Shown one piece after another: positions 1-64,000 of a stretch of DNA of 64,000 bases. The number at the start of each line of letters is the position of its first letter. Positions within the stretch are counted from its first letter, which is position 1. Below the pieces are notes generated by a model. That model worked only from the letters and a program-made list of their open reading frames with translations. It was not told where the DNA came from and searched no databases. Source of the DNA: Aliarcobacter cibarius (GTDB taxonomy: Bacteria > Campylobacterota > Campylobacteria > Campylobacterales > Arcobacteraceae). The stretch spans positions 1,884,596 through 1,948,595 of the forward strand of contig NZ_CP054051.1 of the NCBI RefSeq assembly GCF_013372265.1, in the 5' to 3' direction. Position numbers and translations under genes: made by a program.

Positions 1-193
1 TAAAAGTTATAAAAGAACTTAAATCTTTTGCTTGAGGATTTTTTTCAAGTAGCTTAACTTTTGCTTTTTCATTTACACTTATATAAAAAATTTCTTCTTC
101 AAAGCTTGGAATTTCATCATTTTTATAATAATTTTTTATTTCATCATTTATAAAAAATTTTGTACTTGTATTTCCAATATCACATAAAATCAA
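1..193 (-). CDS. coaX: Type III pantothenate kinase, N-terminal part (cut by window edge)
   Basis: This gene runs off the left edge, so only about 64 N-terminal residues are visible. The start is TTG (191-193), followed by ILCDIGNTSTKFF, the N-terminal ATP-binding signature of type III pantothenate kinases (LLCDIGNT in relatives). The family phosphorylates pantothenate in the first committed step of coenzyme A synthesis and is the usual form in Campylobacterota. The gene overlaps the end of the upstream 110-residue gene by 14 bases, so the two are probably co-transcribed and translationally coupled. The identification rests on the N-terminal motif only. Confidence 0.8.
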   Translation of the reverse strand, partial: MILCDIGNTSTKFFINDEIKNYYKNDEIPSFEEEIFYISVNEKAKVKLLEKNPQAKDLSSFITF

Positions 194-512
194 CTCGGAC
201 GCTCCAACCATTTTCTTTTAAAAATTCTTTTGCTTTTGAGCACATTGGGCTTTTTATTAAAAGCTCTTTTACTTTAAAATTATGTCCAACAAAACTTGAT
301 AAATTATTTGATAAATCAATTAAATCTTCTGCACTTTTTCTTATAAATCTACTTTTTGAATCAAAAATAAAAATTGCATAATATTTTAAATCTATTGTTG
401 TTCCAATAAAAATCTCTATTTTTTTTCTACTATTAATATCTTTTGGTAAAATCTCTTTAAAATCTTTAAATAGTATATTTTTTTTTGAAAAGTACTCTGT
501 AATTTCTTTCAT
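180..512 (-). CDS. Small conserved-looking protein of unknown function, upstream of coaX
   Basis: This is a 110-residue soluble protein with no signal peptide or membrane segment. I do not recognise the family. It is rich in Lys, Ile and Phe, with mixed charged stretches at the N-terminus and a single Cys near residue 91. An AAGGA ribosome-binding site lies just before the ATG, and a TATAAT box on the minus strand (532-537) would serve it. Its 3' end overlaps the TTG start of coaX, which suggests a two-gene operon. No function should be assumed from the coenzyme A context alone. Confidence 0.7.
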   Translation of the reverse strand: MKEITEYFSKKNILFKDFKEILPKDINSRKKIEIFIGTTIDLKYYAIFIFDSKSRFIRKSAEDLIDLSNNLSSFVGHNFKVKELLIKSPMCSKAKEFLKENGWSVRVDFM

Positions 513-548
513 TTATATCCTTAAAAGCTTTATTATAACAAACTTTTG

Positions 549-554
549 TATAAT
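549..554 (+). promoter_or_regulatory. -10 box for the threonine/serine exporter genes
   Basis: A perfect TATAAT places transcription initiation near 561. That lies downstream of the TTG at 546 that would open the longest reading frame, and so favours the ATG at 585 as the true start. No convincing -35 is visible, which is normal for Campylobacterota sigma-70 promoters. Confidence 0.6.
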
Positions 555-584
555 TACAAAAATATAACTCTATCAAGAAATGAA

Positions 585-1349
585 ATGAAAAATTTAAGCT
601 ACGAAGAACAATCAATAATCACAAGAGGTATCATAAAAGCGGCTGTGTTAATGAGTGAATATGGTGCTGAAAGTATTTTAATAGAACAAACTGCACAAAG
701 ATTAGGTAAAGCTTTGGGTGCTAATAGTGTAGAACTTTCACTCATTCCTTCAGCAATAGTTTTAACAACTCTGTACAACGATCAATCAGTTACTACAACA
801 AGAAGAGTTCATCACAAACCTATTAATATGAGTATAGTTTGTGAAATTCAGAAAATAGTTTTAAAAATGGAAAAAAATGACCATGATATAAATTATTTAT
901 ACACAATTTTAAAAAACATTGAACCAAACTACTATAATCGCTGGTTAGTTGTAATAATGGTAGGACTTGCTTGTAGTAGCTTTGCCTATTTACAAGGTGG
1001 TGATTTATTATCATTGGTAACTACATTTGCAGCTTCAAGTATTGCTATGTTTACTAGACAAGAACTCGCAAAGCGAAGATTTGTGATGATTATTACTTTT
1101 GGAATAACCGCATTTGTTGCAACTTTAATTGCTGGAATATCAAAAATGTACGGTTTTAGCTCTACTCCAAATATTGCACTTGCAGCCAGTATTTTATTAT
1201 TAGCACCTGGATTTGCGTTTGTAAACTCTTTTCTAGATTCTTTTAAAGGTTATATGATGATGGGTTGGGGACGTTGGATGGAAGGAAGTATTCTTACACT
1301 TGCAACGTCAGTTGGAGTTATTTTTGCTATTGCACTTTTAAAAATTTGA
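585..1349 (+). CDS. Threonine/serine exporter family, ThrE N-terminal (DUF1212) half
   Basis: This is an inner-membrane protein of 254 residues. A cytosolic N-terminal region of about 120 residues carries the family signature MSEYGAESILIEQTAQRLG, followed by about five hydrophobic segments from residue ~120 to the C-terminus. The family exports threonine and serine. In many bacteria the transporter is split into a long and a short subunit, and the short subunit follows here after 7 bases. The ATG at 585 is chosen because a TATAAT box overlaps the region just after the alternative TTG at 546. The ribosome-binding site before 585 (AAGAAA) is weak. Substrate specificity is inferred from the family. 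Confidence 0.82.
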   Translation: MKNLSYEEQSIITRGIIKAAVLMSEYGAESILIEQTAQRLGKALGANSVELSLIPSAIVLTTLYNDQSVTTTRRVHHKPINMSIVCEIQKIVLKMEKNDHDINYLYTILKNIEPNYYNRWLVVIMVGLACSSFAYLQGGDLLSLVTTFAASSIAMFTRQELAKRRFVMIITFGITAFVATLIAGISKMYGFSSTPNIALAASILLLAPGFAFVNSFLDSFKGYMMMGWGRWMEGSILTLATSVGVIFAIALLKI

Positions 1350-1356
1350 GGTTAAC

Positions 1357-1824
1357 ATGGAATTAATTTTAAAACTTGTTATTGAAGGTATTTTTGCTAG
1401 TTTTGCCTCTTTAGGATTTGGCATGGTTTTTAATGTCCCTAAATATACATTAAAATATTGTGCACTAGGTGGAGCAATAGTTTATGATTTAAGAACTATA
1501 TTTTTAAGTTTAGATTTTGGAATAGAAATATCAACATTTTTTGCATCAGCAATTATAGGAATAATTGCTCTTTATTGGTCAAGAAAATATAAAATTCCAA
1601 GACCTGTATATACAGTTGCTTCGATTATTCCTATTCTTCCAGGAACATATGCATTTAGTGCCATGATATCTTTAATAGATATAAATAGATACGGAATAAA
1701 TCCTGAATTAATTGAAATATTTATTCACAATGGTTTAAAATCTGTTTCCATTTTATTTGCTATTACTTTTGGGCTTGTTCTTCCATCTTTATACTTTTTA
1801 AGATTGAACAGACCAGTTATTTAA
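1357..1824 (+). CDS. Threonine/serine exporter family, ThrE C-terminal (DUF3815) half
   Basis: This is a 155-residue membrane protein with four to five hydrophobic segments. It contains the family hallmark IPILPGTYAF near residues 90-100, preceded by the charged cytosolic loop WSRKYKIPRPVY. It corresponds to the short C-terminal module of ThrE-type exporters and directly follows the long module, so the two likely form one transporter. An AGG-type ribosome-binding site (TGAGGTTAAC) precedes the ATG. The stop codon overlaps that of the convergent UbiD-family gene within a shared hairpin. Confidence 0.82.
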   Translation: MELILKLVIEGIFASFASLGFGMVFNVPKYTLKYCALGGAIVYDLRTIFLSLDFGIEISTFFASAIIGIIALYWSRKYKIPRPVYTVASIIPILPGTYAFSAMISLIDINRYGINPELIEIFIHNGLKSVSILFAITFGLVLPSLYFLRLNRPVI

Positions 1825-1834
1825 TATAACTGGT
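1812..1834. terminator. Bidirectional hairpin between convergent genes
   Basis: ACCAGTTAT (1812-1820) pairs perfectly with ATAACTGGT (1826-1834) around a 5-base loop. The hairpin spans both convergent stop codons. On the plus strand it is followed by GTGTTTTTA, so it is a plausible intrinsic terminator for the exporter genes and may also act on the opposite transcript. Confidence 0.6.
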
Positions 1835-3635
1835 GTGTTTTTATAAATTCATCATCAATATCTATAATTTTTCTACTTCTTAAAGAATCAATAACCTCTT
1901 TTGTGCAATTTACATCACCAGGCCATCTTCTACTAAAGTTATCAAAACTATTTTTATTTGTACCATCAAGACAAAGTGTATTACCTTCTATAAATAAATC
2001 CCTATTTGAATCAATATTATTTGTAACTCTCCAAATTAACATATATGGATTTTCTAAATCATTTGCTTTTTCATCAACAATTACTAAAATTTTAATATGA
2101 GGAAATAGAGGTTTTAAATCTTCAAAGATATATTTTTGAGATCTTTTTTTATCTACACTAATAACACAAATCGGATTTTTTGTATCTTTATAATATTGTT
2201 TAAGACTTCTTATTTCATTCGTAATATTTTGCATTTTATTTAAAAGTTCTGTATCTTCAAGTAAAGTAATACCTAATTCTTGAATTTCATCTCCAGTACA
2301 GTCAAGTCCAAGTTTTCCACCAACAGCAAATTTAGGACTAGAGTGATCTAAATGATCAACTACTCCTTTTGTTACTAAAATATCTTCAATATTTATTCTA
2401 TTTAATATATATCTTATTATCTCATCATGAGAAGTTAGCTTAGGAGCATCATTATTTACAAAAATAGCATGTTTTACAAAACTCATTTGCCCTACTCCCC
2501 AAAATGCATGCATCATTTGATTTGCATGTCCTGGATAAAAACTATTTATTTTTGCCAAGATAAGATTATGATAAACACCATTTTCCGGCATATAATAATC
2601 TATCAAATCAGGTGCAGTTGTTTTTAAAAGTGGTAAAAATATTCTCTCTGTTGCATACCCCATATATTTATCTTCTAAAGGTGGTTTCCCAACAACTGTT
2701 GCTAGAAATACAGGATCTTTTTTAGATGTAATTGCACTAACTTCCATAAAAGGAAACTCTTCTTCTAAAGTATAATAACCTGTATGATCTCCAAAAGGTC
2801 CTTCGATTTTTAACTTACTAGTATCAACGAAACCTTCTATAATGTAATCATTATCTTCTGGAACCCAAATATCATTTGTAATAGATTTAACAAGACGTGC
2901 TGGAGAATTTTTTACAAATCCATATAACATAAGTTCAAAAACACCAATTGGAAGAGGTGCTTGTCCACACCAAATATACATAGGATCTCCACCAATACCT
3001 ATACTTACTGGCATTTTTTTGCCAGCTTTTTTATATTCATGGAAAAAATGATTACTATCTTTGTGTATTTGCCAATGCATTCCTAGAGTATTATCAGGAA
3101 AAACTTGGAGTCTATACATACCAAGATTTTTTAACTCCCCATTTAAACTTTGTGTATAAACTTGTCCCATAGTAATAAATGGTCCACCATCTTCTTCCCA
3201 AGTTGTAATAACTGGTAAATCACTAAGCTTTGCATCATTTCCTAATTTTATAACTTCTTGGCACTCACCTTTTCCTTTTAATTTTTTAGGAATTGTATTT
3301 TTTAATGAAAACAACTTACCAAAAGTTGATAACTTCTCACTAAAAGTAACTGGTGGTTTTAATTTTAATAAAGATTCTATCTCTGCTGCTATTTTATTAC
3401 CATCTCCGATAAATAATTTTACAGCTTCCTCATTACAAAAAACATTCATTAAAACTGGTTCTTTAAATTTCTTATTATTTTTTTTATCTACTACATTTGT
3501 AAAAAGAACTGCTTTTGAATCTGGTCTTTTTACCTCAACATAAGCCACATGAGGAACTTCAAGATTTATGTCAAGTTCATCATCAATAATTTTTAAAAGA
3601 TTGTGTTTTTTTAATAGTTCTATTGCTTTTTTCAT
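1821..3635 (-). CDS. mqnL: UbiD-family menaquinone biosynthesis decarboxylase (futalosine route)
   Basis: This 604-residue cytosolic protein is a full-length member of the UbiD family, which uses prenylated FMN for reversible decarboxylation. Family hallmarks are visible: ITTWEEDGGPFITMGQV near residue 145, PVSIGIGGDP near 215, GPFGDHTGYY near 285 and KHAIFVNND near 395. Its length of about 600 residues matches the SCO4490-type menaquinone decarboxylase rather than the ~490-residue UbiD. Campylobacterota make menaquinone by the futalosine pathway, which fits the menaquinone-dependent nuo and frd operons nearby. The gene is monocistronic by context. The symbol is inferred from pathway logic, so substrate identity is less certain than family. 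Confidence 0.78.
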   Translation of the reverse strand: MKKAIELLKKHNLLKIIDDELDINLEVPHVAYVEVKRPDSKAVLFTNVVDKKNNKKFKEPVLMNVFCNEEAVKLFIGDGNKIAAEIESLLKLKPPVTFSEKLSTFGKLFSLKNTIPKKLKGKGECQEVIKLGNDAKLSDLPVITTWEEDGGPFITMGQVYTQSLNGELKNLGMYRLQVFPDNTLGMHWQIHKDSNHFFHEYKKAGKKMPVSIGIGGDPMYIWCGQAPLPIGVFELMLYGFVKNSPARLVKSITNDIWVPEDNDYIIEGFVDTSKLKIEGPFGDHTGYYTLEEEFPFMEVSAITSKKDPVFLATVVGKPPLEDKYMGYATERIFLPLLKTTAPDLIDYYMPENGVYHNLILAKINSFYPGHANQMMHAFWGVGQMSFVKHAIFVNNDAPKLTSHDEIIRYILNRINIEDILVTKGVVDHLDHSSPKFAVGGKLGLDCTGDEIQELGITLLEDTELLNKMQNITNEIRSLKQYYKDTKNPICVISVDKKRSQKYIFEDLKPLFPHIKILVIVDEKANDLENPYMLIWRVTNNIDSNRDLFIEGNTLCLDGTNKNSFDNFSRRWPGDVNCTKEVIDSLRSRKIIDIDDEFIKTHQLY

Positions 3636-3665
3636 AATATTCCTAAAATATATTTTATTGATAGG

Positions 3666-3673
3666 ATTTTATA
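3666..3673 (-). promoter_or_regulatory. -10 box for the UbiD-family gene
   Basis: On the minus strand the sequence reads GATATAAAATCC, a good -10 element about 30 bases before the ATG. A TTTAGGA ribosome-binding site follows it. Confidence 0.5.
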
Positions 3674-3827
3674 TCATTTTATGCTTTAAGATAAACTAAG
3701 TAAAAATAAAATAATTTTTATAAATTAATTTTTAAGCTTATATAAAAATAAGTATTACTTTTTTTCTCATTATATTTTACAAATATGCATTAATTGACCT
3801 ATAAACTTTGCTTAAAATTTAAAATAA

Positions 3828-3835
3828 GATACAAT
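3828..3835 (+). promoter_or_regulatory. -10 box of the nuo operon
   Basis: GATACAAT sits 37 bases before nuoA, with a T- and A-rich upstream stretch and no clear -35. The GAGGAAA ribosome-binding site precedes the nuoA ATG. The 236-base gap upstream otherwise shows only AT-rich sequence. Confidence 0.5.
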
Positions 3836-3871
3836 CTCCTTTAGTTTAAAATTTACTCATGAGGAAAAAAG

Positions 3872-4234
3872 ATGTCAACTGAGTTAATCCTAGCTTCTAC
3901 TATTTTCATCGCAATTGGTGTAGTTTTATCTCTGTTCTTTGTCTCAACTAAGCATATTGGGCCAAATAACAAAGACTCTATTATTAAAAATTCTGTCTAC
4001 GAAAGTGGGGTTACAAACCCAATTGGTACTACAAAAATAAGATTTTCTATTAAATTTTATTTAGTTGCTATATCATTCTTACTGTTTGACGTTGAGTTAG
4101 TATATATGTTTCCTTGGGCTATAAATGTTGTAGAACTAGGATATATGGGACTAGTAAAAATGTTCATCTTTATGGGATTATTATTTGCTGGATTAATCTA
4201 TATCTATAAGAAAAAGGCTTTATTATGGGATTAG
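3872..4234 (+). CDS. nuoA: NADH-quinone oxidoreductase subunit A
   Basis: This 120-residue membrane subunit of complex I has three transmembrane segments (about residues 5-28, 62-82 and 88-112). The conserved loop [10 protein letters not shown] at 45-54 contains the family's YE-G core but lacks the Cys often present in mitochondrial homologues. It sits at the junction of the peripheral and membrane arms. It is the first gene of the 14.5-kb nuo operon and overlaps nuoB by 10 bases, consistent with translational coupling. A GAGGAAA ribosome-binding site supports the start. Confidence 0.95.
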
Positions 4235-4740
4235 GAATTGAATCAAGTTTAGGTGACAGCATACTAACAACAAAGCTTGATGCTGCTGTAAATTGGGGAA
4301 GATCTTATTCTCTTTGGCCAATGGCATTCGGAACTGCGTGTTGTGGTATTGAATTTATGGCAGTTGCTGCATCAAGATATGATGTTTCAAGATTTGGAGC
4401 TGAAGTTGTAAGATTTTCTCCAAGACAGGCAGATTTACTTATAGTTGCAGGAACAATTTCATACAAACAAGCTCCTATTTTAAAAAAAATATATGAACAA
4501 ATGTGTGAACCAAAATGGGTTATTTCTATGGGTGCATGTGCTTGTAGTGGTGGTTTTTATGACAACTATGCAACAGTTCAAGGAATCGATGAAATAATTC
4601 CTGTAGATGAATATGTAGCTGGTTGTCCTCCAAGACCAGAAGCTGTTCTTGATGCTATTATGAGAATTCAAGAAAAAGCAAAAAATGAATCAATTATAAA
4701 AGATAGAGTAAAAGAGTATAAAGGATTTTTAGATGCTTAA
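4225..4740 (+). CDS. nuoB: NADH-quinone oxidoreductase subunit B (N2 cluster)
   Basis: This 171-residue peripheral-arm subunit binds the terminal [4Fe-4S] cluster N2, which donates electrons to quinone. The tandem cysteines of [10 protein letters not shown], the Cys of [10 protein letters not shown] and the Cys of AGCPPRPE are all present, giving the four expected ligands. Length and motif order match canonical NuoB. The gene overlaps nuoA by 10 bases and nuoCD by 8 bases. Confidence 0.97.
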
Positions 4741-6367
4741 ATGTGATTTATTAATTGATTCAAAAGATTTAAGAGAGACTATTCTTAGATTAAAAAAAGA
4801 TGAGGATTATACAATCCTTTTAGATATTGCTGGAATTGATTACTTAAAATTTCCAGATACTACTCCTTCAAGATTTGCACTTGTTTATGTTTTAAGAAGT
4901 TCTGATTTTAAAAAAGAAATTACTGTAAAAACTTTTGTAAGTGATGAAACTCTAAGCTTAGATTCAATTTATGATATATTTGCTTCAGCTAACTGGGCTG
5001 AAAGAGAAGCTTATGATCAATATGGAATCAAATTTTTAAATCATCCAAACTTAAAAAGAGTTTTAAATCACAAACAATTTATTGGTCATCCTTTAAGAAA
5101 AGATTACACTATTACAAAAGGACAAATTTGTACAGAAACAGATGATTTAATGGATGAAATGGCTCCATTACTTGAATCTAAAGGTTACACAAAAGAAGAG
5201 ATAGAAGACTTAATGCTTTTAAATGTTGGGCCATCTCACCCTGCTTCTCACGGAACAATTAGAAACTTTGTGGCAATGGAAGGAGAAACAATTACTGCTT
5301 GTGTAACAGAAATTGGTTATCTACATAGAGGTTTCGAAAAAGCTTGTGAACACCACACATATTCTCAAGTAATTCCATATACAGATAGATTAAATTACTG
5401 TAGTGCCATACTAAATAACATTGGTTGGGCTAAAGCAATTGAAGAGATGTTAAATATTGAAATAACTCCTAGAGCAAAAATGATTAGAGTTGTTATTGGA
5501 GAACTAAGTAGAATCATTGACCACTTCGTTTGTAACGCAGCTAATATGGTTGACTTAGGTGGACTTACAAGCCTTTGGTACTTATTTGGAGCAAGAGATC
5601 AAGCTTATGATTTATTATCAAAACTAACAGGTGCTAGACTTACAAATACTTACACAAGAATTGGTGGTTTAGAGTTTGATTTATATGATGGATTTGCTGA
5701 AGATTTAGAAGAGGTTCTAAAAACTGCAGAAAAAAGTATAGATGATGTATTATCTTTAATTGCTCATAACAGAATTTATCAAGACAGAACTCAAGATGTT
5801 GGAGTTATAAAACCTGATTTTGCTTTAGCAAATGGTATCTCAGGACCAAATTTAAGAGCAGCTGGAGTTGCTCATGATTTAAGAAAAGATAAGCCATATT
5901 ATGGATATGAAAATTTTGATTTTGATGTAGTAATAGGTAGTCATGGTGATGTTTATGACAGAATGATGTGTAGGTTTGAAGAGTCAATTCAATCTATCAA
6001 AATTATTAGACAGGCTATGAAAAATATGCCAGAAGGTCCTATTAATATATATGCACCAAATGTTGTACTACCTTTGAAAAAAGATGTTTATGGAAATATT
6101 GAAGGTTTAATGAACCAATTTAAACTTACTTTTGAAGGTATTATTGTGCCAAAAGGTGAATATTATAGTTCAACTGAAGCTGCAAATGGGGAATTAGGAT
6201 TCTTTACTGTAAGTGATGGAAGTGGAAGACCATACAGAGTAAAATGTAGACCACCATGTTTTTATTCACTTGCAGCATATTCAAAAATAGTTGAAGGAAC
6301 AATGCTTGCAGATGCTGTTATCACAATGGCTAGTTTGAATTTTATTGCTGGGGAGTTTGATAGATAA
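4733..6367 (+). CDS. nuoCD: NADH-quinone oxidoreductase fused subunits C and D
   Basis: One 544-residue protein contains a NuoC (30-kDa) domain at about residues 1-130, with [14 protein letters not shown] and HPLRKDY, a short linker, and a NuoD (49-kDa) domain from about 160 to the end, starting [14 protein letters not shown]. NuoD carries HRGFEK, the quinone-cavity loop, and the C-terminal [11 protein letters not shown] that typifies the family. The fusion removes any doubt about stoichiometry of the two subunits at the quinone site. A fused CD form is known from Enterobacteria. Here the sequence reads through without frameshift, so it is a real fusion and not an annotation merge. It ends overlapping the nuoE ATG. 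Confidence 0.95.
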
Positions 6368-6852
6368 TGAGTAGTTTTAGTTACACACCAGAAAATGAAG
6401 CAAAATTCCAAGAATACGCTTCAAGATATCCAAAAATTGACTCTTGTATGTTACCAGCTCTTTGGTTAGTACAAGAACAAGAAGGTTGGGTTAGTCCAGA
6501 AGCTATGGTTTACGTAGCACAAAAAGTTCAAAAAAGTCCTATGCAAGTTTATGAAGTAGCAACTTTTTATACAATGTTCAATTTAAAACCAAAAGGTAAA
6601 TATCATATTGAACTATGTAAAACAGTATCTTGCATGCTTATGGGAGCAAAAGAGCTTAAAAAGTATATAAAAGACACTTTAGGATTAGAGCCTGGGGAAA
6701 CAAGTGCTGATGGTCTTTTTACATTTAGTGAAGTTGAATGTCAAGGTGCATGTGGAGATGCTCCAATGATTGCATTAAATAATGTTTATCATGGAAAATT
6801 AACAAAAGAAAAACTGGAAAAAATAATTTGGGAGTGTAAAAATGGTAACTAA
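6367..6852 (+). CDS. nuoE: NADH-quinone oxidoreductase subunit E ([2Fe-2S] N1a)
   Basis: This 161-residue thioredoxin-fold subunit belongs to the NADH dehydrogenase module. The [2Fe-2S] ligands appear as Cys84-x4-Cys89 and Cys125-x3-Cys129, the standard NuoE spacing. The helical N-terminal region contains ALWLVQEQEGWVSPEAM, common to the family. Its presence, together with nuoF, indicates a true NADH-oxidising complex. As I recall, Campylobacter and Helicobacter lack recognisable NuoE and NuoF, so this separates the organism from them. The gene overlaps nuoCD by one base and nuoF by 11 bases. Confidence 0.95.
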   Translation: MSSFSYTPENEAKFQEYASRYPKIDSCMLPALWLVQEQEGWVSPEAMVYVAQKVQKSPMQVYEVATFYTMFNLKPKGKYHIELCKTVSCMLMGAKELKKYIKDTLGLEPGETSADGLFTFSEVECQGACGDAPMIALNNVYHGKLTKEKLEKIIWECKNGN

Positions 6853-8092
6853 AATAGTAAGTAAAAATTTTGACATCCCAAATTCTCATAAACTTGAAGT
6901 TGCTCTTAGTAATGGAAGATATTCGTCAATAGATAAACTTTTTACTATGAAACCTGAAGAAGTAACTGCCGAAGTCACAAAGTCAGGACTTAGAGGAAAA
7001 GGTGGTGGAGGAGCTGCTTGTGGACCTAAATGGGAACTTATGCCACCAGTTGATGGACGTCCAAGATATTTAATAGTAAATGGAGATGAAAGTGAACCAG
7101 GAACTTTTAAAGATAGACAAATTTTCCAGTATGACCCACATCTTTTAATTGAAGGAATTATCTGTACTTGCTGGGCTATACAAGCAAATCATGCTTATAT
7201 TTATATAAGAGGTGAATATAAATTTTTCATTGATAGATTAAATGAAGCTATCCAAGAAGCTTACAAAGCAAAAATAATTGGTGATAAAATCATGGATAAA
7301 TATGATTTTAAAGTCGATATTACTGTTCATAGAGGTGGTGGTGCATATATTTGTGGTGAAAAATCAGCGTTAATTGAATCTCTTGAAGGTAAAAGAGGAC
7401 ACCCAAGACTTAAACCACATGGAAAAGAGTGTGAATGGTTTTATGATAATCCAGCAACAGTAAATAATGTTGAGACAATATCTTCAGTACCAAATATTGT
7501 TGAAAATGGTGCCGAAGGTTACACAAAATATGGTACAGAAAAATCTCCAGGAACTATGCTTTTTGCTATTTCAGGACCTGTTAAAAATCCAGGTGTTTAT
7601 GAGATGGAATATGGAAATAAAATGATAGATTTTTTAAATGTTCTTGGTGGAGGAATGCTTGAAGGTAAAAAATTAAAAGCAATAATTCCAGGAGGAACAT
7701 CTTGCCCAATATTAACAGCAGCTGAAGTTGAAAAGGCTGTTTTAGATTATGAATCAATGTGGGATATTGGTTCGACTTTAGGTACAGGAGGGATGATAGT
7801 AATAGATCAAGATACGTCAATGGTAGATGTAGCTAAAAATATTATAGAGTTTTATCACCACGAATCATGTGGGCAATGCACACCTTGTAGGGAAGGTTGT
7901 GGATGGATTGATAAAATTTTAGAAAAAGTTTTAAATAAAGAAGCACAAAAGAAAGATTTACAAACTATTCTTGATGTGTGTGATACTATGAATGGAAAAA
8001 CTGTATGTGTTTTTGCACCAGCTGTAAAAGATATTATTGCTAGTATAGTGCAAAAATTTCCCGAAGAGTTCGAAACATATTTACAAAAATAA
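6842..8092 (+). CDS. nuoF: NADH-quinone oxidoreductase subunit F (NADH/FMN site)
   Basis: This 416-residue flavoprotein subunit oxidises NADH via FMN and cluster N3. Visible elements are a Gly-rich nucleotide loop at residues 51-64, YLIVNGDESEPGTFKDR, the FMN-contacting IRGEY, GGGAYICGEKSALIESLEG, and the N3 ligands in SCGQCTPCREG (about 341-351) with a fourth Cys near 387. The Gly-rich loop reads RGKGGGGAACGPKW, whereas most NuoF proteins have RGRGGAGFPTGLKW. The Phe and Thr of that loop are therefore replaced and a Cys is added. All cluster ligands are intact, so the protein should be functional. The gene is followed after 29 bases by gltA and not by nuoG. Confidence 0.94.
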   Translation: MVTKIVSKNFDIPNSHKLEVALSNGRYSSIDKLFTMKPEEVTAEVTKSGLRGKGGGGAACGPKWELMPPVDGRPRYLIVNGDESEPGTFKDRQIFQYDPHLLIEGIICTCWAIQANHAYIYIRGEYKFFIDRLNEAIQEAYKAKIIGDKIMDKYDFKVDITVHRGGGAYICGEKSALIESLEGKRGHPRLKPHGKECEWFYDNPATVNNVETISSVPNIVENGAEGYTKYGTEKSPGTMLFAISGPVKNPGVYEMEYGNKMIDFLNVLGGGMLEGKKLKAIIPGGTSCPILTAAEVEKAVLDYESMWDIGSTLGTGGMIVIDQDTSMVDVAKNIIEFYHHESCGQCTPCREGCGWIDKILEKVLNKEAQKKDLQTILDVCDTMNGKTVCVFAPAVKDIIASIVQKFPEEFETYLQK

Positions 8093-8121
8093 ATTTAAAT
8101 TAATAACAAAGGATATAAAAA

Positions 8122-9408
8122 ATGGCAAAAAATACAATGACTTTTACTGACAATAGAAATGGTAAGGCATACGAATATAATATTATTGATGGTACAAGAG
8201 GACCAAGTGTTGTTGATATTTCAACTTTTTATAAAGATTCTGGAATGTTTACATTTGACCCAGGTTATACTTCGACTGCAGCTTGTGAATCAAAAATTAC
8301 ATTTATTGATGGTGAAAATTCAGAATTAAAATATAGAGGTATTGATATTGCTGATTTAGCTGGAAAACACTCTTTTTTAGATGTTTCTTACTTATTAATG
8401 AACGGTGAACTTCCAACAGCTGAAGTTTCTAAAAATTTAGATTTAGAAATTAGACATAGATCTTTTGTTGATGAAGGAATCATAAGACTTTTTGATGCAT
8501 TACCAGATAGAGCTCATCCAATGGCAACTATGGGAGCTGCAACTATGGCACTTTCAGCTTACTATAAAGATCACTTACATTTAGAAGATGAAGAAGCATT
8601 CAAAACTATGCAAAATAGAATTCTTGCAAAAATGCCTACAATTGCTGCAATGGCATATAGAAATTCAATTGGAACTCCACTAATTTATCCAGATGTTGAT
8701 AGATATTTCACTGAAAACTTCTTATATATGTTAAGAGCTTACCCAGGTGGAAAAATGAAACATTTGGCTGATGGTTCAAATCAAGAAATTACTCAAATTG
8801 AAGTTGATGCATTAGATGCAATTTTCACTTTACATGCAGACCATGAACAAAATGCTTCTACAACAACTGTAAGAAATGTTGGTTCAACTCAAGCTCACCC
8901 TTATGTTGCTATTGCTTCTGGTATCTCTGCTTTATGGGGATCAGCTCACGGTGGAGCAAATGAAAAAGTTATGGATCAATTAAAAATGATTGGTGATGTT
9001 AAAAATGTTCCTTCTTATATAGCAAAAGCTAAAGATAAAAATGATCCATTTAGATTAATGGGATTCGGTCACAGAGTTTATAAAAATAGAGATCCAAGAG
9101 CTGAAACATTAAAAGGTTTACAAGATAAATTAAGAGAATCTTTAAATCTAGATTCAAAACTTTTAGATATTGCTAAAGCAGTTGAAGAAGCAGCATTAAG
9201 TGATAATTATTTTAAAGAAAGAGGATTATATCCAAATATTGACTTCTATTCAGGAGTAATTTTAACAGCTCTTAAAATTCCAGTTGAAATGTTTACACCA
9301 ATATTTGTTATTGGAAGAACTCCAGGATGGATTGCACAATGGGCAGAGTTAAAAAGAGATCCAAAACATAAAATTGCTAGACCAAGACAATTATATACAG
9401 GTAAATAA
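8122..9408 (+). CDS. gltA: Citrate synthase, embedded in the nuo operon
   Basis: This is a 428-residue type II citrate synthase condensing acetyl-CoA and oxaloacetate. The N-terminal domain includes FDPGYTSTAACESKITFIDG. Catalytic histidines lie in GSAHGGANE and MGFGHRVYKNRDPR, and the catalytic Asp in NIDFYSGV. The length matches the larger Gram-negative (hexameric) form and differs from the 369-residue PrpC at 34.4 kb, so this is the TCA-cycle enzyme. An AAAGGA ribosome-binding site precedes the ATG. It lies on the same strand between nuoF (29 bases) and nuoG (31 bases), with no terminator on either side, so it is very likely transcribed with complex I. Confidence 0.95.
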   Translation: MAKNTMTFTDNRNGKAYEYNIIDGTRGPSVVDISTFYKDSGMFTFDPGYTSTAACESKITFIDGENSELKYRGIDIADLAGKHSFLDVSYLLMNGELPTAEVSKNLDLEIRHRSFVDEGIIRLFDALPDRAHPMATMGAATMALSAYYKDHLHLEDEEAFKTMQNRILAKMPTIAAMAYRNSIGTPLIYPDVDRYFTENFLYMLRAYPGGKMKHLADGSNQEITQIEVDALDAIFTLHADHEQNASTTTVRNVGSTQAHPYVAIASGISALWGSAHGGANEKVMDQLKMIGDVKNVPSYIAKAKDKNDPFRLMGFGHRVYKNRDPRAETLKGLQDKLRESLNLDSKLLDIAKAVEEAALSDNYFKERGLYPNIDFYSGVILTALKIPVEMFTPIFVIGRTPGWIAQWAELKRDPKHKIARPRQLYTGK

Positions 9409-9439
9409 TAGATTAAAATATTCAAAAGGGGATATGCTT

Positions 9440-10876
9440 ATGGCCGAAACAGTTAGTATTACGATTAATGGTATTCAATTTCAAGCAAAAAAAGGTAGTT
9501 TGTTAATTGATAAATTAATAGATGAAAATATTCATATTCCCCATTTTTGTTATCACCAAGCACTGGGGAAAGATGGAAATTGTAGAATGTGTATGGTTGA
9601 AATCGATGGTCAGAAAAGACCTCAAATTGCATGTGACACACCTATAAAAGATGGAATGATTGTACGAACAAAAGGTGAAAAGATTGAAAAAGTAAGAAAA
9701 GACATCTTAGAACTTGAACTAATTAATCATCCAATTGATTGTCCGACTTGTGACCAAGCTGGTGAGTGTAAACTACAAGATTACTATATGGAATCTGGGT
9801 TTTACGCGTCAAGAGTAAATCTTGATGCTAAAAATGAAGCTAGAAAAAGAGTTGATTTAGGCTCAAATGTAATGCTTGATGAAGAAAGATGTGTTTTATG
9901 TCTTAGATGTGTAAGATTTTGTAAAGACATTACAAAAACTGCAGAGTTAGGTGTAGTTTCAAGAACAGATCACTCTACAATTGGGACATTCCCTGGTAGA
10001 CCTCTAAATAATCCTTATGCTATGAATGTAGTTGATTTATGCCCTGTTGGAGCATTAACAAGTAAAGACTTTAGATTTAAACAAAGAGTTTGGTTTTTAC
10101 AAAGTTTTGAAGCTATTTGTAATGGCTGTTCAAAAGGTTGTAACATAAGTATAGATCATAGAAAAGAAAAATATAAAGATGATATGATTTACAGATTTAG
10201 ACCTAGAACAAACAAAGCAGTAAATGGATGGTTCATTTGTGATTATGGAAGATTATCACATCATAATGAATCAACAAACAGATTTGAAACTGCGTTAATA
10301 GATAAAAATGAAACAAATCTTTCTAACGCTATTATCAATATCTTCAAAGAATTGTCATCTTCTCAAAATATATTAATACTTTTAAGTCCTAATTTATCTT
10401 ATGAAGAGATAGTAAATGTAAAAACATTGGCAAGCAAATTAAATATAAAAGTTAGTGGCTATTCTCCAAATACTTTTGATGAATCTTTTGCTGATGAGTG
10501 GTTAAAAAAAGCTGATAAATCTGCAAATAGAACATCATTTAAAGAACTTGAAATTGATGAATCAAAAGAGTTCTTTGAAAAATCTTTAAATGAAGCTAAA
10601 ACTGTTTTTATAGTAGAAAATAGTTATTTTGAAGAGAATTTAAAATTGATAGAAAATAAAAAAGTAATATCACTATTTTCACATCACTGTTTAACTATTG
10701 GAAATTCAAATATTGCTGTTCCTGTTGCTTCATTTTATGAAAAAAGTGGAACTTATATAAACTGTGATGGAATTAAACAAAAAGTTGTTTCAAAAATTGA
10801 GAAAAATAATCCTATGCCTACAATCACAACAATAATTGAAGATATAAAATCAATGATTGAAAAAGGAACTATATGA
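9440..10876 (+). CDS. nuoG: NADH-quinone oxidoreductase subunit G, short form
   Basis: This is a Fe-S subunit of complex I with 478 residues. Ligand sets are visible for N1b [2Fe-2S] (Cys37, 48, 51, 65), for N5 (His97-x3-Cys101-x2-Cys104-x5-Cys110), and for a [4Fe-4S] cluster starting CVLCLRC at 151. A further set in AICNGCSKGCNIS, with a Cys in GWFICDYGRL, matches the N7-type cluster. The protein is much shorter than the usual 680-900 residues: the molybdopterin-oxidoreductase-like C-terminal domain is reduced to roughly 190 residues. The ATG at 9440 fits the AAAAGGGG ribosome-binding site better than the ATG at 9434. The gene overlaps nuoH by four bases (ATGA). Confidence 0.9.
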   Translation: MAETVSITINGIQFQAKKGSLLIDKLIDENIHIPHFCYHQALGKDGNCRMCMVEIDGQKRPQIACDTPIKDGMIVRTKGEKIEKVRKDILELELINHPIDCPTCDQAGECKLQDYYMESGFYASRVNLDAKNEARKRVDLGSNVMLDEERCVLCLRCVRFCKDITKTAELGVVSRTDHSTIGTFPGRPLNNPYAMNVVDLCPVGALTSKDFRFKQRVWFLQSFEAICNGCSKGCNISIDHRKEKYKDDMIYRFRPRTNKAVNGWFICDYGRLSHHNESTNRFETALIDKNETNLSNAIINIFKELSSSQNILILLSPNLSYEEIVNVKTLASKLNIKVSGYSPNTFDESFADEWLKKADKSANRTSFKELEIDESKEFFEKSLNEAKTVFIVENSYFEENLKLIENKKVISLFSHHCLTIGNSNIAVPVASFYEKSGTYINCDGIKQKVVSKIEKNNPMPTITTIIEDIKSMIEKGTI

Positions 10877-12150
10877 GCAATTTAGTTATAATTATAGTAA
10901 ATATTGCCCTGTCTGTTATATTAGCTGTCGGCTTAACACCTCTTTGGGTATGGTGGGAGAGAAGAATAGCTGGTTTTATTCAAGATAGAAGCGGACCAAA
11001 TAGATGTAATATTGGTGTATTTAGACTTGGTGGACTAATTCAAAGTATAGCTGATATGCTAAAACTTATATTTAAAGAGGATTTTGTTCCTTCACATATT
11101 AAAAATAAATTCTTTTTTGCAATTGCTCCAGTAATAGTATTTTTTTGCTCTTTTTTAACTTTTGCAGTTATTCCTTATGCTGATGTTTTTGTTTACGATG
11201 GAACTTCACATACGATGCAAGCTATTCCAAATCATCTTGGAATTATGTGGTTTATTGCATTTGCGGGTCTTAGTGTATATGGTATTATCTTAGGTGGTTA
11301 TTCATCTGGAAATAAATATGGTCTTTTAGGTTCTATTAGAGCCTCAGCACAAGTTATATCATATGAAGTTGCTATGGGATTAGCAATTATCTCTATGATT
11401 ATATCATATGGTTCAATTCATTTAACAGATATGGTAAATGCACAAGCTGGAACTTATCTTGGTGTTATTCCAATGTGGGGTGTATTTATTCAACCAATCG
11501 CAGCAATTATATTCATAGTTTGTGCTTTTGCAGAAACAAATAGAGCACCTTTTGACTTAGCAGAAGGTGAAAGTGAGATTGTTGCAGGATATCACACTGA
11601 GTATAGTGCTATGAAGTTTGGTCTTTTCCAAGTTGGTGAATATGCAGCAATGAGTGCTTCAAGTGCTATTATTGTTACTCTATTCTTTGGTGGTTATCAA
11701 ATACCATGGATGGATACAGCAACTATTAAAGCCAACATCAATTACGTTATTTTAGCTATATTAATAGTACTTCCAATTTTAGTATATTTATTTACAGGTT
11801 GGATGAAAAAAAATAACAAAGCAATTGGTAACGACAAAAGTAGAGAAAAAGAGACAAAAATTTTAACTGTTACATTTTGGGCATTAGCAATTGGTATTTC
11901 TGCTTTATTAATATCTTTCTTAACAACTGGTTTAGGAGAGAATGGTATCAATATTGTAACTGCTGCTTTACAAATAGGAACTTTTTTAATTAAGTTTTTT
12001 ATGATGGCATTCGTTTTTATGTGGGTTAGATGGACAGTTTTAAGATTTAGATATGACCAACTACAAATGTTAGGATGGAAAATTTTAATACCACTAGCAT
12101 TATTAAATATTGTTGTAACTGCAATATTTGTAGTTGTAAAAGGAAGTTAA
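10873..12150 (+). CDS. nuoH: NADH-quinone oxidoreductase subunit H, extended form
   Basis: This is the membrane subunit that, with NuoB and NuoD, forms the quinone chamber. Family motifs include WVWWERRIAGFIQDRSGPNR near residue 26, GSIRASAQVISYEVAMG near 155, CAFAETNRAPFDLAEGESEIVAGYH near 216-240 and WVRWTVLRFRYDQLQMLGWK near the C-terminus. At 425 residues it is about 80-100 longer than typical NuoH (about 325-345). The extra sequence lies between the conserved GGYQIPW and the final FMWVRWT block, about residues 283-365, and appears to add a charged loop (KKNNKAIGNDKSREKE) and two hydrophobic segments. The reading frame is unbroken. Confidence 0.93.
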   Translation: MSNLVIIIVNIALSVILAVGLTPLWVWWERRIAGFIQDRSGPNRCNIGVFRLGGLIQSIADMLKLIFKEDFVPSHIKNKFFFAIAPVIVFFCSFLTFAVIPYADVFVYDGTSHTMQAIPNHLGIMWFIAFAGLSVYGIILGGYSSGNKYGLLGSIRASAQVISYEVAMGLAIISMIISYGSIHLTDMVNAQAGTYLGVIPMWGVFIQPIAAIIFIVCAFAETNRAPFDLAEGESEIVAGYHTEYSAMKFGLFQVGEYAAMSASSAIIVTLFFGGYQIPWMDTATIKANINYVILAILIVLPILVYLFTGWMKKNNKAIGNDKSREKETKILTVTFWALAIGISALLISFLTTGLGENGINIVTAALQIGTFLIKFFMMAFVFMWVRWTVLRFRYDQLQMLGWKILIPLALLNIVVTAIFVVVKGS

Positions 12151-12151
12151 T

Positions 12152-12652
12152 ATGGCAATAAAAGTAGTACCAAGATACGGAAAATCATTTAAAGACAAGT
12201 TATATCTTCCAGCAATTGCTGGAGGTATGAAAACAACTTTCAAGCATTTCTTTAAAAATCTAAGAGATGTTGAAAGTTTAAATACTTTACAATATCCAGA
12301 AGTTCAACCAACAGACATAACAGAAAGATACAGAGGAGTACATAGACTTACTAAGCACGATGATGGAACTGAAAAATGTGTTGCCTGCTTTATGTGTGCA
12401 ACTGCATGTCCTGCGGAATGTATTTTTATTGAAGCTGAAGAGAGATTTGATGGTGTTGATGAAAAAAGACCAAAAGAGTTTAAAATTGATCTTTTAGAGT
12501 GTGTTTTCTGTGGATATTGTGTTGAAGCTTGTCCATGTGATGCAATAAGAATGGATACTGGAATTTTTTCATTTACAGCTTCAAGTAGAGAAGAGTTTGT
12601 ACTAGATAAAAAAGCTCTTATGAAAAATGAGAGATCAAAGGATTTTGAATGA
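12152..12652 (+). CDS. nuoI: NADH-quinone oxidoreductase subunit I (N6a/N6b)
   Basis: This 166-residue subunit carries two [4Fe-4S] clusters that pass electrons to N2 in NuoB. The ligand blocks CVACFMCATACPAEC (about residues 75-89) and CVFCGYCVEACPCDA (about 114-128) have the canonical CxxCxxCxxxCP spacing. The N-terminal amphipathic region contains the membrane-associated segment typical of the family. It starts two bases after nuoH and overlaps nuoJ by four bases. Confidence 0.96.
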   Translation: MAIKVVPRYGKSFKDKLYLPAIAGGMKTTFKHFFKNLRDVESLNTLQYPEVQPTDITERYRGVHRLTKHDDGTEKCVACFMCATACPAECIFIEAEERFDGVDEKRPKEFKIDLLECVFCGYCVEACPCDAIRMDTGIFSFTASSREEFVLDKKALMKNERSKDFE

Positions 12653-13173
12653 TAGCAAATATTATTTTTTTAGCTCTTGCTTTTTTTGCAATAAGTGGTG
12701 CAATAGCAATGATTGTTTATAAAAATCCTATGTTTAGTGCATTAGGTGTTTTAATTTCAATGCTAAGTGTTGCGGGAATGTTTGCACTTTTAAATGCAAC
12801 TTTTCTATTTTTAATACAAATAATAGTTTATGCTGGTGCGATTATGACTCTTATTTTATTCATTCTAATGTTTTTGAACATAAATGAAGAAGATTTACCA
12901 AATGAGCCACATAAATATAGATTGATTACTATTAGTGCAATTATTATGCTTCCTCTAAATATTTTAGTTTTAAAAGCTGTATCCCTACTACCTGAAAAAG
13001 ATTTATCACCACTTGAAACAACTTTTGGAGATTTAAAACCACTTGGAATTACACTGTATGATAACTGGATTGTTGCAGTTGAATTAATATCTATACTTCT
13101 TTTAATAGCCCTAGTAGGTTCAGTAGTACTTGCTAAAAAAAGAAAAACTAAAATTATAGATAAGGAGGACTAA
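12649..13173 (+). CDS. nuoJ: NADH-quinone oxidoreductase subunit J
   Basis: This 174-residue integral membrane subunit has five predicted transmembrane segments. The conserved segment IQIIVYAGAIMTLILFILMFLN (about residues 56-77) contains the YAGA pi-bulge region important for coupling. The short cytosolic C-terminus ends KKRKTKIIDKED. The gene order J-K-L-M-N is conserved, with two bases before nuoK. Confidence 0.95.
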   Translation: MIANIIFLALAFFAISGAIAMIVYKNPMFSALGVLISMLSVAGMFALLNATFLFLIQIIVYAGAIMTLILFILMFLNINEEDLPNEPHKYRLITISAIIMLPLNILVLKAVSLLPEKDLSPLETTFGDLKPLGITLYDNWIVAVELISILLLIALVGSVVLAKKRKTKIIDKED

Positions 13174-13175
13174 AA

Positions 13176-13490
13176 ATGATATCACTTACTTCTTATGCCT
13201 TTGTTTCAATGATGCTTTTTTCTATTGGAGCGATTGGAGTAATTGCAAGAAAAAATATCTTTGTAATTTATATGTCAATAGAAATGATGCTAAATGGAAT
13301 AAATCTTTTTTTAGTAACATTTGCTAGATACCATTTTAATATAGATCCACAAATTATAACTATTATTGTAATATCTATTGCTGCTGCTGAAGCTGCGATT
13401 TTTTTATCTGTAATTATTCTTTTATTTAGATCTAAAAAATCTTTAGATACTGATTTATTCACATCTCTTGCACAAGGAGAGAAAAAATGA
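13176..13490 (+). CDS. nuoK: NADH-quinone oxidoreductase subunit K
   Basis: This is a 104-residue, three-segment MrpC-like membrane subunit. The conserved buried glutamates lie in YMSIEMMLNGINL (Glu about 35) and IAAAEAAIFLS (Glu about 70), both needed for proton translocation in the family. The start follows an AAGGAGG-type ribosome-binding site located at the end of nuoJ. It overlaps nuoL by four bases. Confidence 0.96.
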   Translation: MISLTSYAFVSMMLFSIGAIGVIARKNIFVIYMSIEMMLNGINLFLVTFARYHFNIDPQIITIIVISIAAAEAAIFLSVIILLFRSKKSLDTDLFTSLAQGEKK

Positions 13491-15373
13491 GTACAAATTT
13501 ACTTATTTGGATAATATTGTCTCCATTAATTGGTGCAATTTTAAATGGTGCTTTATATTTTTACAATATTAAAAAAAGAAATATTGGTGAATTACCTTTT
13601 GCAATTGTAGGAACACTAACTCCTTTAATATCTTTTTTAATAACTCTGTCTTTATTCTTAAAAATGATAGAAGAAAAAATAATATTTAAACAACATATTT
13701 TTACTTGGTTAAATATATCAAGCTTAAATGTTGATATGGCATTTTTAGGTGATAACTTAGCTATTTTTATGTCAATGTTTGTAACTTTTGTTGGTTGGTT
13801 AATTCATATTTATGCTGTTGGTTATATGAAAGGTGATGAAGGATTTGGTAAATTCTTTGCTTACTTTAACCTTTTTCTAGCATCTATGCTTATTCTTGTT
13901 TTAGCTGATAATCCTGTAATTTTATTTATTGGATGGGAAGGTGTTGGAGTTTGTTCATACCTTTTAATTAAGTTCTATTATGGAGACAAAAATAATGTTC
14001 TTGCTGCCAATAAAGCGTTTATTGTAAATAGAGTTGGAGATTTTGGATTTTTATTAGGAATTGCAACTCTATTTTTTGCTTTAGGACAAGTTGATTTATC
14101 TTTCTCTTCAATTGAAGCAAATTTAGGAAATACAACAAATGGTTGGTTACTTCTAGCTGGGTTCTTACTTTTTGTAGGAGCTATGGGAAAATCAGCACAA
14201 ATTCCTTTATATACATGGCTTCCTGATGCAATGGCTGGACCAACACCTATTTCAGCATTAATTCACGCAGCTACAATGGTTACTGCTGGGGTTTATATGG
14301 TTGCAAGATTTCACTTTTTATATAGTGGAATTGAAGAAATAGGTACATTTATAGCTTATATTGGTGCTTTCTCTGCACTACTTGCAGCTATTATTGCAAC
14401 AAGACAAACTGATATTAAAAAAATACTTGCTTATTCAACTATGAGTCAACTTGGTTATATGTTTATCGCTGTTGGATTAGGTTTTTATTCAACAGGATTA
14501 TTCCATGTATTTACACATGCTTTCTTCAAAGCAATGTTATTCATGGGAGCTGGTGGAGTAATATTGGCAATTCACCATGAACAAAATATATTTAACATAG
14601 CAAAACATAGAGCAAGCCTTCCAATAATTTCAACTACATTCTTAATCGGTGTTATAGCAATTTCAGGAATACCTCCATTTTCTGGATTCTTCTCTAAAGA
14701 TGCTATTTTAGCAGCTGCATTTCAAGAAGGACATTATTTAATATATGGTATTGCACTATTTACTGCTTTCTTAACAGCATTTTATATGTTTAGATTATAC
14801 TTTATAGTATTTGTAACACCAAATCACCATAAGAAAGAATATGTTTATACAAGTATGACAATTACTATACCTTTGCTAATACTTGCTATTGGTGCTATTG
14901 GTGCAGGATTTTTAAACTTCCCATCAATTTTTGGAGGAAGTCATATGGTTGATAGTTTTCTTGGAAACTTAAACTCTAAAACAATAACTATTTCACATAA
15001 CACAGAGTATATTTTAATGGCTCTTTCAGTTCTTGTTGCATCATTAGGAATTTTTGTTGCTTACAAAAAATATGCTAATTTTGATTTAGAAAAACCTGAA
15101 CTAGAAGTTGGATTTATTGGAAGAAAACTGTATGTTGATGAACTTTATGATTTAATCTTTGTTAGAGGATTAAAATCTATATCTAAACTTTTTGACAAAG
15201 TTATCGACGATAAAATTATTGATGATACAATCATGAGAATATCGACTGGCTTTGTAAATGTAGGTAAAAGAGTTGCAACTATTCAAAATGCAAATGTAAG
15301 ATTTTATGCTGTATTCATGCTTTTAGGTATGACTTTTGCCTTTATTTACCTATATATTTCATTAGGATTGTAA
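13487..15373 (+). CDS. nuoL: NADH-quinone oxidoreductase subunit L
   Basis: This is a 628-residue antiporter-like subunit, the distal proton pump of the membrane arm. It contains FIGWEGVGVCSYLLI, with the key Glu in transmembrane segment 5. It also has NRVGDFGFLLG, GAMGKSAQIPLYTWLPDAM with the TM7 Lys, and PTPISALIHAATMVTAGVY. A C-terminal region with VDELYDLIFV precedes the long lateral helix typical of NuoL. Length is normal for the family. It begins in a four-base overlap with nuoK. Confidence 0.96.
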   Translation: MSTNLLIWIILSPLIGAILNGALYFYNIKKRNIGELPFAIVGTLTPLISFLITLSLFLKMIEEKIIFKQHIFTWLNISSLNVDMAFLGDNLAIFMSMFVTFVGWLIHIYAVGYMKGDEGFGKFFAYFNLFLASMLILVLADNPVILFIGWEGVGVCSYLLIKFYYGDKNNVLAANKAFIVNRVGDFGFLLGIATLFFALGQVDLSFSSIEANLGNTTNGWLLLAGFLLFVGAMGKSAQIPLYTWLPDAMAGPTPISALIHAATMVTAGVYMVARFHFLYSGIEEIGTFIAYIGAFSALLAAIIATRQTDIKKILAYSTMSQLGYMFIAVGLGFYSTGLFHVFTHAFFKAMLFMGAGGVILAIHHEQNIFNIAKHRASLPIISTTFLIGVIAISGIPPFSGFFSKDAILAAAFQEGHYLIYGIALFTAFLTAFYMFRLYFIVFVTPNHHKKEYVYTSMTITIPLLILAIGAIGAGFLNFPSIFGGSHMVDSFLGNLNSKTITISHNTEYILMALSVLVASLGIFVAYKKYANFDLEKPELEVGFIGRKLYVDELYDLIFVRGLKSISKLFDKVIDDKIIDDTIMRISTGFVNVGKRVATIQNANVRFYAVFMLLGMTFAFIYLYISLGL

Positions 15374-15374
15374 T

Positions 15375-16862
15375 ATGAATCAACTAATACTTTCATTTAT
15401 TATATTTTTACCAGCTATCGTGGCTTTGGGATTAATGATAACAACAAAAGAGGTAAAGACAGTTAGAAATATCTCTTTTGTTACAACAACTGTTGTTTTA
15501 GCTTTAGCTTTAAAACTTTTTATGGATTATGAAGCTAATTCTTCAATGCAATTTGTTGTAAATACTCCTTGGATAGAAAGCTATGGAATAAATTACTATT
15601 TAGGACTTGATGGTTTCTCATTAACTATTCTTATGATGATTGCAATTTTAATTCCTTCTTCATACCTGTTCCTTTGGGAAAAAGAGAACAAGTCATATTT
15701 TATTAATATGCTTTTAGTTCAAACAGGAGTTACAGGTGCTTTATTGTCTTTAGACATTGTTCTGTTTTATTTCTTCTGGGAACTTATGCTTATTCCAATT
15801 TTCTTAATGATTGGTATGTATGGAAGTGGAGATAAAGTAGCTACAACTTTAAAAGTAACTATTTATACAATGGCGGGTTCATTATTTATGTTACTTGCAA
15901 TTTTCTATCTTGGAATGAGCTACTTTAATGAGTTTGGTTCTTGGTCTTTTGCTTACAACGATTTAGCAAAAATAACTTCTTTAGATTCATCTACTAAAAT
16001 GTGGTTATTTTTAGCATTTTTATTTGCTTTTGCAATTAAAATTCCGTTATTCCCTGTACACACTTGGATTATGGCAACATATAAAAATGCTCCAACAGGT
16101 GCTGTATTTATTTTATCTTCAATTATGGCAAAACTTGGAATTTATGCTGTAATTAGATTCTTAATACCTATATTTCCTGAAGAAGTAGCTTTATATTCAA
16201 CAGAACTTGTAGCAGTTGGAATTTTTGGAATGATATATTTTGGAGTTGCTGCTTTAACACAAGAAGATGTTAAAAGAATGTTTGCATACTCTTCTGCATC
16301 TCACTTAAGTTTTATTGCAGCTGGGGTATTTTCTTTAACAAGTTATGGTTTAAATGGTGCTTTATATTTAATAATGGCTCACGCAATTGCAACAGGTGCA
16401 CTATTTTTATTAGTTGGTAATATTCAAGACCAAACTGGAACTAAAAAAATTAAAGAGTTAGGGGGTATCGCTAAAAAAGCACCTATTCTGACATTTATTT
16501 TTGCAATTATGCTATTTTCAAATGTTGGACTACCAGGTACAAGTGGTTTCGTTTCAGAATTTTTAATTATCTTTGGTGTATTCCAATTTAATATTTATCT
16601 TGGAATTATTGCAGCTCTTTCTGTTATTATTGGAGCTTCTTATATGCTTTGGATGTTTCAAAGAGCTATTTTACAAGATAGAGATGAATCTCTTGGTGAA
16701 TTAAAAATGAAAGATTTAAAAATAAAAGAAATTTTAGCTTTAACTCCATGGATAGTTTTAATATTTGTTATGGGATTTTTTCCAGATATTTTCACAAATA
16801 TCTATGAGCCAACTGTAAGCTCATATTTACAAAACATTTTACAAATTGGAGCAACAAAATGA
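15375..16862 (+). CDS. nuoM: NADH-quinone oxidoreductase subunit M
   Basis: This is a 495-residue antiporter-like proton-pumping subunit. The TM5 Glu is in [16 protein letters not shown], the TM7 Lys in [16 protein letters not shown], and the conserved block [17 protein letters not shown] follows. About 14 hydrophobic segments are present. It begins one base after nuoL ends and overlaps nuoN by four bases. Confidence 0.96.
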
Positions 16863-18379
16863 ATGAATTTATTTTAATTCTACCAACTTTAATAGTTTTA
16901 GTTGGGGCATTAGTACTTATGCTTTTAAGTATGTATGAAAAAATCTCTACAAAAACTAATATTGTTGCTACATCTTTATTTTTAGTTTTAGCTTTGGTAT
17001 TTTCTTTAATCAATATAAGTTCAAGTTATTCAGTTCAGGCTTATGAAGGTTTTTTACATAACGTTTTAACATTTGATTCATTCTCAAATTTCTTCAACAC
17101 AATACTAATTCTTGGAACACTTTTAACTGTTCTTATTGGTGAGAGTTATTTTAGAAATAGAGATTATTTTAAAGGTGAATTTTTCAGTTTAATTTTATTT
17201 GCTCTTTTTGGAATGATGATATTAACACAATCAAATGAATTAATTACTGCATTTATTGCTTTAGAAATTGCATCTTTTGCAGTTTACATTATGGTTGGAT
17301 TTAATCAAGACAATTCAAAAAGAATTGAAGCATTATTTAAATATTTAGTTTTAGGAGCTTTTGTTGGAGCTTTCTTCCTTTTAGGATTAGTTTTAGTATA
17401 TGGAGCTGTTGTTTCAACAAGTTTTACTGATATAAAAGTTTATATTGATAATGCAAGTGTAAATGATTTAGTTTTAGTTTATATTGGTTTAACTCTAATA
17501 TTGTTTACCTTTCTATTCAAAATTGCAGCATTCCCATTTCAATCATGGTTGCTTGACGTTTATCAGGGTGCTCCAATGATTGTAACTGCATTTATGGCAT
17601 CTACGTTTAAGATCTCTATTTTTGCATTTTTCCTTAGATTGATTATTGATACAATTTCACCAATCTTTGATTTCTGGGATGGTTTGTTAACTATTGTTGT
17701 TTTAGTAACTTTAGTTATAGGAACATGGCTTGCAATTACTCAAGAAAAAGTAAAAAGAATGTTAGCTGCTTCATCAATAGTTCATACAGGTTATATCCTT
17801 ATGGCGTTTGTTGCACTAACATATGAAAATACTCAAATTGCTAACATTGATGTATCACATTCAATAATGTTCTATTTATTAGCTTACATGTTAGCTGCAT
17901 TAGGTTCATTTGGTTTAATCTCTCAAATAAACTCAAAATCTGTAATTAGAGTTACATTTAGTGACTTTAATGGTTTAGCTAAACAAAGACCTTTTTATGC
18001 TCTGATGCTAACTATTTTCCTTTTATCACTTGCAGGAATTCCTGGAACTATAGGATTTATAGGGAAACTTTATGTATTTACTGAAACAATTAAAGCAGGT
18101 TACATTTTAATAGCTATTCTTGCAATTATTGCTACAATAATTTCAATTTATTACTATTTTAGACTTATTGCTGCTATGTATTTTTATGATGCTAAAGATG
18201 AATGTGAAATTCAAAATTTCAATGAAAAAAATATATCAAATTATGCTGTTGCATTTATAGCAATTGCTACAGTAATTGGAGGAATTGGAAGCGCTATTAT
18301 ATTCTTTATTCCAACGTTAAGTATTGATACAATTACTAATCTAACAAATATAGCTATACAGTCACTATTTATAAAATAG
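16859..18379 (+). CDS. nuoN: NADH-quinone oxidoreductase subunit N
   Basis: This is a 506-residue antiporter-like subunit closing the operon. The conserved Glu lies in [17 protein letters not shown] and the Lys in [20 protein letters not shown], followed by [14 protein letters not shown]. About 14 hydrophobic segments are present. Directly after the stop codon comes an 8-bp hairpin, then a second GC-richer hairpin, before the frd operon starts. Confidence 0.95.
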
Positions 18380-18440
18380 TTGTTTAAAAACGAAACAACT
18401 ACTAATACTAAAAAGTACCGTAAATCCCCACTTGGGGATT
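18378..18440 (+). terminator. Two tandem hairpins at the end of the nuo operon
   Basis: The first stem is AGTTGTTT (18378-18385) with AAACAACT (18393-18400), overlapping the nuoN stop codon. The second is AATCCCC (18423-18429) with GGGGATT (18434-18440) around loop ACTT. Neither has a strong U-tract directly after it, so they may be weak or Rho-assisted terminators, or 3'-end stabilisers. Confidence 0.45.
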
Positions 18441-18523
18441 GAGTGTAACTTTTCTACCACTATACATTAACAAAAAGTAAATATACCATCTATCATTGAA
18501 GAAACTTTAAACTATTATTTTGC

Positions 18524-18529
18524 TATGAT
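18524..18529 (+). promoter_or_regulatory. Possible -10 box of frdCAB
   Basis: GCTATGAT lies about 36 bases before frdC. No -35 is visible. An AAAGGA ribosome-binding site is present before the ATG. Confidence 0.4.
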
Positions 18530-18564
18530 TTTGTGAAATCTAAAATCGCAAGAAAGGATAGCAA

Positions 18565-19365
18565 ATGAGTGACCTAATAGAGGGTTATTTAGGAAAAACA
18601 ACAGAAGGGAAAAAGAGTAGGCTTCCAGCTAAACTAGACTTTGTTCAAAGTTTTACGGGTGGTTTTCTAGCTCTATTTATGTGGGCACATATGATGCTTG
18701 TTGCATCAATTTTAGTGTCAAAAGATTTTATGTATCAAGTTACAAAATTATTAGAGGGTAGTTTTATATTTGAAGGTGGAAATCCACTTCTAGTATCTAT
18801 TACTGCTATAGTTATTTTTGTTATTTTTATAGTTCATGCTGCATTAGGAATGAGAAAATTACCAGGTAACTTTAAACAATACCAAGTAATTAAAGCTCAC
18901 TCAAAAAGTATGGGTCATGATGATACAAAACTTTGGTTTACACAAGCATTTACAGGTTTTGCAATGTTCTTCTTAGGTTCAGTGCATTTATATGTAATTA
19001 TGACACATCCAGATCAAATTGGACCATACGAAAGTTCTGCTAGAGTTTGGGATGAATATATGTGGCCTCTATATATTTTACTTTTATTGGCTGTTGAATT
19101 CCATGGAACAATAGGTTTATACAGACTTTGTGTTAAATGGGGATGGTTCGATGGTGAAAACCCAAGAGAAACTAGAAAAACTCTTAAAAAATTAAAATGG
19201 GCATTAACTGTGTTCTTCTTAGTTTTAGGATTTGCTTCTCTTGCAGCTTATATGAAAATCGGTTATGAAAACTCTAAAAATAATATTCCTAGAGACTCAT
19301 TCCAACCATCTGCACATATTATGAATTATGATTTAAAAACTAAAAATGTTGGAGGAATCGCATAA
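18565..19365 (+). CDS. frdC: Fumarate reductase cytochrome b subunit
   Basis: This 266-residue di-heme membrane anchor oxidises menaquinol and passes electrons to FrdB. The candidate heme ligands His42, His91, His141 and His180 match Wolinella succinogenes FrdC His44, 93, 143 and 182 with a constant offset of two. Glu178 matches the E-pathway Glu180, and Glu64 matches the menaquinol-site Glu66. Five transmembrane segments are present. The highly conserved block [21 protein letters not shown] supports the family call. This diheme type marks it as a menaquinol:fumarate reductase and not an E. coli-type enzyme with two small anchors. It overlaps frdA by one base. Confidence 0.96.
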
Positions 19366-21350
19366 TGAAAATTAATTACTGTGATGCATTAGTTATTGGT
19401 GGAGGACTTGCAGGATTAAGAGCTGCTGTTGCTGCACAAAAAAAAGGTTTAAGTACAATAGTTTTATCACTAGTTCCTGTTAAAAGATCTCATAGTGCAG
19501 CTGCTCAAGGTGGTATGCAAGCATCTTTAGGTAACTCTAAAATGTCTGATGGAGATAACGAAGATTTACACTTTGCAGATACTGTAAAAGGTAGTGACTG
19601 GGGATGTGATCAAGAAGTAGCGAGAATGTTCGTTCACACTGCTCCAAAAGCTATTAGAGAACTTGCATCTTGGGGGGTTCCTTGGTCAAGAGTTGAAGCA
19701 GGAACAAGAGAAGCCGTTATTAATGCTAAAAAAACAACTATTACTGAAGATGAAGATAGACATGGTTTAATTACATCAAGAGACTTTGGTGGTACTAAAA
19801 AATGGAGAACATGTTATACAGCTGATGCAACAGGTCATACAATGCTATTTGGTGTTGCGAATGAAGCTTTAAAACACAATGTTGATATCAGAGATAGAAA
19901 AGAAGCTTTAAGCTTAATTCATGAAAATGGAAGATGTTATGGAGCTGTTGTAAGAGATTTAATAACTGGAGAACTAGAAGCTTATGTTGCAAAAGGTACA
20001 TGTATTGCAACTGGTGGTTACGGAAGAATCTTTAAACAAACTACAAATGCTGTTATTTGTGAAGGAACAGGTGCTGCTATTGCACTTGAAACTGGAATTG
20101 CGACTTTAGGAAATATGGAAGCTGTTCAATTTCACCCAACTCCAATCGTACCATCAGGTATTTTATTAACTGAAGGTTGTAGAGGGGATGGAGGAATTTT
20201 AAGAGACGTTGATGGTCACAGATTTATGCCTGATTATGAGCCAGAGAAAAAAGAACTTGCATCAAGAGACGTTGTTTCTAGAAGAATGATTGAGCATATT
20301 AGAAATGGTAAAGGAGTTCCTTCTCCTTATGGATACCACGTATGGTTAGATATCTCTATTCTTGGTAGAGAACACATTGAGAAAAACTTAAGAGATGTTC
20401 AAGAAATTTGTCAAATCTTCAACGGAATTGATCCAGCAGATGAAGGTCCAAAAGGTTGGGCTCCAGTTCTTCCAATGCAACACTACTCTATGGGTGGAAT
20501 TAGAACAAAAGCAACTGGTGAATCACAAAAATTAGCAGGTTTATTTGCTTGTGGTGAAGCTGCATGTTGGGATATGCATGGATTTAACAGACTTGGAGGA
20601 AACTCTGTTTCTGAAACAGTTGTTGCTGGTATGATTATTGGTAACTATTTTGCTGATTATTGTTTAGCAAATGATGTAACAATTCCAACATCTACAGTTC
20701 AAAAATTCTTAGATGAGCAAGAAGCATACATTGATGAAATTTTATCTTATAACGGTTCTGAAGACATCTTCAAAATCAAAAATAGAATGAAAGAACTAAT
20801 GGATGAAAAGGTTGGTATTTTTAGAAGTGGTGAGCCATTAAAAGAAGCTGTTGAAGAGTTAAAAGATCTTTTAGCAAAAACTAAAAAAATCAATGTTAAA
20901 TCTAAAGAAAGAGCTGGAAATCCAGAACTTGAAGAAGCATATAGAGTTCCAAAAATGTTAAAAGTTGCTTTATGTGTTGCTAAAGGTGCAAGAGAGAGAA
21001 CTGAATCAAGAGGTGCTCACTATAGAGAAGATTATTTAATGAGAGATGATAAAAACTGGTTAAATAGAACTCTTACTTCATGGCCAAATAAAGATGCTTT
21101 AGAACCTGAAATTACTTATGAACCATTAGATATTATGAAAATGGAAATGCCTCCAGCATTTAGAGGTTATGGAGCTAAAGGTATGATTATAGAGCATGAT
21201 GATTCAGCAGTTAGACAAGCTCAAGTTGATGAAATCACAGAAAAAATGCAAGCTGAAGGTAAAGATAGACATGAAATTCAACATGCATTAATGCCATTTA
21301 GTTTACCTATGAACTACAAAGAGAAAAACGAAAGAGCAGGAGATAAATAA
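19365..21350 (+). CDS. frdA: Fumarate reductase flavoprotein subunit
   Basis: This is a 661-residue catalytic subunit with covalently bound FAD. The nucleotide fold starts [15 protein letters not shown], the FAD-linking His is His43 in [14 protein letters not shown], and the active-site region includes [11 protein letters not shown] and [13 protein letters not shown]. The length matches the Wolinella/Campylobacter form (about 656-663), longer than E. coli FrdA. It reduces fumarate to succinate in the cytoplasm as the terminal electron acceptor step. Confidence 0.96.
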
Positions 21351-22081
21351 TGAGTATGCAAAAAGGTAGAGAAATTACAATTTCAGTTCTTAAATATAAT
21401 CCTAGAAGTAAGGTTTCAAAACCTCACTTTGTAGAATACAAACTAGAAGAGACACCAGGTATGACTCTTTTTATTGCGTTAAACCTAATAAGAGAAAACT
21501 ATGACGCTGATTTATCTTTTGACTTCGTATGTAGAGCTGGAATTTGCGGAAGTTGTGGTATGATGGTTAATGGTAAACCTGCTCTTGCTTGTAGAACTCT
21601 TATTGCAAACTATCCAACAGGAAAACTTCAATTAATGCCTATGCCTGCATTTGAATTAATTAAAGACTTATCAGTAAATACTGGTAAATGGATGGATGGA
21701 ATGAGTAAAAGAGTTGAATCTTGGATTCATTCAAATGAAGAAGTTGATATTTCAAAAATGGAACAAAGAGTTGATCCAAAAGTTGCAAATGATACATTCG
21801 AACTTGATAGATGTATTGAGTGTGGTATTTGTGTTGCTTCTTGTGGAACAATGTTAATGAGACCAAAATTTGTTGGACCAGTTGGATTAAATAGAGTTGC
21901 AAGATTTGATATAGATCCACATGACAACAGAACAGCTGAAGATTTCTATGAATTAATCGGTGATGATGATGGAGTATTTGGTTGTATGTCATTAATGGCA
22001 TGTGAAGACCATTGTCCAAAACATTTACCATTACAAAACAAAATTGCTTACTTAAGAAGAAAATTAGTAGCACTTAGATAA
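21350..22081 (+). CDS. frdB: Fumarate reductase iron-sulfur subunit
   Basis: This is a 243-residue subunit with three clusters. The [2Fe-2S] ligands are Cys61, Cys66, Cys69 and Cys81 ([10 protein letters not shown]...LAC). Further ligands for the [4Fe-4S] and [3Fe-4S] clusters appear in [14 protein letters not shown] and in the block [17 protein letters not shown]. Spacing and length agree with Wolinella FrdB. The gene overlaps frdA by one base and is followed by two strong hairpins ending the operon. Confidence 0.96.
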
Positions 22082-22083
22082 TA

Positions 22084-22110
22084 ATTTATGAAGGTTTATC
22101 CTTCATAAAT
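22084..22110 (+). terminator. Hairpin after frdB
   Basis: A perfect 11-bp stem, ATTTATGAAGG with CCTTCATAAAT, has a TTTAT loop three bases after the frdB stop. It lacks a U-tract and probably acts with the second hairpin 12 bases further on. Confidence 0.55.
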
Positions 22111-22121
22111 ATTAAATATAG

Positions 22122-22159
22122 AAAAAGTTAAATATCATTCGTGGTATTTAACTTTTTTT
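22122..22159 (+). terminator. Intrinsic terminator of frdCAB
   Basis: AAAAAGTTAAATA (22122-22134) pairs with TATTTAACTTTTT (22145-22157), followed by more T. The stem is 13 bp with a 10-base loop. The symmetric A and T flanks would allow function in both directions. Confidence 0.8.
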
Positions 22160-22177
22160 ATTTAGGAGAGTCGATAA

Positions 22178-24529
22178 ATGAGTTTAACAAATGATTATTT
22201 TTTATTATACCATGGAATTACATTTCAAAAAAATTTAGAAATTGAAGAAATAGAGACAAAATTAAATGATGATACTTTTACTATCTTCGCTCTAATTATA
22301 AGTGCAAATAGAAAAAACTATGAAAAATTTATTAACTTAACATCTTTCAAAACACTTTGTCAGCAGTTGAATATTAAAACTCCATCAAATGCGAATGAAT
22401 TTTATCATATTCAAGAAAATGTAATTGAACTCATTTTATCAAATAGAACAAAATCTAATCTTGAAATATTAAGCCAAAGTTTTGAATACTTAAGAAATGA
22501 AAATATTATTGATAATGATAGTTATACAAAACTAAATTCTTTGTTTGACCATAAAGAGCTTGAATCATTAAAAGATGATGAAAGTGCTGGTTTATCAAAA
22601 ATTGATGATGATTTTAAGACTTCTTTCAAAGATTTAAAACATAACATTGAAAATATTTTAGTTGAATTAAAAACTGAAATAACAAACCATGAAGTTTTAT
22701 CAGAACTTAATTCTGTTAATGAATACATAAATAACCAAAAATTCTCAATTGGAATAACTGGTGTTATGAATGCTGGAAAATCTACTATGCTTAATGCTTT
22801 AATGGGTAAGGAAATTTTAGGTAGCGCTGTTGTTCCTGAGACTGCAAATCTTACAATTGTAAAACATAATACAACTGATAATGCAAAAGTTTATTATTGG
22901 AACACAAAAGAGTGGGAAAAAATTGAAGAGAGCGCAAAAAGTCTAGAAAGCATGAAAGACTTTGTTCTTGAAACAAATAAAGTATTTGGTGAAAATCTAA
23001 AAAACTATATAAGACCTACTTCAAGATTTGATGAAGTTGATATAAATGATCTATCGTCATATACATCAGCAGAACACAGTGGAAAAAAATGTAATCTTGT
23101 AAAGTATGTAGAACTTGGAAGTAATCTTAAATTTTTAAGTGATGGTATAGAAATAGTTGACACACCAGGACTTGATGACCCTGTTATTCAAAGAGAAGAA
23201 ATTACAAAAGAATATATTTCGAAATGTGATATGATGATACATTTAATGAATGTATCACAAAGTGCAACACTAAAAGATGTTGAATTTATTATAGATGCTG
23301 TTTTATATCAAAATATATCAAAACTACTAGTTGTAATTACAAGAGCTGATACAGTTAGCAAAAAAAATCTTGAAGAAGTTATTGAATATACAAAATCATC
23401 AATTCAAAAACAATTAAAAGCACAAAATAAAGACTCTCAACTCGACCATATTTTAAAAACAATAAAATTTATACCTATTTCAGGAAGAATGGCTTTACTA
23501 CATAGAACAGGAAGAGAAAAAGAGGCTTTAGAAGCTGGATTTACTTTAGAAGATACTGGAATTTTAGAAATAGAAAACTATCTTATGGAAAGTCTTTTTG
23601 GAACAAACTCTCAAAAAGGTGATTTAGTTATTCAATCTACAAAAACTCAATTAAATAGATTAATTGAAAAACAAATAGTTTTTAATAATTATGAACTTAC
23701 TCTTTTAAATAAATCAAAAGATGAATTAGAACAAGAATTAAATGAATTTAACAGAAAAAAAGATTCAAATAAAAGAATACTTTTTAGTATGAGTGAAGAT
23801 ATAAATTATTATAAAAATGATGCAAAATCATATATTGACTCTTTAGAAACATTTTTACAAAGTGAGCTTATGGAGCTACAAAATGTTATAAAACAAAGAG
23901 TTGTAAATGACACAAGATATTCTTTAGAAAAAACAAAAAGAAAACCTGAAAACACTAGAGTAAAAGTTATTGTTGAAACTGCAATAAAAGATGGAATCAT
24001 TGATGTAATCAGAGATTACAGATATAAATTTATAAAAAAATCTCAAACAATTGGTGAACAGTGTGAACAAAAATATCATGATTTAGGTTTTGCAATTGGT
24101 CATAAAAATGACAATTTTGATGCAAGAGGTTTCTTTCAAGATGATTTTAAAAGTGGTTTCTTAACTTCAAATAATGAAATTATGGTAAGTCAAATAATCA
24201 ATGCTGTAAATGGAGCAAAAGAAGGAAAATTAAATGAACTTGATAGAAATATTGAAGAAATAATAAAAGCACAATTTAAAGGAATTGAAGAAGATATTAA
24301 AATAAAAGCAAAAAAAGTTAGTTCACTTTTAATAGAAAATTTCTTTGATACACTAAATGCTCCTTTAAGAGGGTTTGAACAAAGATTAAAAAATGAAGAG
24401 GAGAGTCTTCAAAATAGAATAGCTACTTTTGAAGAAAATGATAAAAACAAAGCAGAATTATCTATAAATCTTCATAAAAATATTAAAAAACTTGAAAATA
24501 TTATGTTAAATATTAAAGGATTACACTAA
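22178..24529 (+). CDS. Dynamin-like GTPase, first of a tandem pair
   Basis: This is a 783-residue large GTPase of the bacterial dynamin-like family. A helical N-terminal region of about 180 residues precedes the G domain. G1 is GVMNAGKSTMLNAL (about 192-205), G3 is VDTPGLDDP (about 327), and G4 is VVITRADTV (about 386). The C-terminal ~300 residues are helical and coiled-coil rich (stalk). It is immediately followed, with a one-base overlap, by a second dynamin-like gene. This resembles the C. jejuni pair Cj0411/Cj0412 (DLP1/DLP2), whose products form a heterotetramer able to tether membranes. An AGGAGAG ribosome-binding site precedes the ATG. The cellular role is inferred to be membrane remodelling. 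Confidence 0.88.
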   Translation: MSLTNDYFLLYHGITFQKNLEIEEIETKLNDDTFTIFALIISANRKNYEKFINLTSFKTLCQQLNIKTPSNANEFYHIQENVIELILSNRTKSNLEILSQSFEYLRNENIIDNDSYTKLNSLFDHKELESLKDDESAGLSKIDDDFKTSFKDLKHNIENILVELKTEITNHEVLSELNSVNEYINNQKFSIGITGVMNAGKSTMLNALMGKEILGSAVVPETANLTIVKHNTTDNAKVYYWNTKEWEKIEESAKSLESMKDFVLETNKVFGENLKNYIRPTSRFDEVDINDLSSYTSAEHSGKKCNLVKYVELGSNLKFLSDGIEIVDTPGLDDPVIQREEITKEYISKCDMMIHLMNVSQSATLKDVEFIIDAVLYQNISKLLVVITRADTVSKKNLEEVIEYTKSSIQKQLKAQNKDSQLDHILKTIKFIPISGRMALLHRTGREKEALEAGFTLEDTGILEIENYLMESLFGTNSQKGDLVIQSTKTQLNRLIEKQIVFNNYELTLLNKSKDELEQELNEFNRKKDSNKRILFSMSEDINYYKNDAKSYIDSLETFLQSELMELQNVIKQRVVNDTRYSLEKTKRKPENTRVKVIVETAIKDGIIDVIRDYRYKFIKKSQTIGEQCEQKYHDLGFAIGHKNDNFDARGFFQDDFKSGFLTSNNEIMVSQIINAVNGAKEGKLNELDRNIEEIIKAQFKGIEEDIKIKAKKVSSLLIENFFDTLNAPLRGFEQRLKNEEESLQNRIATFEENDKNKAELSINLHKNIKKLENIMLNIKGLH

Positions 24530-26553
24530 TGAGTGCAAATTTAAATATATTAAAAAGCTTTGCTAACGAATATAAAGAACAAAATTCTATAAAAGAAATA
24601 GTTTATGAGGATGGTTTAGTAGGAGACATAAAAAAAACTATTGATAAACTTCTTGATGAAAAATTTCATCCATCAATCCAACTTCAATCAGTTTTAAATA
24701 AACAACTAAGACGTGCTAGATATCCTATGGAAGTTGCGATTACAGGACAATTTAGTGCTGGTAAATCTACATTTTTAAATGCCCTACTTTCAAGAAATAT
24801 TTTACCAACAGGAATTACTCCAGTTACATCTAAAGTAAATTTTATAAATTATGGAGAAGATTTCAAATTAAAAATCACATACTATTCAGGTGCTCAAGAG
24901 TTTGCTCCAATAGAAAGTATTGCTGATTTTACAGACCAAAGACAAGATGATATGAAAAATATCAAATATTTAACACTTTATGCTCCTCTACCAATTTTAA
25001 AAGAGATTTCATTCGTAGATACTCCAGGACTTAACTCTCAATCACAAAGTGATACAGATGTTACAAGAAGAGTTTTAAAAGATGTTGGTGGAATTATCTG
25101 GCTAACTTTAATTGATAACGCTGGAAAACTTTCAGAAGCTCAAGTTTTAGAAGAGTATATGCAACATTTTAAAAACAAATCTTTATGTGTTTTAAACCAA
25201 AAAGACAAATTAACTCCTGAGCAAGTTATTACGACAACAAACTATGTAAAAGAGAAATTTAGTAAATATTTTGCAAAGGTTGTCCCAATTTCCGCTATAA
25301 AGGCTCTGGAAGGTAGAGCAAAAGAAAAAGATATTTTGATTGAAGATGAAAATATAAATCTTTTAACTCAATTAAAAAAAGAACTTCTTACAAAAGACAT
25401 AGAAGATAGTGCAGATATTGAAAAATTATTAACGGAACACAAAAATAAAATAAAATCTATTAGATTAAGCGATACATCAAGCAATATTAAACTTTTAGAA
25501 GACTCAAATATTAAAGAAGTTTTAGATTTTATTGAAACTACAATAAGACCACAAGCAGCTGAAGCAAAAGAGTTTGCTATCAAAAAAGATTTAAGAAGTT
25601 TTTGTGACATTTTAATAAAAGAGTACGAAACAATCATAAAAGTTTATGATGCTTTAGTTGAAGTTTTAGAATCTTGCGAGAAAAAAGTTGAAGAAGCCTT
25701 TGAAAATATTCACAAAAAGTATTCTAAAGAGCTATTTAATATCTATAATTCTCTTGAAACAGTTATGGAAAAAATTGCAAGTGAAACATTTAAAAATATA
25801 AAAAGAAAAAAATCTGTTAGATTCGAAGAGTCAAAATCACTTTTTGGTGAAAAAATAGAAAAGTTTGAATATGAAACATTCTGGATTGATTCTGATGCTG
25901 TATATAAAGCACTGTTTTATGATGATCAAACTGTAGATAAAATGTTTAAAAGATCAATCAAGCTTCTAAAAAATATAGAACTTGATACAGATGAAGCATT
26001 TAGAGATGTTTATAGATTAATAAAAAGTGATGTCGTAAAGTGGCAAGAACCTTATGAGCTTATAAGAAAACAAAGAGAAATAGCTTCAGATATTGAGTTT
26101 TCAAATACAAGACACTTTGCAGCAAAAGTTTATGAAAATGTTTTAAAAGCTTTCCATAAAGCAATTTTAGAAAATATCTCTGCTTTAAGAAAGAAATTTG
26201 CATATTTTAATGGTGCTTTATCATATTCATATATCCAAACAACTCAAGCGACCATTGCACATTTTGAACAGCAAATAATTGAATCTGAAGAACTTTACAA
26301 AAAAGAACCTAGCAGATTTTCTATATCTCATCCAAGAGAAGATGAAATTGTTGCAAAACTAAAAGCAAATTTTGGTTTTGAGAAAATAGAGGATTTTTTA
26401 ACTTCAAAAAGAAACTATTTATTTAAAATAATTAAATACTCTAAAGAACAATACTTAGATATAAACAAAGATAGAATTGAATTTATAAAAAATAAAAAAG
26501 AACAATATTTACAAAAAATAAAAGATTTAGAAAAGATAAAAGAGGAAATTTAA
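24529..26553 (+). CDS. Dynamin-like GTPase, second of a tandem pair
   Basis: This is a 674-residue dynamin-like protein. The G domain starts near residue 68: G1 is GQFSAGKSTFLNALL (about 71), with a following Thr-rich switch I in PTGITPVTSK, G3 is VDTPGLNSQ (about 165) and G4 is LNQKDKLTP (about 223). A long helical region with Lys/Glu-rich coiled-coil ends the protein (residues ~600-674). It overlaps the first GTPase gene by one base, so the two are made together. Partner-type pairing with the upstream protein is known for the C. jejuni homologues and inferred here. Confidence 0.88.
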   Translation: MSANLNILKSFANEYKEQNSIKEIVYEDGLVGDIKKTIDKLLDEKFHPSIQLQSVLNKQLRRARYPMEVAITGQFSAGKSTFLNALLSRNILPTGITPVTSKVNFINYGEDFKLKITYYSGAQEFAPIESIADFTDQRQDDMKNIKYLTLYAPLPILKEISFVDTPGLNSQSQSDTDVTRRVLKDVGGIIWLTLIDNAGKLSEAQVLEEYMQHFKNKSLCVLNQKDKLTPEQVITTTNYVKEKFSKYFAKVVPISAIKALEGRAKEKDILIEDENINLLTQLKKELLTKDIEDSADIEKLLTEHKNKIKSIRLSDTSSNIKLLEDSNIKEVLDFIETTIRPQAAEAKEFAIKKDLRSFCDILIKEYETIIKVYDALVEVLESCEKKVEEAFENIHKKYSKELFNIYNSLETVMEKIASETFKNIKRKKSVRFEESKSLFGEKIEKFEYETFWIDSDAVYKALFYDDQTVDKMFKRSIKLLKNIELDTDEAFRDVYRLIKSDVVKWQEPYELIRKQREIASDIEFSNTRHFAAKVYENVLKAFHKAILENISALRKKFAYFNGALSYSYIQTTQATIAHFEQQIIESEELYKKEPSRFSISHPREDEIVAKLKANFGFEKIEDFLTSKRNYLFKIIKYSKEQYLDINKDRIEFIKNKKEQYLQKIKDLEKIKEEI

Positions 26554-26567
26554 CCCTCTTTATTTTT
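26539..26567 (+). terminator. Terminator after the dynamin-like pair
   Basis: AAAGAGG (26539-26545) pairs with CCTCTTT (26555-26561) across the stop codon, and ATTTTT follows. The neighbouring minus-strand gene ends just beyond. Confidence 0.6.
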
Positions 26568-27120
26568 AAGATTTTTTAAGATACTGAGTAAGAATTACTA
26601 TCTTAACTCCATTTACTCTACCTTCAATTTGCTCAGGATTTGATGTAAGAGATATATTTCTTACGGCTGTTCCTCTTTTTGCAGTGAATCCAGCACCTTT
26701 TACATCTAAGTCTTTGATTATCGTAACTGTATCACCTGCATTTAAAACAACACCATTACAATCTTTATGAACTACTCCATCTTCTATTTTAGAAATTCCA
26801 GCTTCTGCCCAAGCTCTTACATCATCTTCTAAATACATCATATCAAGTAAATCTTGATTCCCAAGTTTTTTTAACATTCTATATGATAAAACTTGAACTG
26901 CAGGAACTGTACTCCACATAGAATCACTTAAACAAAACCAGTGATTTTCATCTAAAAAACTATCATCTTCAAATTGAGTTTTACATTTATTACATAATAA
27001 TACAACTTGTTCAATACTTCCATCACTAGGGCTTACCTCAAAAACAGTTAAATCTTGTGTTGATTTACAAAGTTCACAAGAAGAATCGCTTCTATTTAAA
27101 AGTTCTTGTTCTATATTCAT
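26566..27120 (-). CDS. PhnA/YjdM-family zinc-ribbon protein
   Basis: This is a 184-residue cytosolic protein. The N-terminal zinc ribbon has paired cysteines in CELCKS and LCNKCK. The C-terminal PhnA domain has DCNGVVLNAGDTVTIIKDLDVKG and the end GVKIVILTQYLKKS. The family was once called alkylphosphonate-uptake protein, but most members, including E. coli YjdM, have no proven role in phosphonate use, and no phn genes are present here. The ATG at 27120 follows a GAGG ribosome-binding site by 8 bases, so it is preferred over an ATG seven codons upstream. Confidence 0.8.
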   Translation of the reverse strand: MNIEQELLNRSDSSCELCKSTQDLTVFEVSPSDGSIEQVVLLCNKCKTQFEDDSFLDENHWFCLSDSMWSTVPAVQVLSYRMLKKLGNQDLLDMMYLEDDVRAWAEAGISKIEDGVVHKDCNGVVLNAGDTVTIIKDLDVKGAGFTAKRGTAVRNISLTSNPEQIEGRVNGVKIVILTQYLKKS

Positions 27121-27183
27121 AAAATTTACCTCATTTCTCAAAATAGCGTAAATTATATCTAAATAAACAAAATTTAAAATTTT

Positions 27184-27199
27184 GTCAATTTTTATTGAC
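27184..27199. promoter_or_regulatory. Inverted repeat in the phnA-like/HPP divergent region
   Basis: GTCAAT and ATTGAC flank TTTT, and the symmetry extends imperfectly to TTT/AAA. It lies between two divergent genes and could be an operator. There is no other evidence. Confidence 0.3.
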
Positions 27200-27257
27200 C
27201 AAAATCATAAAATTAAAGAAAATTTTCTATTAATATAAACATCAGAGAGGTGTTAAG

Positions 27258-27836
27258 ATGAATTTTTTTTATAGACAGTTTCAAAAGATAAACTCTGAAC
27301 CAATAGATATTTCAAATATGTTTTGGTCGTGGATTGGTTCTTTTTTAGGAATTATTACTATTGCATTTTTTCATAAAAATTTTTTGGATGATGATAATTT
27401 AGTGCTTGTATTAAGTTCTTTTGGAGCTAGCGCTGTTTTAGTTTATGGAGCAGTAAATTCTACACTAGCACAACCTAAAAATTTAATCGGAGGCCATTTA
27501 ATTTCTGCTATTGTTGGAGTAATTAGTTATAAAATTTTTGCTTCAAATTTATATTTAGCAGCGGCTATTGCCGTTTCAACTTCAATCATAATAATGCAAC
27601 TAACTCTAACTCTTCACCCTCCAGGTGGAGCAACTGCTTTAATAGCAGTTATAGGAAATGAACAAATCCATGAACTAGGTTTTTTTTATATATTTATTCC
27701 TGTATTAAGTGGAGCAATTATTTTATTTTTAATTGCATTTGTTATAAATAATATTCCAAAAAATAGAACTTACCCTACAAGCTATAAACAATTTTTAAAG
27801 AAATATTATAAAAAAATGAAAAGAAAAAAGTTATAG
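27258..27836 (+). CDS. HPP-family integral membrane protein
   Basis: This is a 192-residue inner-membrane protein with four to five hydrophobic segments and a basic C-terminus. The family signature LTLHPPGGATALIAVIG (about residues 113-129) includes the name-giving His-Pro-Pro. A second conserved feature is the small-residue helix LVLSSFGASAVLVYG. HPP proteins are poorly characterised. A nitrite transport role has been reported for a cyanobacterial and plant member, but the present sequence does not establish a substrate. AGAGGTG provides a good ribosome-binding site. The gene is convergent with the L,D-transpeptidase gene and shares a terminator hairpin with it. Confidence 0.82.
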   Translation: MNFFYRQFQKINSEPIDISNMFWSWIGSFLGIITIAFFHKNFLDDDNLVLVLSSFGASAVLVYGAVNSTLAQPKNLIGGHLISAIVGVISYKIFASNLYLAAAIAVSTSIIIMQLTLTLHPPGGATALIAVIGNEQIHELGFFYIFIPVLSGAIILFLIAFVINNIPKNRTYPTSYKQFLKKYYKKMKRKKL

Positions 27837-27849
27837 CAATATAACTTTT
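27826..27849. terminator. Bidirectional terminator hairpin between HPP and L,D-transpeptidase genes
   Basis: A perfect 10-bp stem, AAAAGTTATA with TATAACTTTT, closes a GCAA tetraloop and spans both convergent stop codons. A and T flanks on each side allow bidirectional use. Confidence 0.65.
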
Positions 27850-28850
27850 ACTTTGCTAGGACCTTTTGTTTCAAAGAAATCTTGTACAATTTTTGCCAAT
27901 TCTAAAACATCAGAATTTCTCATTCTAATACAACCTGCACTCTCTTTACTTCCTATACTTTTTTCATTTAGTGTTCCATGAATTCTATAAGTTTGATTAC
28001 CATCAACAATATGAGTAAGATTTAATTTTGCAGCACCCATATAGTTATATTTATGATTTGGAGGTACTACATTTGGTAGAATTATTCCTTTTTTTTCAAA
28101 ACTTTTTCTTGTATCATTAGTTGGATACCATACAGGATTTAATGATATAGAAGAAATTCTACCCTCTCCTAATGGTTTTTTTACACCATTTTTTGCCGTT
28201 GATACATTATAAGTTTTTAATTCTTTTGTATTTTTTCCAAATTTTGATTTTAACTTCATAACATTTTTATTTGAATCAACTTCTATAATTAGCTCTTCAT
28301 AATCTTGTAAACTCTTATTTGAAATTTCATAATCTTTTGAATTGCCCATATTTAAAGCTTTCAATAAAGCAGTAGAATCTTTATTTTTTTCTTCATTTTC
28401 ATCAAATTCTTTAAATGAAATATCTCTTAACTCTTCTTCAATATTTGAAGTTACTCTATCTTCATCTTCTACTAATTCTTTTTTTGTCTCTAAATAAATC
28501 AATTGAGTATCAGCTTCTTTTTCTTTGATATTAGTTTTTACCTCTTCAACTTTTTTAGTTTCAACTTTATTTATTATAGGTTTTTCTTTTTCTACTTTAG
28601 GAATATTAATTGGTTCATTGTTCATAATTTGTTCTTGAACTTTTGTTTGAACCTTTTCTTTATTATTAATATTTTTAATATCTTGTTTTTTTTGATTATT
28701 TTTTTCTACTTTCTCTTTACTTTTTGGAAAATAATCATAACTTACAAATTCTAACTCTTCATAAGGCGGCATTGTAGAAACAATAGGAAACTCTTCATTA
28801 GAATATAAAAAGTAATTAACCATCATTAATAATATAAAAATCTTTCTCAT
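27831..28850 (-). CDS. L,D-transpeptidase (YkuD domain) with long charged linker
   Basis: This is a 339-residue exported peptidoglycan enzyme. An N-terminal hydrophobic signal (about residues 1-18) is followed by about 130 residues of Lys/Glu/Asn-rich low-complexity linker. The catalytic YkuD domain lies at roughly 190-339. The active-site motif shows His291 in RIHGTLNE and Cys307 in SAGCIRMRNSD. The family forms 3-3 cross-links or attaches proteins to peptidoglycan, or acts as a carboxypeptidase as in Campylobacter Pgp-type enzymes. Which of these applies cannot be decided from sequence. It is divergent from a MotA/OmpA-like pair whose OmpA domain should also bind peptidoglycan. Confidence 0.85.
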   Translation of the reverse strand: MRKIFILLMMVNYFLYSNEEFPIVSTMPPYEELEFVSYDYFPKSKEKVEKNNQKKQDIKNINNKEKVQTKVQEQIMNNEPINIPKVEKEKPIINKVETKKVEEVKTNIKEKEADTQLIYLETKKELVEDEDRVTSNIEEELRDISFKEFDENEEKNKDSTALLKALNMGNSKDYEISNKSLQDYEELIIEVDSNKNVMKLKSKFGKNTKELKTYNVSTAKNGVKKPLGEGRISSISLNPVWYPTNDTRKSFEKKGIILPNVVPPNHKYNYMGAAKLNLTHIVDGNQTYRIHGTLNEKSIGSKESAGCIRMRNSDVLELAKIVQDFFETKGPSKVKVILL

Positions 28851-28877
28851 AACATATCTTTTTTAGTTTTTCTTTAT

Positions 28878-28934
28878 TTTACCTATTATTTCTTTTAAAT
28901 GACAAATAAATCCTGAATTTACCTATTATAATAG
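28878..28934. promoter_or_regulatory. Direct repeats and palindrome between L,D-transpeptidase and MotA-like genes
   Basis: TTTACCTATTAT occurs at 28878-28889 and again at 28918-28929, exactly 40 bases apart. The second copy overlaps the perfect palindrome CTATTATAATAG (28923-28934), which contains a TATAAT. This could be a shared operator plus promoter for the divergent genes. Confidence 0.4.
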
Positions 28935-28984
28935 TTTTTTATGTTAAAATTCGCAAAAAAAATTATTTTATTCAAGGAATTTTT

Positions 28985-30190
28985 ATGACGTTAAATGCTG
29001 ATTTAAAAATTAGCCAAAACTTACAATCAAACTGTAATACAAATTCAAAATTTGTAACTCTTTTGACTGTTCCAGTTTTATTATATTTATTAGTAATTTT
29101 ATGTTTTATTGGAGTTTTTCCTTTAAAGTTTGAAATTCACAGTATTATTTTAATAGGTTTTATTCTTTTAATCTATCTATTTTTTGTTAAACATAATGCC
29201 TTTTATGTTGCTTGTAAATTTAAGACTTTATACCATGATGTTGATGTAAATTTAAAAGAGTATGCAAATAAGAATCAACTTACAATTGGTGATACAACAA
29301 AAGCAAATGGTGATGTAGATGATTTTTTACAAGATTATACAAGCAATTTAAGAAATAGCAATTTTTCAAGCATTGCAAGTGGGATTTTCCCAACTTTAGG
29401 TATTTTAGGAACTTTTATATCTATTGCTATTTCTATGCCAGATTTTAGTTCAGGTGCTACAAATGCTCTTGAAAGTGAAATTACAAAACTTCTAGGTGGA
29501 GTTGGAACAGCATTTTATGTATCAATATATGGAATATTTTTATCTATTTGGTGGACTTTTTTTGAAAAATTTGGAATGAGTAAATTTCAACAGCTATCTT
29601 ACAAAATTAAAGAAGATACAAAATCTTTATTTTGGACAAAACTTGATATTGAATCAATTCATTTAAAAAGTAACCTTGATAACTTTACAAAAATGAGAGA
29701 AATTTTTTCTGAATTAACATCAAGTAATATTTTAGAATCTATAAACTCATCTATAGAAAAAAGATTTCAAAATCTTGAAAATCTTCTTGAAAAAGAGATA
29801 TTATTAACTTCAAAAATTGATTCAAATATTGAAAACAATGAAAGATTAGTTGTTGCTTTAAATAGTGTATCAAACTCTATTTCAAATATTATTTCAAATT
29901 TTGAAAAACAAAAAGATAGATATACATATGTTACAGAAGAGTTGAATTTAAATATCATTAAACTAAATACTCACATGAGTAATCTAAGCTCTGAAAATTT
30001 AAAAGCTATTTATTCAAATATTATTAAAAGTATTGAAACAATGAAAGCTGATATGGAAAAAATTGAGTGGAAATTTACTCAAGGATTAGAAAGTTATGAT
30101 AACAAAATTAAAAATTCTTTAGAACTAATAGATGCTGAAACTTCAAAAATAATTTTAGATTTAACAGAATTTAAAGAGTTGAGTAAGTAG
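28985..30190 (+). CDS. MotA/TolQ/ExbB-like proton-channel protein with coiled-coil tail
   Basis: This is a 401-residue inner-membrane protein. Two N-terminal transmembrane segments (about 22-46 and 53-70) are followed by a cytosolic stretch. Two further segments then carry the family core: IFPTLGILGTFISIAISM (about 134-151) and GGVGTAFYVSIYGIFLSIWW (about 171-190). The remaining ~200 residues are helical and coiled-coil-like. Topology matches MotA, and the long helical tail recalls ZorA of Zorya defence systems. The partner OmpA/MotB-like gene follows after 6 bases. It is not a flagellar motA by context, since no motB or flagellar genes are adjacent. An AAGGA ribosome-binding site precedes the ATG. 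Function unknown. Confidence 0.78.
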   Translation: MTLNADLKISQNLQSNCNTNSKFVTLLTVPVLLYLLVILCFIGVFPLKFEIHSIILIGFILLIYLFFVKHNAFYVACKFKTLYHDVDVNLKEYANKNQLTIGDTTKANGDVDDFLQDYTSNLRNSNFSSIASGIFPTLGILGTFISIAISMPDFSSGATNALESEITKLLGGVGTAFYVSIYGIFLSIWWTFFEKFGMSKFQQLSYKIKEDTKSLFWTKLDIESIHLKSNLDNFTKMREIFSELTSSNILESINSSIEKRFQNLENLLEKEILLTSKIDSNIENNERLVVALNSVSNSISNIISNFEKQKDRYTYVTEELNLNIIKLNTHMSNLSSENLKAIYSNIIKSIETMKADMEKIEWKFTQGLESYDNKIKNSLELIDAETSKIILDLTEFKELSK

Positions 30191-30196
30191 TAAAAA

Positions 30197-31219
30197 ATGT
30201 ATAAAAAAAATCAAAATAGTGAAGAAAATTTTTGGATTTCTTATGCAGACTTAATGGCTGGATTACTTTTTGTTTTTATTTTAGTAATTGGTTCTATTGT
30301 AATAAAATATGCTGTTACTCAAAATATTTTAGAAGAAGAAAAAAAAGCATTAAACTCTAGTGAAGAAGAAAAGTCAAAACTATTTTTAGAACTTGCCAAA
30401 GCAAAAAATTTATATGAGAATGCCAAAACCGACATAGAAAATAGTAAAAAAGAGATAAATTTAAAAGCTAGTGAAATTGAAAAACTAAAAGCTTTACTTT
30501 TAGATATAGAAGTAAAATTTAAAGATGAGCAGACAAAGACTCAAAATTTGTCAAATGAATTAAATGAAAAAACAAATGTAATAACATTAAGAGATGAAGA
30601 AATAAAAATTTTAGCAGACAAACTTTTAGTTCAAACTCAAATTCATCAAAAAATGGTTGAAGAGTTTGATGTAGCAAAACTGAAAATAAAAACTCTAACA
30701 GGTCTTAAACTAAATGTTATTGCAAAATTAAAAGAGAAACTTGGAAACTCTATACAAATTGATGAAAAAAGTGGAGCTATAAAATTCTCTTCAAATATCT
30801 TGTTTGATCAAGCATCATCTGTGTTAAAAGAGGAATCAAAAAAAGAGTTAAAAAATACTCTAAAAAAATACCTTTCAACACTTCTTGAAGACAAAGAAAT
30901 TAGAAAAAATATTGAGAGTATAACTATTGAAGGTCACACAAATAGTGATGGAACTTATCTTTCTAATTTAGCTTTATCTCAACAAAGAGCTCAAGCAGTA
31001 ATGCAATTTTTATATGATTCAAATATCATAGATAAAAAATTAATTAGCAAGTATATAAATTCTAGTGGAAGAAGTGATAGTGATTTAATTTTTGCAAAAG
31101 ATGGAGTTGAAGATAAAGATGCTTCAAGAAGAATAGAAATTAAATTTAATCTAAAAAATGAAGATGCCATGAAAGAGATTCAAAAATATCTTGGAGATAA
31201 AATTGAAAATATTAAATGA
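30197..31219 (+). CDS. OmpA/MotB-like peptidoglycan-binding partner of the proton channel
   Basis: This is a 340-residue protein with one transmembrane helix (about residues 18-40) that begins FWISYADLMAGLLFVFILVI. Asp16 is placed like the proton-carrying Asp of MotB and ZorB. A periplasmic coiled-coil of about 130 residues follows, then a C-terminal OmpA domain with ITIEGHTNSDG and the ending DASRRIEIKF. It forms an apparent two-gene operon with the MotA-like protein. Together they look like an ion-driven channel anchored to peptidoglycan. Close family names include MotB, the OmpA-family proteins found in Campylobacter, and ZorB. Confidence 0.8.
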   Translation: MYKKNQNSEENFWISYADLMAGLLFVFILVIGSIVIKYAVTQNILEEEKKALNSSEEEKSKLFLELAKAKNLYENAKTDIENSKKEINLKASEIEKLKALLLDIEVKFKDEQTKTQNLSNELNEKTNVITLRDEEIKILADKLLVQTQIHQKMVEEFDVAKLKIKTLTGLKLNVIAKLKEKLGNSIQIDEKSGAIKFSSNILFDQASSVLKEESKKELKNTLKKYLSTLLEDKEIRKNIESITIEGHTNSDGTYLSNLALSQQRAQAVMQFLYDSNIIDKKLISKYINSSGRSDSDLIFAKDGVEDKDASRRIEIKFNLKNEDAMKEIQKYLGDKIENIK

Positions 31220-31331
31220 CGTTTACGTTCCTAAAAATTTAACAAATCTAAGAAAAATTGTAGAAGAGAAGCTTAAAGAGAAAAAGCTTCCTTTTTATAA
31301 AAAGATATTCAGACTTTTTTTTAAAAAATAG
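31203..31331 (+). CDS. Possible small basic protein, TTG start, overlapping the OmpA-like gene
   Basis: An open frame of 42 codons starts at TTG 31203, six bases after a GGAG ribosome-binding site that lies inside the OmpA-like gene. It ends at 31331. The product would be very basic, with a Lys/Glu helix (VEEKLKEKKLPFYKK) and the C-terminus IFRLFFKK, so a membrane-associated amphipathic peptide is conceivable. Against it, a hairpin with a T-tract (31268-31296) lies inside the frame, so this stretch may simply be the operon terminator. I do not recognise the product. Confidence 0.35.
   Translation: MKILNDVYVPKNLTNLRKIVEEKLKEKKLPFYKKIFRLFFKK
31268..31296 (+). terminator. Terminator-like hairpin after the OmpA-like gene
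   Basis: GAAGCTT (31268-31274) pairs with AAGCTTC (31284-31290) and is followed by CTTTTT. It lies about 50 bases downstream of the OmpA-like stop. Confidence 0.5.
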
Positions 31332-32258
31332 TTATTTTAAAAAATCTTCTATATTTTTAGCAACTTTTTCTATTAATCTTTTTCTTGCTTCAACACTAGC
31401 CCAAGCAATGTGTGGAGTCATAAGAAGTCTTTGTTTATTTACAACTTTTAAAAGAGGATTTGTTTCTTCTATTGGCTCTTTTGAAACAACATCAAGTCCA
31501 CAAAAAATATCTTTTTCATCTAAAATTTTTGCTAAATCAGCCTCGTTTATAATTCCACCTCTACCTAGGTTTAATAAAATTGCACCTTCTTTAATAAGAT
31601 TCAATTCTTTATAACCTAATAAATCTTTCGTTTTTTCATTTAACGGTGCATGAATTGATATGATATCACTTGTTTTTAATAACTCTTCAAGTGTTACACT
31701 TTTATATTCACTATTTGTATTTTGTCCACTAGTTGAATAGTAAACAATTTCACAATTAAATGCTTTTGCTTTTTTAGCAAGGTCTCTTCCTATTTCTCCA
31801 AGCCCAATAATTCCAACTCTTTTATTATCAAGTTCAAGGAATGGAACATCTATATGAGTAAACGTATCACTTTTTTGCCAATTTTGTTCATCTACATATT
31901 TTTTATAATAAGTTAATTTTTGAACAAAATAAAAAATCATAGAAAAAGCTAGTTGAATTACACTAGAAGTTGAATATCCAGCAACATTTTTAACTTCAAT
32001 ATTTTTTTCTTTTGTATATTCTAAATCAACATTATTCATTCCAGTTGCAGTTACACAAATCAATTTAATACTTGAATTTTCAAGTTCATCTTTACCAACA
32101 TAAACTTTATTTGTTAAAATAATATCAGCATTTTTAATTCGGTCTTTTGTCTCATTTACCTTAGTAGTATCATAAGAAATAACCTCGCCAAACTTTGAAA
32201 AAATATCAACACTTACATCATATCCCAAAGTTTTTCTATCTAAAATTACAATTTTCAT
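31332..32258 (-). CDS. D-2-hydroxyacid dehydrogenase (NAD-dependent)
   Basis: This is a 308-residue cytosolic oxidoreductase of the D-isomer-specific 2-hydroxyacid dehydrogenase family. The Rossmann motif is VGIIGLGEIGRDLAKKA (about residues 147-163). The catalytic Arg region reads LLNLGRGGIINEADL and the catalytic His is in LMTPHIAWAS near the C-terminus. Substrate could be hydroxypyruvate/glycerate or another 2-keto acid and cannot be resolved here. It lies 19 bases downstream of the HTH gene on the same strand, so the two may be co-transcribed. This is of note because that HTH gene is divergent from the propionate genes. Confidence 0.85.
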   Translation of the reverse strand: MKIVILDRKTLGYDVSVDIFSKFGEVISYDTTKVNETKDRIKNADIILTNKVYVGKDELENSSIKLICVTATGMNNVDLEYTKEKNIEVKNVAGYSTSSVIQLAFSMIFYFVQKLTYYKKYVDEQNWQKSDTFTHIDVPFLELDNKRVGIIGLGEIGRDLAKKAKAFNCEIVYYSTSGQNTNSEYKSVTLEELLKTSDIISIHAPLNEKTKDLLGYKELNLIKEGAILLNLGRGGIINEADLAKILDEKDIFCGLDVVSKEPIEETNPLLKVVNKQRLLMTPHIAWASVEARKRLIEKVAKNIEDFLK

Positions 32259-32277
32259 CTATTTATCCTTATAAATT

Positions 32278-33255
32278 TTAATTTCTTTTTTGACCAATTT
32301 TTGGAGGTGTTACCTCTTTTTGTAAATCAATACTAAGGTTATTATAAAAAAGTTCACCATAGTTTGTTTCTCGATTTATTGTCTCATAAGCTTGCTTAAT
32401 GTCATTATTATATTTAAGAGCATCTTGTAAAATTTTTAATATTTTAACCGACTCTAAAAAATTCACATGAGAAGGTGCTTCTATTGGAGAACTATAATAT
32501 TTATGCATTCTTTCAACTAAATTTTTATTTCTTATTTCAATAAACACTGACTCGATTGGAGATTTAAAAAATAGAATTTTATTTTTCACATTTATAGATA
32601 TATATGTTGTTTCCATACCATATATTTTTCTTGAAAATGAATCAAAAAGAAACAGTTTTTTATTATAGTTATTATTAAAAAGTTCATACATCAATTCTAA
32701 TATTTTTATCTTTTCATCTTTTGTAAAAAAATTTCCAATACTAGCAAAACAAAAACTTAAAACCGATTTTATAGAATACCACTCTGTTGTGTCATAGTCA
32801 TACCTAAGCATCTGATCTATTCTTTCTTGCTTTAATTCTTCAATATCAATACTTGTTGTATGTTTGTACACTTTTCGTACAGCACTATCTCTATACATAG
32901 GTCCTGGAAACTGTGCTTGAATTACAAATCTTCTATTTTTTTCATGTTCAATTATATATTGTAACCTTCCTTTATAGTCTTCATCAATAATTCTAACCTC
33001 TTTTTGAGGTATTTGAGTTATTGATTTCAAAAACTCTTCACCACTACAAGCATCTTCCCAAATATAATCTGGATATCTAAAAATTTGACAAATTTTATCT
33101 TTTATTTCTTTTGTTGGTTCTATGTTTGTATGATGATCAATCCATGATGTAACCGTTCTTCTGTCTTTATTTATCATAGAGGCAAATCTCGAAATACTTA
33201 AATTTGAACGATTATAAATTTCTACAAATTTTTCAATGGAATTTTTAAAATTCAT
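32278..33255 (-). CDS. Putative HTH regulator divergent from the methylcitrate operon
   Basis: This is a 325-residue soluble protein. Residues about 15-42 (NRSNLSISRFASMINKDR and on to TVTSWIDHH) look like a helix-turn-helix of the Cro/phage-repressor kind. The following 270 residues show no family I recognise and no sigma-54 AAA+ domain, so it is neither classical PrpR nor a GntR/LysR regulator. It is transcribed away from prpB across a 169-base gap with repeated TTGTAC-like sequences. Position suggests control of prpBC-acnD-prpF. An AAAGGA ribosome-binding site supports the ATG. The DNA-binding role is inferred. Confidence 0.6.
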   Translation of the reverse strand: MNFKNSIEKFVEIYNRSNLSISRFASMINKDRRTVTSWIDHHTNIEPTKEIKDKICQIFRYPDYIWEDACSGEEFLKSITQIPQKEVRIIDEDYKGRLQYIIEHEKNRRFVIQAQFPGPMYRDSAVRKVYKHTTSIDIEELKQERIDQMLRYDYDTTEWYSIKSVLSFCFASIGNFFTKDEKIKILELMYELFNNNYNKKLFLFDSFSRKIYGMETTYISINVKNKILFFKSPIESVFIEIRNKNLVERMHKYYSSPIEAPSHVNFLESVKILKILQDALKYNNDIKQAYETINRETNYGELFYNNLSIDLQKEVTPPKIGQKRN

Positions 33256-33282
33256 AAGCTTCCTTTAATATTATTTTTGCAT

Positions 33283-33371
33283 ATTGTACTATTTTTTAAC
33301 ATAAAAACAAATTTTGTACAATTTAATATTTATGTATAAAAATTGTAATTTTTCATTTATATTAATACAAT
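33283..33371. promoter_or_regulatory. Cluster of TTGTAC-like sites, candidate operators
   Basis: Four related sequences lie in the divergent gap: ATTGTACT (33283-33290), the palindrome TTGTACAA (33314-33321), ATTGTAAT (33342-33349) and its inverted relative AATACAAT (33364-33371). They precede the prpB -10 box and could be binding sites for the adjacent HTH protein. In such AT-rich sequence, chance must be considered. Confidence 0.4.
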
Positions 33372-33390
33372 CATTTTTTATCAAATTTAG

Positions 33391-33396
33391 TATAAT
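33391..33396 (+). promoter_or_regulatory. -10 box of prpB operon
   Basis: A perfect TATAAT in the context TTTAGTATAATG lies 28 bases before the prpB ATG, and an AAAGGAA ribosome-binding site follows. Confidence 0.6.
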
Positions 33397-33424
33397 GACT
33401 CACAATATTTTTTAAAGGAAGTAT

Positions 33425-34312
33425 ATGACAAGTGCAGGAAAAAAATTCAGAGAAGCTTTAAAAGCTTCAAGTCCACTACAAATAGTTGGAACAATTAATG
33501 CATACCAAGCATTACAAGCTACAAGAGTAGGACATAAAGCAATCTACTTATCAGGTGGAGGTATTGCTAATGCTTCTTATGGTTTACCAGATTTAGGTAT
33601 GACAATGATTGAAGATGTTTGTATTGATGTAAGAAGAATTACTTCTATTTGTGATACACCACTAATCGTTGATGCTGACACAGGTTGGGGACATGCTTTC
33701 AATGTTGCTAGAACTGTAAAAGAATTTATCAGATCTGGAGCTGCTGGATTACATATTGAAGATCAAGTTGCTGCAAAAAGATGTGGACACAGACCAAATA
33801 AAGAGTTAGTATCTACAGAAGAAATGTGTGATAGAATTAGAGCTGCTGTTGATGCAAAAAATCAATTAGACCCTGATTTCTACATTATTGCAAGAACTGA
33901 TGCTCACGCTTCTGAAGGTCAAGCAGCGGCTATTGCTAGAGCAAAAGCTTACGTTGAAGCTGGTGCAGATGCAATTTTTGCTGAAGCAGTACATACTTTA
34001 AAAGAGTACAAAGAGTTTACAGACGCTATGAGCGTTCCAGTTTTAGCAAACATTACTGAATTTGGTGCAACTCCAATGTTCACAACTGAAGAGTTAGCAA
34101 GTGTTGGAATTGATATGGTTCTTTACCCACTTTCAGCATTCAGAGCTATGAATAAAGCTGCATTAAATGTTTACCAAGAATTAAAAGACAAAGGTACTCA
34201 AGAAGCTGTTCTTGATACAATGCAAACTAGAATGGAGTTATACGATATGTTAAACTACCATGCTTATGAGCAAAAAATGGATGAATTATTTTCAAAAGGA
34301 AAAGCTAAGTAA
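33425..34312 (+). CDS. prpB: 2-methylisocitrate lyase
   Basis: This is a 295-residue cytosolic enzyme of the isocitrate lyase/PEP mutase superfamily. It cleaves 2-methylisocitrate to pyruvate and succinate, the last step of the methylcitrate cycle. Visible motifs are [18 protein letters not shown], the Mg-binding VDADTGWG, and the active-site loop [12 protein letters not shown] with the catalytic Cys. Length is that of PrpB (about 295) and not of isocitrate lyase (over 420). It is first in the order prpB-prpC-acnD-prpF. Confidence 0.95.
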
Positions 34313-34364
34313 TTAGCTTTTCTTAATTTTATTTAAAATTTTAAAAATTAATTAAGGAGAAAAT

Positions 34365-35474
34365 ATGAGCGGTTTAGCAGGTGTTATCGCAGGTGAGTCG
34401 TCAATTTGTACATGTGGTACAGGACAAGGTTTAAATTATAGAGGATATGATATTGCTGATTTAGCTTTAAAAGCTGATTTCGAAGAAGTAGCTTATCTTT
34501 TATTAGTTGGTGAATTACCAAATGAAGCACAATTAAAAGATTTTAGAAGAAAAATCATTGCAGGAAGAGAATTACCAATTTCTGTTAAAAATGTTTTAAA
34601 ATCAATTCCAGCTTCTTCTCATCCAATGGATGTTATGAAAACTGCAACATCAGCTTTAGGTTGTGTTGAACCAGAAGCAGAAGATTTCTCTGACCAAATG
34701 GCAAAAATCATCAGACTTTTAGGAGCATTCCCATCATTTTTAGTTTACTGGCACCACTGGCACAAAAATGGTAAAGAAATCTGTTTAAAATCTGAAGAAA
34801 CAACAATTGCTGGTTTCATTTTAGAAAGATTAAAAGAGAAAAAACCATTTGATGTTGAAGTTAAAGCTATGAATGCAATGTTAACATTATATGCTGAGCA
34901 TGAATTTAATGCCTCAACTTTTGCAAACAGAATTACAGCATCTACATTATCAGATATCTACTCTTGTATGACAACTGGTATTGGAACTTTAAAAGGTCAC
35001 TTACATGGTGGAGCAAACGAAGTTGCTATTAAATTCGTTTTACAATTTGACAATGTTGAGCATGCATTAAAATCAGTTGATGAATTATTTGCTAAAAAAG
35101 AAAAAATCATGGGATTTGGACACAGAGTATATAGAAACTTAGACCCAAGATCTCCAGTTGGATTTGAATTAGCAAATGAATTAAAAGAGTTAGAAACATC
35201 TGACAAAAAATTATTTGATATTGCTAAAGCTATTAGAGATAAAGTAAAAGCAGATAAAGGTTTACCAGACAATATCGACTTCTTCGGTGGATTAATTTAC
35301 CACTATATGGAAATCGAAAGATTATACTATACTCCATTATTCATTATGTCAAGAGCTGCTGGATGGGCTGCACATGCATTTGAACAAAGAGCAAACAACA
35401 GAATTATCAGACCAAGTTCAACTTACACAGGACCAGATCCAAAACCATTTGTTCCTTTAAAAGACAGAAAATAA
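34365..35474 (+). CDS. prpC: 2-methylcitrate synthase
   Basis: This is a 369-residue member of the citrate synthase family that condenses propionyl-CoA with oxaloacetate. Catalytic residues are in LKGHLHGGANE, GFGHRVYRNLDPRSP and NIDFFGG. It lacks the extra N-terminal domain seen in the 428-residue GltA at 8.1 kb, and its place between prpB and acnD fixes the assignment. An AAGGAGAAA ribosome-binding site precedes the ATG. It is followed by a hairpin with a long T-tract that may reduce transcription into acnD. Confidence 0.94.
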   Translation: MSGLAGVIAGESSICTCGTGQGLNYRGYDIADLALKADFEEVAYLLLVGELPNEAQLKDFRRKIIAGRELPISVKNVLKSIPASSHPMDVMKTATSALGCVEPEAEDFSDQMAKIIRLLGAFPSFLVYWHHWHKNGKEICLKSEETTIAGFILERLKEKKPFDVEVKAMNAMLTLYAEHEFNASTFANRITASTLSDIYSCMTTGIGTLKGHLHGGANEVAIKFVLQFDNVEHALKSVDELFAKKEKIMGFGHRVYRNLDPRSPVGFELANELKELETSDKKLFDIAKAIRDKVKADKGLPDNIDFFGGLIYHYMEIERLYYTPLFIMSRAAGWAAHAFEQRANNRIIRPSSTYTGPDPKPFVPLKDRK

Positions 35475-35481
35475 TCTCTGA

Positions 35482-35516
35482 AAATTTAGGCTAAAATTTA
35501 GCCTAAATTTTTTTTT
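35482..35516 (+). terminator. Terminator or attenuator between prpC and acnD
   Basis: AAATTTAGGC (35482-35491) pairs with GCCTAAATTT (35501-35510), and the inner TAAA/TTTA can extend the stem. A T-run follows to 35516. It sits inside the prp gene order, so it likely gives partial read-through, or acnD has its own promoter in the remaining 35 bases. Confidence 0.7.
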
Positions 35517-35551
35517 ACAATAAATTTCAAAATAAATGAACGGAAAAGAAA

Positions 35552-38137
35552 ATGACAAACGAAAAATATCTTAAACAGTTAGATGGTTTAGATACTAAAT
35601 ATTATGATGTTAAAAGTGCCGTTGAAGATATCAAAGCTGGATCTTTTGCAAAACTTAACTACACATCAAGAGTATTAGCAGAAAACCTACTTAGAAAATG
35701 TCCAAGTGTTGATTTAAAAGATTCACTAATTCAATTAATTGAAAAAAGAACAGACAAAGATTTCCCTTGGTATCCATCAAGAGTTATTTGTCACGATATC
35801 TTAGGACTTACAGCTTTCGTTGACCTTGCAGGTCTTAGAGAAGCAGTTGCAAGTAAAGGTGTTGATCCACAAAAAATTAATCCAGTTGTTCCAACTCAAT
35901 TAATCGTTGACCACTCTTTAGCAGTTGAGTGTGGTGGATTTGATCCAGATGCTTTCCAAAAAAATAGAGATATCGAAGATAGAAGAAATGCAGATAGATT
36001 TGATTTCATTAACTGGACGAAAAAAGCATTTGACAATGTTGACGTTATTCCTCCAGGAAATGGTATTATGCACCAAATTAACCTTGAGAAAATGTCTCCA
36101 GTTATTCATAACATAGATGGAATTGCATCTCCAGATACACTTGTAGGTACAGATTCACATACTCCTCACGTTGATGCTCTTGGAGTTATCGCTGTTGGTG
36201 TTGGTGGATTAGAAGCTGAAAACGTAATGCTTGGAAATCCATCTTATATGAGGGTTCCAGAAATTATTGGAGTTGAAATTACAGGAACAAGATCAGCTGG
36301 AATTACTGCTACTGATATTGCTCTTTCATTAACATCTTTCTTAAGACAAAATAATGTTATTTCAGCTTACTTAGAATTTTATGGAAGTGGAATTAAATAT
36401 TTAGATTTAGGAGATAGAGCAACTATTTCTAACATGACACCAGAATATGGTGCAAGTGCTGCAATGTTTGCTATTGATGATAAAACTATTGATTATTTAA
36501 GAATCACAGGAAGAACTCCTGAGCAAGTTAAACTTGTTGAAACTTATGCAAAAGCAAATGGTTTATGGGCTGATAGCTTAGCTGAAGCTACATATGCTAG
36601 AACATTGAGTTTTGATTTATCAACTGTTACAAGAACATTAGCAGGTCCTTCAAAACCACATAAATTACTTCCTGTTTCTGCACTAGATTCAGAAGGGATT
36701 ACTAAAAAAATTGAAATTACAAATGAAGTTATTCCAGATGGTGCTGTATTAATTGCTGCAATTACTTCATGTACAAATACTTCAAATCCAAGAAACGTTG
36801 TTGCTGCTGGTTTATTAGCAAAAAGAGCAAACGAACTAGGATTAACAAGAAAAAGATGGGTTAAATCTTCATTAGCTCCAGGTTCAAAAGTTGCTGAACT
36901 ATATTTAAGAGAATCTGGATTATTAGGTGAACTTGAAAAATTAGGATTTGGTATCGTTGGATTTGCTTGTACTACATGTAATGGTATGAGTGGAGCTTTA
37001 GATCCTAAACTTGAAGCAGAAGCTGCTGCTAGTGGTGTTTATACAACTGCTGTATTATCTGGAAACAGAAACTTTGACGGAAGGATTCACCCATTCATAA
37101 AAGAGGCATTCTTAGCTTCACCACCACTTGTTATTGCTTATGCACTTGCAGGTAGTATCAGATTTAATATTGAAACTGATGTTTTAGGTAAAGATAAAGA
37201 TGGAAATGATATTAGATTAAAAGATTTATGGCCAACTGATGCAGAAATTGATGCTGTTGTAAATAGTGCTGTAAAACCTGAAATGTTTGGAAAAATTTAT
37301 GATCCAATGTTTGCAAAAGGTGCAAAAGAAGCAGCTGAGCCATTCTATAAATGGGATGCAAAATCAACATACATTCAAAAACCACCATACTGGGAAGATG
37401 CTTTTATGAGTATGCCTGCTCTTAAAAACTTAAGACCACTTGGAGTATTCCCAAATGATATTACAACTGACCACTTATCACCTTCAAATGCTATTCAAGC
37501 AAAAAGTGCATCTGGTGAGTATTGTTTAAAAATGGGATTACCATTAGAAGACTTAAACTCTTATGCAACACATAGAGGTGATCATAATACTGCTTTAAGA
37601 GCAACTTTAGCAAATCCAAAATTATTTAACGAAATGGTTAAAGATGAAAATGGAAATGTTAAACAAGGAAGCTTGACAAAAATTATGCCAGAAGGTAAAG
37701 AGTCAAGAATGTGGGAAGCTATAGAAACTTATATGGAAAGAAAACAACCATTAATTATCATAGCTGGAACAAACTATGGACAAGGAAGTTCTAGAGACTG
37801 GGCAGCAAAAGGTGTAAGACTTGCTGGTGTTGAAGTTTTAATTGCTGAATCAATTGAAAGAATTCACAGAACTAACCTTGTTGGTATGGGTGTACTTCCA
37901 CTACAATTTAAAGATGGTGAAACAAGACACACTTACAAAATAGAAGGAACTGAAACATTTGATATTCTAGGAAATATTGAGCCAAGAGGTGATTTAACTG
38001 TTTCTATGACTAGAGCAAATGGTGAAAAAGTAGAATTCAAAGTTACTTGTAGATTAGATACTTCTGCTGAAGTTGAAGTTTACAAAGCTGGTGGAATCTT
38101 ACAAAAATTCGCAAAAGACGTTATTGCAGCTAAATAA
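35552..38137 (+). CDS. acnD: Fe-S dependent 2-methylcitrate dehydratase
   Basis: This is an 861-residue aconitase-family protein. It converts 2-methylcitrate to 2-methyl-trans-aconitate, and PrpF is needed alongside it. Cluster cysteines are in AAITSCTNTSNP and in GFACTTCNGMSG. The C-terminal swivel domain carries NYGQGSSRDWAAKG. The N-terminus has the VDHSLAVECGG and TLVGTDSHTPHVD signatures. The prp context and the downstream prpF favour AcnD over a housekeeping aconitase. AcnD and AcnA are close relatives, so residual TCA aconitase activity is possible. Confidence 0.92.
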   Translation: MTNEKYLKQLDGLDTKYYDVKSAVEDIKAGSFAKLNYTSRVLAENLLRKCPSVDLKDSLIQLIEKRTDKDFPWYPSRVICHDILGLTAFVDLAGLREAVASKGVDPQKINPVVPTQLIVDHSLAVECGGFDPDAFQKNRDIEDRRNADRFDFINWTKKAFDNVDVIPPGNGIMHQINLEKMSPVIHNIDGIASPDTLVGTDSHTPHVDALGVIAVGVGGLEAENVMLGNPSYMRVPEIIGVEITGTRSAGITATDIALSLTSFLRQNNVISAYLEFYGSGIKYLDLGDRATISNMTPEYGASAAMFAIDDKTIDYLRITGRTPEQVKLVETYAKANGLWADSLAEATYARTLSFDLSTVTRTLAGPSKPHKLLPVSALDSEGITKKIEITNEVIPDGAVLIAAITSCTNTSNPRNVVAAGLLAKRANELGLTRKRWVKSSLAPGSKVAELYLRESGLLGELEKLGFGIVGFACTTCNGMSGALDPKLEAEAAASGVYTTAVLSGNRNFDGRIHPFIKEAFLASPPLVIAYALAGSIRFNIETDVLGKDKDGNDIRLKDLWPTDAEIDAVVNSAVKPEMFGKIYDPMFAKGAKEAAEPFYKWDAKSTYIQKPPYWEDAFMSMPALKNLRPLGVFPNDITTDHLSPSNAIQAKSASGEYCLKMGLPLEDLNSYATHRGDHNTALRATLANPKLFNEMVKDENGNVKQGSLTKIMPEGKESRMWEAIETYMERKQPLIIIAGTNYGQGSSRDWAAKGVRLAGVEVLIAESIERIHRTNLVGMGVLPLQFKDGETRHTYKIEGTETFDILGNIEPRGDLTVSMTRANGEKVEFKVTCRLDTSAEVEVYKAGGILQKFAKDVIAAK

Positions 38138-38145
38138 TGTTTTTT

Positions 38146-38175
38146 AAAGTGAAGCTTTTTAGCTTCACTTTTTTT
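38146..38175 (+). terminator. Terminator between acnD and prpF
   Basis: The stem AAAGTGAAGCT with AGCTTCACTTT has a TTTT loop and a following T-run. It is a textbook intrinsic terminator, again lying inside the gene order, so prpF may be expressed from its own promoter in the following 75 bases or by read-through. Confidence 0.75.
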
Positions 38176-38251
38176 AATTATGAGTTTTATAAAGTGATTA
38201 ATGAATCATTTTATAAAGTTTTAAAAGCTTAAAATATCTAGGAGAACACAA

Positions 38252-39439
38252 ATGAGTACATACAAGCCACAAATAAGAGTTAAAGCAACTTATATGAGAG
38301 GTGGAACTTCAAAAGGAACTTTTTTTAATATAGCAGACTTACCAAAAGAAGCTCAAGAAGATAAAGCAAAAAGAGATAAACTACTTCAAAGAATAGTAGG
38401 AAGTCCTGATATTTATAAACAACAAATGGATGGTATGGGAGGAGCAACTTCTAGTACTTCTAAAGCTATTTTAGTTGGTAAATCAACTGTACCAAATCAT
38501 GATGTAGATTACTATTTTGGACAAGTTGCAATAGATAAAGATTTTATGGACTGGTCAGGAAATTGTGGAAATTTAAGTTCAGCAGTAGGACCTTTTGCTA
38601 TTCATGAAAGGCTTGTTGATAATGTTCCAGAAAATGGTGTTTGTTGTGTAAGAATTTGGCAAGCAAATATCAAAAAAACAATTCTTTGCTATGTAACAAT
38701 GGTTAATGGTCAAGTAAAAGAAATGGGTGATTATTATATTGATGGTGTTGCTTTCCCTGCTGAAGAGATTTTATTAGAATTTGCAGAACCAGTTGATCCA
38801 AGTGAAGAATTATTTCCTACTGGAAATTTAGTAGATGATTTAGAAGTACCAGGTATTGGAACATTTAAAGCTACAATGATTACAGCTGGAATTCCAACAA
38901 TCTTCCTAAATGCTGCTGATATTGGATATAAAGGAACTGAGCTTCAATCAGATATTAATAGTGATGCTGAAGCTCTTGCTAGATTTGAAAAAATCAGAAG
39001 TTATGGTGCATTAAAAATGGGATTAATTTCTGATTTAAGTGAAGCAGAAACTAGACAACATACACCAAAAATTGCTTTTGTTGCTCCAAAATCTGATTTC
39101 ACTACTTCAAGTGGAAAAGAAGTAAAAGCTTCTGAAATTGATCTTCATGTAAGAGCTTTATCTATGCAAAAACTACACCATGCTATGATGGGAACAGCTT
39201 CTGTTGCTATTGGTGTTGCTGCTTGTATTGAAGGTACTTTAGTAAATTTAGCTGCTGGTGGAGGAGAAAAAACTGCTGTTGAGTTTGGTCATCCATCTGG
39301 AACACTAAAAGTTGGAGCAGTTATTAAAAAAGAAAATGGAAAATATATTGTTGACAAAGCTACAATGAGTAGAAGTGCAAGAATTATTATGAAGGGTGAA
39401 GTTTATGCACCTGCAGATATTATGGAATTAAAAAACTAA
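38252..39439 (+). CDS. prpF: 2-methylaconitate isomerase
   Basis: This is a 395-residue protein of the PrpF/diaminopimelate-epimerase-like fold. It isomerises trans- to cis-2-methylaconitate, making the AcnD route productive. The N-terminal motif ATYMRGGTSKGTFF and DWSGNCGNLSSAVGPFAI are both typical. In this family PrpF occurs with AcnD, whereas organisms with PrpD do without it, and that pairing is seen here. A GGAGAA ribosome-binding site precedes the ATG. No prpE (propionyl-CoA synthetase) follows. Confidence 0.94.
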   Translation: MSTYKPQIRVKATYMRGGTSKGTFFNIADLPKEAQEDKAKRDKLLQRIVGSPDIYKQQMDGMGGATSSTSKAILVGKSTVPNHDVDYYFGQVAIDKDFMDWSGNCGNLSSAVGPFAIHERLVDNVPENGVCCVRIWQANIKKTILCYVTMVNGQVKEMGDYYIDGVAFPAEEILLEFAEPVDPSEELFPTGNLVDDLEVPGIGTFKATMITAGIPTIFLNAADIGYKGTELQSDINSDAEALARFEKIRSYGALKMGLISDLSEAETRQHTPKIAFVAPKSDFTTSSGKEVKASEIDLHVRALSMQKLHHAMMGTASVAIGVAACIEGTLVNLAAGGGEKTAVEFGHPSGTLKVGAVIKKENGKYIVDKATMSRSARIIMKGEVYAPADIMELKN

Positions 39440-39462
39440 TAAGGATAAAAACCTTATTAGTT
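39434..39462. terminator. Shared hairpin after prpF and the isochorismatase-like gene
   Basis: AACTAATAAGG (39434-39444) pairs with CCTTATTAGTT (39452-39462). On the minus strand a T-run follows, so it terminates the isochorismatase-like transcript, while it also overlaps the prpF stop. Confidence 0.65.
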
Positions 39463-39466
39463 AAAA

Positions 39467-40009
39467 CTATTTAATCAAAGAAGATATTTCTTTAAAATTT
39501 GGATTTTTTGAATCTACTGTTAATTCAAATAAAATTGATTCATAAGTAGTTGGAATTGCTCCTGCTTGAATTAATCTCTTTATAGCCATTTTATGATCGA
39601 GTTTTTTTCTACTTCCACAACAATTTGTTACTAGAATAACATTGAAATTATTTTCGAGTAAATCTATACAAGTTTGTAATACACAAACATGTGTCTCTAT
39701 TCCAGCAACAACTATATTTTTTTTACCACTTTGTTTAAAAATTTCTAAGATTTCTTCTGTTTGACAAGCTGAAAAAGTTGTTTTTTCATAAAACTTATAT
39801 TTATTAACAAGAGTTTTTAAAGGTTCAATAGTTTCTCCTATTCCTTTTTTATATTGTTCATTCACAATAATTGGAACATTTAAAACTTTCATACCTTTAA
39901 TTAATATCGGAAGATTTTTTTCTAATTCCTCTTTATTTCCAATATGAGGAAAAAGCTTTTCTTGAACATCTACTAAGCAAAAAAGAGTATCACTTAAATT
40001 TATTCTCAT
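39467..40009 (-). CDS. Isochorismatase-family cysteine hydrolase
   Basis: This is a 180-residue cytosolic hydrolase. The catalytic triad is visible as Asp14 in CLVDVQEKLF, Lys76 in FYEKTTFSA and Cys109 in GIETHVCVLQT, and a cis-peptide-type Gly-Ile precedes the Cys loop. The family includes nicotinamidases and ureido-hydrolases. Without a zinc-ligand Asp-His-His set I do not call it nicotinamidase. It is monocistronic by context, with a GGAGA ribosome-binding site. Confidence 0.85.
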   Translation of the reverse strand: MRINLSDTLFCLVDVQEKLFPHIGNKEELEKNLPILIKGMKVLNVPIIVNEQYKKGIGETIEPLKTLVNKYKFYEKTTFSACQTEEILEIFKQSGKKNIVVAGIETHVCVLQTCIDLLENNFNVILVTNCCGSRKKLDHKMAIKRLIQAGAIPTTYESILFELTVDSKNPNFKEISSLIK

Positions 40010-40079
40010 TTTCTCTCCTTAAATTTAAATAATAAACTATATCTAAACTTAATAGCTACAATCTAGCTTTATATGAGAT

Positions 40080-41018
40080 TTATTTAAATGCCATAGTTTC
40101 TGCTCTTTTTAAAAGCTCAACTGCCCCTTTAGCTATAAAATCTTTTGCAAAATCTGAACCAGCAGTTTCAAAACTATTAATATCTACAATTTTACTATCT
40201 TTGATGTATTCAGTTCCATCAGGAAGTCCAACAATTGCATTTATTTTTACAGTTTTCTTATCTAAAATAGTAGCTTTTACACCTATTGGTACTTGACAAC
40301 CACCTTGAAGTGTATCTACAAATCCTCTTTCAATTTTTGACTCAATTTCCGCATTTTTATCATTTAATACTTTTACAATTTCCAAAATTTTAGGATCAGT
40401 TGTTGTTTCAATTCCTAATGTTGCTTGTCCCATTGATGGAATCATAATATCTGTTGAAATTGGGGAAAAATATTTTACTTCATTTTGAAGATTTAATTTC
40501 TCAATTCCCGTTGCAGCTAAAATTATTGCATCATATTCTCCAGCATTTAACTTTGCAATTCTTGTATTGATATTTCCTCTTAAATCTTTAAGTTCAATAT
40601 CAGGTCTCAACATTTTTATAGCCATTCTTCTTCTAAGACTTGTAGTTCCAACTATAGCACCTTTTGGTAAATCATCAAGAGAGCTATATTTATTACTTAA
40701 AAGTGCATCTTGAGGATTAAATCTTTTAGAAACAGCTGCTAATGTTAATCCATCTTCAAATTGAGTTGGAACATCTTTTAAAGAGTGAACAGCAAGATGG
40801 GCTGTTCCTTCCATCATAGCAACTTCAAGCTCTTTTGTAAAAAGACCTTTCCCTCCAATTTTTGCTAAAGGAACATCTAAAATTTTATCTCCCTTTGTTA
40901 CAAACTCTTGAAGTTCAATCTTCATATTTGGATAATATTTTAAAAGTTCAGATTTTATATACTCACTTTGCCAAAGAGCCAATTGGCTTCTTCTTGTGGC
41001 AATTATAAGTTTTTCCAT
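40080..41018 (-). CDS. hemC: Porphobilinogen deaminase (hydroxymethylbilane synthase)
   Basis: This is a 312-residue cytosolic enzyme that polymerises four porphobilinogens in heme synthesis. The substrate-binding Arg-rich blocks IATRRSQLALWQ and TTSLRRR are present, together with the catalytic Asp in HSLKDVPT. Cys241 in LQGGCQVPIG is the dipyrromethane-cofactor cysteine. Length matches the family. It begins one base downstream of the preceding disulfide-protein gene, so it is probably the last gene of a murI-dnaX-dsb-hemC transcription unit. Confidence 0.95.
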   Translation of the reverse strand: MEKLIIATRRSQLALWQSEYIKSELLKYYPNMKIELQEFVTKGDKILDVPLAKIGGKGLFTKELEVAMMEGTAHLAVHSLKDVPTQFEDGLTLAAVSKRFNPQDALLSNKYSSLDDLPKGAIVGTTSLRRRMAIKMLRPDIELKDLRGNINTRIAKLNAGEYDAIILAATGIEKLNLQNEVKYFSPISTDIMIPSMGQATLGIETTTDPKILEIVKVLNDKNAEIESKIERGFVDTLQGGCQVPIGVKATILDKKTVKINAIVGLPDGTEYIKDSKIVDINSFETAGSDFAKDFIAKGAVELLKRAETMAFK

Positions 41019-41019
41019 A

Positions 41020-41877
41020 CTATTTACCTAAAGTATCAAAATTGAATTTTGGATTCTCTTTTACACCATTTACATAAATTGTAGGAGTTCCTGATACCAT
41101 AACATCATCGCCCATAGAGATATCTTTTGCTATTTTATCGTTTAACTCTTTTTTATTTAACTCTTCAATTTTTATATTTGTTCCAAATTCTTTATTAAAT
41201 GCCTCTAATATTTTTGCTTCATCAGTATCTTTTTCATCAAAATATTTTGACCAATCTGCAGTGTATGCTTTTGTAATAATATCTGCAACACCTTTATTAT
41301 GTGCAACTTCTATTATTTTAGATAAAGGAAGAGATGCTGGATGTATTTGAGTTAAAGGAAAAGCATAATAGTATAAAGCAATATTTTCTTTATTTTTATT
41401 AACTTCAGCTATAACTGTTGGTATGTAATCCATACAAAATGGACAAAGTGGATCCGAGAATAATACAATTTTATTTTTTGCTTTTTCATTTCCAGCTATG
41501 AAGTTTGATTTATTGTAATACTTCTCTGTTAAATTTGGAAATAAACTATCTTTTAATGATTGCATAGTTTTCATATCTATTAATTCAGGTGCAATATGTG
41601 TTCCATTTGTAAATAAGAAATCTTTAGCTTTTATCTCTTTACCTTGAACAACCGCGTCTATATCTAAGATATATCCTGTCCATCCAGCAAGAGCTAACTC
41701 TTTTTTAGTATTTATTTTAATATCTTTTACTTTTACATTTGGATTTTGAGAAACTCTCTTTTTCTCATAATCTAAAACCAAATTGTCATTTGCAAAAAGT
41801 GCTGTCCCTAAAAGTGTACTTATAGCAAATAGTGTAGATACTTTTTTTCCTGTAAATAGAATTTCACTTTTTTTCAT
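41020..41877 (-). CDS. Exported thioredoxin-fold thiol-disulfide protein (DsbC/DsbA-like)
   Basis: This is a 285-residue protein with an N-terminal signal (about residues 10-29, ending ALFAN). A region of about 100 residues resembling a dimerisation domain is followed by a thioredoxin-fold domain with the active site SDPLCPFCMD (Cys145, Cys148) and the cis-Pro motif SGTPTIYVNG near residue 265. The role is inferred to be periplasmic disulfide formation or isomerisation. It could be a DsbC/G-like isomerase, though the CPFC dipeptide alone does not separate oxidase from isomerase. The AAGGA ribosome-binding site supports the ATG. Confidence 0.82.
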   Translation of the reverse strand: MKKSEILFTGKKVSTLFAISTLLGTALFANDNLVLDYEKKRVSQNPNVKVKDIKINTKKELALAGWTGYILDIDAVVQGKEIKAKDFLFTNGTHIAPELIDMKTMQSLKDSLFPNLTEKYYNKSNFIAGNEKAKNKIVLFSDPLCPFCMDYIPTVIAEVNKNKENIALYYYAFPLTQIHPASLPLSKIIEVAHNKGVADIITKAYTADWSKYFDEKDTDEAKILEAFNKEFGTNIKIEELNKKELNDKIAKDISMGDDVMVSGTPTIYVNGVKENPKFNFDTLGK

Positions 41878-41940
41878 CGTATATTTTCCTTTTATAAAAT
41901 TTTAATAGTCTATCTTTTTATCTTTAATAAAAAGTTAATC

Positions 41941-43860
41941 TTAACTTCGCGATTTTACTGTAATTTTTCTAATATCAAAGAGTTCTTTTACTTTATCAAC
42001 CATTTTTGAATTTAAAATATCATTTACTAATAACTCTTTTGATGACAAAGTCTCATTTGTAGCTTGTAAAATGCTAGCAACACAACCCGAACCAACCTCA
42101 ATATCTTCTATCATTGAACCTATATCATTTTGAACATCTTTCTGCTCTTCTTGAACTCTATTTTCATCTTCTTCTTTAACTAAAGATTCATTTAGTATGG
42201 TGGCTTCTTCCTTTTTAAAATCTAGTTCCACATTTGAGCCAAAAACTTCTTGTGCAAAAGCTTTTATTATTCCAAAATGTTTATATAAGAGCTTTCTTTC
42301 TTCATCTTTTGCATATGAAATTATCTGTAGCACATTATTTGAAAAACCATTATAAATAAAGTTTTTCTCAAAACACTCACCTAATTCAAAATCTCTATCA
42401 TAAACTTTTTCAGTTAATTTTGTATACAAATCAATTGATTCATCTCTTTCTTCAACAAAAGGAATATATTCTATCTCTTCTACTGGGTTATATAAAATTT
42501 CCTCAATTTTTTCTATTTCAACAGCACTTATCTCTTTTTTTGAAAAATCCTCTTCAGGCTTTATTGTAGGTAGTTCATCAAAAGGAGTTTGAAACTTTAA
42601 AGCAGGTATTGCATCTGCTATAATATTTAAGGAAGTAGTATTTGAAATCATTTTATCTTCAACTTCAATATTAACATTGATTTCTTTGCTTATACTTTCA
42701 ACTTTTATCAAAGTTTCTATTGGTTCTTTTACAGATATAGGTTCTTCTAAAATATTTTCAATAACTTTTGCAACTTTAGTAGTTTCAGGTTTTGGTTCAA
42801 TTTTTTCAATTTTATTTATAATATCATCTATTGATTTTAATTTTGTAGCTTCCATTAACTTCATAAAAGTCAATATTAAAACAAATGTACCATCACTATT
42901 TATTGCTAAAAGATGTTTTGCATCACTTAAAATTCTAAAAAATCTATCAAAAAGAATAATATCAAATCTTCTATCTTTTAAAATCATTTTATCTTTTAAA
43001 AATAGAATCATTTCATCTATTACTTGAGTAGTTTCATAGATTTCTAACTCTTTTAAAATATCGTTTATATCACCTTGATTTAAAATAATAGAAAAAATTG
43101 CTTCCATCTTTTCTGGATTTATTAAACCTAACATCTCAACAACACTTTTACAATCTACTCTATTTTTTGAAAAAATAATTGCTTGATCAAGTAAAGTCAA
43201 TGTGTCTCTTAAACTTCCCTGCCCTCCTCGAGCTAAAATATTTAAAGCATCTTTTTCAAAATCTATTTTTTCTTCATGCAAAATATGACTTAAATGATGA
43301 ACAACATCATTTTGAGATATTTTATTAAATCTAAAATGTTGAGTTCTACTAAGTATTGTTGCAGGTAATTTTAAAGCATCAGTAGTTGCAAGTATAAATT
43401 TAACAAAACCTGGAGGTTCTTCAAGAGTTTTAAGTAATGCATTAAATGCTTGAGTAGTAAGCATATGAACTTCATCAATAATAAAAACTTTAAATCTAGC
43501 AAGACTTGGTTTATATTTTGTATGTTCAATTAACTCTTTGATATCATCTATTCCTCTATTACTAGCTGCATCCATTTCTATAATGTCAAGATGTTTTCCA
43601 TTATTTGCACTTGCACAGTTTTCACAAACTTCACAAGGTTTACTTGTTGGTCCTTTTTCACATAAAAGTGCTTTAGCCATAATTCTAGCTGTACTAGTTT
43701 TACCACTTCCTCTTAATCCTGAAAATAAATAAGCATGTGAAAGTCTTGAGCTATCAAGTGCAAGGCTTAATGTTTGAGAAACTGTGCTTTGCCCAATTAA
43801 ATCTTCAAATCTTTTTGGCCTATACTTTAATGCCAAAACTCTATCTTGAATACTACTCAT
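41941..43860 (-). CDS. dnaX: DNA polymerase III subunits tau/gamma
   Basis: This 639-residue clamp-loader ATPase carries Walker A GLRGSGKTSTARIM (about 49-62), a four-Cys zinc site (CEKGP..CEVCENC), Walker B FIIDEVHML (about 127) and sensor I SRTQHF. The C-terminal third (about 350-639) is acidic and poorly conserved, as in tau. At codons 440-442 the message reads A-AAA-AAA-G preceded by an AAGAGGA ribosome-binding-like sequence. A -1 shift there gives a 447-residue product and a +1 shift one of about 443 residues, close to E. coli gamma (431). It overlaps murI by four bases, so it is coupled to it. Confidence 0.94.
   Translation of the reverse strand: MSSIQDRVLALKYRPKRFEDLIGQSTVSQTLSLALDSSRLSHAYLFSGLRGSGKTSTARIMAKALLCEKGPTSKPCEVCENCASANNGKHLDIIEMDAASNRGIDDIKELIEHTKYKPSLARFKVFIIDEVHMLTTQAFNALLKTLEEPPGFVKFILATTDALKLPATILSRTQHFRFNKISQNDVVHHLSHILHEEKIDFEKDALNILARGGQGSLRDTLTLLDQAIIFSKNRVDCKSVVEMLGLINPEKMEAIFSIILNQGDINDILKELEIYETTQVIDEMILFLKDKMILKDRRFDIILFDRFFRILSDAKHLLAINSDGTFVLILTFMKLMEATKLKSIDDIINKIEKIEPKPETTKVAKVIENILEEPISVKEPIETLIKVESISKEINVNIEVEDKMISNTTSLNIIADAIPALKFQTPFDELPTIKPEEDFSKKEISAVEIEKIEEILYNPVEEIEYIPFVEERDESIDLYTKLTEKVYDRDFELGECFEKNFIYNGFSNNVLQIISYAKDEERKLLYKHFGIIKAFAQEVFGSNVELDFKKEEATILNESLVKEEDENRVQEEQKDVQNDIGSMIEDIEVGSGCVASILQATNETLSSKELLVNDILNSKMVDKVKELFDIRKITVKSRS
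42535..42554 (-). promoter_or_regulatory. Candidate dnaX slippery site with upstream Shine-Dalgarno-like element
   Basis: On the minus strand AAGAGGA (42554-42548) lies six bases before seven A residues (42541-42535), positioned in frame as A-AAA-AAA-G at codons 440-442. The -1 frame meets TGA after five codons and the +1 frame meets TAA after one. This is the longest A-run I saw in the gene. Confidence 0.5.
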
Positions 43861-44642
43861 ATTTCACACTTCCTTATTTCAAATTTTCTCTTTTTTAATA
43901 TGGCTTTTACCATATCACTATTTATAGTTCCTGTATATAAAACTAAAATATCCAAATCCCCCTCATTTATGTGCCCCGCATTTTGACTTAAAATCATAAG
44001 TCTTTTTGCTATTGCATCCCCCGTATCTATCAATAATACATCTTCTCCCATGATATCTTTAATAGTATTTTTAACTAAAGGATAATGTGTACAACCTAAA
44101 ACTATTGTATCAACATTATTATGAAGCATTGGTTTTAACCAATTTTCAAGCATATCATAAGTTTGTAAAGTAGAAGTTTCTCCTTTCTCAATTTGCTGAA
44201 CTAGACCTACACAAGCTTGTTCATAAAGCTTTACATCATGCGTTTTAGTAAGTTCATCAACTAATAATCGATATTTTTCACCTTTTAAAGTAGAAGCTGT
44301 AGCCAAAATACCAATATTTCCAGTTTTTGTTTTACTTATTGCTGGTTTAATTCCTGGTTCTATACCAATTATTATCAAAAATGGAAACTTATCTCTTAAA
44401 TGTTTTATTATAACTGATGTTGCTGTATTACATGCTACAACTAGTGCATCTATTCCATAATTTTCTAGTAAAAATTTTGTTATTTTGTCACATCTAACAA
44501 ATATTTCTTCTTTACTTTTATCTCCATAAGGTGCATACATAGTGTCTGCTATATAAAATATTTCTGCACCTTTTAATGTTTTTGCAATAGCATTTAATAC
44601 AGTTAAACCACCAAGGCCTGAGTCAAAAAGTCCTACTTTCAA
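43857..44642 (-). CDS. murI: Glutamate racemase
   Basis: This is a 261-residue cytosolic enzyme supplying D-glutamate for peptidoglycan. The N-terminal FDSGLGGLTVLNAI is the classic signature. The two catalytic cysteines lie in VVACNTATS (about residue 72) and VLGCTHYPL (about 183). It has its own extended -10 box and overlaps dnaX by four bases. Confidence 0.96.
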   Translation of the reverse strand: MKVGLFDSGLGGLTVLNAIAKTLKGAEIFYIADTMYAPYGDKSKEEIFVRCDKITKFLLENYGIDALVVACNTATSVIIKHLRDKFPFLIIIGIEPGIKPAISKTKTGNIGILATASTLKGEKYRLLVDELTKTHDVKLYEQACVGLVQQIEKGETSTLQTYDMLENWLKPMLHNNVDTIVLGCTHYPLVKNTIKDIMGEDVLLIDTGDAIAKRLMILSQNAGHINEGDLDILVLYTGTINSDMVKAILKKRKFEIRKCEI

Positions 44643-44669
44643 ATATTTCCTTATTGAAAAATTGGCAAA

Positions 44670-44675
44670 ATTATA
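44670..44675 (-). promoter_or_regulatory. -10 box for murI-dnaX
   Basis: The minus strand reads GCTATAATTTTG, an extended -10 element about 28 bases before the murI ATG. Confidence 0.6.
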
Positions 44676-44731
44676 GCTAAAAAGATATAACTAAATTGTT
44701 AAAAAGGTTTGAGTTAATAGTAGATATTTCA

Positions 44732-44793
44732 CAAATTGAAAACTTAAAATTTTAATTGAACTAAAGGAAATGACATTTAAGTTTTCAAATTTG
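44732..44793. repeat. Long inverted repeat between gdhA and murI
   Basis: CAAATTGAAAACTTAAA (44732-44748) and TTTAAGTTTTCAAATTTG (44776-44793) are inverted copies, differing by one base insertion, with a 27-base loop. It lies in the 235-base gap after gdhA. No coding gene could be supported in this gap. Confidence 0.55.
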
Positions 44794-44837
44794 ATTATTA
44801 TATTTTGTGTAGTTTTATAGTAAAGAAAGTTTTTTAT

Positions 44838-44863
44838 AAACCTAAGGAAAAATCCTTAAGTTT
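44838..44863. terminator. Hairpin just after gdhA
   Basis: TAAGGA (44843-44848) pairs with TCCTTA (44853-44858), and the outer AAAC/GTTT also pair with one mismatch. It lies 15 bases beyond the gdhA stop on the minus strand and has a poor T-tract, so termination efficiency is uncertain. Confidence 0.45.
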
Positions 44864-44877
44864 TGATATTATATTTA

Positions 44878-46245
<1,368 letters not shown>

Positions 46246-46262
46246 TCAAATTTCGGAGAAGG

Positions 46263-46270
46263 ATTGTATC
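46263..46270 (-). promoter_or_regulatory. -10 box of gdhA
   Basis: GATACAAT on the minus strand lies 33 bases before the gdhA ATG. It is the same octamer as in front of nuoA and the peroxiredoxin gene. Confidence 0.55.
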
Positions 46271-46300
46271 AGAGTTTTTATTTAATTTTGTTTAAATTTC

Positions 46301-46336
46301 AAGTAAAATATCTACAATTTTATAAATATTTTACTT
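46301..46336. terminator. Hairpin between rho and gdhA
   Basis: AAGTAAAATAT (46301-46311) pairs with ATATTTTACTT (46326-46336) across a 14-base loop. It lies 30 bases after the rho stop. The T-run is on the plus strand, so action on rho transcripts is uncertain. Confidence 0.45.
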
Positions 46337-46366
46337 TTTTAGACATTTTTAAGCTAAAATAAAGTT

Positions 46367-47689
46367 TTATTCATTCATAGATGCAAAAAATTCTTCGTTA
46401 TTTTTTGTTTTTTGCATTTTTGAATATAAGAATTTAAGTGCTTCAACTTCATCCATTTGCGAAATAGCATTTCTTAAAATCCATGTTTTTTGTAATATAT
46501 CTGAAGATAAAAGAAGTTCTTCTTTTCTTGTACCTGATTTAATGATATCAAGAGCTGGATATACCCTTTTATTTGCAGCATTTCTACTTAGCACTACTTC
46601 AGAGTTACCTGTTCCTTTAAATTCTTCAAAAATAACTTCATCCATTTTTGAACCTGTTTCTATTAAAGCAGTTGATACAATAGTTAAACTTCCACCTTCT
46701 TCAATGTTTCTAGCTGCTCCAAAAAATCTTTTTGGTTTATGAAGTGCATTTGCATCAACTCCACCAGAAAGAACTTTTCCAGAACTTGGAGTTACAGTAT
46801 TGTAAGCTCTGGCTAGTCTAGTAATTGAATCAAGTAATATAACAACATCTTTTTTCATTTCAACAAGTCTTTTTGCTTTTTCAATAACAATTTCAGCAAC
46901 TCTTACATGATTTTGAGCAGGTAAATCAAATGTTGAACTGTAAACTTCACCTTTTACACTTCTTTGCATATCAGTAACTTCTTCTGGTCTTTCATCTATT
47001 AATAGAACCATTAAAGTAACTTCTGGATGATTTTTACTTATTGCATGAGCTAGTTCTTTTAATAATTCTGTTTTACCAGTTTTTGGTGGAGCAACAATCA
47101 ATCCTCTTTGACCTCTCCCCATAGGAGCAAATAAATCAAGCATTCTTCCTGTCATTTTTTGTGATTCATATTCAAAATTAAATTTTTTTGTTGAGTACAA
47201 AGGAGTTAAGTTATCAAATAATGGTCTATTTTTTGAATCTTTTACGGGAAGATAATTTATAGCTTCAATTTTTAAAAGGGCATTATACTTCTCACTATCT
47301 TTATTTGGAGGTCTAACTTGCCCAGTTACAATATCACCTGTTCTTAATGCAAATTTTCTAATTTGTGTAGCACTTACATAAGAGTCATTTGAAGTATCTG
47401 AAAAATTTCCATCAATTGCTCTTAAAAATCCAAAGCCACCTTCTTTTATTTCTAAAATTCCTGTAAAAAGAATAAATCCACCAGCATCAATTTGAGATGC
47501 AAGTATCATAAACATTAAATCTTGTCTTTTTAATTCTTGAGGATTTTCAACATCTAGATCATTTGCAATGTCAAGAAGAGTTTCTATAGGTAACTCTCTT
47601 AGTTGTTCTATCTTGTAACCATCAACAGGTATATGTGTTCTTGTTTTTTTTGTAGTTTTTGATTTTATTTCTTCTTTAGACTCTTCCAT
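46367..47689 (-). CDS. rho: Transcription termination factor Rho
   Basis: This is a 440-residue RNA-dependent ATPase. The N-terminal Rho domain is followed by the RNA-binding cold-shock-like fold ([14 protein letters not shown]) and the P-loop [16 protein letters not shown]. Walker B is [16 protein letters not shown], and the C-terminal Q/R loops include [18 protein letters not shown]. The ATG at 47689 follows AAAGG at good spacing and is preferred over an upstream GTG (47711-47713) with no ribosome-binding site. Rho in this organism is relevant because several operon ends here have hairpins without T-tracts. Confidence 0.95.
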
Positions 47690-47808
47690 GAGTATATTTG
47701 CCTTTGATTTCACATAAAATTATGTAGTTTTGTAGTTTTTTTGAGATTTTTTTTAAAAGTAAAAGGACAATTTTAGTTAATATTTCTAAATTTGTCAAGA
47801 AAATAAAA

Positions 47809-47835
47809 AAGGGATACTAAAATTTAGTATCCCTT
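47809..47835 (-). terminator. Terminator of the peroxiredoxin gene
   Basis: AAGGGATACTAAA and TTTAGTATCCCTT form a near-perfect palindrome, and on the minus strand TTTTTTATTTT follows. It is a strong intrinsic terminator. Confidence 0.85.
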
Positions 47836-47849
47836 CATTTAAACAGATA

Positions 47850-48446
47850 TTATAATTTACCTTCATTTTTAGCTAAGTAATTAGCTACACCATCTTTATC
47901 TGCTTTCATTCCTTCATCACCTTTTTGCCATCCTGCTGGGCATACTTCACCATATTCATTTGTAAACAACATTGCATCTACCATTCTGATCATCTCATCT
48001 ACATTTCTTCCTAATGGTAAATCATTAACTACTGCATGTCTTACTGTTCCATCTTTATCTATTAAGAAAGATCCTCTTAATGCAACAGACTCACCAAATA
48101 AAACATCATAATCTTTTGCAATTTGTTTATTTAAGTCTGCTACCATTGGAAATTTAACTCTTCCAATTCCACCATTTTCAACTGCAGTTTCTCTCCATGC
48201 GAAGTGAGAGAATTGAGAATCTACTGAACAACCAATTACATTAATTCCTCTTGCTTTAAATTCATCTGTTCTTTTTGAGAATGCAATAATTTCTGATGGA
48301 CATACGAATGTAAAGTCTAGTGGCCAGAAAAATAAGATTGCCCCTTTTTCTCCAATATTTTTATATAAGTTAAAATCTTCTACTATTGTTCCATCAGCTA
48401 ACACTGCCGTTGCTGTAAAATCTGGTGCTTTTTTTGTTACTAACAT
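47850..48446 (-). CDS. 2-Cys peroxiredoxin (AhpC/TsaA family)
   Basis: This 198-residue cytosolic peroxidase reduces H2O2 and organic peroxides. The peroxidatic Cys49 is in DFTFVCPSEIIAF and the resolving Cys169 in EVCPAGWQKG, the typical 2-Cys arrangement. The helper Arg lies in VALRGSFLID. It is divergent from a ferredoxin gene across 175 bases. A GATACAAT -10 box lies upstream. Confidence 0.94.
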   Translation of the reverse strand: MLVTKKAPDFTATAVLADGTIVEDFNLYKNIGEKGAILFFWPLDFTFVCPSEIIAFSKRTDEFKARGINVIGCSVDSQFSHFAWRETAVENGGIGRVKFPMVADLNKQIAKDYDVLFGESVALRGSFLIDKDGTVRHAVVNDLPLGRNVDEMIRMVDAMLFTNEYGEVCPAGWQKGDEGMKADKDGVANYLAKNEGKL

Positions 48447-48482
48447 ATTCTATTCCTTTTATTTAATTTTTTATATGCTGAA

Positions 48483-48490
48483 ATTGTATC
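48483..48490 (-). promoter_or_regulatory. -10 box of the peroxiredoxin gene
   Basis: GATACAAT on the minus strand lies about 37 bases before the ATG. The remainder of the divergent gap is AT-rich; I could not define a PerR or Fur box with confidence. Confidence 0.5.
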
Positions 48491-48621
48491 AAATAAAATT
48501 TATATTTAGCTTAAAAATAAAAATATTTATTTAATAATAATTTTTATCATCTATTGCAAAATTAAAGTTAATTTTATATATTGTTTGTTAAAGTTATCCA
48601 AAATTATTTAGGAGAACTAAA

Positions 48622-48894
48622 ATGGCTGTTTTAATTACTGATATTTGTATCAGCTGTGATGCTTGTTTAGACGAATGTCCAGTTGGTGCCATAGTTGATA
48701 ATGATGATAATCCAACAGGTGAAGATATATATTATGTATATAAAGATAAGTGTGTAGAGTGTGTAGGACATAACGATGCCCCAGCATGTGCAGATGCATG
48801 TCCAACAGAAGGTTGTATAGTTTGGGATGAAGTTGGTTCAAGTAAAATTGAAAAAGACGATAGAGGAACTGCAGGAACTCCTGTAATTGAATAA
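48622..48894 (+). CDS. 2[4Fe-4S] ferredoxin, Allochromatium type
   Basis: This is a 90-residue electron carrier. The first cluster motif is CISCDACLDECPVGAI. The second begins CVECVGHNDAPACADACP with an 8-residue insertion between Cys pairs, and an extra Cys follows in TEGCIVWD. That spacing marks the Alvin-type low-potential ferredoxins. In Campylobacterota such ferredoxins serve 2-oxoacid:ferredoxin oxidoreductases, and whether it also feeds complex I is unknown. A GGAGAA ribosome-binding site and a downstream terminator make it a single-gene unit. Confidence 0.92.
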   Translation: MAVLITDICISCDACLDECPVGAIVDNDDNPTGEDIYYVYKDKCVECVGHNDAPACADACPTEGCIVWDEVGSSKIEKDDRGTAGTPVIE

Positions 48895-48922
48895 TTTCAA
48901 AACATTTTAAATAAATTATTAT

Positions 48923-48956
48923 AAAGACAAGTATTTTTTACTTGTCTTTTTTTATT
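48923..48956 (+). terminator. Terminator of the ferredoxin gene
   Basis: AAAGACAAGTA pairs with TACTTGTCTTT around a T loop and is followed by a long T-rich run. Confidence 0.85.
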
Positions 48957-48964
48957 TTTTTCGA

Positions 48965-48970
48965 TATAAT
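48965..48970 (+). promoter_or_regulatory. -10 box of ndk-rpmF-plsX-fabH operon
   Basis: A perfect TATAAT in CGATATAATCCGC lies 32 bases before ndk. Confidence 0.65.
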
Positions 48971-49001
48971 CCGCGACTTAAAAATTTAAAGAGGATAAAA
49001 G

Positions 49002-49415
49002 ATGGAACAAACGTTATCAATCATCAAACCAGATGCTGTAGCAAAAAATGTAGTTGGAAAAATCTTAGACAGATTTGAATCAGCTGGTTTAAGAATTGCT
49101 GCTACAAAAAAATTACAACTTTCAAAAGCAGATGCAGAAGCATTCTATGCTGTTCATGCAAGTAGACCTTTCTTCAAAGATTTAGTTGAATTCATGATCT
49201 CTGGACCAGTTGTAGTTTCTGTTTTAGAAGGTAAAAATGCAATGGCTAAAAATAGAGAATTAATGGGTGCAACAAATCCAAAAGAAGCTGCTGCTGGTAC
49301 AATCAGAGCAGATTTTGCTGATTCAATTGATGCAAATGCAGTTCACGGTTCAGATTCATTAGAAAATGCTGCAATAGAAATTGCTTTCTTTTTTGCACAA
49401 AGAGAAATTTGTTAA
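49002..49415 (+). CDS. ndk: Nucleoside diphosphate kinase
   Basis: This is a 137-residue enzyme that transfers phosphate from ATP to nucleoside diphosphates. The N-terminal [16 protein letters not shown] is the standard start, and the active-site His lies in the loop [14 protein letters not shown] near residue 116. Length is typical. It is first in an apparent operon with the yceD-like gene, rpmF, plsX and fabH. Confidence 0.97.
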
Positions 49416-49421
49416 TAATAT

Positions 49422-49799
49422 ATGAAAATAGAGTTTAAAAAAGTACCAACTACAAAAAAAGAATTAGAAACTTCTTTTAATTCAGTTAAAATTGAAGGTA
49501 CTTTTTGTAGAATTTCATCATCTTTAGTAAAAATTGAAGCAAATCTAAAGGGCATAATTGATATCGATTGCTCTAGATGTGGGTCTTCTGAACCTTTTTC
49601 ACTTGATGAACAGTTAAAACTTCTTCTGAGTGATGGAGTATATAAAGGTGACGATGAAGAATTTTTAGTAATAGAAATAGAAAATAGTTTGATTGACTTT
49701 GATGAAATAATTGAAAGTGAATTAAATAGTATAAAAAGTGATTATCATATTTGTAAAAACTGCTTAGAAGATAATCAGCTTTTCGAAAAAGAATTTTAA
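49422..49799 (+). CDS. YceD/DUF177-family protein upstream of rpmF
   Basis: This is a 125-residue soluble protein. It contains four cysteines in two pairs, CSRCGSSE (about residues 47-54) and CKNC near the C-terminus, which could bind zinc. The DUF177 (YceD) core DIDCSRCG...F is recognisable. The order yceD-rpmF-plsX-fabH is widely conserved. In other bacteria the protein is linked to 23S rRNA or ribosome accumulation. It starts 6 bases after ndk. Confidence 0.85.
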
Positions 49800-49809
49800 G
49801 GAGAATAAT

Positions 49810-49962
49810 ATGGCAGTACCAAAGAGAAGAGTATCACACTCAAGATCAGCAATGAGAAGAACTCATTACAAAATTACATTAAAAAAACCAGTTAAAGATA
49901 GTGATGGTTCTTGGAAAATGCCTCACATGGTAAATCCAAACACTGGTGAATATAAAAACTAA
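49810..49962 (+). CDS. rpmF: 50S ribosomal protein L32
   Basis: This is a 50-residue ribosomal protein beginning [20 protein letters not shown], which is diagnostic of L32. The C-terminus [14 protein letters not shown] resembles the zinc-free form, since no Cys pairs are present, unlike C+ paralogues. A GGAG ribosome-binding site precedes the ATG. The stop codon overlaps the plsX start (TAATG). Confidence 0.95.
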
Positions 49963-50969
49963 TGTTGAAGATTGCAATTGATGCAATGGGTGGGGACTTC
50001 GGTCCTGAACCTATAGTTGAAGGGCTTATAGAAGCTCTTAGAAACAATATAAATTTTACAGCTATAGCTGTTGGAAATAAAGAAAAACTTTTAAAACTTA
50101 TACCACCTACTTTCTTAAACAGAATAGAAATACTTGAATCAGAAGATGTAATCTCAATGCATGATAGTGCGACAGATGCATTAAAAAGAAAAGAATCAAC
50201 AATTTATAAGGCAATTGAATTAGTACGTGAAGGTAAAGCTGATGCTGTTGTATCAGCAGGTCATTCAGGAGCTACTATGTCATTAGCTACATTAAGAATT
50301 GGAAGAATAAAAGGTGTTTCAAGACCTGCTATTGCTACACTAATGCCTACAAGTGAAAATCAAAACACATTAGTACTAGATGTTGGGGCAAATGTTGATA
50401 GCGATGCAAAAAATCTATTTGAATTTGCCATTATGGGTCAAGCTTATGCTCAATCTGTATTAAGACTTGATGAACCAATTATTGGATTATTAAGTAATGG
50501 TGAAGAAGAAAGTAAAGGGAATGAGGTAACAAAAGAAGCTTACAAGTTACTTTCAAAAATTCCTAATTTTGGTGGAAATGTAGAAGGTAGTGATATTTTC
50601 AAAGGTACTGTAGATGTTGTTGTTTGTGATGGTTTTGTAGGAAATATTCTACTTAAAACAGCTGAAGGTGTTGCAGACACTATTGGTAAAATTATTAAAA
50701 AAAGTTTGAAAAGATCACTCATTTCTATTGCTGGTGCAGTTTTAATGAGAAAAGTTTTCAAAAACTTAAAAGTAAGAGTTGATTATGCTGAATATGGTGG
50801 TGCTCCACTACTTGGTGTAAAAGCTCCTGTAATAATTTCCCATGGAAAATCAAACCCTAAAGCAATAAAAAATGCAATCTTTCAAGCAATAAATGCGGCT
50901 AGTTCAAACTTAGATAGTATTATTGAACAAAGATTAGTAAAATATAGTACTAAAGAAGATACTCTTTAA
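49962..50969 (+). CDS. plsX: Phosphate acyltransferase PlsX
   Basis: This is a 335-residue cytosolic enzyme that converts acyl-ACP to acyl-phosphate for phospholipid synthesis. The N-terminal [14 protein letters not shown] is the hallmark. [16 protein letters not shown] and [15 protein letters not shown] follow in the correct order. Placement before fabH is conserved. The ATG overlaps the rpmF stop, so the two are translationally coupled. Confidence 0.96.
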
Positions 50970-50986
50970 TACTAAAGGAAAATGTA

Positions 50987-51985
50987 ATGAATTATGCAGC
51001 TTTTAGATCAATTGGAGCTTATATACCACCTAGAATTATGTCAAATGCAGATTTTGAGAAAATCATTGACACTACTGATGAGTGGATTACAAAAAGAACT
51101 GGTATAAAGGAAAGAAGATTAGCTGAAAAAGATGAAGCACCTTCTGACTTAGGTACAAAAGCAGCTGAAGTTGCTATTTCTAGAGCAGGAATAAATAAAG
51201 AAGATATAGATTTAATAATCTGTGCTACTGTAACACCAGATTTTTTATGTATGCCATCTACTGCTTGTTTAATTGCATCAAAATTAAACTTACCTAATAT
51301 TATGGCATTTGACGTAAGTGCTGCATGCACTGGTTTTGTTTATATTTTAGGTATTGCAAAAGCTTTTATTGAATCTGGCATGAAAAAAAATGTATTAATT
51401 ATTGGTGCCGAGAAATATAGTTCTATCTTAAATTATGAAGATAGAACTACTTGTTTTATCTTTGGTGATGGAGCAGGAGCAGCTATTATTAGTGCAACAA
51501 ATGATAAAAGTGAAGCAATTATTGATGTTCAATGTTCAAGTGATGGAACTTATGAAGACTTGATAAAAACTGCTGGTGGGGGAAGTAAAAATCCATGTTC
51601 ACAAGAAGTTCTAGATTCAAAAATGGCTTGTATAAGTATGAAAGGTAATGAAACGTTTAAACTTGCTGTTAAAACTCTTACTTCAGATGTTGTAAAAATG
51701 CTTGAAAAACATGGACTTTCAAATAAAGACATTACTCACTTTATACCTCATCAAGCAAATTATAGAATCATAAAAGCAGTTGGTGAAGCTTTAAATATCA
51801 ATGACGAACAAACAGTAGTTACTGTTGATAAATATGGTAACACATCAGCTGCATCAATACCTATGGCTATGAACTATGCGTTCGAGGAAGGTAGAATAAA
51901 ATCAGGTGATACTATTTTATTTGATGCCTTTGGTGGTGGACTTACATGGGGAAGTGCTTTATTTAAGTTCTCTCCAAAAAAATAA
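50987..51985 (+). CDS. fabH: 3-oxoacyl-ACP synthase III
   Basis: This is a 332-residue thiolase-fold enzyme that starts fatty-acid synthesis by condensing acetyl-CoA with malonyl-ACP. The catalytic Cys is in DVSAACTGFVY (about residue 112), the His in FIPHQANYRI (about 257), and the Asn in GNTSAASIPM (about 287). It starts 17 bases after plsX. A terminator shared with the convergent gene follows. Confidence 0.96.
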   Translation: MNYAAFRSIGAYIPPRIMSNADFEKIIDTTDEWITKRTGIKERRLAEKDEAPSDLGTKAAEVAISRAGINKEDIDLIICATVTPDFLCMPSTACLIASKLNLPNIMAFDVSAACTGFVYILGIAKAFIESGMKKNVLIIGAEKYSSILNYEDRTTCFIFGDGAGAAIISATNDKSEAIIDVQCSSDGTYEDLIKTAGGGSKNPCSQEVLDSKMACISMKGNETFKLAVKTLTSDVVKMLEKHGLSNKDITHFIPHQANYRIIKAVGEALNINDEQTVVTVDKYGNTSAASIPMAMNYAFEEGRIKSGDTILFDAFGGGLTWGSALFKFSPKK

Positions 51986-52008
51986 AAAGTGGTTTAACAC
52001 CACTTTTT
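51984..52008. terminator. Bidirectional terminator after fabH
   Basis: AAAAAGTGGT (51984-51993) pairs with ACCACTTTTT (51999-52008) around TTAAC. It overlaps the stop codon region of both convergent genes. Confidence 0.8.
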
Positions 52009-52447
52009 AACTATTAAATTTTTTATTCTTAGGATTATTTTTAAATACATCTGCAGAATTTCTTGTTATTTTTTCTGACTTAAAACTATCTACTGCCGCT
52101 GTATGATTTATAAATATAACTTTATCTTCAACAATAATTTGTAAAATAGTGTAATAAGGCACTGTTAAAATACTACCTATATTTTCTTCACCAAAACCTG
52201 TTTCAAATGTTAAAAAACTATCATCTAAATTTATTGTACTATATGTGTAATTTGATAAAGAAAATAATGCAAAATGATTAATCTTATCCATTATATGTTT
52301 TGGTAGTTTTGGATTAAAACTTATTTTCTCAACATTTAAAACTATTGAAAATTTTTGATCTTTTAATAATAAAAAAGATAACTGCTCTTTAATTTGATTT
52401 TCAATCAATATTTTATAATCCAAACTCTCTACAATATCATCTAGCAA
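52007..52447 (-). CDS. Small protein with possible SspB-like (ClpXP adaptor) core
   Basis: This is a 146-residue soluble protein. It starts at TTG (52445-52447), supported by AAAAGGA seven bases upstream. I see a remote resemblance to SspB/DUF1321 stringent-starvation adaptors. Residues about 30-115 have the order N-terminal helix, beta strand, FNPKLPKHI, then LTFETGFGEENIGSILTVPYYTI. SspB proteins place a hydrophobic strand, a Gly-rich turn and a VP-(F/Y)-A-hydrophobic stretch in the same order. The ~30-residue basic tail would correspond to the ClpX-binding tail region. This is a pattern-level call, not a confident homology. Confidence 0.5.
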   Translation of the reverse strand: MLDDIVESLDYKILIENQIKEQLSFLLLKDQKFSIVLNVEKISFNPKLPKHIMDKINHFALFSLSNYTYSTINLDDSFLTFETGFGEENIGSILTVPYYTILQIIVEDKVIFINHTAAVDSFKSEKITRNSADVFKNNPKNKKFNS

Positions 52448-52485
52448 AATGTGTTCCTTTTAGAAAATTTTTGTTATTATATCTT

Positions 52486-53127
52486 ATGAAACAGTTAATT
52501 ATCCTTATTACACTTTTATCAAATTTTTTATTAGCTTATGAATTTAAATTAAATGAGAAAGACTATAAAACAATAAATAATTCAAATAAAAAATCTTTTA
52601 TTGAAAAAAGATTACAAAAATATGATGAATTAAAAGTAAAAATTGAAAATTATGATTTAATAAGAAAGTTATCTCACACAAATACTTTTATAAACAAAAT
52701 ACTACCACAATTTGATAATAAAAGCTCTGGTATAGATGATTATTGGGCTACTCCAAAAGAGTTTCTAATAAATGGGCATGGTGATTGTGAAGATTACGCA
52801 ATAGCAAAATACTTTACATTATTAGAATTAGGAATAAAAAAAGAAAATCTATATTTTGCAGTTGTTGACGTAAAAGCTAGAAATGGAAGTCACATGGTTT
52901 TATTATATAGTGAAAATAAAAATGAATCACCACTTGTTTTGGACAATTTGAGTTCACTTGTAATTCCACTTACAAGAAGAGTAGATTTAATTCCAAAATT
53001 TGCATTTAATGAAATAGATTCTTACTACTTAACAAATAAAAATTTTACAAAAAAAATAAATCTAAATTGGGGAAAAGAGAATAAATGGGAAAAACTTTTA
53101 TATAGAGTTTATAATTTAAATGAATAA
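52486..53127 (+). CDS. Exported LapG-like transglutaminase cysteine peptidase (BTLCP family)
   Basis: This is a 213-residue protein with an N-terminal signal (KQLIILITLLSNFLLA). The catalytic triad appears as Cys101 in HGDCEDYAIAKY, His136 in GSHMVLLY and Asp153 in LVLDNLSS, using the ATG at 52486. An earlier TTG at 52471 would add 5 residues and is less likely. LapG peptidases cleave adhesin N-termini under control of the c-di-GMP receptor LapD. No lapD or adhesin gene is adjacent. The 3' end overlaps the convergent pabC-like gene by 19 bases. Confidence 0.82.
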   Translation: MKQLIILITLLSNFLLAYEFKLNEKDYKTINNSNKKSFIEKRLQKYDELKVKIENYDLIRKLSHTNTFINKILPQFDNKSSGIDDYWATPKEFLINGHGDCEDYAIAKYFTLLELGIKKENLYFAVVDVKARNGSHMVLLYSENKNESPLVLDNLSSLVIPLTRRVDLIPKFAFNEIDSYYLTNKNFTKKINLNWGKENKWEKLLYRVYNLNE

Positions 53128-53669
53128 TCATTTAATTCAATAAAATCTAACATTGCATTAAAAATTGCAATTTTCTTAGCTTTATATAACATGTTTAAAG
53201 ATATATCTTTTTCTATAATCTTTTTATCTTCAATCAATCTAGCTCTTGTAGTTCCTTCTAATAAACATTTTTTTGAAGTAATCCAAATATCATCATAAAG
53301 TATTGCTATGTTTGCTATTGAAGTATCTGTAATAATTTCATCTTTTATAATAATAATATCATCACAATCTTCTCTTTTTTCATATAATTTATCTAAAGTA
53401 TCTCTATTTAGATATTTTTTTGAATAATCTATATTGTCATCAAATATTATTTTAAAATTTTTAAATTCTCTTTTTTTATAAGTAAAATATTCAACATTTA
53501 AAATTTCATTGTCATCATAAACCAATTTACATCTTAAAAGCTCATTTGTTGGTGGATTAATATACTCTTGTAAATTTAAATTCTTCCCAATAGTTCTAGC
53601 AACTCTTTTATTGTGATAATCTAAATTATAAACTTCAAAATCTTCACATTTGATTGTTTCAAAATACAT
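53109..53669 (-). CDS. pabC: Small class-IV aminotransferase-like protein, probable aminodeoxychorismate lyase
   Basis: This is a 186-residue cytosolic protein directly downstream of pabB. It has the class-IV features DTSIANIAILYDD and KKCLLEGTTRARLI, which recall the family's (S/T)-N-hydrophobic and (G-T-x-R-x-x-L) blocks. At 186 residues it is shorter than classical PabC (about 270). The N-terminal third of the PLP fold is absent or divergent, so assignment relies partly on the pabB neighbour. The PLP-binding Lys could be in the TLDKLYEKRE region, but I cannot fix it. Confidence 0.7.
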   Translation of the reverse strand: MYFETIKCEDFEVYNLDYHNKRVARTIGKNLNLQEYINPPTNELLRCKLVYDDNEILNVEYFTYKKREFKNFKIIFDDNIDYSKKYLNRDTLDKLYEKREDCDDIIIIKDEIITDTSIANIAILYDDIWITSKKCLLEGTTRARLIEDKKIIEKDISLNMLYKAKKIAIFNAMLDFIELNDYSFKL

Positions 53670-53679
53670 ATTAACCTCT

Positions 53680-54633
53680 TTAAAATGGTAAATAAACTTT
53701 ATTTATAAGTTCTTCATATTCAAGTTTTTCATCACTATCAATAGTAATTCCACCCCCACTCTTATAAAAAAGTTCATTTTTAATATTTTCAATAAATCTT
53801 ATTAAAACAAAACTTTGAAGATTTTCTCCATCAAAAATTCCAAAAATTCCTGTATAAAAACCTCTATCATAATTTTCAATTTTTTTTAAAATATCAACCG
53901 TTGATTTTTTAGGTGTTCCTGTAATAGAACCAGCAGGAAGAAGATCTAAAAATATATCTCCTAAATTATTTTTCCAATCTTCTTTTAATACTCCACTTAT
54001 TTTTGAACTTGTTTGATAAAGTCCTCTATTTTTTAACTCTATTTTTTCAAAAAATCTAAATTTTTCTACTTTTATATTTTTTGCAACTCTTCCTAAATCA
54101 TTTCTTAGTAAATCAACAATCATTGTATGCTCAGCTTTTTCTTTTGAACAATTCAATAAAACTTCTTTTGCATTTTCAATAGATGAATCAATAGTACCCT
54201 TCATAGGGTATGTATATATTTTATTATCATTAATTTCTACAAATTTCTCAGGAGAAAAACAGACAAAATCTAAATCATTCATTTTAACTCTTAATTTTAA
54301 TAAACCATTAGAATATTCATAAATTTCATCTAGATTAAGATTTGTCTCTATTTTTGTTTGTGTAGTTAAATTTAAAAGATAGCTATTTCCACTTCTTATC
54401 TCTTCTTGTATTTTTTCAAACATATTTTTATATTCAAAAAATGATATTGGAAATTTATTTAAGAAATACTCTTTTTTAAATTTATTTCCAAAACTATTTA
54501 TTTCATATTTTATATCTTCATCAAGATTATTTAGTTTTTTTATATGAAAGTTTTTTAAGTCGTAAGATAGTAAAAACAAAAAAGGCTCTTTTAAAGAGCC
54601 ATATTTGTTTAATAATTCTTTTATATTGTCCAA
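53680..54633 (-). CDS. pabB: Aminodeoxychorismate synthase component I, compact form
   Basis: This is a 317-residue chorismate-utilising enzyme that makes 4-amino-4-deoxychorismate for folate synthesis. It shows EIRSGNSYLLNLT, the catalytic region YPMKGTID, HTMIVDLLRNDLGRVA, and the C-terminal LLPAGSITGTPK and GGGITIDSD. The length is short compared with E. coli PabB (453), as the N-terminal domain is reduced. The PMKGT form, with the Lys that forms a covalent intermediate, favours PabB over anthranilate synthase. It lies between pyrB and pabC with gaps of 1 and 10 bases. Confidence 0.9.
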   Translation of the reverse strand: MDNIKELLNKYGSLKEPFLFLLSYDLKNFHIKKLNNLDEDIKYEINSFGNKFKKEYFLNKFPISFFEYKNMFEKIQEEIRSGNSYLLNLTTQTKIETNLNLDEIYEYSNGLLKLRVKMNDLDFVCFSPEKFVEINDNKIYTYPMKGTIDSSIENAKEVLLNCSKEKAEHTMIVDLLRNDLGRVAKNIKVEKFRFFEKIELKNRGLYQTSSKISGVLKEDWKNNLGDIFLDLLPAGSITGTPKKSTVDILKKIENYDRGFYTGIFGIFDGENLQSFVLIRFIENIKNELFYKSGGGITIDSDEKLEYEELINKVYLPF

Positions 54634-54634
54634 T

Positions 54635-55513
54635 TTATCTAAGTATTAATTTTTTTAAGATAGCCGCTCTAATAGCAACACCATTTGTAACTTGCTCTAA
54701 TACTTTACATCTAGGGTGTTTTAAAACATCATCAGTAATATCAATATTTCTATTTACAGGTCCTGGATGTAAAAGTAAAAACTCTTTTCTGTCCATTAAA
54801 TCAGAAGTTATACAAAAATCTCTTGCATACTCTTGTAAAGATTCGAAATACGTAATGTTATGTCTTTCTAACTGACTTCTTAAACTCATTACAATATCCA
54901 TATCATCAATTACTTCATCGATTGTACTAAATTGTTTAAATTCATTACCTTCATATTTAAAACAATCTGGTGCAACTAAATTTACATCTATTCCAAATCT
55001 AGGTAATAATCTTCTGTTACTTCCAGCAACTCTAGAATTTCTAACATCTCCAACAATAGCTATTTTTTTACCTTCAGTTTTCCCACCAAAATATTCATAA
55101 ATAGTAAATAAATCTAATAAAGCTTGAGTAGGATGAGAATGTCTACCATCACCAGCATTTATTATTGGACAATCAACATATCCTATTAAACTTTCAGGTA
55201 ATCCACACTCACTATGTCTAATAATAATAGCATCTGGTTTCATAGCATTTATATTTGCAACCGTGTCGTACATCGTTTCACCTTTTTTTGTTGAAGATGT
55301 ACCAACATCAAGATTTACAACTTCAGCTCCCAGCCTTTTTGCAGCAATTTCAAATGAGCTTCTAGTTCTTGTAGAGTTTTCAAAAAATAAAGTTACAATA
55401 ATTTTACCTTTTAAAATATCACAAGGTTTAAAATCTAAAAAACCTCTAGCATCATTAAAAATATCTAAAATTTCCTCTTTTGTAAAATCAGAAGTTCGTA
55501 TTAAATGTTGCAT
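54635..55513 (-). CDS. pyrB: Aspartate carbamoyltransferase catalytic subunit
   Basis: This is a 292-residue enzyme of pyrimidine synthesis. The carbamoyl-phosphate site has FFENSTRTRSSFEIAA, and HPTQALLDLF and RVAGSNRRLLPRFG are both present. The C-terminal loop LLLHPGPVNRNIDI is standard. No pyrI partner is visible, in line with unregulated-type catalytic trimers. It heads an apparent pyrB-pabB-pabC operon. Confidence 0.95.
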   Translation of the reverse strand: MQHLIRTSDFTKEEILDIFNDARGFLDFKPCDILKGKIIVTLFFENSTRTRSSFEIAAKRLGAEVVNLDVGTSSTKKGETMYDTVANINAMKPDAIIIRHSECGLPESLIGYVDCPIINAGDGRHSHPTQALLDLFTIYEYFGGKTEGKKIAIVGDVRNSRVAGSNRRLLPRFGIDVNLVAPDCFKYEGNEFKQFSTIDEVIDDMDIVMSLRSQLERHNITYFESLQEYARDFCITSDLMDRKEFLLLHPGPVNRNIDITDDVLKHPRCKVLEQVTNGVAIRAAILKKLILR

Positions 55514-55574
55514 ATTTTTCCTTTTATTTTAGTTTTGGATTTTAGCAAAAAGCACTTTAAAAATAAAGTTTTAA

Positions 55575-55580
55575 TATAAT
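55575..55580 (+). promoter_or_regulatory. -10 box of the fatty-acid isomerase gene
   Basis: A perfect TATAAT lies 28 bases before the ATG. A TTAGGGG ribosome-binding site follows it. Confidence 0.6.
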
Positions 55581-55607
55581 AATTACAAAATATACTTAGG
55601 GGCTATT

Positions 55608-57941
55608 ATGAAACTTCATCTTTTAATAATTTTACTGTTTACTCTTTTATTTACTGCTTGTTCAAATAAAGAGCTAGATGAAGTAGAATATGAGAAAATT
55701 GAAAAACCTATATCATTTTCAAAAGATATAAAACCAATACTTGACAATCGTTGTGTATCTTGTCACTCTTGCTATAATTCACCTTGCCAACTAAAATTAG
55801 ATTCATTTGAAGGACTTGATAGAGGTAGCTCAAAAAATGAAGTTTACGCTCAAAGATTAAGTGCAACTGAACCTACAAGACTTTTTATAGATGCATTATC
55901 TACAAAAGATTGGAGATCAAAAAATTTTACTTCTGTTATAGATAAAGATGAAGATTCTAATGAATCAATTATGATGCAGTACTTATTTCAAAAAGAATTA
56001 AATCCAGAAATTACTGGGAAATACTCTCCTGAAACTGAAAAATTAACTTGTGTAAAAAACAAAACTGAACTTGAAGATTATTTTTATAAAAATCCTCATA
56101 AAGCTATGCCATATGGTTTTCCAGGAATTAGTAATCAAGAATACAATACTCTCATGACTTGGCTTGATTTTGGAGCAAAAGATGATACAAAAAATTTGAA
56201 AATTCCAGATTTTGAAAAAGATAAAATAGAAAAGTTTGAAGATTTTTTAAATAATCAAGGAATAAAACACAAAGTTACAGCAAGATATATATATGAACAT
56301 CTATTCTTAGCACATGTATATTTTGATGAAACAAGTAATAATTTTTATGAACTTATTCGTTCAAGTACACCTCCTGGGAAATCACCAAAAATAATAGCTA
56401 CAAGATTTCCTTACGACAAAATCGAAGAACCATTTTATTATAGACTTCAAAAAGTAAATTCAACAATTGTTCATAAAACTCACATGGTTTATAAATTTGA
56501 TGAAGAAAAATTAAAATTTTACAATGATATATTCATCAAACGAACTTGGGATGAAGAACCATATCTTATTAATTATGATGAAAAAACTAGTCCAAATGCT
56601 ATTGAAGTATTCAAACAAATTCCAGCAGTTAGTCGTTATGAATTTATGTTAAAAGATATATATTTCTTTATAAATACTTTTATTAAAGGTCCTGTTTGTA
56701 GAGGTCAAATTGCTTTAAATGTAATTCAAGATCATTTTTGGGTTGCATTTATGGATCCAAAATACGATTTGAGTGTAATTGATAAGAATTTTTTAAAAAA
56801 TAATTTTGAAAATCTAAAAATACCAAATCAATTGGGAGAAGACCCTAGTTTATTTCAAACTTTTAAAAATCTAGGAAAAGAGAAAGAGACTAAAACTTAT
56901 CAAGAGAATAGAGCTGCTTTATATAAAAAGTATTATAAAGATGGTTTAAAATTAAATTATTTAAGAGATAGTTCAAATAATGATTCTATTCTTACTGTTT
57001 ATAGACACTTTGATTCAGCATCACTTCATAAAGGTGCTTTAGGAAATATTCCAAAAACTCTTTGGGTTATAGATTATCCTTTATTAGAAAGAATATATTA
57101 CTCTCTTGTAGCAGGATTTGATGTATTTGGAAATACTGCTCATCAATTATTAGTAAGAACTCATATGGATAGATTAAGAGTCGAAGGAGAGAGTAATTTT
57201 TTAGAATTTCTGCCTCAAAAAAGTAGAATTGATTACTTCAACTCATGGTATTTAGGTTGGCTTGCAAAATATCTTACTACTTATACTCCAAGTTCTAATG
57301 AAACAGGAATAAAATTTAAAACAAAAGATTACAAGTTTGAATTTGTAGAAGATCTTTTAGAATATACAGATACAAAAAAAGATCCTATAAATTTTGTAGA
57401 AAAAAATTACACACCACTTCCTCTTAAAGTTTCTTACAATTCAAAATATGAAATACAAGAAACATTAAGATCTCTTTCTACACCAAATGTATCAAAAGTT
57501 ATACAACATTTTGTAGGAAGAGGAGCAAATGTGGCTTTTATTAGAATTATTTTAAATAATAAAGAGAGTTTGATTTACTCTTTAATAGTAAATAGATGGC
57601 ATAAAAATGTAGCTTTAATGTTTGATGAAGAATCAAGGCTAGATCCTACAAAAGATGATATTGACTTTATAGAAGGATTTATTGGTTCTTATCCAAATAT
57701 ATTTATAAATGTAAATCAAGATGATTTATATGATTTCTTTGATTTAATTCAAAATTATGAAAATAATGATACATATAATAACAAATTTTTAAAATATACT
57801 GTAAATAGAGCAAATCCAAATTTTTGGGAATCTTATGATTATTTTAATAAAGAGTTTAAACATCAAAATTCACTTGAATATGGACTATTTGATTTAAATA
57901 AATACTATGAAAAAGCTATAAATAAACCATTAAATGAGTAA
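55608..57941 (+). CDS. cti: Fatty acid cis/trans isomerase (periplasmic, heme c)
   Basis: This is a 777-residue exported lipoprotein-like protein. The signal peptide LLFTLLFTACSNK includes a lipobox (FTAC), so it is likely lipidated. A c-type heme site CVSCH lies at about residues 49-53, within CVSCHSCYNSPC. The remaining sequence follows the large Cti family. Cti converts cis to trans unsaturated membrane lipids in response to solvents, heat or toxic stress. The family is common in Pseudomonas and Vibrio. It is followed directly by the outer-membrane porin. Confidence 0.85.
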   Translation: MKLHLLIILLFTLLFTACSNKELDEVEYEKIEKPISFSKDIKPILDNRCVSCHSCYNSPCQLKLDSFEGLDRGSSKNEVYAQRLSATEPTRLFIDALSTKDWRSKNFTSVIDKDEDSNESIMMQYLFQKELNPEITGKYSPETEKLTCVKNKTELEDYFYKNPHKAMPYGFPGISNQEYNTLMTWLDFGAKDDTKNLKIPDFEKDKIEKFEDFLNNQGIKHKVTARYIYEHLFLAHVYFDETSNNFYELIRSSTPPGKSPKIIATRFPYDKIEEPFYYRLQKVNSTIVHKTHMVYKFDEEKLKFYNDIFIKRTWDEEPYLINYDEKTSPNAIEVFKQIPAVSRYEFMLKDIYFFINTFIKGPVCRGQIALNVIQDHFWVAFMDPKYDLSVIDKNFLKNNFENLKIPNQLGEDPSLFQTFKNLGKEKETKTYQENRAALYKKYYKDGLKLNYLRDSSNNDSILTVYRHFDSASLHKGALGNIPKTLWVIDYPLLERIYYSLVAGFDVFGNTAHQLLVRTHMDRLRVEGESNFLEFLPQKSRIDYFNSWYLGWLAKYLTTYTPSSNETGIKFKTKDYKFEFVEDLLEYTDTKKDPINFVEKNYTPLPLKVSYNSKYEIQETLRSLSTPNVSKVIQHFVGRGANVAFIRIILNNKESLIYSLIVNRWHKNVALMFDEESRLDPTKDDIDFIEGFIGSYPNIFINVNQDDLYDFFDLIQNYENNDTYNNKFLKYTVNRANPNFWESYDYFNKEFKHQNSLEYGLFDLNKYYEKAINKPLNE

Positions 57942-57956
57942 ATTTTTACTCATTTA
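57931..57956 (+). terminator. Hairpin at the end of the isomerase gene
   Basis: TAAATGAGTA (57931-57940) pairs with TACTCATTTA (57947-57956), overlapping the stop codon. A strong T-tract is lacking, so efficiency is uncertain. Confidence 0.45.
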
Positions 57957-58095
57957 TAAATCTTTCAAAAAAATAATTTTTCTCCATATACTAACAATAA
58001 AATAGCATTGTTTACTTTTAATTTAAAATTGGGCTTAAATTAACAGAAAATTAACTAAAAATAACAAAGATTAAGAAAAGTTTAATTTTAACTCA

Positions 58096-58103
58096 TATAA
58101 AAT
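58096..58103 (+). promoter_or_regulatory. -10 box of the porin gene
   Basis: TATAAAAT lies 75 bases before the ATG at 58178. The resulting leader of about 70 bases holds several palindromes. Confidence 0.55.
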
Positions 58104-58117
58104 GCCTGCAACGGTGG

Positions 58118-58165
58118 ACCAAATAATTATACATTTTGGTTAATCGATTAAAATTTCGAAATTTT
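58118..58165 (+). repeat. Palindromes in the porin mRNA leader
   Basis: ACCAAA (58118-58123) with TTTGGT (58135-58140) can form a stem. Next come TTAATCGATTAA (58140-58151), a perfect palindrome, and AAAATTTCGAAATTTT (58150-58165), a perfect 16-base palindrome. The last one ends beside the TAGGAG ribosome-binding site. Confidence 0.6.
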
Positions 58166-58177
58166 AGGAGAAAACAC

Positions 58178-59446
58178 ATGAGAAAAATCTCAAAAATTAG
58201 TTTAGTTGCTGCTGTTGCTGTAGCTGGATTTAGTACAGCTAATGCTCAACCTTTAGAGCAAGCAATCAAAGATGTAGAAGTATCTGGATCAGTAGTTTAC
58301 AGATATGACAACTTTCATAATAAAGAAAAAACATCAAATGGTGTTGTAACATCTGATAGAGACAATAGTGAATCTAACAAATATAAAATCGGTTTTAATT
58401 TATCTTCAAAAGTAAATGATTATGTTAAATTTAATTCAAGATTTATAGTTGGTTCTCAAACTAATGGAGGATTTGTTTCTTTAAATTCAGGTAAAGAAAA
58501 TAACTCTGACAACAAAGAGGGTGCTGATGGACAAGCTGACGTTTCTTTATCAAATGCATACTTTGGTTTAACAGCTGTTCCTAATACAGTTATCAATATT
58601 GGTAAAATGGGTTTAACTACTCCATATACAGTTGCTGTTGATATTAATGGAAATGAGCAAACTGGAACTGGTATCTTAGCACTTACAACTATTAATCCTG
58701 TAACTTTTGGAGCAGGTTATTTCAATAACTCAAATGTAAATAATGCAACTGAAATTAATGGTACTCAAGGTTTAAATGCTGGTATTTTAAATGGTGGAGA
58801 TGACATTTATGTTGCTACTGTTCAAGGTGATTTAGATTTCGTTAAACTTGAAGCTTGGTATTTAGGTCACCAAGAAAGTTTTGATACATTTACATTAGCA
58901 GCTACAGGGAAACTTGATTTAGCAGAAGATGCAAAAATTGGTTTAGAAGCTAGATATGTTACTTTAGATTTATCTAACAATAACAGAAGTCCTTTAAGTG
59001 GATTAGAAGATAGTAACTCTATGTTTAGACTTGCTGCAGATGGTAAATTCTCTATCGTTAATGCTAGACTTGCTTATACACAAACTGGTAAAGATGGTGG
59101 TTTAACTGCACTTGATCAAGATGCTAAAAATACTTCTCTTGGATGGGCAATTACATCTAACGGTGTAGCTGATGCTAAATTCTGGCAAGCTGCTTTAGGT
59201 GCTGATATTTTAGATAACCTAAACTTTACTTTAAATTATGGTAACTTAAAATCAAAAGATACAAATAAAGCAGTTTTAATTCAAGATATCAAAGCTGAAG
59301 AAGTTTATGGTCAATTAACTTACAAAATGTCTAAAAACTTAAGTACATACTTAAGATATGGTACATATACAGAAAAAGAGTATGATTCTGGTGATAAAGT
59401 TATGGATCAAAATAGAGGAAGAATCCAAGTTGCTTATACATTCTAA
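58178..59446 (+). CDS. Major outer membrane porin (Campylobacter MOMP family)
   Basis: This is a 422-residue outer-membrane beta-barrel. The signal peptide is MRKISKISLVAAVAVAGFST with cleavage after ANA. Amphipathic strands run throughout, and the C-terminus ends in Phe (VAYTF), the BAM recognition signal. Alternating aromatic residues and long Asn/Thr/Ser-rich loops fit the Campylo_MOMP family. The ATG at 58178 sits seven bases after TAGGAG, so the longer upstream reading frame from 58136 is not used. Codon usage is skewed to the AT-rich optimal set, suggesting high expression. It is monocistronic, with its own promoter and terminator. Confidence 0.9.
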   Translation: MRKISKISLVAAVAVAGFSTANAQPLEQAIKDVEVSGSVVYRYDNFHNKEKTSNGVVTSDRDNSESNKYKIGFNLSSKVNDYVKFNSRFIVGSQTNGGFVSLNSGKENNSDNKEGADGQADVSLSNAYFGLTAVPNTVINIGKMGLTTPYTVAVDINGNEQTGTGILALTTINPVTFGAGYFNNSNVNNATEINGTQGLNAGILNGGDDIYVATVQGDLDFVKLEAWYLGHQESFDTFTLAATGKLDLAEDAKIGLEARYVTLDLSNNNRSPLSGLEDSNSMFRLAADGKFSIVNARLAYTQTGKDGGLTALDQDAKNTSLGWAITSNGVADAKFWQAALGADILDNLNFTLNYGNLKSKDTNKAVLIQDIKAEEVYGQLTYKMSKNLSTYLRYGTYTEKEYDSGDKVMDQNRGRIQVAYTF

Positions 59447-59476
59447 TTTTTTTAGAGTATAAAACTTTTTTTCTAC

Positions 59477-59508
59477 AAGGTTGGGCTTCGGCTCAACCTT
59501 TTTTTTAT
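59477..59508 (+). terminator. Strong terminator of the porin gene
   Basis: AAGGTTGGGC pairs with GCTCAACCTT (one G-U pair) around a TTCG tetraloop and is followed by a T-run. Confidence 0.9.
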
Positions 59509-59572
59509 ATTAATAAATGTTAAAAATTATCTAGGTAATGAATAGATTTTTTATTAAATTTGGATATTTAAA

Positions 59573-60667
59573 TTAAACTTTTTTAGCTAGAAGTCTTCTA
59601 ATATTTTCAGCTTGTTCCCTTGCCCTTTCTTCTCTTTCTTCTCTCATAGCTCTTAAGTTATCTAAAGTTTCTTGTTTCTCTCTATCAAGATTTGCTTTTA
59701 TCTGAATAGCTTTTCTATTATTTGAAAGTCCACAAACAGCAGAAAACTTCTCTTTTTTATTTATATAAATTGTAGAAGATGAGGATGTGGCATTCTTTGA
59801 AAAAACTATTACATCATTTTCTTTTAAATTTAAAATATCTCTTGCACTAAGCTCAGTTTCTGCCATAATAGCCTCTACTTCCATTTTAGCACCAGCAATC
59901 AAAGTTTTTATATCTCTTTTTCTGCTAGATTTTCTACTACTATTTTCTGTAAATACCTTCTCCACAACTTTATCTAATAGAGATTCAAAATATGAAACTG
60001 GATAACAAATAGAGAAAAATCCTGAATCTTCATCTATAATTATCTCTAAAACCACAAGAAGAACAACCTCATGATCTGAAACTATCTGTATAGCATTTGC
60101 ATTTGTATCTTTTGATTCTATTTTAAAATTTAAACTTGTAACTTCACCCCAAGTTTTATGCATGATTTTGATAAACATTTTATAAAAATGCTCCAATATC
60201 TCAACTTCAATTTCTGTTAGTTCCCTATCTATATTATCAGAAGTATTTACAGCTCCACTTCCAAGTAAATCAGCAATAATTTTATGAGAAATTCCAGGAT
60301 TACACTCAACAACCAATCTTCCATCAAGTGGCTTAAAAGATAAAGTATTTAAAGATGTAACTTGAGGAATAGAGAGTAAAAACTCTCCATAAGTCATCTG
60401 TTCTATTGAAGTAAGCTTCACATCTACTAGCTTTCTAAGCATTGAAGATAATTCATTTATAAAATCTCTTAACATCTTATCATGCATAGTTGAAAATGCT
60501 TTTAATTGATCAGGCGTAATTCTATTTGGTTTTTTAAAGTCATATATAGAGTAATTCTTCTCTTTAGATACTACTTTATCTAGAGGACTTGTACCATCAA
60601 AGTCCTCTCCTTGCTCAGCAATATCTAAAAGAGCATCTATTTCATCTTGACTTAAGAATTCAGCCAT
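59573..60667 (-). CDS. fliM: Flagellar motor switch protein FliM
   Basis: This is a 364-residue C-ring protein. The N-terminal LSQDEIDALLD (residues 4-14) is the CheY-P binding motif. The middle domain starts FDFKKPNRITPDQL-like (here YDFKKPNRITPDQLKAF) and continues through SIPQVTSLNTLSF. The C-terminal SpoA domain (about 255-330) contains ARDILNLKENDVIVF. A Glu/Arg-rich tail follows. It is immediately downstream of flgI (2 bases), forming a minus-strand pair. Confidence 0.95.
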   Translation of the reverse strand: MAEFLSQDEIDALLDIAEQGEDFDGTSPLDKVVSKEKNYSIYDFKKPNRITPDQLKAFSTMHDKMLRDFINELSSMLRKLVDVKLTSIEQMTYGEFLLSIPQVTSLNTLSFKPLDGRLVVECNPGISHKIIADLLGSGAVNTSDNIDRELTEIEVEILEHFYKMFIKIMHKTWGEVTSLNFKIESKDTNANAIQIVSDHEVVLLVVLEIIIDEDSGFFSICYPVSYFESLLDKVVEKVFTENSSRKSSRKRDIKTLIAGAKMEVEAIMAETELSARDILNLKENDVIVFSKNATSSSSTIYINKKEKFSAVCGLSNNRKAIQIKANLDREKQETLDNLRAMREEREERAREQAENIRRLLAKKV

Positions 60668-60669
60668 AT

Positions 60670-61719
60670 TTACCCTCTTACTTCTATATCAACATCCATT
60701 GCACCCATCTCTTTTATAAGTTTCAAGGTATCAATAATTTCACTCATTGGAAGTTTCATAACTTTCATCGATCTTACTAAATCAGAAACTGTTGGATTTG
60801 CTTTTGTATTTATCATCGCATTATCTATATTTACAATTGCTTTGTCTGCTATTTTTACATCATCACCAATATTCATCCCAGGATTTTTTCTCATGTCATC
60901 CCACTCTTCTGGATTTAAAGGTGTTTTACTAATTCTTATAGTAAAACTTCCTCTTGCAATTGTAACTGGATCTATTACAACATCTCCTCCAGTTATAACA
61001 GATTCTCTATTTATATCAATAATTAATTTTTTCTTGAATGTTGAATCAAGTTCTATATTTTGAACCATAGCAATAAACTTTACAATTGACATATTAGTAG
61101 GTTTTTCAACTTCGATAGTTCTTGTATCAATTGCAGTTGCTAATTTTTTACCAAATTTTTCATTTATTTTTGTTTCAATCAAATCAGCATTTGTAGCAGA
61201 ACTTTTTAATAAACTTAACTGGATAGATTTTTCATTTTGGAAGTCATATTCTATCTCATTTTCAACAGTTGCTCCATCATAAATAAATCCTGTTGTTTTA
61301 TTAGCTTCATTTGCAATAATTGTACCTTGAGCAAGAGCATAGACATTTCCATCTACACCTTTTAACTGAGTTATTAAAAGTTCACCATTATCTATAGATT
61401 TTGCATCGCCGATTGTTGAAACTTTTACTTTTATTTTATCACCTTGCCTTGAAAAAGCAGGTAAATCAGCAGTAACCATTACTGCTGCAATATTTTTTGA
61501 ATTTATAGCACCTGCTGGAATTTTTATATATGAATTTCTAAGAAGATTTTGTAAACTTTGCATTGTAAATTTTGATTTATCACCAGTTCCTGCAAGTCCA
61601 ACTATTAATCCATAGCCTATTAATTGATTATCTCTTATTCCTATTACATTTGAAATATCTTTGATAGTTTGAGAAAAGAGACTTGAAACAAAAAACATCA
61701 CTATAAAAAAATATCTCAA
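60670..61719 (-). CDS. flgI: Flagellar P-ring protein FlgI
   Basis: This is a 349-residue periplasmic protein with a signal peptide (FFIVMFFVSSLFSQ). The start of the mature region, IKDISNVIGIRDNQLIGYGL, and GTGDKSKFTMQSLQNLL are classic FlgI. The C-terminus ends with SEIIDTLKLIKEMGAMDVDIEV. It forms the P-ring around the rod. It is transcribed divergently from the acidic flagellar-context protein. Confidence 0.95.
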   Translation of the reverse strand: MRYFFIVMFFVSSLFSQTIKDISNVIGIRDNQLIGYGLIVGLAGTGDKSKFTMQSLQNLLRNSYIKIPAGAINSKNIAAVMVTADLPAFSRQGDKIKVKVSTIGDAKSIDNGELLITQLKGVDGNVYALAQGTIIANEANKTTGFIYDGATVENEIEYDFQNEKSIQLSLLKSSATNADLIETKINEKFGKKLATAIDTRTIEVEKPTNMSIVKFIAMVQNIELDSTFKKKLIIDINRESVITGGDVVIDPVTIARGSFTIRISKTPLNPEEWDDMRKNPGMNIGDDVKIADKAIVNIDNAMINTKANPTVSDLVRSMKVMKLPMSEIIDTLKLIKEMGAMDVDIEVRG

Positions 61720-61775
61720 TATTTATCTCCAAAAATAGAATATATAGATTTTATCAAAATTTTAATAAAAAAAGG

Positions 61776-61781
61776 TATAAT
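61776..61781 (+). promoter_or_regulatory. -10 box of the acidic protein-fliQ-fliJ-motE unit
   Basis: A perfect TATAAT places transcription start near 61788, downstream of the ATG at 61784. This excludes that ATG and supports the TTG at 61817. Confidence 0.6.
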
Positions 61782-61816
61782 CAATGCTAGTAAACTATAT
61801 TTGCAGGGCAAGAATA

Positions 61817-63046
61817 TTGAATATTTATATATATGGAACACCAGACTTTAAAAAAGAAATTCATAAAACTTTAATTGATTCAAATATTAAATTAAAATTA
61901 GGTGCAAATAATCTCATAAAAGAGATTGAAAGTCTTACAGCCCTAAAAGAAATAATAGCTGCAAATCCAAAAGAGATTTTTTTAATCGATGACTCAAAAA
62001 TAATTAAAAAGAATTCGTTTGCAAAGAAAGTAAAGTTTCTTACTCCAAAAGACGCAATTGAAGAAGAATTCTTACTAAATAGTGGAATTGCTGATTTATC
62101 AGTTGATTCTTTAGAAGAAATCCCAAAATATATTTTAAAAAAATATGAACAAGAAAAAGCAATTGAAGAGTTAAATAATAATTTAGAAGAAGATTCAACT
62201 ACAGAAAACTTCAAACAAGAAATTATACTCGATGATGATAATTTCAATATAAATTTAAACAATAATGAAACAAAAGAAAATATTGAAGATAGTGAAACTA
62301 TTCTTGACGATGAACTATCAAAATTATTAGTAAAAAATCAAGAAGATACAACAAAAAAAGATATAGATAGTAGTATAGCAGAACTTGAAAATCTTTTTGT
62401 AGATGATGACAAAATAAATAGTTATGATACTAGCAATATTGATTTTAATAACAATTTTGGATTAAATAATATATCATTTGATTATGATGATAATACTATC
62501 GTAAATGATACTAGTAGTGCTTTAGATGATGAAGAACTACTTAAAAGCCTTATGGATATAGATGATAGTTCACAAAATGATTTTGAGGGTAATTTTGAGA
62601 GTAACGTCGAAGAATCTTTTGAGGATGTAGATTTTCTTGATATGATTTTAAATGAAGAAAAAAATAATAAAAAAGAAGCTGAAACTGAAAATCTAGATAT
62701 TACAAAAGAACTTGAATTAAATAATCTTTTAAATAAAATTCAAGAAGCAAAAGTATTTGATGAAGAAATAATAAAAGATGAACCAAAAGGAGTTGAAATG
62801 GCAAATGATGATTTTTCTGAACTTGATTTAATTAATGAAAAAGATTTACTTGATGCCTTAAATTTAGAACAATCTGCACAACAAAATTCTTTTGAAAAAC
62901 CTATTCAAAATAACAATGTTGAAGTTTTAAATAATAATAGTGATGTTGTAAATATAAGCAGTTCAAATGTAGATGATTTGGCAAAACTTTTCTCTAAAAT
63001 TTTGAATAACAAAACTTTAGAAATTACAATAAAAATAAAAGATTAA
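61817..63046 (+). CDS. Highly acidic protein of unknown function in flagellar gene run
   Basis: This is a 409-residue protein. The N-terminal ~100 residues (beginning NIYIYGTPDFKKEIHKTLID) form a compact alpha/beta-like region with IFLIDDSKI, loosely recalling a response-regulator or receiver-type fold but not proven. From residue ~140 the chain is Asp/Glu/Asn-rich low complexity, with short repeated DDEELLKSL-like motifs. The TTG start at 61817 follows CAGGG by eight bases, and an ATG upstream lies before the predicted transcription start. It is followed after one base by fliQ, so a flagellar role is likely. No family name is recognised. Confidence 0.7.
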   Translation: MNIYIYGTPDFKKEIHKTLIDSNIKLKLGANNLIKEIESLTALKEIIAANPKEIFLIDDSKIIKKNSFAKKVKFLTPKDAIEEEFLLNSGIADLSVDSLEEIPKYILKKYEQEKAIEELNNNLEEDSTTENFKQEIILDDDNFNINLNNNETKENIEDSETILDDELSKLLVKNQEDTTKKDIDSSIAELENLFVDDDKINSYDTSNIDFNNNFGLNNISFDYDDNTIVNDTSSALDDEELLKSLMDIDDSSQNDFEGNFESNVEESFEDVDFLDMILNEEKNNKKEAETENLDITKELELNNLLNKIQEAKVFDEEIIKDEPKGVEMANDDFSELDLINEKDLLDALNLEQSAQQNSFEKPIQNNNVEVLNNNSDVVNISSSNVDDLAKLFSKILNNKTLEITIKIKD

Positions 63047-63047
63047 T

Positions 63048-63308
63048 ATGGATTTAATTGGTATCGCTCAAAGCACTGTAAAAATAATCTTAATTTTAGG
63101 ATTACCATCACTTATAGTAAGTATGATTATAGGACTTGTGATATCTATATTTTCAGCAGTAACTCAAGTAAATGATGCATCTTTAAGCTTCGTTCCAAAA
63201 ATGATAATCGTTTCTATATTTATCTTAATTACACTCCCTTGGGTTGGAGAACACATTGGAACATATACAATTGATTTGTGGAATAACATCTTAACTTTTG
63301 GTGAATAA
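63048..63308 (+). CDS. fliQ: Flagellar export protein FliQ
   Basis: This is an 86-residue protein with two transmembrane helices. The helix-hairpin sequence LILGLPSLIVSMIIGLVISI and the loop SAVTQVNDASLSFVPKM are diagnostic for the type III export gate. It begins one base after the acidic gene and is followed after two bases by the fliJ-like gene. Confidence 0.96.
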   Translation: MDLIGIAQSTVKIILILGLPSLIVSMIIGLVISIFSAVTQVNDASLSFVPKMIIVSIFILITLPWVGEHIGTYTIDLWNNILTFGE

Positions 63309-63310
63309 TT

Positions 63311-63715
63311 TTGATAAACAAATTATACAATCTTAAAAAAAATCAAACAGATCAAATGCTTATTCAAAAATCACAAATTGATTCTAGAATAGATCAAATT
63401 GATGCAGAAATTTTACTTACTAAAAATAGTATTTCAAGTGCAACTGTACAAAAAAATGGTGCTATTGCTGATTTTATGATATTAACAATGCATAAAGATA
63501 CAATGAAACTTCATATTGCAAAATTGGAATCAGAAAAAGCGAAATTAAATGAAGAACTGAAAAAAATAGTTGAAGAGATAATTGAACTTCAAAAACAATC
63601 TGAACAGTTTAAATACATTTTAGAAGAGCAAAGAATAGAAGCAAAAGCTGCACAATTAAAACTTGAACAAGAAACAACTGAGGAATTTATCCAAAGTAAA
63701 TATATAAGAAAATGA
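63311..63715 (+). CDS. fliJ: FliJ-like coiled-coil export chaperone
   Basis: This 134-residue protein is nearly all helical. A coiled-coil runs through Lys/Glu/Gln repeats and a short extension ends YIRK. FliJ proteins are weakly conserved coiled-coils of 130-150 residues linked to the flagellar export ATPase, and length, composition and location beside fliQ fit. The start is TTG with a GGTGA-type site, and the next in-frame ATG is 15 codons later. The call rests on context and topology. Confidence 0.65.
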   Translation: MINKLYNLKKNQTDQMLIQKSQIDSRIDQIDAEILLTKNSISSATVQKNGAIADFMILTMHKDTMKLHIAKLESEKAKLNEELKKIVEEIIELQKQSEQFKYILEEQRIEAKAAQLKLEQETTEEFIQSKYIRK

Positions 63716-63724
63716 GGAAATTTT

Positions 63725-64000
63725 GTGCTTAAATTAATTTTTATATTTAATATTTTTATATTTACTTTTCTTAATGCTCAAGAAACAAGTAGCTCTTTAA
63801 CTAGACAAAAGCTTGAAGTAATGGAATTAAAAAAAGAGTTAAACACTTTTTATGAAGAAAAAGAGAAAGAATATCAAGAAAATAAAAAAGAACTAGAAGA
63901 CATTCTAACTCAAATTGAAAAAGAAAAAAAAGATATAAAAACTCTACATGATAAAAATGAACAAATTTTAAAAGAGATTAAACTAGAAGTTGATAGTAAA
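63725..64000 (+). CDS. motE: MotE-like flagellar chaperone, 5' part (cut by window edge)
   Basis: Only the first 92 residues are present. The GTG start at 63725 follows a GAGGA ribosome-binding site by six bases. An N-terminal hydrophobic signal-anchor (LKLIFIFNIFIFTFL) is followed by a long coiled-coil of Lys/Glu heptads (residues 35-92). This topology is that of the periplasmic PDP/MotE stator chaperone. Without the C-terminal domain the call is provisional. Confidence 0.6.
   Translation, partial: MLKLIFIFNIFIFTFLNAQETSSSLTRQKLEVMELKKELNTFYEEKEKEYQENKKELEDILTQIEKEKKDIKTLHDKNEQILKEIKLEVDSK

Follow-up and report, generated by a model that had tools for sequence, protein, structure and literature searches.

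On the reverse strand of the window, by which we mean the whole analyzed stretch of 64,000 nucleotides from Aliarcobacter cibarius, lies the gene for DnaX, the gamma/tau subunit of DNA polymerase III. Its identification rests on NCBIfam profiles (NF006280, 705 bits with a cut-off of 572; dnaX_nterm, 398 bits), and the Pfam domain III model PF12169 gave no match in the A. cibarius genome. An AlphaFold2 model spanning residues 450-639 of the protein displays a compact domain up to residue 550 (pLDDT of 83-92 over most of the globular part), followed by disorder and then by two helices in the conserved tail. The features discussed below, including the proposed site of recoding, are presented in Table 1.

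Table 1 Features of the window dnaX gene, in the order in which the gene is read
Feature	Positions in the window	Strand	Basis
dnaX, DNA polymerase III subunit gamma/tau, 639 aa in the zero frame	41941..43860	-	ORF and profile matches
AAGAGGA-TTTTTC-A7 element, flagged earlier and judged incidental	42535..42554	-	chance frequency, conservation, structure
Globular C-terminal domain, approximately residues 473-550, ending just before the proposed shift site	42211..42444	-	AlphaFold2 model
AAGGAAGAA (codons 550-552), internal Shine-Dalgarno-like AAGGAA plus 3-nt spacer GAA	42205..42213	-	AAG in 29/29 congeners, anti-SD pairing
GCC (codon 553), proposed P-site codon of the +1 slip, GCC_A to CCA	42202..42204	-	NCC in 29/29 congeners; U34 tRNA-Ala
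ACC (codon 554), rare zero-frame A-site codon	42199..42201	-	NCC in 29/29 congeners; only tRNA-Thr UGU
Disordered linker and conserved C-terminal tail, residues 554-639, missing from the predicted +1 product	41944..42201	-	alignment A2, model
TAA in the +1 frame, two codons past the shift; predicted product ...KKEEA-PY, 555 aa	42192..42194	-	+1 reading

A Shine-Dalgarno-like element and rare NCC codons at codons 550-556

Codons 549-557 of the window gene read AAA AAG GAA GAA GCC ACC ATA CTA AAT. Codon usage was assessed in a genome sample of 380 CDS from 21 stretches of the same chromosome (~464 kb), in which AAG makes up 9% of Lys codons, GCC 2.9% of Ala codons and ACC 1.6% of Thr codons. The in-phase combination AAGGA-N4-NCC has a single occurrence in these 380 CDS, namely that in dnaX.

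The same signal is present throughout the genus. In all 29 congeneric dnaX genes, codon 550 is AAG and codons 553-554 are NCC NCC, either GCC ACC (15 genes) or CCC TCC (14 genes); the encoded amino acids change accordingly (Ala-Thr or Pro-Ser) while the NCC NCC bases stay fixed, indicating that the signal is kept beyond what protein coding demands. The codons at 553-554 account for 1-3% of their codon families, NCC codons as a whole represent 0.9% of the codons in these genes, and this region is the most extreme rare-codon window of dnaX in the 29 congeners. Only 2 of the 57 conserved four-fold-degenerate columns of dnaX are codon-invariant across the genus, and 1 of the 19 all-lysine columns is AAG throughout. 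AAGGA at the fixed spacing was found in 55 dnaX genes.

The anti-Shine-Dalgarno (anti-SD) sequence CCTCCT is present in all six rrn copies of A. cibarius, whose 16S genes have the customary terminal sequence GGATCACCTCCTTT. The duplex formed with the window element has a calculated energy of -5.6 kcal/mol, weaker than that of relatives with AAGGAGG (-11.6), which pair as strongly as E. coli prfB (-10.7); a duplex as strong as that of the window is reached in 7% of the 15-nt windows of dnaX. For Ala, Pro and Thr the genome encodes no tRNAs other than those with U34, and its Ser tRNAs are UGA and GCU. Decoding of NCC codons for these three amino acids and for four-box Ser thus depends entirely on U34 tRNAs, and each NCC at the site requires U-C wobble, which may be the reason why NCC codons were chosen. 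After a +1 slip, re-pairing of CCC_T to CCT, the arrangement in half of the genus, keeps both G-C pairs, and re-pairing of GCC_A to CCA loses the first-position pair and gains the third-position pair. Downstream of codons 550-556, no RNA structure was found beyond that of shuffled sequences.

The mechanism that we propose is as follows. A ribosome with the rare GCC (codon 553) in the P site, read by a U34 tRNA only, would stall at the rare ACC (codon 554); the anti-SD of 16S rRNA would pair with AAGGAA just upstream, so that the mRNA would be strained, and some ribosomes would slip one base forward, read CCA TAC (Pro-Tyr) and end at TAA, giving a product of 555 aa. Ribosomes remaining in the zero frame would produce the 639-aa tau form. 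A slip at the second NCC codon would also be possible and would reach the same stop. The weak points of the window site are its moderate SD-like element, the poorer re-pairing of GCC_A and an A site occupied by a rare sense codon instead of a stop.

Off-frame stops and split dnaX genes in Arcobacteraceae

Is the off-frame consequence of such a slip conserved as well? The window DnaX was aligned to 104 genomes of the family. A +1 stop lies no more than three codons from the slip in 43 of the 45 single-ORF genes with the motif, against a background of 37% calculated from the second-half codons of these genes, although counts of genomes overstate independence because the species are related. These stops are TAA or TAG, one to three codons off, and arise from different sequences in different clades.

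Several other dnaX genes of the family break at query residue ~554 and then continue in another frame, which is always +1; an example of the motif at the break is AAG GAA GAC CCC TCC ACA AGA GGA GCC TAA. In 10 complete dnaX genes the frames exchange roles: the zero frame closes 3-5 codons past the NCC codon, and the +1 frame continues without a stop for 81-108 codons, reaching the conserved DnaX end. In an eleventh case, the partial gene L019, the zero frame likewise closes shortly past the motif and the conserved tail is in +1. The two frames overlap by 23-32 nt in nine of the 10 split genes and by 98 nt in the tenth (L076); thus, in those nine genes the shift must fall within the approximately 10 codons that hold the motif. 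The off-frame outcome is therefore conserved in both groups, as quick +1 stops in the former and as the tail in +1 in the latter. In the split relatives, the zero frame would yield the short form and the +1 frame would yield tau, which suggests that the seemingly broken dnaX genes of some Arcobacteraceae are intact and depend on a frameshift.

These comparisons of sequences make it very probable that a programmed +1 ribosomal frameshift at codons 550-556 of dnaX yields a DnaX protein without its C-terminal tail, and a short DnaX made by recoding is, more generally, probable for this gene. The comparisons support well where the signal lies and in which direction it acts; what we infer is the molecular step, together with the occurrence of slippage, the choice between the two NCC codons, the frequency of the event and the role of the short form.

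Alternative explanations and the A7 run at codons 440-442

Another question is whether the conserved AAGGAAGAA-NCC-NCC could be a translational pause at a domain boundary, aiding the folding of the preceding domain with no programmed frameshift involved. The site separates a folded domain, which it directly follows, from a disordered linker, and SD-like sequences and rare codons can slow ribosomes. However, a pause leaves unexplained the +1 stops in 43 of the 45 relatives, the 10 genes with the conserved tail in +1 and the poly-A runs or A_AAA_AAG at that place in other relatives, and we consider it unlikely. Internal initiation, in which the SD-like element would drive separate translation of a C-terminal DnaX fragment, has the existence of that element in its favor, but the first possible start of the +1 ORF lies at least 27 codons downstream in 8 of the 10 split genes. 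The exceptions are L063, where an ATG abuts the SD-like element, and L076, where the +1 ORF begins further upstream. Internal initiation moreover predicts neither the rare NCC codons nor the +1 stops, and it appears very unlikely.

A different site in the same gene had been put forward in the initial annotation: an A7 run at codons 440-442, where a -1 frameshift or transcriptional slippage would give a gamma form of 443-447 aa. The local particulars of that proposal are real. The run occupies positions 42541..42535, codons 440-443 read TCA AAA AAA GAG and thus place A_AAA_AAA_G in the -1-slippery phase, the SD-like AAGAGGA (42554..42548) ends 6 nt upstream, and the off-frame readings terminate quickly, after ...KKRDKCC in -1 and after ...KKR in +1. 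Such a heptamer is nevertheless ordinary in this genome. In the 380 sampled CDS (133,986 codons), in-phase A_AAA_AAA has 339 instances in 202 genes, corresponding to an expectation of ~1.6 per 640-codon gene, and in 207 of these cases a -1 stop follows within six codons. Nor is the run conserved: among the 29 congeners, AAA AAA is present at this position in the window only, the 28 others lacking it and the aligned codons being mostly gaps. In the two closest species (~82% identity), the corresponding residues are QNIEQTAT and QIIQQEII, with A runs of 5 and 6.

The A7 run is located in a hypervariable linker of DnaX, and the match of its position to the E. coli dnaX site is best regarded as a coincidence inside this fast-evolving region. 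The SD-like element is merely 6 nt away, and a downstream stem is missing (z = 0.36 compared with shuffles), as the initial annotation had also noted. The heptamer is A_AAA_AAA followed by G rather than A_AAA_AAG, and in E. coli the former is reported to be far less shift-prone than the latter (PMC5009743). Slippage of the Thermus type is poorly matched by seven A, a run shorter than the A9 of Thermus and below the length of 9 nt at which many genomes show evident selection against slippage (PMC1088944). The A7 run was dropped as a programmed site on the grounds of its chance frequency and missing conservation, and we regard its involvement as extremely unlikely. The broader expectation of a short, gamma-like DnaX made by frameshifting is supported, with the site shifted ~110 codons downstream, the direction changed to +1 and a predicted product of ~555 aa instead of 443-447.

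Finally, the view that assembly errors or pseudogenes account for the split dnaX genes, with the motif being a functionless phylogenetic relic, is hardly credible: some of the genomes are fragmented assemblies, but ten distinct genes, in genomes that are all at least 91% complete, switch to +1 at one and the same motif and have the tail conserved downstream, and synonymous sites elsewhere in dnaX are largely scrambled.

The predicted short product, other devices and known recoding systems

If the +1 frameshift occurs as proposed, the 555-aa form would keep the AAA+ clamp-loader core, the linker and the globular C-terminal domain and would lose the disordered stretch beyond that domain together with the tail. 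In E. coli, tau residues 611-636, at the extreme C-terminus, bind Pol III alpha (PMC11470591). By analogy, the part comprising residues 554-639 is the candidate for binding Pol III alpha, and its tail is probably the polymerase tether; the short form would therefore resemble gamma, as a subunit that would load clamps but not hold the polymerase.

Where the SD-NCC motif is missing from dnaX in the family, A10-A12 runs or A_AAA_AAG are mostly present near the same place. The A10-A12 runs lie 77-128 codons before the end of dnaX, with both off-frames stopping within a few codons, and the genes carrying them (L074, L077, L078, L079, L081, L082, L085-L088, L090, L093-L095 and L103) are candidates for transcriptional slippage. 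In eight genes (L056, L057, L058, L060, L068, L069, L075 and L091), A_AAA_AAG is in phase 81-94 codons before the end of dnaX, and the -1 frame closes exactly one codon later, as in E. coli dnaX; seven of these eight come from the genus that also contains nine of the split +1 genes. The dnaX genes of L011, L012 and L015 lack all three devices. On a DnaX tree built from the first 400 residues, approximately 12 changes of device type are required for five labels, and the reversed +1 type accounts for at least two changes when only starred branches are trusted, many forks being weak.

Elsewhere in the order, dnaX genes of other families carry A9-A10 runs at comparable places, and a simple scan showed several families without any device. 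The dnaX of one genome of family f14 (L190, L198) contains AAGGAAGAACCCCGACAGG with a +1 stop after four codons, which is nearly the same as in the split gene L066.

The importance of the short DnaX form has long been debated. On balance, we favor the view that in Arcobacteraceae a shortened DnaX is under strong selection and that the device producing it may have been repeatedly exchanged among +1 SD-NCC frameshifting (with either the long or the short form as the shifted product), -1 frameshifting at A_AAA_AAG and A10-A12 slippage; the +1 device would be new. If this is true, the repeated replacement of devices at one codon position and the reversal of frame roles would argue that bacteria need both forms.

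How does the proposed site compare with known systems? It shares with the +1 frameshift of prfB the direction of the shift and an SD-like hexamer 3 nt before the slippery codon. In prfB, three bases separate AGGGGG from the CTTT behind it (PMC12421855), and the register is the same (AGG GGG TAT CTT vs. AAG GAA GAA GCC); in neither case is a downstream structure seen. The differences concern the slippery sequence, which is NCC_N here instead of CTTT, and the A site, which holds a rare sense codon, mostly ACC or TCC, instead of the zero-frame UGA stop. The gene is also a different one, the shift would here shorten the product, and autoregulation by RF2 is not expected. The prfB gene of A. cibarius itself (L170, 255-1352), tried as a positive control, is one uninterrupted ORF of 365 aa without the usual +1 frameshift, so the organism provides no internal control. 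A prfB-like +1 signal without a stop codon would join the known bacterial recoding sites.

With the -1 frameshift of E. coli dnaX, the window site has in common the gene, the pair of tau and a shorter DnaX, and an off-frame stop within a few codons, whereas the E. coli system, which also has an upstream SD, shifts to -1, uses another slippery site (A_AAA_AAG) and has a stem-loop. The E. coli site is situated at two-thirds of the gene and that of the window at seven-eighths, so the short form would here retain the globular domain. The A9 slippage site of Thermus thermophilus is in the same gene and, at seven-eighths of the coding sequence (PMC1088944), has a similar relative location. The A10-A12 runs of the relatives lie at an approximately equivalent place, whereas the window site has no homopolymer and the mechanism proposed for it is ribosomal.

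Antonov et al. (2013) described 17 two-ORF dnaX genes, all with a -1 transition at the DNA level and 12 with poly-A stretches (PMC3711429). As in the 10 split relatives, tau needs recoding in these genes and the zero frame gives the short form. In contrast to them, the transition of the split relatives is +1, at an SD-like element and NCC codons without a long poly-A at the site, and the window gene is a single ORF. One gene of another family of the order (L184, family f11) is split at A10 with the tail in -1 and resembles the two-ORF type of Antonov et al. In the open-access literature, we found no report of a +1 frameshift in dnaX or of recoding in Arcobacter dnaX; a +1 device acting at rare NCC codons, which U34 tRNAs alone decode, would represent a route to tau and gamma not described before.

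The globular domain that the short form would retain was also compared with known structures. A sequence search of solved structures revealed no relative of the C-terminal domain, and Foldseek gave no match at E ≤ 0.001; the structure of E. coli tau domain V is absent from these match lists, which excludes nothing. The fold resembles that of DnaA domain I (4tps_B, Z 9.4, rmsd 2.4, 79 aligned), this being a resemblance only, and weak Foldseek matches to DciA were also seen; DnaA and DciA are both replication-initiation proteins.
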